A DNA stretch of 25,632 nt, from the IMG/VR virus record IMGVR_UViG_3300034063_000870, positions 1 through 25,632 of that record. One strand, given 5' to 3'. Made by a program: the position numbers and the translations under genes. The notes beneath the pieces are model-generated. The model was not told the DNA's origin, searched no databases, and saw nothing but the letters and a program-made list of their open reading frames with translations. Each line of letters begins with the position of its first letter. The stretch's first letter is position 1. Positions 1 through 25,632 of the stretch are shown piece by piece. Source of the DNA: a virus.

Positions 1-46
1 ATGTCTTTTTCGACCTATCTATCACTCTCATAAAAAAAATTCCGGT

Positions 47-403
47 ATGAAAAAACATCCAACAAGGTTCGATGGATATTATGTCTCTGAGGATGGTAAA
101 GTTTATAGAGAACCTCATAAATTTTTTGACGGGAAAGATAGGAAGGACTTAGTGGAAGTTAAACAATTTCTTAGAGGGGGAGCATATACTCGACAATATG
201 CCTCAGTGAATATATCAATAAAGGATAAAGATGGAAAAACCACTCACCAAATTAAAGAGTATATTCACAGAATAATTGCAGAAACTCTTTTAGATAATCC
301 GCACGGGTATACTGAGGTCGATCATATTGATAGAAATAAACTCAATAATAATGCAAATAATCTGAGATGGTGTGATAGAAAAACAAACAGAGCAAATAGA
401 TGA
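47..403 (+). CDS. HNH homing-type endonuclease, free-standing
   Basis: Predicted DNA endonuclease of 118 residues, of the HNH_3 type common as free-standing mobile genes in T4-like phages. The N-terminus has a NUMOD4-like DNA-binding motif (FDGYYVSEDGKVYR, about residues 8-21). The middle has a YIHRIIAETLLDNP block (about 73-86), which usually precedes the nuclease. The C-terminus has the HNH core VDHIDRNKLNNNANNLRW (about 91-108), with the His, the Asn pair and a closing Asn-rich tail. It should nick or cut a specific phage DNA site and spread itself. The reading frame stays open to the left edge, so an upstream start cannot be excluded; ATG 47 fits the normal start of the NUMOD4 motif. No good Shine-Dalgarno sequence is visible. 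Arg codons are nearly all AGA/AGG. The target site is unknown. Confidence 0.8.
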   Translation: MKKHPTRFDGYYVSEDGKVYREPHKFFDGKDRKDLVEVKQFLRGGAYTRQYASVNISIKDKDGKTTHQIKEYIHRIIAETLLDNPHGYTEVDHIDRNKLNNNANNLRWCDRKTNRANR

Positions 404-447
404 GAAGACGTAAAACCCCTTATTGGAACTTCTGGAAGGTTGGTTAA
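400..447 (+). CDS. Possible 15-residue micro-ORF MRRRKTPYWNFWKVG
   Basis: An ATG at 400 overlaps the stop of the HNH gene (ATGA arrangement) and opens 15 codons reading MRRRKTPYWNFWKVG. It stops 11 bases before the terminator stem. The peptide is strongly basic at the start and rich in aromatic residues, which is unusual for random DNA. It could be a coupled leader-like peptide, the remnant of a gene interrupted by the HNH insertion, or chance. No homologue is recognised. Confidence 0.22.
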   Translation: MRRRKTPYWNFWKVG

Positions 448-458
448 TACGATATCCA

Positions 459-503
459 CGGCAGTGCTTCACGATCTTCGGAGGCACTGCCGGATTTTTG
501 TTT
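459..503 (+). terminator. Rho-independent terminator after the HNH gene
   Basis: CGGCAGTGC (459-467) pairs perfectly with GCACTGCCG (484-492). The stem continues inward through T468-G483, T469-A482 and C470-G481, then, past one bulged base, C472-G480, G473-C479 and A474-T478, leaving a 3-base loop. A T-rich tract (GATTTTTGTTTG) follows directly. This separates the HNH gene from the cupin gene. Apart from this hairpin and the micro-ORF, the gap 404-550 shows only a weak promoter candidate. Confidence 0.85.
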
Positions 504-507
504 GTGT

Positions 508-518
508 TGATATATAAT
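508..518 (+). promoter_or_regulatory. Weak promoter candidate (extended -10 like)
   Basis: TGATATATAAT just after the terminator contains an extended -10 reading (TGA-TATATA, 508-516) or a TATAAT at 513-518. No recognisable -35 box lies at the right spacing, because that region is the terminator stem. It is a plausible driver of the cupin gene at 551, and only a candidate. Confidence 0.3.
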
Positions 519-550
519 GCAGTGAGATAAAAAATCCCGGAAAAAATTTT

Positions 551-889
551 ATGACTACAGAGGTTCGCCCATGGGGGTTATTTGAGAATATCTTAGAAGA
601 GATTGATTATAAGGTAAAGAGAATTATTATCTCACCAAATCACTCAATATCACTCCAATATCATTTCCATAGGGAAGAGTATTGGATAGTTGTTGAGGGT
701 GATGGAGAATTGACTCTAGAAGACTCTGTAAGGACCTTAGAGGTTGGTGATAGTGTGTTTATAAGGAAGGAAGAATTACATCGTCTCAGAGCAGGGAAGA
801 ACGGTATTACGGTGATTGAAACACAACTTGGAGTATGTGATGAGGAGGATATTGTTAGATTAGAGGACAATTATGGGAGAGTAGAGTGA
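551..889 (+). CDS. Stand-alone cupin, type II phosphomannose isomerase C-terminal domain
   Basis: A 112-residue single-domain protein matching the metal-binding cupin that normally forms the C-terminal half of bifunctional mannose-1-phosphate guanylyltransferase/phosphomannose isomerase (ManC/AlgA type, PF01050). Visible signature: RPWG (6-9), SLQYHFHREEYW (about 34-45, with the two His and the Glu expected to bind metal), VVEGDGEL, VFIRKEELHRL (with the further metal-ligand His), VIETQLG, and the terminal DIVRLEDNYGR. The nucleotidyltransferase half is absent. It probably interconverts fructose-6-phosphate and mannose-6-phosphate or modifies a related sugar, but cupins with this sequence can have other sugar roles. 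Its stop overlaps the start of the next small gene by one base (TGATG), so the two are translationally coupled. The start has no strong Shine-Dalgarno sequence. Arg codons are mixed AGA/AGG/CGT/CGC. Confidence 0.85.
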   Translation: MTTEVRPWGLFENILEEIDYKVKRIIISPNHSISLQYHFHREEYWIVVEGDGELTLEDSVRTLEVGDSVFIRKEELHRLRAGKNGITVIETQLGVCDEEDIVRLEDNYGRVE

Positions 890-1080
890 TGGAAAAGATT
901 TATCACATATACGCAAAAGATCGTTGTTTATTTCATTCGATCAAAGAAGAAGAATTTGAAGTCACTTGGAAGACCTTAAAGAACATGGTAGGTATTATGC
1001 ATACTGATTATGAGATTGATGATTTATCTTATGAGGAACTTATGGTGAACCGGAAAGTCTCCTTAGAAGGTTCGTATTGA
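889..1080 (+). CDS. Small acidic protein A, coupled to the cupin
   Basis: Predicted 63-residue acidic protein of unknown function (about 13 Asp/Glu against 8 Lys/Arg), beginning MEKIYHIYAKDR. I prefer ATG 889 over the in-frame GTG at 886. ATG 889 sits in a TGATG overlap with the cupin stop and has a purine-rich GGGAGAG ribosome-binding site about 8 bases upstream. It resembles the small protein at 1898: both start with ME, then a Y...K.R segment, an EE pair, a V...L segment and a C-terminal EID/DIE..L..EE block. The two look like diverged copies of one family. Both follow directly on a sugar-related enzyme, which suggests a partner or regulator role (inference). The TTGACA box of the downstream promoter overlaps its stop codon. 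Confidence 0.7.
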   Translation: MEKIYHIYAKDRCLFHSIKEEEFEVTWKTLKNMVGIMHTDYEIDDLSYEELMVNRKVSLEGSY

Positions 1081-1106
1081 CAAGAGCATATATAGACTGT
1101 TAAAAT
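1077..1106 (+). promoter_or_regulatory. Sigma70-type promoter for the glycosyltransferase gene
   Basis: A perfect -35 box TTGACA (1077-1082) is followed, after an 18-base spacer, by TAAAAT (1101-1106; 5 of 6 matches to TATAAT). Transcription should start near 1113, just upstream of an AAGG (1115-1118) and ATG 1131. The -35 overlaps the stop codon of the preceding gene. This is the best host-sigma promoter visible in the window, and suggests early or constitutive expression of the gene at 1131, independent of phage late transcription. Confidence 0.65.
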
Positions 1107-1130
1107 TGATCTTGAAGGTTATTTTTTCTT

Positions 1131-1898
1131 ATGGCAAAAGGATTTACTTTGAAGGCTAATGCACCCAAGCCTAAAGAGGCGGAATGGGATTATGAGGCAA
1201 TTAAGGAACGAATGAAGGGCAAATCAATTGTCTTCTGTCTTCCTGGTCGTGGGTGCTCATTTACATTTCTGAAGGCATTTGTGCAACTCTGTTTTGATCT
1301 TGTACAAAACAATATGAGCATTCAGATTTCTCAAGATTATAGTTCGATGGTGAACTTTGCTCGTTGTAAAGTTCTTGGTGCAAATGTTCTCCGTGGTCCT
1401 AAGCAGATTCCTTGGGATGGTAAACTGAATTATGATTATCAACTGTGGATTGATAGTGACATCGTATTCAACACCGAAAAGTTCTGGCAACTGTGTGATC
1501 TTGCACTGAGTGAAGAAGGTGAAGAGAAAGAGATCGTAGCAGGTTGGTATGCAACTGAAGATGGTCATACGACATCTGTTGCTCACTGGTTGGAAGAAGA
1601 TGACTTCCGTAAGAATGGTGGAGTCATGAATCATGAGAATGTAGAAGGTATTTCGAAACGTCGTAAACCTTTTACTGTTGACTATACTGGTTTCGGTTGG
1701 GTTCTGATTAAGAAGGGTGTCTTTGAGAATCTTGAGTATCCTTGGTTTGCTCCTAAGATGCAAGTCTTTGAATCTGGAGCAGTTCAAGATATGTGTGGAG
1801 AAGACGTATCATTCTGTCTTGATGCAAAAGAATCTGGATTTGATATCTGGTGTGATCCTCGTATTCGTGTGGGACATGAAAAAACTCGTGTGATCTGA
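1131..1898 (+). CDS. Putative GT-A-fold glycosyltransferase
   Basis: A 255-residue soluble protein resembling a cyanophage family of putative glycosyltransferases. Features: an Ile/Val-rich first strand after residue 30 (GKSIVFCLPGRG); MVNFARCKVLGANVL (about 73-87), typical of the nucleotide-sugar region; a DxD-type motif in YQLWIDSDIVF (about 104-114), expected to bind metal and sugar nucleotide; and a C-terminal GEDVSFCLDAKESGFDIW block with GHEKTRVI at the end, similar to the acceptor-side motif of GT-A enzymes. No membrane segment is seen. Codon use differs sharply from the structural genes: all ten Arg codons are CGN (nine CGT, one CGA) with no AGA. It has its own sigma70-type promoter and a weak AAGG site 12 bases before the start. 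Its stop overlaps the next start (TGATG). The sugar and acceptor are unknown; modification of virion proteins or host glycans is possible. Confidence 0.7.
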   Translation: MAKGFTLKANAPKPKEAEWDYEAIKERMKGKSIVFCLPGRGCSFTFLKAFVQLCFDLVQNNMSIQISQDYSSMVNFARCKVLGANVLRGPKQIPWDGKLNYDYQLWIDSDIVFNTEKFWQLCDLALSEEGEEKEIVAGWYATEDGHTTSVAHWLEEDDFRKNGGVMNHENVEGISKRRKPFTVDYTGFGWVLIKKGVFENLEYPWFAPKMQVFESGAVQDMCGEDVSFCLDAKESGFDIWCDPRIRVGHEKTRVI

Positions 1899-2047
1899 TG
1901 GAACACTTTAATATCTTATACAAAGGACGTAAGATATATCAGGACCTTACATATGAAGAATGTGCTGAGGTCCTTGACGAATTATCCTCTAAGTATTATA
2001 CTGATGAGGAATTTGATATTGAACAATTAGAACTGGAGGAAATCTAA
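1898..2047 (+). CDS. Small acidic protein B, coupled to the glycosyltransferase
   Basis: A 49-residue highly acidic protein (about 15 Asp/Glu against 4 Lys/Arg) starting MEHFNILYKGRK and ending FDIEQLELEEI. ATG 1898 overlaps the glycosyltransferase stop (TGATG) and its own TAA overlaps the next ATG (TAATG), so it lies in a tightly coupled three-gene run. No ribosome-binding site precedes it, so translation probably depends on reinitiation after the upstream gene. It looks like a paralogue of the 63-residue protein at 889. Function unknown; the context suggests a partner of the preceding enzyme (inference). Confidence 0.65.
   Translation: MEHFNILYKGRKIYQDLTYEECAEVLDELSSKYYTDEEFDIEQLELEEI
2035..2039 (+). 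promoter_or_regulatory. Strong Shine-Dalgarno GGAGG for the basic small protein
   Basis: GGAGG ends 7 bases before ATG 2047. It is one of the two strongest ribosome-binding sites in the window. It fixes 2047 as the start of a real gene in this reading frame, against an overlapping ORF starting at 2057 in another frame. Confidence 0.7.
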
Positions 2048-2193
2048 TGGCTAAAGGTGGTGGATCTAATAAGACTATTTTTGAACCTGGAGCACCTAAA
2101 AAGACACGTCAAGGTCGTTCTGCACGGACTCTTCTCTCTGCAACCTCTCGAAATGGTCGAAAGAAAAGGTATCGTGGTCAAGGTAAAGGTTAA
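2047..2193 (+). CDS. Tiny basic phage protein (MAKGGGSNKTIFEPG family)
   Basis: A 48-residue, very basic protein rich in Lys, Arg and Gly, starting MAKGGGSNKTIFEPGAPKK and ending KKRYRGQGKG. From memory, small proteins with the SNK...PG.PKKT..G.S start and the YRGQG end recur in T4-like cyanophages, with no assigned function. The charge and lack of hydrophobic segments suggest nucleic-acid or ribosome binding, or an extended peptide that binds a structural protein (inference). The start is supported by GGAGG 7 bases upstream and a TAATG overlap with the previous gene. It is the last gene before a strong terminator. It is below the size limit of many gene finders, and a longer overlapping ORF in another frame (2057-2260) is probably spurious. 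Confidence 0.75.
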   Translation: MAKGGGSNKTIFEPGAPKKTRQGRSARTLLSATSRNGRKKRYRGQGKG

Positions 2194-2196
2194 TAT

Positions 2197-2204
2197 TATA
2201 GATA
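2197..2204 (+). promoter_or_regulatory. Weak late-promoter-like TATAGATA
   Basis: TATAGATA matches the T4 late-promoter core TATAAATA at 7 of 8 positions and lies about 37 bases before the start at 2241. It overlaps the first base of the terminator stem, so a transcript starting there would begin inside or just after the hairpin. Low-confidence candidate for late expression of the gene at 2241. Confidence 0.3.
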
Positions 2205-2231
2205 AGACAGGGATTATTCTCTGTCTTTTTT
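2204..2231 (+). terminator. Rho-independent terminator closing the small-gene cassette
   Basis: A 10-bp stem (2204-2213 with 2218-2227, one G-T pair) with a TTAT loop is followed by a run of T and then TTATTATTTT. It lies 10 bases after the stop of the basic protein and about 10 bases before the next start, so it ends the cassette that begins at the promoter at 1077. The next gene must use its own promoter or read-through. Confidence 0.88.
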
Positions 2232-2240
2232 TATTATTTT

Positions 2241-2939
2241 ATGGCATACTTAAATCATAATCTACCAACAATTACTTGTTACATTCGCAACGAATTCCTT
2301 TTTAATCATAAAAAAGGTCATGGAGAGGTAACTTTATGTGACGTACACTCTGTAGCATCCTTAGAGAAGCATGTACCCCTCTTTGAGGCGTTTCTAGAGA
2401 ATGGAGTCAACTGGACCCGAAGACCCATTCATGCATTTTGTTGGAAACCTGATGCACCAGTTCCTGAATTAGAGGAGTGTATGTGGTGGGATTGTTTTTC
2501 TCCTTATATTGATGTTCAAGTTCGTTCAAGATTATCCAACTTACGTGCCGAACTTATCAATTACAGAGGAGAAAAGAATGAAGGAACATATCTTTTTACT
2601 CTTGATTGGTCATGGGAGTCAAAATCTACTCTGAATACTAACTTTAGTGAGACTCCAGAGCATAAATGTGCTCATTTCTTTAAGATGGATAACGGTAATT
2701 TTTATGCGTACCCTAATAATAAAATATTATGGTATGATGATGCATGGACAAAGAACAGAATTACCAAAAATCCAGGTTATGAGATTGATTTGACCGAATA
2801 TTCAGTAGAAAATCGTCGTAAAATTGAAACATCTGATGATTTTATGTACGAAGTTACTGAAATTCGGGATAGCAACCCCGTAAAAAGTTCTGATTTAACA
2901 AATCAGGAGAGCACAAATGGGAAAACCAGCAGATCGTGA
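2241..2939 (+). CDS. Conserved-looking phage protein of unknown function
   Basis: A 232-residue protein starting MAYLNHNLPTITCYIRNEFL. No enzyme motif is recognised. It is rich in Trp and aromatic residues in the middle (ECMWWDCFSPYIDV, about 79-92; TLDWSWES, about 118-125), and has a long polar tail from about residue 190. The first 190 residues look globular, with no signal peptide or membrane segment. The start ATG follows the T-tract of the terminator directly and has no clear ribosome-binding site. Its last 23 bases overlap the start of the next gene, which suggests the two are co-expressed. Position just before the baseplate block makes a morphogenesis or assembly role possible, but nothing in the sequence shows it. 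Confidence 0.7.
   Translation: MAYLNHNLPTITCYIRNEFLFNHKKGHGEVTLCDVHSVASLEKHVPLFEAFLENGVNWTRRPIHAFCWKPDAPVPELEECMWWDCFSPYIDVQVRSRLSNLRAELINYRGEKNEGTYLFTLDWSWESKSTLNTNFSETPEHKCAHFFKMDNGNFYAYPNNKILWYDDAWTKNRITKNPGYEIDLTEYSVENRRKIETSDDFMYEVTEIRDSNPVKSSDLTNQESTNGKTSRS
2905..2909 (+). promoter_or_regulatory. Strong Shine-Dalgarno AGGAG inside the previous gene
   Basis: AGGAG, continuing as AGGAGAG, ends 7 bases before ATG 2917 and lies within the coding region of the 2241 gene. It supports the overlapping start at 2917 as genuine. Confidence 0.65.
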
Positions 2940-3159
2940 CCAAAATTACATGTACGAACTATGGGGAACCACTAATTTAACTTCAGATTATGGAATTTTT
3001 GAGAAAATTAAAGATAAAAAGATGCTTCGTGAGATTTCTAATGATGATTTGACTCCCAAAAAGCATGATTTTCAGGTTCAAAACGATTTACACTCAAAAA
3101 TTCGTAACGATGATGATTATGATGATTGGGAATACGGTACAGAACCACTTTATGGGTGA
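2917..3159 (+). CDS. Small acidic phage protein of unknown function
   Basis: An 80-residue, hydrophilic, Asp-rich protein starting MGKPADRDQNYMYELWG. It has a central Lys-rich part (IFEKIKDKKMLREIS, about 27-41) and an acidic C-terminus (NDDDYDDWEYGTEPLYG, about 64-80). No family is recognised. The start is well supported by an AGGAG site, and it overlaps the preceding gene by 23 bases in another frame. Its stop codon TGA is the first three bases of a palindrome that also carries a late-promoter motif for gene 25. It may be a small assembly or chaperone-like factor given its position and composition (inference only). Confidence 0.65.
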   Translation: MGKPADRDQNYMYELWGTTNLTSDYGIFEKIKDKKMLREISNDDLTPKKHDFQVQNDLHSKIRNDDDYDDWEYGTEPLYG

Positions 3160-3179
3160 TAAATAAGATAGATTTATCA
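3157..3179. repeat. Perfect palindrome with late-promoter motif
   Basis: TGATAAAT (3157-3164) and its exact reverse complement ATTTATCA (3172-3179) flank a 7-base spacer AAGATAG. The left arm contains the stop codon of the preceding gene and the late-promoter core. As RNA it would form a weak AT-rich hairpin; as DNA it is a symmetric site. Confidence 0.75.
3158..3165 (+). promoter_or_regulatory. Late promoter candidate GATAAATA for the baseplate operon
   Basis: GATAAATA fits the NATAAATA form of the T4-type late promoter reported for cyanophages and lies 21 bases before gene 25. It is well placed to start late transcription of the baseplate genes. There is no -35 box, as expected for this promoter class. 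Confidence 0.55.
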
Positions 3180-3186
3180 TATTTTC

Positions 3187-3588
3187 ATGCCAGTAGAACG
3201 GCTAAGTAGAGGTTTCAAAGACATTAGTATGTCATTTCAGGTTAATCCCCTGAATAATGACTTAATTTCTATTAAAAATGAGACTGCTATTGCCCGTTCA
3301 GTCAGAAATCTCATCTTTACTCTTCCCGGAGAAAGATTTTTTAACGAAAATCTCGGTTCTAGAGTATCTCAAACACTTTTTGAGAACATGGATGAGATTT
3401 CTGCATCTGTGATTAAAGATGAAATCACTAATACCATCAATAATTACGAACCAAGAGTTGATTTAATTTCGGTTGATGTTTCTCCAAATTATGATGATAA
3501 TGAATTTAATGTGACTATTAATTATTATATTGTTGGAATTGATGTATTACCGCAACAATTATCATTTGCATTACAGCCAACACGATAA
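3187..3588 (+). CDS. 25: Baseplate wedge protein gp25
   Basis: A 133-residue protein of the GPW/gp25 family (T4 gp25 is 132 residues). In T4 it forms part of the core that ties wedge to hub and starts sheath assembly. Diagnostic segments: a short N-terminal extension followed by DLISIKNETAIARSVRNLI (about 32-50), LPGERFFNENLGSRV (about 52-66), and the EPRVDLISVDV strand with the conserved Glu-Pro-Arg (about 94-104). The lysozyme-like catalytic role once proposed for the family is not implied here. The gene starts just after a NATAAATA motif without a clear ribosome-binding site, and its TAA overlaps the ATG of gene 6 (TAATG), so the two wedge genes are coupled. Confidence 0.93.
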   Translation: MPVERLSRGFKDISMSFQVNPLNNDLISIKNETAIARSVRNLIFTLPGERFFNENLGSRVSQTLFENMDEISASVIKDEITNTINNYEPRVDLISVDVSPNYDDNEFNVTINYYIVGIDVLPQQLSFALQPTR

Positions 3589-5498
3589 TGGCACTAGTAA
3601 ATTTCACTAATTTAGACTTCGATCAAATCAAGACTTCGATTAAGGATTACCTTAGATCGAACTCAAATTTTACTGACTATGATTTTGAAGGATCGACTCT
3701 ATCTACTCTTATCGATGTCTTAGCATATAACACCTATATTACATCATATAATACCAATATGATTAGTAATGAGGTGTTTATTGACAGTGCTACTCTAAGA
3801 GAAAATGTTGTTTCTTTAGCAAGGAATATTGGATATGTTCCTCGTTCTAAAACCTCAGCAAGAGCAAATATATCTTTCTTTGTAGATACCACAGGATTTA
3901 CAACAAGACCTTTAACACTGACCCTTAAGAAAGGAACTGTTTGTACATCAACTGGTACTTTTGGTAATCAGAGTTATACATTTACAATTCCAGAAGATGT
4001 TACTAAACCAGTTATTAATGGAATTGCCTTATTTGAAAATGTTGATGTTTATGAGGGAACTTTCTTAGTAAAAACCTTTACGGTTGATTCAAATAATCCA
4101 AATCAAAAATTTATTTTAGATAACTCTGATATTGATACTCAATCATTATCAGTTTTAGTTAGAAACACACAATCAAGTAGTGTAACTCGTAAGTTTACAT
4201 TATCTACTAGTTTGCTTGATGTCGATTCAACTTCTAGAGTTTTCTTCATTCAAGAAATAGAAGATCAAAGATATGAACTTATTTTTGGTGATGGTATATT
4301 TGGAGTTAAACTAGATAATCAAAACTATATTGAAGCATCGTATGTGACCACTACAGGTGAAGATGCAAATGGAGTTTCATCCTTCACTTTTAATGGAAGA
4401 ATTGTAGATAATAATAATCGTGTGGTTACTACGGGAATTTCTCTTTTAACCACAAACACAGAATCTAGAGGTGGTCAAAATATTGAGTCTGTAGATTCAA
4501 TTAAAAAATATGCTCCTAGAATATATGCATCTCAAAATAGAGCTGTAACCGCAACAGATTATGAAACTATAATTCCTACAATATATCCCGAAACAGAATC
4601 TATCTCTGTTTTTGGTGGGGAAGATTTAAATCCACCTAGATTTGGAAAGGTTTATATTTCAATTAAACCCATAAACGGAACATTTGTTTCAAGTCAAGTA
4701 AAACAAAATATCGTCAATAGTCTGAGAAAGTATAGTGTTGCAGGTATTGTTCCTGAGATTTTAGATCTGAAATATCTTTACGTTGAGTTTGATTCATCTG
4801 TTTATTATAATACAAATGCAACACCAAGTGCAGATTACCTCAAGACTATCATATCAAACAATATAAACTTGTATGCTGATTCATCTGAATTGAACAGATA
4901 TGGTGCGAGATTTAAATATAGTAAATTCTTAAAGTTAATTGATGATAGTAATAGTGCAATTACTTCAAACATAACAAAAATTGTTATGAGAAGAGACATG
5001 AGACCTGCACTGAATCAATTTGCAGATTATGAAATTTGCTATGGTAATGCATTCCATATTGGTAAGATGAGTGGATATAATATTAAGTCTTCTGGATTTA
5101 CTGTAAGTTCCGTAAATGGAACTGTTTATATGTCTGATATTCCAAATGCAGATGGAAAAACAGGATCAATATTTTTCTTTAGAATAACTTCAACCAATAC
5201 ACCAACGGTTGTAAGAAATAATGTAGGAAGAATTGATTATGAACGTGGAGAAATTATATTAAATCCAGTCAATATAACTTCTACTTCTAAAAATATTGGA
5301 GGAGAATCCATTATCGAAATTTCGGCATCACCAAAATCAAACGATGTGATCGGATTGCAAGATTTATATCTTCAATTAGACCCATCTTCTAGTGTGTTAA
5401 ATATGGTATCAGATGAAATATCTTCAGGTTCTGATATCTCTGGATCAACATATACGGTAACTTCAAGTTATTCCAACGGAGACCTCGTAAGAATATAA
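3588..5498 (+). CDS. 6: Baseplate wedge protein gp6
   Basis: A 636-residue wedge subunit (T4 gp6 is 660). In T4, gp6 dimers form the inner ring of the baseplate and bind gp25, gp53 and gp7. The N-terminus FTNLDFDQIKTSIKDYL (about 6-22) and the helical block with TLIDVLAYNTYITSYNTNM are hallmarks of gp6. The middle (ALFENVDVYEGTF, then RYELIFGDGIFGVKL at about 227-241, and RAVTATDYETI) follows the baseplate J-like arrangement shared with other contractile systems. The C-terminal third is Ser/Thr-rich beta structure. It overlaps gene 25 by one base, and the giant gene starts 4 bases after its stop. Arg codons are almost all AGA, with a few CGT. Confidence 0.93.
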   Translation: MALVNFTNLDFDQIKTSIKDYLRSNSNFTDYDFEGSTLSTLIDVLAYNTYITSYNTNMISNEVFIDSATLRENVVSLARNIGYVPRSKTSARANISFFVDTTGFTTRPLTLTLKKGTVCTSTGTFGNQSYTFTIPEDVTKPVINGIALFENVDVYEGTFLVKTFTVDSNNPNQKFILDNSDIDTQSLSVLVRNTQSSSVTRKFTLSTSLLDVDSTSRVFFIQEIEDQRYELIFGDGIFGVKLDNQNYIEASYVTTTGEDANGVSSFTFNGRIVDNNNRVVTTGISLLTTNTESRGGQNIESVDSIKKYAPRIYASQNRAVTATDYETIIPTIYPETESISVFGGEDLNPPRFGKVYISIKPINGTFVSSQVKQNIVNSLRKYSVAGIVPEILDLKYLYVEFDSSVYYNTNATPSADYLKTIISNNINLYADSSELNRYGARFKYSKFLKLIDDSNSAITSNITKIVMRRDMRPALNQFADYEICYGNAFHIGKMSGYNIKSSGFTVSSVNGTVYMSDIPNADGKTGSIFFFRITSTNTPTVVRNNVGRIDYERGEIILNPVNITSTSKNIGGESIIEISASPKSNDVIGLQDLYLQLDPSSSVLNMVSDEISSGSDISGSTYTVTSSYSNGDLVRI

Positions 5499-5502
5499 CA
5501 AA

Positions 5503-8500
5503 ATGTCAGAAACAAGAATCAAAATCAGTTCGGTTGTAGAAAATCAACTTCCAGAGTTTGTAAAGGACGAATTTCCTTTAGTTTCCGAGTTTTTAAAGCA
5601 GTACTATCTTTCTCTCGAAAGTCAAGGATCTACATATGATCTTGCTACTAACTTAGATCAATATGTAAAAGTAGATACTTTATCAAATCTAATTGATTCT
5701 ACTACTCTCACATCAAATGTTTCATTTTTTGATACAACAATTAATGTAGAGTCTACTGCCGGATTCCCAGATTCTTACGGTCTTGTCTCAATTGATTCTG
5801 AGATCATATCGTATACAGGAAAAACTGCAACATCCTTTACTGGATGTATTAGAGGTTTTAGTGGAGTAACATCTTTAGATAATCCATCAAATCCAGACGA
5901 ATTAGTATTTTCAGATTCTGCTGTAGAGGAACACACGATCGGTTCCGTAGTTAAGAATCTTAGTGTTCTTTTTCTACAAAAGTTTTTTGTAAAATTAAAA
6001 ACACAAGTAACTCCTGGATTTGAAGATAGAACTCTTTACAGTGGATTGAATGATGGACTTTTTGTTAAACAAGCAGTTGACTTTTATTCTTCAAAAGGCA
6101 CAGAGAGTTCATTTGAAATTTTATTCAGAGCTTTATACGGTCAAGACGTTACCGTTATCCGACCTCAAGATTATTTAATACAACCATCAGATGCTCAATA
6201 TAGAATAACCAAGGACTTGGTTGTTGAAACTATTGATGGAGATATCAACCAATTAGTAAATAGAACAGTTTATCAAGACGAAAATTCTTTTATACCAAAA
6301 GCACGAGGAACTGTAACTCAAGTAGAAAGAATTCAAAGAGCAGAAAAGGATTATTATGTTCTTAGTTTGGATATTGGATATGATAGAGATATTGATGTTG
6401 ATGGAACTATATTTGGAGAATTTACAATTCATCCTAAAACTCTATTAATTACAGATATTAGAGATACTGATTCTAGTGTTAGTGGGTTTACTCCCAATTT
6501 TACTTCACTTGATGTTGATTCAACAGTTGGATTTCCACAATCAGGAGAACTTCTTGTTGATCTCCAAAATGGATCTAAACTTATTATAACATATACAGAT
6601 AAAACTCTTACCCAATTTTTAAATTGCTCAGGGATTACTCAAGAAATTCCAAGTGGGACTGAGATTAAATCAAATGTTTATGCATATGGATATGATAATG
6701 ATCAGGAAATTGTAAAGTTTAGAATAACGGGTGTATTATCTGATATTCAACTAAAAGATCAAAACTCTTTGTTTTCTGTTGGAGATCCAATAAAAATAAA
6801 GACACTTGGTGATAATATAAGTGAGTATAAGTTTAATAATTGGTTTTTCAATATTGCAACTTCGTACACTACACAATCTATTGAACTACTTGACTCTTCG
6901 AATAATTCGTATGCTATAAACTTCTATGATAACCACTCTTTTGTAATTGGAGATAGAATTTCTATTCTTCCATCATATGGTCGTCCCGGAACTGAAGTAT
7001 TTGGCACTGTAATTTCATACAGAAACCAAAAATCAATTACAGTTTCTGGTCAAGGTGTATTAAATGTAAATCAAATATTTGATGTAAGAAAGGTATTGTC
7101 TAGATTTGATTCTAGTAATTACTCATCTCTTGATAAGTATACCACAAATGTTCAAAATGTTTATATTGATGATCAAAGATCCTTATATGTTTCTGCGCCG
7201 TCTTTACCGACATACTTAAATCAAAAAATAAATGTTAATGATAGATCGGTAACTTTTTCAGGAACGTTTAGTGGTCAAAATTTAAATATTGGAAATCATC
7301 CTTTTTATACAGGAGATTCTGTTTACTACAGATCTGGCGGGCAACAAAATAATTTAGGAATAGATGATGGATACTACTTTGTAAGAAAAATCAACGGAAC
7401 TACAATTCAACTTGCAAAAAGTAAGGCAAATCTTTTTGCAAATAAGATTGTTTCAGTTTCTGGCACGGTAGCAAATAATAAATTAGAGTTTTCTTCTTTT
7501 GTTTCTGAGAGTTCACTGGAAACAAAACAACTTGAACCACAAAAACTGATTAGAAAAATAACAAATCCCATTAATGATGAGAATGTACTCAAAACATTAC
7601 CTGGATCAACTGGTATTTTAGTTAATGGTGTTGAAGTTCTAAATTATAAATCTAACAATAATATTTTTTATGGTCCTATTGAAAATATTTCAGTAACTTC
7701 TTCTGGATCTGGATACGATGTAATTAATCCACCTGTTCTTCAAATTTCAGATTCTGTAGGATCTGGTGCTACTGCTTATTGTAATGTAAAAGGTGCTTTA
7801 GAAAGAATAGAAGTTATTAATGGTGGATTTGATTATCTGGAAGAACCTAAGATTAAAATTTTAGGAGGAAATGGTTCTTTAGCATCAGCAAAAGCAAACT
7901 TAATATCTTTTGATCATTTAGTTGAATTTAATGCAAGTCCAACGTCTGGTGCTGTTAATGGTACGACGTATGAAATTTCATTTATTGATGATCATAAATT
8001 TAGAGACTACGAACAAGTAGTATATGATCCACAAGGTCAAACAGTAGTTGGTGGATTATCTACTAATTCTTCGTATTTCGTGTCTGTAATCGATTCTAAG
8101 AACGTTAAATTACATTATACCTATTCTGATAGTATTTTAGGAGTAAATACAGTTTCACTTACAAATACCGGTAACGGTGTTCAAAGATTTAAATCTACGA
8201 ATAAGAAAAAAAGAATAGGATCTGTAACGGTAGTCAATTCTGGAACTAACTACGAAAATAAAAAGAGAACTTCTAATGTATCTGGAATTAATACTGCGTT
8301 AAACATAATTCATATTGAAAGTCATGGATATGAAAGTGGAGAAATTGTAACGTATGATTATACAGAGAACTCAATTGCAGGATTAGCATCTACATCAACT
8401 TATTATGTTACAAAAGTAGATGAAAACAATTTCAAACTTTCTTTAGTTGGAACATCTACTACTCAACCAAAAAATATTAATTACATTACTGAAGAGTATG

Positions 8501-11500
8501 TGAATCTTACCAGTTCTGGTAGTGGTATTCATATTTTTAATTATGAACCAATAACAGTTACAGTATCCGGTACTATTGGAGTTTCTACTTTAACTGGTCA
8601 AGATTTTAATGCGGTTCTTCAACCAATCTTTAGAGGAAGTATAGAATCTGTTCATGTTCAAGATGGTGGAAATTCCTTTGGATCAGATGAAATTTTAAAC
8701 TACAACAGACAACCAGAGTTTTTACTGTTAAATGGCAGTGGTGCTCAGTTAACCCCAATTGTCAATAATGGATCTATTGTAGACGTTATTATTAATGATC
8801 CTGGAAGTAATTATAGTTCACCTCCAAATATAACCATTAATGGTAGTGGATCTGGAGCATTATTAACTCCGGTAATTTCTAATGGTTCTATAACCTCTAT
8901 AAAAGTTATTTTTGGTGGAACTGGGTATTTAACTTCAAATACTTCTCTTGATGTAACTGCTGCTGGTTTATTGGCCAAATTTGAGTGTGATATTAAGTCC
9001 TGGAATATTAATTTATTTGAAAGATTTGTTCAAACAAATCAAATTACCGATGATGATGGTGTATTGGGAGATAGTTTCTCTGGATTTGGATTGGAGTATT
9101 TCCATCTATATTCTCCAAGAAAATTAAGATCTTCAGTTCTCGGTACAAGATTTAGAAACGGTATCACTTTCTATCAAACAGATTTGCAGTTTGTTGATGG
9201 TAGAGAAGTAAACTCAAATGCTCACTCACCAATTATTGGTTGGGCTTATGATGGAAATCCAATTTATGGACCTTATGGTTATTCATCAATTACTGGTGGA
9301 TCTATTAGATCCATGGTTTCTGGTTATCAGTTAAATCTTCAACCAAATAGACCAAGCATCACATTATATCCTGCAGGATTTTTCGTTGAAGACTTTGAGT
9401 TTATTGGTAATGGAGACCTGGATGAACATAATGGAAGATTCTGTGTTACTCCAGAATATCCTAACGGTGTATATGCATACTTTACAACAATTACTGATGG
9501 TCAGGTAGACTCTGTTGGTCCTTTTAGAAATTATAAGTCTCCGGTATTCCCATACTTTGTCGGAAACACTTATAAATCCAAACCCGAAGAATTTAATTTC
9601 CTTAAGTCTTCAAACCAAGTCGAAATTAATATTAATGATACTGATTGGATTAGAAACACTACACCATATAATATAACAAATTCTAATAGTGGTTATAATT
9701 TCTTATATAATCCGAATAACATTAGAGAACAAGTTTCTGAAGTAAAATCTGTCTCGACAGGAACCATAAGTTCTGTTGGAATATTGACAGGTGGAGAAAA
9801 TTATCAAGTAAATGATAAAATTATCTTCAAAGCAGTTGATGCTTCATCCAAAAAACCAGTAGCTAGTGTTTCTTTCATTAAAGGGAAAACAGTAAGTTCA
9901 GTTAGTGTAGCAACTTCGGAGTTATTAAATCTGGAATTTTATCCAGTTTCGAATGAGTATGTTGCATTTTCCACATCTCCCCATTATTTTAGTAACAGAG
10001 ACACTGTAACCTTCACTTCAGAATTTGAAGATCCTCAGACTTCTAATATATCAAATCGTGTCAATAGTTTAATTGTATCTACTGGAATTGGATCTACTGC
10101 TTATACCGGTCTTGTAACTTACTTTAATGTAATTGGAAATCTCTCAAATTCTTTTATTAGAGAAAATGACACATATCAAGTATTAAATGAAAGAGTAAAG
10201 ATCTTAAACATAGATAAAGAATCATCTCGTGTAAGAGTTCTTAGAAATGTTGGAGAAATATCTGGAATTACTACTTATTCGGTTGGAATTGCAATTACTG
10301 AAGTTACTAGAAAGCTGTATGTAAATTTAAATGTAGAAAATGAATACGATTACAAGTTAAATAAAGAATTTTATTTCAATCCATCAGAATCTTTAGGTAT
10401 AGGAACAACGTCAGGTCCTGGAGTTGCAACTACATTAACCTTCTCAAATCCTGGAGTTGGTGCAACACAAATTTCAATTCCAACAAGATCAATCTATTTA
10501 CCAAACCATCAGTTAACGTCTGGTGATGAATTAATTTATTCTTCAAATGGTGGAACCCAAATATCAATTTCTACTGATGGAGTTTCTTCATATCAACTTT
10601 CTGAAAATTCTGTTGTTTATGCGACTAGATTGGCCTCAGATCTTATTGGTATTAGTTCTTACCGTGTTGGATTAGGAACTACTGGTTATTATGCAGGAAT
10701 ATCGACTGCAGCAAATCTTTTATATCTAACTGGTATTGGATCTGGGCAAATTCATAGTTTTACTACAAATTATGAAAACATTCTGGTAGGGAACATTTCT
10801 AAGAATAATGTTACCGTTTCAACTGCTTCCACTCATGGATTGCAATTAGGTGATTCTGTTATTGTAAATGTTACTGCAGGAATTTCTACTCAGATTTCAA
10901 TTTCTTACGATGATTATAATAGAAGAATTGTTGTCAATAGATTAAGTTTCTCTGCTTCTGCAGTTGATACTGCTAAAAATACAATAACATTACCAAATCA
11001 TGGTTTATATACCAGTCAGAAGATAATTCATACATCATCCTCTCCATCTGGAGGACTTTTGAATGAAGGCATTTACTATGCTATTGTAGTAGATGAAAAT
11101 ACTATTAAGTTATCAAATAGTTACTACTATTCTTCTAGAATAGAAAGAAATGTAGTAAACATTACTTCATCATCTTCTGGTTTTATTTGTCCAATAAATC
11201 CTGCGATAGAACTTAACAATAAAAATACATTAGTGTTTGATGTATCAAATTCTTCACTTTCATTTACTGATAGTGGAATCTTGTATTCAGCATATGATCT
11301 TGATTTTTACACAGATTCTATCTTCAAATACCCATTCGACTTTACAAATACAAATAATGTTGAAATTGTAAGAACCGGAAGAGTTGGTATCGACACCACA
11401 GCAACAGTTGCTTTAAGAGTAAATGATTCTACTCCAAGAAAACTATATTATAAACTTACTCCAATAAATTTAGGTATAATTCCCTCAGTAAAAGAGGAAG

Positions 11501-14500
11501 TTGTCGTAGATACTGACATAATTGACGCAAACTCAATTAATATTGTTCCAAGCATTTATAGTGGAACTCAATCAATTTCAGGAATCACTTCAAATACATT
11601 CTCTTACATATTATCAAAAACACCAGAAAAATCAAACTATAACACAACAAATTCTGAATTGTCATATGTAACAAATTCCACAAGTGCTTATGGTGAGATT
11701 GAAACTATCCATACAAATTATAGTGGTTTCAATTTATCAGCAATACCAGAAATTGAAAGTGTATCTTCGGATCTTGGTTCTGGAGAAATTCTAGAAGTAT
11801 CTACAAACACTATAGGCAAAGTTCTAAAGACAAATATAAGTGATATTGGATTTGGATATTCTAATGACTATTCGGTTAGACCTACCGCAAAACTTCCTGA
11901 TGTTATTAAAGTCATCCCACAATCATCATTTAAGTCTATTGGAGTATCTTCTGTAGGAAGAGGTTATTCAATTGCCCCCAATTTGGTTGTTCTTGATGGA
12001 TTGACTAATCAAATTGTATCGGATGTAGACCTTAGATATAATTTAGATTCCAAAACTGTAACAATCTTAAAAAATACTAAGTCAATTAATAATACAACTC
12101 CATCTATTATTCCGATTAATAATACAAATGGAGTTGGAATTAGTTCAATTCGTTATATTTCATCATCGAATGATGTAATAGTAACTTTGGGATCTAGTTT
12201 TAGTAATGCTTCCGATTTTCCATTTAATATTGGTGATAAGGTTCTTATCGAAAATACCAGTGTTGGAGTAGGGTCTACCGGAAAAGGTTATAACTCTTCG
12301 AATTATAATTACACTTTATTCACAATCGTAAATACTGATCCAAATATTGGAGGTATTGGAGCTACTGTATCTTACAATTTAACAAATTATCTTTCAAACG
12401 GTGAAATACCTGGATCCTTTGATCCTGTAAACTCTGCAGGAAGAATGATCCCCCAAAAATATTTCCCAATATTTGATGTCGTTCTTCAAAAGAATACCTT
12501 TAATATCGGAGAAACTGTATTTTCAGGAGAATATTCTGGAATTGTTGTTGATTGGAATGAAATTAATGAAACTTTAAAAGTTTCTACTAATGAAACTTTT
12601 GTTGTCGGTAACGTTGTAACTGGTAGAACCTCAACTTCTAATGGAATAATTGAAAGTATAACCACATCTACTGCAAATTATGTTGTTGGAGCAGCATCAA
12701 CTGTAGTAAAAGGATGGCAAAAAGAAACTGGTTTCTTAGATAATCAGTTCCAGAGAGTTCATGATAATGATTACTATCAGTATTTCTCATATGCTCTTAG
12801 GTCTCAAATTCCATATGATACTTGGGAAAATCCTGTAAGTAATTTAAATCATACCGCAGGATTTAAGAAGTTTGGTGATTTGATTATTGAATCTAATCCA
12901 TCAGTATCTGGGATCAATACAGAACAAAACTTAGGTGATGTTTCTGGTATTGCAGATCTTTCAAGATCTATCAATTTAAATTGTGTTTATGATTTTGATC
13001 TAGTTTCTGAAAATAATTTTATTATTGATGGAAATGTTAGATCTGATGAAATAATTTTTGGTTCTCGTGTTCTTCAAGATTATATCGAATCGGTAGGAAA
13101 TAGAGTTTTGATGATTGATGATATTAGTGACGATTTTAATAGTAATCCCAGAACAACTCAATTTAGTATAGTTGATACTTTTAATTTAGATTCTAGATCA
13201 GTTAAATTTTTAATTTTTGTAAAAGATAGAAGATTTACTTCACAGAAACAAGTTTCCTTAGTTTCTCTTGTTCATGATGGATCTACTGCTTATATTAATC
13301 AATATGGTACAGTTGACACTTATTATGATATGGGTTCTTTCGATTTTAATATTAGTGGTGTAGAAGGTAATCTTCTTTTCTATCCAACAAGATCGACCAT
13401 AAATGATTACGATGTTAGCACCATTTCTTTTGACATTAGAGATACTATTGTTTCAGTAGGATCAACGAATCTTGGAAATACAGTTTTTGTAGGATCTGCA
13501 ACTACTATAGTTCCTTCAGGAACTTCTTCAGCAGTTACTATTGTTGGAATTGCATCAACATATAGAGCATCTAAAGTTCTGGTTCAAATTGGAGCTACTG
13601 ACTCTTCTTATTATGAATTTGAAGAACTGACAATTTTACATGATGGAACTAATATCATATTGCAAGATTACGGTCAACTAAACACTATCAATCTTCAATC
13701 ATATTCCACTTTAGGAATAGGAACATATAATGCATATTATTCAGGTTCTAATATTAATATTGATTTAATTCCATATTCCACAACTCCGGTACAATTTAAT
13801 GTAAATTCTGCCAGAATTTCTATATCAAATACTGCTTCCACGGGAATTGGAACTGAAATATTTAATGACTCAAGAATTGAATCAAGTTATGTTGCCATTT
13901 CATCTACAGCAAGTCCAGGAATTACAACAATTGCTTCTTATAGTTCAACTTATGAAGGTTCTTACTACATCGTTAGTGTTGAAGATCTTACAAATAATCA
14001 ATACCAAGTTTCCGAAGTAATTGTTTCTAATGATACAACTGAAGCATATATTGCTGAATTTGGAGTTATTCAAACTAACTCATCTATTGGATTAATTGGT
14101 GCAACTGTAAGTCCATCTGGAAATGTTGATTTAACATTTACACCTAATGCAAATACTAATGTTCAGGTGAGAGTATATCAAAATTCAATAGGACTTGTCG
14201 ATTTAGGTATTGCTTATGAAACTATAGATTTTACAAATGCGTTTATAAGAACTGGTTATGGTTTCTATACAGGTTCTGAAACGGATGTTAAGAGACAATT
14301 TAATTTAACTCATAAACAAAAATCAATATTTGAAAGATATTTTGATGGTAGTGATTCCAATATCGTAAATGTATCAAATAATACTATTACGATACCAGAG
14401 CACTTCTTTGTAACTGGTGAAAAAGTTATATACTCTTATGCTGGTGCTGGGACGACTCAGGCAATTGGTATTGCAACGACTTCTATATCAGGAATTGGTT

Positions 14501-17500
14501 CTACCGATAAACTTCCTTCAACACTCTATATTGTTAAGAATAGTGAATTGGATGTTAAAGTTGCAGCTTCAGCATCAGATGCTCTTCGCACTCCACCAAA
14601 TGTTTTGGATATCAATAGTGTTGGTATTGGAACTTCTCATAGATTTGTCTCCACCAACCAAAATGCGAGAGTTTTAATTGGCATCGACAACCTTATTCAA
14701 TCACCATTAGTGGCAACTTCAGTTACAACTACTGCAGCAGTAAGTATTGGAATTGTTGATGATAGAGTTACTTTCTCTGGAATTACATCCTTCTTTGGTG
14801 GTGATTTGATTAAGATTGACGATGAGATTATGAGAATCAATTCTGTAGGGTTTGGATCTACAAATGTAGTTCTTGTTCAAAGACCTTGGATGGGAACTGG
14901 TGTGGCAACTCATGCTATTAACTCCGTTATCACAAAAGTTAATGGAAACTTCAATATTGTTGATAACGTAATTAATTTTGTAACTGCTCCTTATGGACCA
15001 ACTCCCATTGGATCTACTACCAATCCACCAGACAGTAGAGATTTTGTTGGAATAGAAACTCATTCAACATTTAGTGGAAGATCATTTATAAGATCTGGAT
15101 TTGTTAATGGAGACTCTGAACCATATTCACGTAATTATATTTTTGATGATATTTCCTCAGGTTTTAATGGAACAAACAAAGTCTTTACATTAAAATCAGA
15201 AAGATCTAATGTCGCAGGATTCTCTACAAGTAATGCAATCATTCTTATTAATGATATTTTCCAAGGACCTGCAAGAGTTGGTTCTATAGAAATAGTAGGT
15301 GACTATGATTTATCAGAAACATCTGGTATTACCTCAATAACATTTATCGGAACTGCAACATCGACTTCTTATGATATCAATTCAAGTAATGTTCCTGTTG
15401 GTGGTGTCATAGTTTCTGTAGGGTCCAGATCAGGTCTTGGTTATCAACCATTAGTATCAGCTGGAGGAACCGCAACGGTTTCTATTGCAGGAACAATCTC
15501 CACAATTAGTATTGGCAACAGTGGATCTGGATATAGATCAGGAATCCAAACAGTTAATGTTGGAGTTGCAACTTCCAGCACTGGTAATTATGATATTACA
15601 TATATTGGTATTGCAACTGTTGTAAATGGACGTGTAACTGGCGTTGCAATTACAAATCCAGGAACTGGATATACTTCAACAAATCCACCATTTGTGATAT
15701 TTGATTCTCCATTATCTTACTCAAACATTCCATTAGTTTATAGTTCATCTTCTAGTGGTCTCGGAACATCTGCATATGCCGATATCGTTGTTGGTCAAGG
15801 TTCAAGTGTAATTTCTTTTGAAATTAAAAATTCTGGATATGGATATGGTCAAGGTGAAATTCTCACTGTTTCTATTGGAGGTACAGTTGGAATTCCTACA
15901 GACACATCAATTTCATTTGAGGAATTCCAAATTACAATTGATAAAACATTCACCGATGAATTTACTGGATGGTCTATTGGGGATCTTCAGGTTATAGATC
16001 CTATAGATTCTTTATTTGATGGTGAGAAAAATACATTCCCGATCAAGATTAATGGTGAGCAAACTACAATTAGATCTAAAAAAGGATCTAATATTGAAGT
16101 AAAAGCAAATCTTTTAATATTCATTAATGATGTTCTTCAAGTTCCTGATGTTTCATATATCTTTAATGGTGGAAGTATCATAACATTTAAAGAAGCACCA
16201 AAGGTTGGAGATACGTCTAAGATTCTTTTCTATAGAGGAACTGGTGATGTAGATACTTTGAGTGTTGATGTATTTGAAACTGTCAAAGAAGGTGATAATT
16301 TAAGAATTGATAGTGATATTGAAAGATTAAAAGAGGATTCTAGATTAGTTACCGATGTTGTTTCTACAGATATTGTGGAAACAAATGTATATGCTGGCCC
16401 AGGATTAACTCAAGATGAAACTCTTTTAAGACCAGTTGTATGGTGCAGGCAAACTGAGGATAAAATCATTAATGGTCAAGAAGTTGCAAAAGATAGAATT
16501 CTTTATGAATCACTCATTAATCCAACAACACATTTAATTCAAAGTGTTGGTATAGGAACAACTCAGATCTTTGTTGAAAGTGTAAAAACTTTCTTTGATA
16601 GTGCAGATGAGTATTTACAAGATGGAGTAAGTGAAAAACCACAAAGAAAAGTGATTATAGTTTCTCAAGATCAACTGGTTGCTGCTGCAGCAACAGCTGT
16701 TGTTTCTATTGCAGGAACGATTTCATCAATTGTAATTTCTGATAGTGGAGTTGGTTATTCTACTAATCCTGTTGTGATTATTGAAAATCCTGTCGGACTT
16801 GGAACAACTCAAAGAGCAACTGCTACACCTACAATATCTGTTGGTGGAACAGTTTCTTCAATATCTGTTTCCAATCCAGGAACTGGATATACCTCAACTA
16901 CACCACCAGTTGTTCTCATATCTTCACCAGATATTTCAAGAGAAATTATTGAAGATGTTAATTATGATGGTGACTTTGGTATCATTACTGGAATTAGTAC
17001 TGTTTCCGTTGGAGTTGCATCCACAGGAATTGTCTTTGATCTCTTTATTCCTAAGAATTCATTCTTGAGAGATACAAGTATCAATAAAGTAGGTATTGCA
17101 ACGACGGGAGTAAGTGGGATACAGACAGGTTACTACTTTGTAGTATACAATTCTAATGTTGGTAAAGGTTTGACATCAATTCATCAAAACGGTTCTATCT
17201 TGGGTATTGGTTCGACATTTATAGATAACATCTATCAAGTTTCAGCAGTTTCTATTGCCCAAACCCACGCAATTGGTGTTGGATTGACATATGTTGCTAA
17301 GGTAACCGTTAGTGTTTCAAACTATAATGGATTAACTGGATTAGGTTATAGTTCATTCTTTGGTGAATATAGTTGGGGAAGAATACATAATCTGACTAGA
17401 AATAATCCTAATCAGTTTACGTCTTACAATAATGGTTTAGTTGGAGTTTCCACTTCACCATTAGTTCAAAGGTACAATCCATTAAAATACCGTAACTACG

Positions 17501-17508
17501 TTTCATAA
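5503..17508 (+). CDS. Giant baseplate wedge protein in the gp7 slot, with YHYH domain and repeats
   Basis: 4001 residues, about four times T4 gp7 (1032), between gene 6 and gene 8 where gene 7 lies in T4. Residues about 1-300 resemble, from memory, the C-terminal part of T4 gp7: both share a DFYS(S/T)KGxExS block (193 onward) followed by LFR/K.LY, with an alternating beta tail. The rest is a mosaic. There are GFP...E.I.YT modules near 71-130 and 333-385, and a related copy near 3090-3145. Glycine-tyrosine (GxGY) strands recur at many sites. HG...G..V.Y modules recur about six times. A YHYH-type domain spans about 1241-1330 (HSPIIGWAYDGNPIYGP, then DLDEHNGRF). A YYQYFSYALRS block lies near 2405-2465, tandem 125-residue repeats at 2566-2900, and an LIFINDVLQVP module near 3540. 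No signal peptide or transmembrane segment was seen. Probably a wedge scaffold with large surface extensions. Confidence 0.85.
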   Translation: MSETRIKISSVVENQLPEFVKDEFPLVSEFLKQYYLSLESQGSTYDLATNLDQYVKVDTLSNLIDSTTLTSNVSFFDTTINVESTAGFPDSYGLVSIDSEIISYTGKTATSFTGCIRGFSGVTSLDNPSNPDELVFSDSAVEEHTIGSVVKNLSVLFLQKFFVKLKTQVTPGFEDRTLYSGLNDGLFVKQAVDFYSSKGTESSFEILFRALYGQDVTVIRPQDYLIQPSDAQYRITKDLVVETIDGDINQLVNRTVYQDENSFIPKARGTVTQVERIQRAEKDYYVLSLDIGYDRDIDVDGTIFGEFTIHPKTLLITDIRDTDSSVSGFTPNFTSLDVDSTVGFPQSGELLVDLQNGSKLIITYTDKTLTQFLNCSGITQEIPSGTEIKSNVYAYGYDNDQEIVKFRITGVLSDIQLKDQNSLFSVGDPIKIKTLGDNISEYKFNNWFFNIATSYTTQSIELLDSSNNSYAINFYDNHSFVIGDRISILPSYGRPGTEVFGTVISYRNQKSITVSGQGVLNVNQIFDVRKVLSRFDSSNYSSLDKYTTNVQNVYIDDQRSLYVSAPSLPTYLNQKINVNDRSVTFSGTFSGQNLNIGNHPFYTGDSVYYRSGGQQNNLGIDDGYYFVRKINGTTIQLAKSKANLFANKIVSVSGTVANNKLEFSSFVSESSLETKQLEPQKLIRKITNPINDENVLKTLPGSTGILVNGVEVLNYKSNNNIFYGPIENISVTSSGSGYDVINPPVLQISDSVGSGATAYCNVKGALERIEVINGGFDYLEEPKIKILGGNGSLASAKANLISFDHLVEFNASPTSGAVNGTTYEISFIDDHKFRDYEQVVYDPQGQTVVGGLSTNSSYFVSVIDSKNVKLHYTYSDSILGVNTVSLTNTGNGVQRFKSTNKKKRIGSVTVVNSGTNYENKKRTSNVSGINTALNIIHIESHGYESGEIVTYDYTENSIAGLASTSTYYVTKVDENNFKLSLVGTSTTQPKNINYITEEYVNLTSSGSGIHIFNYEPITVTVSGTIGVSTLTGQDFNAVLQPIFRGSIESVHVQDGGNSFGSDEILNYNRQPEFLLLNGSGAQLTPIVNNGSIVDVIINDPGSNYSSPPNITINGSGSGALLTPVISNGSITSIKVIFGGTGYLTSNTSLDVTAAGLLAKFECDIKSWNINLFERFVQTNQITDDDGVLGDSFSGFGLEYFHLYSPRKLRSSVLGTRFRNGITFYQTDLQFVDGREVNSNAHSPIIGWAYDGNPIYGPYGYSSITGGSIRSMVSGYQLNLQPNRPSITLYPAGFFVEDFEFIGNGDLDEHNGRFCVTPEYPNGVYAYFTTITDGQVDSVGPFRNYKSPVFPYFVGNTYKSKPEEFNFLKSSNQVEININDTDWIRNTTPYNITNSNSGYNFLYNPNNIREQVSEVKSVSTGTISSVGILTGGENYQVNDKIIFKAVDASSKKPVASVSFIKGKTVSSVSVATSELLNLEFYPVSNEYVAFSTSPHYFSNRDTVTFTSEFEDPQTSNISNRVNSLIVSTGIGSTAYTGLVTYFNVIGNLSNSFIRENDTYQVLNERVKILNIDKESSRVRVLRNVGEISGITTYSVGIAITEVTRKLYVNLNVENEYDYKLNKEFYFNPSESLGIGTTSGPGVATTLTFSNPGVGATQISIPTRSIYLPNHQLTSGDELIYSSNGGTQISISTDGVSSYQLSENSVVYATRLASDLIGISSYRVGLGTTGYYAGISTAANLLYLTGIGSGQIHSFTTNYENILVGNISKNNVTVSTASTHGLQLGDSVIVNVTAGISTQISISYDDYNRRIVVNRLSFSASAVDTAKNTITLPNHGLYTSQKIIHTSSSPSGGLLNEGIYYAIVVDENTIKLSNSYYYSSRIERNVVNITSSSSGFICPINPAIELNNKNTLVFDVSNSSLSFTDSGILYSAYDLDFYTDSIFKYPFDFTNTNNVEIVRTGRVGIDTTATVALRVNDSTPRKLYYKLTPINLGIIPSVKEEVVVDTDIIDANSINIVPSIYSGTQSISGITSNTFSYILSKTPEKSNYNTTNSELSYVTNSTSAYGEIETIHTNYSGFNLSAIPEIESVSSDLGSGEILEVSTNTIGKVLKTNISDIGFGYSNDYSVRPTAKLPDVIKVIPQSSFKSIGVSSVGRGYSIAPNLVVLDGLTNQIVSDVDLRYNLDSKTVTILKNTKSINNTTPSIIPINNTNGVGISSIRYISSSNDVIVTLGSSFSNASDFPFNIGDKVLIENTSVGVGSTGKGYNSSNYNYTLFTIVNTDPNIGGIGATVSYNLTNYLSNGEIPGSFDPVNSAGRMIPQKYFPIFDVVLQKNTFNIGETVFSGEYSGIVVDWNEINETLKVSTNETFVVGNVVTGRTSTSNGIIESITTSTANYVVGAASTVVKGWQKETGFLDNQFQRVHDNDYYQYFSYALRSQIPYDTWENPVSNLNHTAGFKKFGDLIIESNPSVSGINTEQNLGDVSGIADLSRSINLNCVYDFDLVSENNFIIDGNVRSDEIIFGSRVLQDYIESVGNRVLMIDDISDDFNSNPRTTQFSIVDTFNLDSRSVKFLIFVKDRRFTSQKQVSLVSLVHDGSTAYINQYGTVDTYYDMGSFDFNISGVEGNLLFYPTRSTINDYDVSTISFDIRDTIVSVGSTNLGNTVFVGSATTIVPSGTSSAVTIVGIASTYRASKVLVQIGATDSSYYEFEELTILHDGTNIILQDYGQLNTINLQSYSTLGIGTYNAYYSGSNINIDLIPYSTTPVQFNVNSARISISNTASTGIGTEIFNDSRIESSYVAISSTASPGITTIASYSSTYEGSYYIVSVEDLTNNQYQVSEVIVSNDTTEAYIAEFGVIQTNSSIGLIGATVSPSGNVDLTFTPNANTNVQVRVYQNSIGLVDLGIAYETIDFTNAFIRTGYGFYTGSETDVKRQFNLTHKQKSIFERYFDGSDSNIVNVSNNTITIPEHFFVTGEKVIYSYAGAGTTQAIGIATTSISGIGSTDKLPSTLYIVKNSELDVKVAASASDALRTPPNVLDINSVGIGTSHRFVSTNQNARVLIGIDNLIQSPLVATSVTTTAAVSIGIVDDRVTFSGITSFFGGDLIKIDDEIMRINSVGFGSTNVVLVQRPWMGTGVATHAINSVITKVNGNFNIVDNVINFVTAPYGPTPIGSTTNPPDSRDFVGIETHSTFSGRSFIRSGFVNGDSEPYSRNYIFDDISSGFNGTNKVFTLKSERSNVAGFSTSNAIILINDIFQGPARVGSIEIVGDYDLSETSGITSITFIGTATSTSYDINSSNVPVGGVIVSVGSRSGLGYQPLVSAGGTATVSIAGTISTISIGNSGSGYRSGIQTVNVGVATSSTGNYDITYIGIATVVNGRVTGVAITNPGTGYTSTNPPFVIFDSPLSYSNIPLVYSSSSSGLGTSAYADIVVGQGSSVISFEIKNSGYGYGQGEILTVSIGGTVGIPTDTSISFEEFQITIDKTFTDEFTGWSIGDLQVIDPIDSLFDGEKNTFPIKINGEQTTIRSKKGSNIEVKANLLIFINDVLQVPDVSYIFNGGSIITFKEAPKVGDTSKILFYRGTGDVDTLSVDVFETVKEGDNLRIDSDIERLKEDSRLVTDVVSTDIVETNVYAGPGLTQDETLLRPVVWCRQTEDKIINGQEVAKDRILYESLINPTTHLIQSVGIGTTQIFVESVKTFFDSADEYLQDGVSEKPQRKVIIVSQDQLVAAAATAVVSIAGTISSIVISDSGVGYSTNPVVIIENPVGLGTTQRATATPTISVGGTVSSISVSNPGTGYTSTTPPVVLISSPDISREIIEDVNYDGDFGIITGISTVSVGVASTGIVFDLFIPKNSFLRDTSINKVGIATTGVSGIQTGYYFVVYNSNVGKGLTSIHQNGSILGIGSTFIDNIYQVSAVSIAQTHAIGVGLTYVAKVTVSVSNYNGLTGLGYSSFFGEYSWGRIHNLTRNNPNQFTSYNNGLVGVSTSPLVQRYNPLKYRNYVS
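13198..14190 (+). repeat. Three tandem ~125-residue protein repeats in the giant gene
   Basis: Copies start near 13198, 13567 and 13957 (residues 2566, 2689 and 2819), 123 and 130 codons apart. Each runs through a K/Y-F/V-L/I-V-x-V/I strand, an 8-12 residue turn, an acidic strand, the key motif (L/V)xxDGTxAYI or a close variant, a (Q/E)(Y/F)G.(V/L/I).T turn, and a strand ending in ..L.(F/I).P. Only the protein pattern is conserved; the DNA has diverged. This unit is familiar from other cyanophage structural proteins (from memory). Confidence 0.7.
15463..16930 (+). repeat. Duplicated GxGY beta-strand block in the giant gene
   Basis: Two blocks, about 15463-15712 and about 16690-16930, share the order VSIAGTIS, S(G/V)GY, then PGTGYTST.PP. 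DNA identity survives in places: 17 exact bases at 15478-15494 and 16702-16718, and 20 exact bases (AATCCAGGAACTGGATATAC) at 15655-15674 and 16873-16892. The offsets are 1224 and 1218 bases. An insert of unrelated sequence with an LIFINDVLQVP module lies between. This suggests a fairly recent internal duplication. Confidence 0.7.
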
Positions 17509-17511
17509 ATA
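17504..17511 (+). promoter_or_regulatory. Late promoter candidate CATAAATA for gene 8
   Basis: CATAAATA fits the NATAAATA late motif, overlaps the stop codon of the giant gene (TAA 17506-17508) and lies 17 bases before the gp8 start. It would give gp8 and the gene after it their own late transcript despite the 12-kb gene upstream. Confidence 0.5.
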
Positions 17512-17528
17512 GATAAAAAACTCATAAA

Positions 17529-19082
17529 ATGTCTGCAATTATAACTGATCAATTAAGAATACTGAATGCCAAGAGTTTTGTTTCTGTAGCAACCTCTTCT
17601 TCTAATTCTTATTATGCTTTTGTAGGTCTTCCTAATGCGACAGATTATTCATCTACTTGGGACGTAACTCCTCCTGCACCAAAGGATAGTTTTGATCAGG
17701 AGAACGATTATTGGGACACGATGATTGCTCTCAAAAAAATTGGAGAGGATGATGTAAAACAGGTTGTTCGTAAGGTCACTTGGCAATCTGGAACAACCTA
17801 TGACATGTATCGTCATGATATCAGTAGAACAAATACGTCTAAACCATCTGGTGCGACCAGTTTGTACTCTGCAAACTATTATGTTGTAAACAGTGATTAT
17901 AGAGTTTATATTTGCATTCAAAATGGTACTTCTCCAGAAAATCCAGAGGGAAGACCATCACTCGATGAACCAACTTTTGTTGACTTAGAACCAAGATCTG
18001 CTGGTACTAGTGGAGATGGATATCTCTGGAAATATCTCTATACTATTAAACCAAGTGACATCATTAAATTTGATTCTATTAACTTTATTCCAGTTCCTAA
18101 GAATTGGGAAACGAGCACTGAGAATGCATCCGTTAGAAATAATGCGGCAACTAGTGGTCAATTAAAGATCGTAACAATCACAAATCGTGGTGTTGGTCTT
18201 GGGACTGCAAATAGAACATACACTAGAGTTCCCATTAAAGGAAATGGTAGTGGTGCGGAATGTACTATTACCATTAATAGTGATTCTAAGGTTGAATCTG
18301 TCGTTGTTTCAAAAGGAGGATCTGGATATACTTATGGAACTGTAGATCTTGTGGCAGGTAATGTTCCTACTGGAAGCACATCTCCCGTATTTAATGTGAT
18401 TATCCCACCTCAGGGAGGTCATGGAGCAGATATTTACAGAGAACTGGGAGCTTATAATGTAATTGTTTATTCTAGAATTGAAAATGACTTAGAGAATCCA
18501 GATTTTATTACAGGAAATCAAATTGCTAGAGTTGGTCTTGTAGAAAATCCAGAAGCGTATGATTCAACTTCATTTTTAACCTTATCTAAGGCAAGTGCTG
18601 TAGGAGCATTAAAGTTAACTGGAGTTGGATATAGTAGTGCATCTTTCCCTGCAGACAGCAGAATTACCCAAACAGTTGGAGTTGGATCTACTGCTGTAGG
18701 TAGAGTTATTTCTTATGATCAGAATACTGGAGTTTTGAAATATTGGCAAGACAGATCACTTGTTGGATTTAATACTGATGGAACTGCTAATACAAATCCA
18801 ACTTATGGATTTAATTTAAATAGATTTACTTCTACAGTCAGCACTGGTGGAACTACAACAATTGTAGGAACTGTAAATTCACTAAGTATCGACACAACCT
18901 TTACAGGTATATCTACTGTAATAAATAGTAGAACATACTACTTAGGTCAGTCATTTACATCGGGTGTATCAAATCCAGAAGTTAAAAAATATTCTGGAAA
19001 CATCATTTATGTAGATAACAGACCTTCGATTACTAGATCATCAAATCAAAAAGAAGATATCAAAGTCATTTTGCAATTCTAA
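17529..19082 (+). CDS. 8: Baseplate wedge protein gp8, enlarged
   Basis: A 517-residue relative of T4 gp8 (334 residues), a dimeric wedge subunit that binds gp7, gp10 and gp6. Matches to T4 gp8, from memory, lie at both ends: PPAPKDSF...DYWDTM near the N-terminus, GDGYLWKYLYTI (162-173; T4 has GDGYVWEYLFEI), FIPVPKNWE, and the C-terminal SGNIIYVDNRPS with QKEDIKVILQF (T4: MIYMENRPP and EEINILFTF). Between about 208 and 488 lies extra sequence, including glycine-tyrosine strands (TITNRGVGLG; VSKGGSGYTYG at about 260-270) of the kind repeated in the giant upstream protein, and a VGVGSTAVG turn. These inserts explain the extra length. The start follows a late-promoter motif; no clear Shine-Dalgarno sequence is present. 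Confidence 0.9.
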   Translation: MSAIITDQLRILNAKSFVSVATSSSNSYYAFVGLPNATDYSSTWDVTPPAPKDSFDQENDYWDTMIALKKIGEDDVKQVVRKVTWQSGTTYDMYRHDISRTNTSKPSGATSLYSANYYVVNSDYRVYICIQNGTSPENPEGRPSLDEPTFVDLEPRSAGTSGDGYLWKYLYTIKPSDIIKFDSINFIPVPKNWETSTENASVRNNAATSGQLKIVTITNRGVGLGTANRTYTRVPIKGNGSGAECTITINSDSKVESVVVSKGGSGYTYGTVDLVAGNVPTGSTSPVFNVIIPPQGGHGADIYRELGAYNVIVYSRIENDLENPDFITGNQIARVGLVENPEAYDSTSFLTLSKASAVGALKLTGVGYSSASFPADSRITQTVGVGSTAVGRVISYDQNTGVLKYWQDRSLVGFNTDGTANTNPTYGFNLNRFTSTVSTGGTTTIVGTVNSLSIDTTFTGISTVINSRTYYLGQSFTSGVSNPEVKKYSGNIIYVDNRPSITRSSNQKEDIKVILQF

Positions 19083-19088
19083 AGAATT

Positions 19089-22000
19089 ATGCCACAGGAA
19101 ACTAACCTCAACGTCTCTCCATACTTTGACGATTTTGATCCAACAAAAAATTATTACAAGGTTTTATTTAAACCTGGATATCCTGTTCAGGCTCGTGAAT
19201 TAACTGGATTACAATCAACACTTCAAAATCAAATTGAGCAGTTTGGTAATCATATCTTCCGAGAAGGATCGGTTGTGATTCCTGGTGGTTTAAATTATGT
19301 TGCAACTCTAGATGGTGTTTTATTAGAGAACACTTTCAATAATGTAAATATAGATCAATATATCGACAACCTAACAAATAAAATTATTATTGGACAAGAC
19401 TCGGGAGTTAGGGCTAAAGTAATATACATTTTAAAACAAAATATTGAAAATAATCCAAATACAGTTTTATATTTAAGTTATTTAAACACAGGAAATTCTG
19501 GTTCAGAAACATTCATTCCGTCAGAAAATCTCTTAGTTGAAGAGACAGTAACCCCAGGATTTACTGAAATAACATCGATACAATCAAACCAAGCATTTGC
19601 TACCACTTTGGGGGCAAATCATTTAGTAACAGGTTCAGCTGTATTCTTGTCCGAAGGTGTTTATTACTTAAGAGGATCTTTTGTAAACGTAGACAAACAG
19701 ATTCTTATTTTAGATTATAATTTTAGTTTTCCATCATACAAAATTGGATTCAGAATATTTGAAGATATAATAAATTCAGATATTGATGAATCTTTAGTCG
19801 ATAATGCTAAAGGATTTTCAAATTACGCAGCTCCTGGTGCGGATAGATTTAAAATAACTGCTGTTTTAGATAAATTATCTCTAGTTGACTTTAATGTAGA
19901 AAATTTTGTAGAAATTTTAAGAGTAGAGGGTGGAACCTTATCGAGGAATAACTCAAATACGCAATATAGTTATTTGTCTGATGAGTTTGCCAGAAGAACT
20001 TATGATGAATCCGGTGATTATTATATAAAACCACTGTCAGTAGAAATAAAAAATTCTTTAAATGATCAAAAAGGAAATGATGGGATTTTTACTGAAAATC
20101 AACTAACTCCGCAAAATAATATTCCATCAGATGATTTGGGATGTTACAGAATTTCTCCAGGTAAGGCGTATGTCAAGGGATATGAAACTGAGTTATTTTC
20201 ATCAACAATAGCAGACTTTGAAAAGCCAAGAACAACAAAAACTCTCAATACCCAGAGTATAATATATTCGACAGGAGCAACTTACTCACTCAATAGAGTT
20301 TATGGTTCTCCATCAGTTGGAATTTCAACTTATGTTGTAAGTTTGAGAGATTCTAGAGTAGGAACAAATCAATATTCAGCATCAGGAAAAGAAATCGGTG
20401 TAGCTAGAGTATATGATTTTGCCTTAGAATCTGGATCATATGATTCAGTTCTTCCTAATACTAATCAGTGGGAAATTTCCCTATATGATATCCAAACTTA
20501 TACTGAAATTTCTTTGAATGAACCAATTACACTTACTACTCCAACATTTATTAAAGGAAAGGCAAGTGGTGCAAAAGGATTTTTGAGATATGATGTTAAT
20601 AATTCAGGAATCATCACTGCGTATAATACCAGTGGAACTTTTGCAAAGGGTGAGAAATTTATTTTTGATGGAATAGAAAATAATAGAGTTGCAACTGCAA
20701 TTACTTCATATGGAACTGGGGACGTAAAATCTTTACATGGTGTAGTAGGATCTGCATCAACATTTACTGCAGATACCAGACAATATTCATCAGTAAATGT
20801 TGGATCTGTTAATATTACTGCTTCTTCAGGAGGAATTTCTACAGTAACCTCTTCTGATTTTACTTTTGTTGGTGTTGCAACTGTAGGGAATCTGGTCTCT
20901 TTTTCTAATGCAGGATTAACCACTTCAGTATTTGCGAAAATTCAAACCGTATCGGAAAGAGTTATTACAATTTCCGGTGTTACAACAGTGACTGGAATCT
21001 GTGAAGGTGCCTTACCATCTACAGATATTACTCCATCTGATTTTACAATCTTAAAGTCAAGATTCTTAAATTCTTCAAATAATACTTTATATACTTCACT
21101 AGGTAAAAAGTATATTTCCTCAGTAGATCTTTCAGATTCTCAATTAGTTATTAGAAAACAATTTAATGTTACAATTTCATCAAATTCTTTAACCATATCT
21201 CCAACGGAAATATCATCAAATGAGGTATTTTTACCATTTGATGAAGAAAGATATGTTTTAATTAGAAATGATGGAACAACAGAACCTTTAAGTTCAGATC
21301 AATTTGTTTTTACATCCGGAGGAAAAGAACTTACAATTAACGGTCTTAGATCGAATGGTTCTGCAAGACTAATTACAACTCTACAAAAAATAAATGTTAA
21401 AGCTAGAGTAAAAAATAAAAATAGAGTAAATTCTACAGTTATTGATAAATCGATTTATAGTTATTCTGGGGTTAATAGTGGAGTAGGAAACACTACAAAT
21501 AATGATGGACTAACATTTGACAATTATGCATATGGAACTCGTGTTCAAGATGAAGAACTCTCACTGAATGTTCCTGAGGTTACTAAGATATATGCTGTTT
21601 TTGAATCTTCAGGAATTCAAGACCCAACACCACCGACTATTATTCTTCAAAATATTTCATCTACTTCTGCAACAACATCCGAAATAGTGATTGGAGAGGA
21701 AATTGTAGGTGAACAAAGTGGAAATGTTGCTATTTGTCTCGAAAAACCATCATCACTTTCTATAAATTATGTCAGTTTAAATCAACTTTCCTTTATTGAG
21801 GGTGAAAGTATTAGATTTAAAGATTCAAACGTAACTGCAGTTGTCAATACAATTACTGCAGGATCGAATGATATTAAATCTAACTTTACAGTAGATAATG
21901 GTCAGAGAAGTACTATTTTAGATTACTCTAGACTTATTAGAAAACAAAATGTATCTTCTCCAACCAGAAAGTTAAAAGTATACTTTGAATCTGCTTATAT

Positions 22001-25000
22001 CCCAACATCAGACACTGGAGATATTACTGTTGCTGATTCTTATAATCAGTTTGACTACTGCGATCTACAATCTGTGGATTCTAACAGAATTTCAGATATT
22101 ATTGATACGAGACCAATAGTTGATCAGTATGATCCAAATTCTGCTACTCGTTCACCATTTGAATTCTATGGAAGATCTTTTGATAGTGATCAAAATTCTG
22201 CTTTGAATGTCTTGGCATCAGATGAAGCAATAGTTTGTAACTATTCATTCTATCTCGGCAGAATCGATAGAATATACTTATCTTCACAATCCAATACCTC
22301 TAGTATATCTGATAGTTCTTTTAGAATTCCTTTGATTATCGTAAAACAGGGAGTTCCATCAGAATCTCCACAATTACCAGATGAGATTTCTGATGCTATG
22401 GAAATAGCCAGAGTGACTTTACCACCATATCTTTGCAATCTAAGAGAATCTTCTATTTCGATAGTAGATCATAAAAGATACAGAATGCAAGATATTTCTA
22501 ATTTAGAAACTAGAATTAAGAGTCTTGAATTCTACACTTCACTATCCTTATTAGAAAATAACTCAAAGAATCTTCAAATTAAAGATGCAAATGGACTAGA
22601 TAGGTTTAAGTCTGGAATATTTGTTGATAATTTTACGACTACATCTTTCCAATCCAAAAATGGATCTATTAAAAATAGTATCGACGTTAACAATACAGAA
22701 TTAAGACCATCTCCATATACAACAGAAATTGATTTATTAATTGGATCAAAGTCATTACTGGGTATTGGAACTCAGATTAATCCAAATGTAGATATAAAGT
22801 ATCTGCAAAATTCTGATATTATTGGAACTAATATTAGAACAAGTGGTATGACTAGAGGATCAACAGGAAAAGGAGTAGTGACTTTAGATTATTTTGAAGT
22901 TCCAGAAATTGTACAACCATTTGCGACAAGAATTGAAAATGTAACTCCTTACTTAGTTACTTCCTATATTGGAACAATTGATTTAAACCCATCATCGGAT
23001 ATATGGGTAGACTCTATAAAATTAGATCCACTAACAGTTGAGGGAATTGAAGGAAGAACAACAGTAACACAACTTCAACTAGAGGAAAGTGAATTTGATC
23101 CACAAGCAGGATGGAATCCAGTTTCTTGGGGTTCTTGGCAAAATAATTGGACTGGTTCTACAACAACTAGTAACACCGTAGGTTTTATTGAGACCATTAC
23201 CACAACTCAAACAGGAACCGCAACAAGAACTGGAACAACTTCAAGAACTTTAAATTCAACTAATAATGTATCTCTGGGCAATAGAGTTGTTAGTGTTGAT
23301 GTTTCTCCATTTATGAGATCGAGAAATATTGAGTTTAATGCGAAGAGATTGAGACCATTTTCACGAGTTTATGCATTTTTTGACGGTCAAGATGTTAACA
23401 AATATGTTATTCCAAAACTAATTGAAATAGAAATGTTGGAGGGAACATTTATTGTTGGAGAAACTGTAGCAAGTAGTGGATTATCAATTGGATTTGACCA
23501 ATCCGAGATTACATTAAGATGTGCAACTCCAAATCATAGGTATGGACCTTTTAATTCCCCGACCGACATTTTCACAAATAATCCATATAATCAAAACCAA
23601 CAAATAGAATCTTCATATACTTCCAATTCTTCAATTTTGAATATTGATACTGTAAGTTTATCAGAATTTTCTATCGGAAATTATGGTGGATTTATTTCAA
23701 TCGGAATGGTACTGACAGGTCAATCTAGCAAGGCAAGAGCTAGAGTTTCTAATATTCGACTAATCACTGACGGAACTGGAGTTGTTATCGGTTCCTTCTT
23801 TGTTCCCAATCCAAATAATCCAACTAATCCAAGTTTTAGAACAGGAACAAAAACACTTAAATTGACAAGTGACTCTCAAAATTCTCCATTATTAGGTCAA
23901 TTGGTGTCAAGAGCTGAAGCTAATTTCCTAGCTGATGGTATAGTAACTCAAAATCAAGAAACAACACTTGCTCTTAGAAATACAGAAATTCAAAATGCGG
24001 TTGTTTCGTCTACAACACCAGTAACACAAACAACCACAACAACTATTAATAGAACCCCACCTCCAGCCCCAGCACCACCATTCCCCCCACCTGCAGGAGG
24101 ACCTCCAGTTTTTAGTCCTGATTGGTGGCAATCCTTGACAGAAGGAAGACAAAATGGACCAATTGCAGGTCCACCCTTTGCTGATCCACTAGCTCAAACA
24201 TTTATAATTGGTAGTGATTCTGACACTATTGGTAGATATGTTACTAGTATTGATTTGTATTTCCAATCAAAAGATAATAGTATTCCAGTAGAAGTTCAAT
24301 TGAGATCAGTTTCTTTAGGAACTCCAACTTCAGAAATTTATCCTTTCAGTAGAGTGGTGGTTTATCCCAATCAAATTTCACTATCAGAAGATGCATCAGT
24401 TCCTACAAGGATAAATTTTTCGGCTCCAGTTTACTTGTCGGGAAATAAAGAACATGCTGTGGTTATTCTTTCAGATTCTAATGAATATAATGTTTGGATA
24501 TCCAGATTGGGAGAGGCTGACATAACAACATCTAGTGGTCCAGAGTCGGCAACTAAGTTAGTAACTTCACAAAACCTTTTAGGTTCTCTATTTAAATCCC
24601 AAAATTCTTCCACATGGACTCCAAGCCAATATGAAGATTTGAAGTTTAATCTTTTCACTGCAAGATTTGATTCCGAAGGATCTATAACATTCTTCAATCC
24701 CGAATTGAACGAAAATAATAAACAGATTGCAACTTTAAGAAAGGATTCTTTAGAAATAAATTCACGAAGAATTCGTGTCGGTCTTGGAACTACACTGACA
24801 GATTCTGGTCTTGTTGTTGGAAATCAAATTTCACAATTTGGATCTAATGCAACAGGAACTTATGTTGGAGCTGCTGGATCTGCAACTGGAAATCTTCAAA
24901 TCATTAACGCAGGTATAGGATACACTCCATCAAGTGGATCTTTAACATATAATAATGTTTCTCTCACCTCAGTAACAGGTAGTGGTAGAGATGCAACTGC

Positions 25001-25632
25001 AAATATTACGATTCAAAACGGTGTTGCAATTGCCGCAACAGTTTCTGTTGGTGGAACTGGTTATGTGGTTGGTGATGTTCTTACTGCATCCTCAATTGGT
25101 ATTAATTCACTTGGAAGAAACTTGAGACTTTCTATTGTTGGGATTGCAGGGACTAATGAAATAACACTTGATAATGTTCAAGGTGATTTTGTAGTTGGTG
25201 TTGGAAACACTCTTTACTACTCAAGTTCTGCTGGGTCTGGAACAACTGCAATTAATGGTGGTGGAGTTTATATTCAATCTACTCCAATTATAGAATCTGA
25301 TGGATTGCACATCAAAGTAAATCACAGAAATCATGGTATGCATTCATTAACTAATACAGTAGTTATTTCAAATGCAATATCTGACGTAGAACCAGCAAAA
25401 CTTGCAATTGAGTATTCTTCTACATCTACCAATTCTATTTCTATTTCTCCAGGATTTAGTACTTCATTTACAACATTTGAAAATGTTGGTATCGGAACTA
25501 CAAACCCGGGATATATTTTAATTGGTAAAGAAATTATATCATATGAAGGGGTTGTTGGAGATACACTGACTGGAATTACTAGAGGTGTGGATTCAACTCT
25601 AGCATTAACACATCAAGCAAATTCATTAGTAT
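19089..25632 (+). CDS. Large DUF4815-like virion protein, runs off the right edge
   Basis: At least 2181 codons, open to the window edge. The start MPQETNLNVSPYFDDFDP, with KPGYPVQARELT and FREGSVVIPG, is characteristic of DUF4815 structural proteins of T4-like cyanophages (from memory). Later landmarks: an ISPGKAYVKGYE block near residues 355-367; RIDRIYLSS (from 1058) and ISNLETRIKSLEFYTSL, a short helical segment in beta-rich sequence; a Thr-rich then Pro-rich linker (about 1640-1675); DPLAQTFII at 1699-1707, followed by a jelly-roll-like domain with VYLSGNKEHAVVIL; GxGY strands from about 1934; and a GFSTSF...GYILIGKEIISYEG module at the very end, like those in the giant protein. It follows gp8 by 6 bases, in the slot of T4 genes 9/10, so a peripheral wedge, fibre-attachment or fibre protein is likely (inference). 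Upstream AAAGAA is a weak ribosome site. Confidence 0.82.
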   Translation, partial: MPQETNLNVSPYFDDFDPTKNYYKVLFKPGYPVQARELTGLQSTLQNQIEQFGNHIFREGSVVIPGGLNYVATLDGVLLENTFNNVNIDQYIDNLTNKIIIGQDSGVRAKVIYILKQNIENNPNTVLYLSYLNTGNSGSETFIPSENLLVEETVTPGFTEITSIQSNQAFATTLGANHLVTGSAVFLSEGVYYLRGSFVNVDKQILILDYNFSFPSYKIGFRIFEDIINSDIDESLVDNAKGFSNYAAPGADRFKITAVLDKLSLVDFNVENFVEILRVEGGTLSRNNSNTQYSYLSDEFARRTYDESGDYYIKPLSVEIKNSLNDQKGNDGIFTENQLTPQNNIPSDDLGCYRISPGKAYVKGYETELFSSTIADFEKPRTTKTLNTQSIIYSTGATYSLNRVYGSPSVGISTYVVSLRDSRVGTNQYSASGKEIGVARVYDFALESGSYDSVLPNTNQWEISLYDIQTYTEISLNEPITLTTPTFIKGKASGAKGFLRYDVNNSGIITAYNTSGTFAKGEKFIFDGIENNRVATAITSYGTGDVKSLHGVVGSASTFTADTRQYSSVNVGSVNITASSGGISTVTSSDFTFVGVATVGNLVSFSNAGLTTSVFAKIQTVSERVITISGVTTVTGICEGALPSTDITPSDFTILKSRFLNSSNNTLYTSLGKKYISSVDLSDSQLVIRKQFNVTISSNSLTISPTEISSNEVFLPFDEERYVLIRNDGTTEPLSSDQFVFTSGGKELTINGLRSNGSARLITTLQKINVKARVKNKNRVNSTVIDKSIYSYSGVNSGVGNTTNNDGLTFDNYAYGTRVQDEELSLNVPEVTKIYAVFESSGIQDPTPPTIILQNISSTSATTSEIVIGEEIVGEQSGNVAICLEKPSSLSINYVSLNQLSFIEGESIRFKDSNVTAVVNTITAGSNDIKSNFTVDNGQRSTILDYSRLIRKQNVSSPTRKLKVYFESAYIPTSDTGDITVADSYNQFDYCDLQSVDSNRISDIIDTRPIVDQYDPNSATRSPFEFYGRSFDSDQNSALNVLASDEAIVCNYSFYLGRIDRIYLSSQSNTSSISDSSFRIPLIIVKQGVPSESPQLPDEISDAMEIARVTLPPYLCNLRESSISIVDHKRYRMQDISNLETRIKSLEFYTSLSLLENNSKNLQIKDANGLDRFKSGIFVDNFTTTSFQSKNGSIKNSIDVNNTELRPSPYTTEIDLLIGSKSLLGIGTQINPNVDIKYLQNSDIIGTNIRTSGMTRGSTGKGVVTLDYFEVPEIVQPFATRIENVTPYLVTSYIGTIDLNPSSDIWVDSIKLDPLTVEGIEGRTTVTQLQLEESEFDPQAGWNPVSWGSWQNNWTGSTTTSNTVGFIETITTTQTGTATRTGTTSRTLNSTNNVSLGNRVVSVDVSPFMRSRNIEFNAKRLRPFSRVYAFFDGQDVNKYVIPKLIEIEMLEGTFIVGETVASSGLSIGFDQSEITLRCATPNHRYGPFNSPTDIFTNNPYNQNQQIESSYTSNSSILNIDTVSLSEFSIGNYGGFISIGMVLTGQSSKARARVSNIRLITDGTGVVIGSFFVPNPNNPTNPSFRTGTKTLKLTSDSQNSPLLGQLVSRAEANFLADGIVTQNQETTLALRNTEIQNAVVSSTTPVTQTTTTTINRTPPPAPAPPFPPPAGGPPVFSPDWWQSLTEGRQNGPIAGPPFADPLAQTFIIGSDSDTIGRYVTSIDLYFQSKDNSIPVEVQLRSVSLGTPTSEIYPFSRVVVYPNQISLSEDASVPTRINFSAPVYLSGNKEHAVVILSDSNEYNVWISRLGEADITTSSGPESATKLVTSQNLLGSLFKSQNSSTWTPSQYEDLKFNLFTARFDSEGSITFFNPELNENNKQIATLRKDSLEINSRRIRVGLGTTLTDSGLVVGNQISQFGSNATGTYVGAAGSATGNLQIINAGIGYTPSSGSLTYNNVSLTSVTGSGRDATANITIQNGVAIAATVSVGGTGYVVGDVLTASSIGINSLGRNLRLSIVGIAGTNEITLDNVQGDFVVGVGNTLYYSSSAGSGTTAINGGGVYIQSTPIIESDGLHIKVNHRNHGMHSLTNTVVISNAISDVEPAKLAIEYSSTSTNSISISPGFSTSFTTFENVGIGTTNPGYILIGKEIISYEGVVGDTLTGITRGVDSTLALTHQANSLV

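Follow-up and report, generated by a model that had tools for sequence, protein, structure and literature searches.

Does the small-gene region near the start of this viral DNA hold two enzymes that each carry a dedicated small partner protein, or do its repeated stop/start overlaps reflect ordinary gene packing? The window, that is the whole 25,632 base stretch analysed here, is a virus record representing part of a T4-like cyanophage, in which a region of small genes precedes the baseplate genes gp25 and gp6. A first-pass annotation had described two sugar-related enzymes, a cupin and a glycosyltransferase (GT), each followed through a one-base TGATG overlap by a small acidic protein, which we call S1 and S2 respectively. 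All four genes are present as described, and both overlaps are confirmed. The pattern that was drawn from them is half real, and it is mostly ordinary compact virus gene packing. Our preferred reading of the locus as a whole, to which we give a probability of roughly 0.55, is that two transcription units meet here, that S2 is coupled to GT and binds it, and that S1 is not a partner of the cupin. The features concerned are as follows.

551..889, + strand: cupin, type II mannose-6-phosphate isomerase-like, 112 aa (Pfam PF01050); an optional insertion ahead of S1
889..1080, + strand: S1, 63 aa from the ATG at 889, net charge -5; phrog_2626 (T4-GC 557 in some phages); predicted beta-beta-alpha-beta
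1077..1106, + strand: sigma-70-like promoter of the GT unit (TTGACA, 18 bases, TAAAAT), 11/12 matches; its -35 box overlaps the S1 stop codon
1131..1898, + strand: GT, GT-A-like glycosyltransferase, 255 aa; phrog_1574 (T4-GC 102)
1898..2047, + strand: S2, 49 aa, net charge -11; phrog_3252 family (T4-GC 103 in P-SSM2); predicted beta-beta-alpha-beta; one-base overlap with GT
2047..2193, + strand: basic 48-aa protein, net charge +13; phrog_516; its ribosome binding site falls within the last codons of S2
2204..2237, + strand: terminator-like hairpin and T run, with a 10-pair stem at 2204-2227, 3' of the unit formed by GT, S2 and the basic protein

Downstream of the small-gene region lie gp25 (Pfam GPW_gp25, E 1.1e-15) and then gp6, and a 4001-aa reading frame occupies the place of gp7 as judged from relatives. 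Judged by identity in GT and S1, S-SM2, Bellamy, S-SCSM1 and SynMITS9220M01 are among the nearest cultured phages; each belongs to the Kyanoviridae and infects Synechococcus. According to the available portion of PMC3037559, cyanomyoviruses have a hot spot of small genes between gp46 and gp25, which is the same genome place as the S1/GT/S2 locus; T4-GC 102, 103 and 557 receive no mention in the main text of that source as available. Two further frames flank the genes of interest. Upstream, at 400-530, a small membrane-protein-like frame, whose start overlaps an HNH gene by 4 bases, appears interrupted (a stop after 15 residues, with a related continuation in another frame), and frames similar to it (median 60 aa) stand upstream of S1 in 86 groups. 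Downstream, a 232-aa frame at 2241-2939 belongs to a family that PHROG labels 'ferredoxin' (phrog_3704), and Pfam returned nothing for it at E 1.

The two small proteins had been called paralogues, and this part of the annotation is upheld by a detectable profile-profile similarity above controls, together with the same predicted order of structural elements. Plain BLASTP of S1 against S2 gave nothing useful (E 0.086 over 6 residues). Profile-profile comparison gave a probability of 90% over 32 columns; with gap columns removed, as was done for the control, it gave 76% with a score of 27.2, against 22% and 20.1 for the best of 200 column shuffles. The AlphaFold2 model of S1 (mean pLDDT 81.8) has strands at 2-9 and 12-19, a helix at 20-36 and a strand at 46-53, and that of S2 (mean pLDDT 90.3) has strands at 4-8 and 11-17, a helix at 19-36 and a strand at 44-48. 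S1 and S2 are thus distant paralogues within one superfamily. PHROGs v4 holds them as two families of unassigned function, phrog_2626 for S1 and phrog_3252 for S2; in distinction from that division, profile and predicted fold link them here, and their contexts are told apart. The window S1 matches phrog_2626 at E 5.8e-17 over profile positions 4-59 of 59, and 60/60 S1 homologues match this family. Matches of S2 homologues to phrog_3252 are less uniform, being found in 37/44 (best 3e-19) and lacking in 7/44, with the window's own S2 reaching only E 8.4e-5 over positions 4-36 of 53; 5/60 S1 homologues also match this family. S1 and S2 correspond to T4-GC 557 and T4-GC 103 of marine T4-like cyanophages, and the matches seen are in cyanophages. 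No description of the two small proteins was found in openly accessible literature. They are known families in a known kind of arrangement, and what is new is the relation between S1 and S2, the tested contexts and the overlapping signals described below.

Median dN/dS ratios of 0.25 for S1, 0.30 for S2 and 0.07 for GT indicate purifying selection, estimated from the pairs that remained (1570/7381 for S1, 2253/4465 for S2) once saturated, too close or too distant pairs were left out. On these ratios we reject the idea that S1 and S2 are spurious reading frames.

With S1, a viral fold search placed an S-SM2 homologue at rank 1 as the sole match with an E of 0.001 or better, followed at ranks 2-9 by proteins of 12-34% identity and TM-scores of 0.44-0.82, of which 6/8 are named Synechococcus phage proteins. 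A fold search of the PDB with S2 found nothing at E 0.001 or better, and PDB sequence searches with GT, S1 and S2 gave no useful result. The best VIA-align Z values were 4.7 for S1 and 2.8 for S2. Among the aligned structures are entries of phage p56, an inhibitor of uracil-DNA glycosylase, which raises the idea that S1 and S2 inhibit host enzymes by mimicking DNA. Like p56, S1 is a protein of about 50-60 aa and acidic, as S2 is too, and the S1 model aligns weakly to p56 over 42-44 residues (4l5n Z 3.3, 8ail Z 3.0, 2le2 Z 2.6); however, a Z under 8 may be merely a common arrangement, no p56 is listed for the S2 model, and profile comparison with phi29 p56 (queried as phi29 gp0.8, whose record describes it as similar to NP_040721.1, PZA p56) gave probabilities of 0.25% and 0.24%. 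The p56 sequence pattern E-x2-Y-x(0,2)-G, as given in the available part of PMC10303552, occurs in 0/121 S1 and 27/93 S2 sequences. With no sequence signal and the published pattern absent from S1, we regard inhibition in the manner of p56 as highly improbable.

Of the two proposed enzyme partners, GT is the one whose link to its small neighbour holds up. A profile query with S2 yielded 80 viral-contig loci in 53 distinct groups, these loci being the best 80 of 481 confirmed relatives with distant S2s under-sampled, and GT lies directly upstream in 52/53 of the groups, the remaining one being cut by the contig end. S2 homologues therefore follow a sugar enzyme wherever it could be seen in this sample, as the annotation had anticipated, and are not found mostly next to unrelated genes. 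The repeated enzyme-small protein pairing consequently survives for S2 and GT and falls away for S1 and the cupin, S1 occurring mostly without a cupin. GT and S2 are spaced at -1 in 71/95 groups, and in one group outside the 95 they are ~550 bases apart. Whole-record searches of 17 cultured phages, picked from earlier matches, delivered the exceptions: the S2 of S-CAM7 sits ahead of gp25, with GT at a distance of 115 kb in the record; S-BM3 carries S2 but lacks GT; in Sf-CH5 one gene separates the two; and S-SM2, Bellamy, S-B43 and S-SSM7, all of which have GT, yielded no S2 when their records were searched whole. Among the 123 groups having S2 or the basic gene after GT, 28 pass from GT directly to the basic gene without S2, in 26 of them with at most 68 nt between. 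S2 is a regular partner gene of GT in cyanophages, with few cultured exceptions. In S-SSM7 the gene that overlaps the end of GT by one base, in the slot of S2, encodes 54 aa and belongs to a different family (phrog_31958) with no match to S2.

GT itself matches phrog_1574 (E 5e-116) and the glycosyltransferase-labelled phrog_34859 (E 1.7e-8), and no Pfam family was found in 16/16 members. Across 16 aligned members D108-x-D110 is invariant and mean column identity is 87%; the PHROG label and this invariant D-x-D are the grounds on which we call it a glycosyltransferase, a predicted activity. Should S2 prove to be a subunit of GT or to regulate it, this would provide a first point of entry to a cyanophage enzyme that is very conserved and whose target is unassigned. 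A second, more distant GT paralogue lies at 206631-207287 of the ACG-2014f_Syn7803C7 record (E 9.1e-71). GT is also carried, at 74-89% identity to this phage gene, by ten contigs in bacterial/archaeal metagenome bins, all titled MAG, where it is probably phage contamination.

For S1 the corresponding search gave the opposite outcome. The cupin is a confident family member and a predicted enzyme (Pfam MannoseP_isomer, PF01050, E 1e-26, 93.8 bits vs a cut-off of 23.6), and counting only groups with enough upstream sequence it precedes S1 in 19/49 groups from the window S1 query and in 0/55 and 0/38 from two distant S1 queries, for which reason it looks like an addition or insertion before S1 in one clade. 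Starting from the cupin, 19/21 groups have it directly before S1 (the remaining two, more distant cupins have no S1 adjoining), and all 19/19 measured show the one-base overlap. Despite these 19/21 groups, a functional cupin-S1 pair is rejected, since S1 mostly occurs without a cupin (none in 30/49, 55/55 and 38/38 groups); the proposal of S1 as a dedicated cupin partner therefore fails, and homologues of S1 lie mostly next to unrelated genes (heme oxygenase, PTOX and others). In the five cultured phages where both were found, cupin and S1 are 6.7 to 137 kb apart in the record.

S1 is rather a cyanophage gene, usually in one copy; many phages have it ahead of GT, others downstream of unrelated genes. 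A strong phrog_2626 match (E 1.4e-14 or better) occurs once each in 12/14 cultured phages searched whole; S-SSM7 has a second, weak match, S-SRM01 has a weak match only, which falls on its S2, and none was found in the whole record of S-CAM9. GT follows S1 in 49/49 groups with room from the window S1 query, in 19/46 from a P-SSM4 query and in 21/33 from a P-TIM40 query, and P-HM2, P-SSM4, P-RSM4 and P-TIM40 have S1 with no GT in the whole record. In three of these the upstream neighbour overlaps S1 by 4 bases: it is heme oxygenase in P-HM2, the hn gene in P-RSM4 and, in P-SSM4, T4-GC 427, which comes after nrdB. We surveyed 207 S1 groups with 400 bases upstream (from 251, having dropped 29 in which no S1 start or motif could be recognised and 15 close to the edge of a contig), and in 72/207 a reading frame of at least 40 aa overlaps S1 by 1 or 4 bases; these frames fall into 17 clusters, some short members of which may not be genes, and the clusters include cupin (19), heme oxygenase (6) and PTOX (5). 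It is conceivable, though we consider it rather improbable, that S1, S2 and other tiny beta-beta-alpha-beta cyanophage proteins belong to a single family of acidic companions. Each would be joined by a stop/start overlap to a different metabolic enzyme (glycosyltransferase, mannose isomerase, heme oxygenase or plastoquinol oxidase) and, while the phage infects its host, would adjust how active that enzyme is or how long it lasts.

How much weight the overlaps can bear depends on how common they are. One-base overlaps also occur at S2/basic gene (2047) and gp25/gp6 (3588), so that -1 overlaps make up 4/11 junctions counted in the window, and in 14 annotated cyanophage stretches 40/237 same-strand junctions (17%; 16 + 24) have 1- or 4-base overlaps. 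Two TGATG junctions are therefore unsurprising in themselves, and an overlap taken alone is cheap evidence for enzyme pairing here, even though the accessible part of PMC10666635 describes a general enrichment of short overlaps between genes whose products are subunits of a complex. A reading by genome compaction alone, in which S1 and S2 are small accessory genes of the kind usual in the gp46-gp25 hot spot and neither overlaps nor linkage carry functional meaning for the neighbouring enzymes, draws on this overlap frequency, on the many different upstream partners of S1, on the absence of S2 or its separation from GT in some phages, and on the hot-spot description in the available portion of PMC3037559. 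It fits less well with a GT that S2 adjoins in all but the truncated group and with the recurrent -1 spacing of the two genes, and we hold it to be a serious possibility at somewhat less than even odds.

What distinguishes the two halves of the locus is a set of signals that overlap coding sequence. The TTGACA-18-TAAAAT site is the best of 13 promoter-like sites in 380-3300, where 10.2 are expected, so it is conservation and not occurrence that argues for a promoter at 1077-1106. A promoter-like site is present in 147/153 GT-adjacent S1 loci (0.8 expected in base shuffles), with TTGACA lying over the S1 stop codon in 124/153. Where GT is absent, such a site follows S1 in 8/38 loci (0.25 expected) and the -35 box lies over the stop in 3/38; where GT is near but not adjacent, the figures are 3/18 and 2/18. 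Upstream of S1 a search for a conserved promoter returned 5/149 vs 4.9 expected, none supported. At the other end, a terminator-like site occurs within 90 nt after the basic gene in 55/122 relatives (1.4 expected), compared with 2/95 at GT/S2 and 0/117 at gp25/gp6. By these promoter and terminator patterns, GT, S2 and the basic gene appear to form a single unit, and cupin and S1 the end of another.

The protein ends must be read in the light of the same signals. The annotation had taken an acidic L..EE end as a feature shared by S1 and S2, and this does not stand: S1 homologues mostly end in S-Y, S-H or S-F, and the EE of S2 coincides with the ribosome binding site of the next gene. The codons of the S2 'LEEI' tail contain GGAGG, which is the basic gene's ribosome binding site, and such a motif lies inside S2 codons in 85/89 groups with a gap of at most 5. 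EE occurs in the last 8 residues of S2 in 81/89 of these groups and in 1/6 with a larger gap. An acidic tail as the conserved end of S1 was likewise rejected, an S-Y, S-F or S-C end being kept in 38/38 loci without GT, where it is probably conserved at the protein level. An S-H end is found in 72/153 GT-adjacent loci vs 1/68 others, and its codon CAT fits the -35 box. Here the same DNA serves twice, with a stop codon inside a promoter box and a ribosome binding site inside coding sequence, a warning that conservation at the end of a phage protein need not reflect only what the protein does.

A motif resembling a ribosome binding site precedes S2 in 0/95 groups, gp6 (also overlapping) in 1/117 and the basic gene in 111/123. 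The lack of such a motif, together with a start on the GT stop codon, makes reinitiation probable for S2. This conclusion must be tempered by gp25, which has such a motif in 0/120 although it has no overlap, so that a missing motif before S2 is no proof of coupling. In the translationally coupled termination-reinitiation pairs with TGATG or ATGA junctions described in the accessible parts of PMC6728339 and PMC10666635 the same one-base overlap is found as in GT-S2, where no RBS-like motif stands before S2; in distinction from the pairs of those sources, both coupling and complex formation are proposed for GT-S2 from its sequence.

Gene order, linkage, promoter and terminator patterns, the placement of ribosome binding sites and the family relation are evident at the locus itself, and promoter use, reinitiation and binding of S2 to GT are inferred. 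In the mechanism that we prefer, the unit of GT, S2 and basic protein would run from a sigma-70-like promoter of its own, with a -35 box that partly coincides with the S1 stop, to the terminator. S2 would probably arise by termination-reinitiation, with GT fixing the ratio, and the last S2 codons would in turn hold the ribosome binding site from which the basic protein is translated. The most likely role of S2 would be to bind GT as a non-catalytic small subunit or modulator. Taken by itself, binding of S2 to GT is a tentative proposal that we put at distinctly below even chances; weighing against the partnership are the 28/123 groups and four whole records with GT and no S2, the cases of S-CAM7, S-BM3 and Sf-CH5, the phrog_31958 protein in the S2 slot of S-SSM7, and the promoter-like sites after S1 in 8/38 loci that lack GT, and the linkage may reflect co-transcription only.

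The same junctions allow S2 to be assigned to its other neighbour, as an acidic chaperone or antidote that serves the basic 48-aa protein and not GT. The two have opposite charges (medians of -8 and +13), and the start of the basic gene is close to or overlaps S2, with its ribosome binding site within S2 as described. In most relatives the gene for the basic protein is found behind GT or S2, as at the 122 loci examined for its charge and terminator. Against the assignment, however, it follows GT without S2 in 28/123 groups, and P-SSM2 and S-CAM7 have another annotated gene next after S2, which leaves this assignment unlikely compared with S2 as a partner of GT.

S1 in turn could be the toxin, or the partner, of an AbrB/MazE-like antitoxin (phrog_661) in a pair resembling a toxin-antitoxin system. 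A phrog_661-like gene lies at most 400 nt upstream of S1 in 28/207 groups, overlapping by 1, 4 or 8 bases in 12/28, and 2/4 phrog_661-like proteins have a Pfam MazE_antitoxin match (best E 2.8e-5, just below the cut-off); against this, S1 is without such a gene in 179/207 groups, and we consider the pairing very unlikely. GT lies downstream in 26/26 phrog_661-S1 groups with room, from marine contigs and cultured phages, and in S-CAM7 an unannotated S1 frame lies between the AbrB-like gene (phrog_661) and the displaced GT (at 182198).
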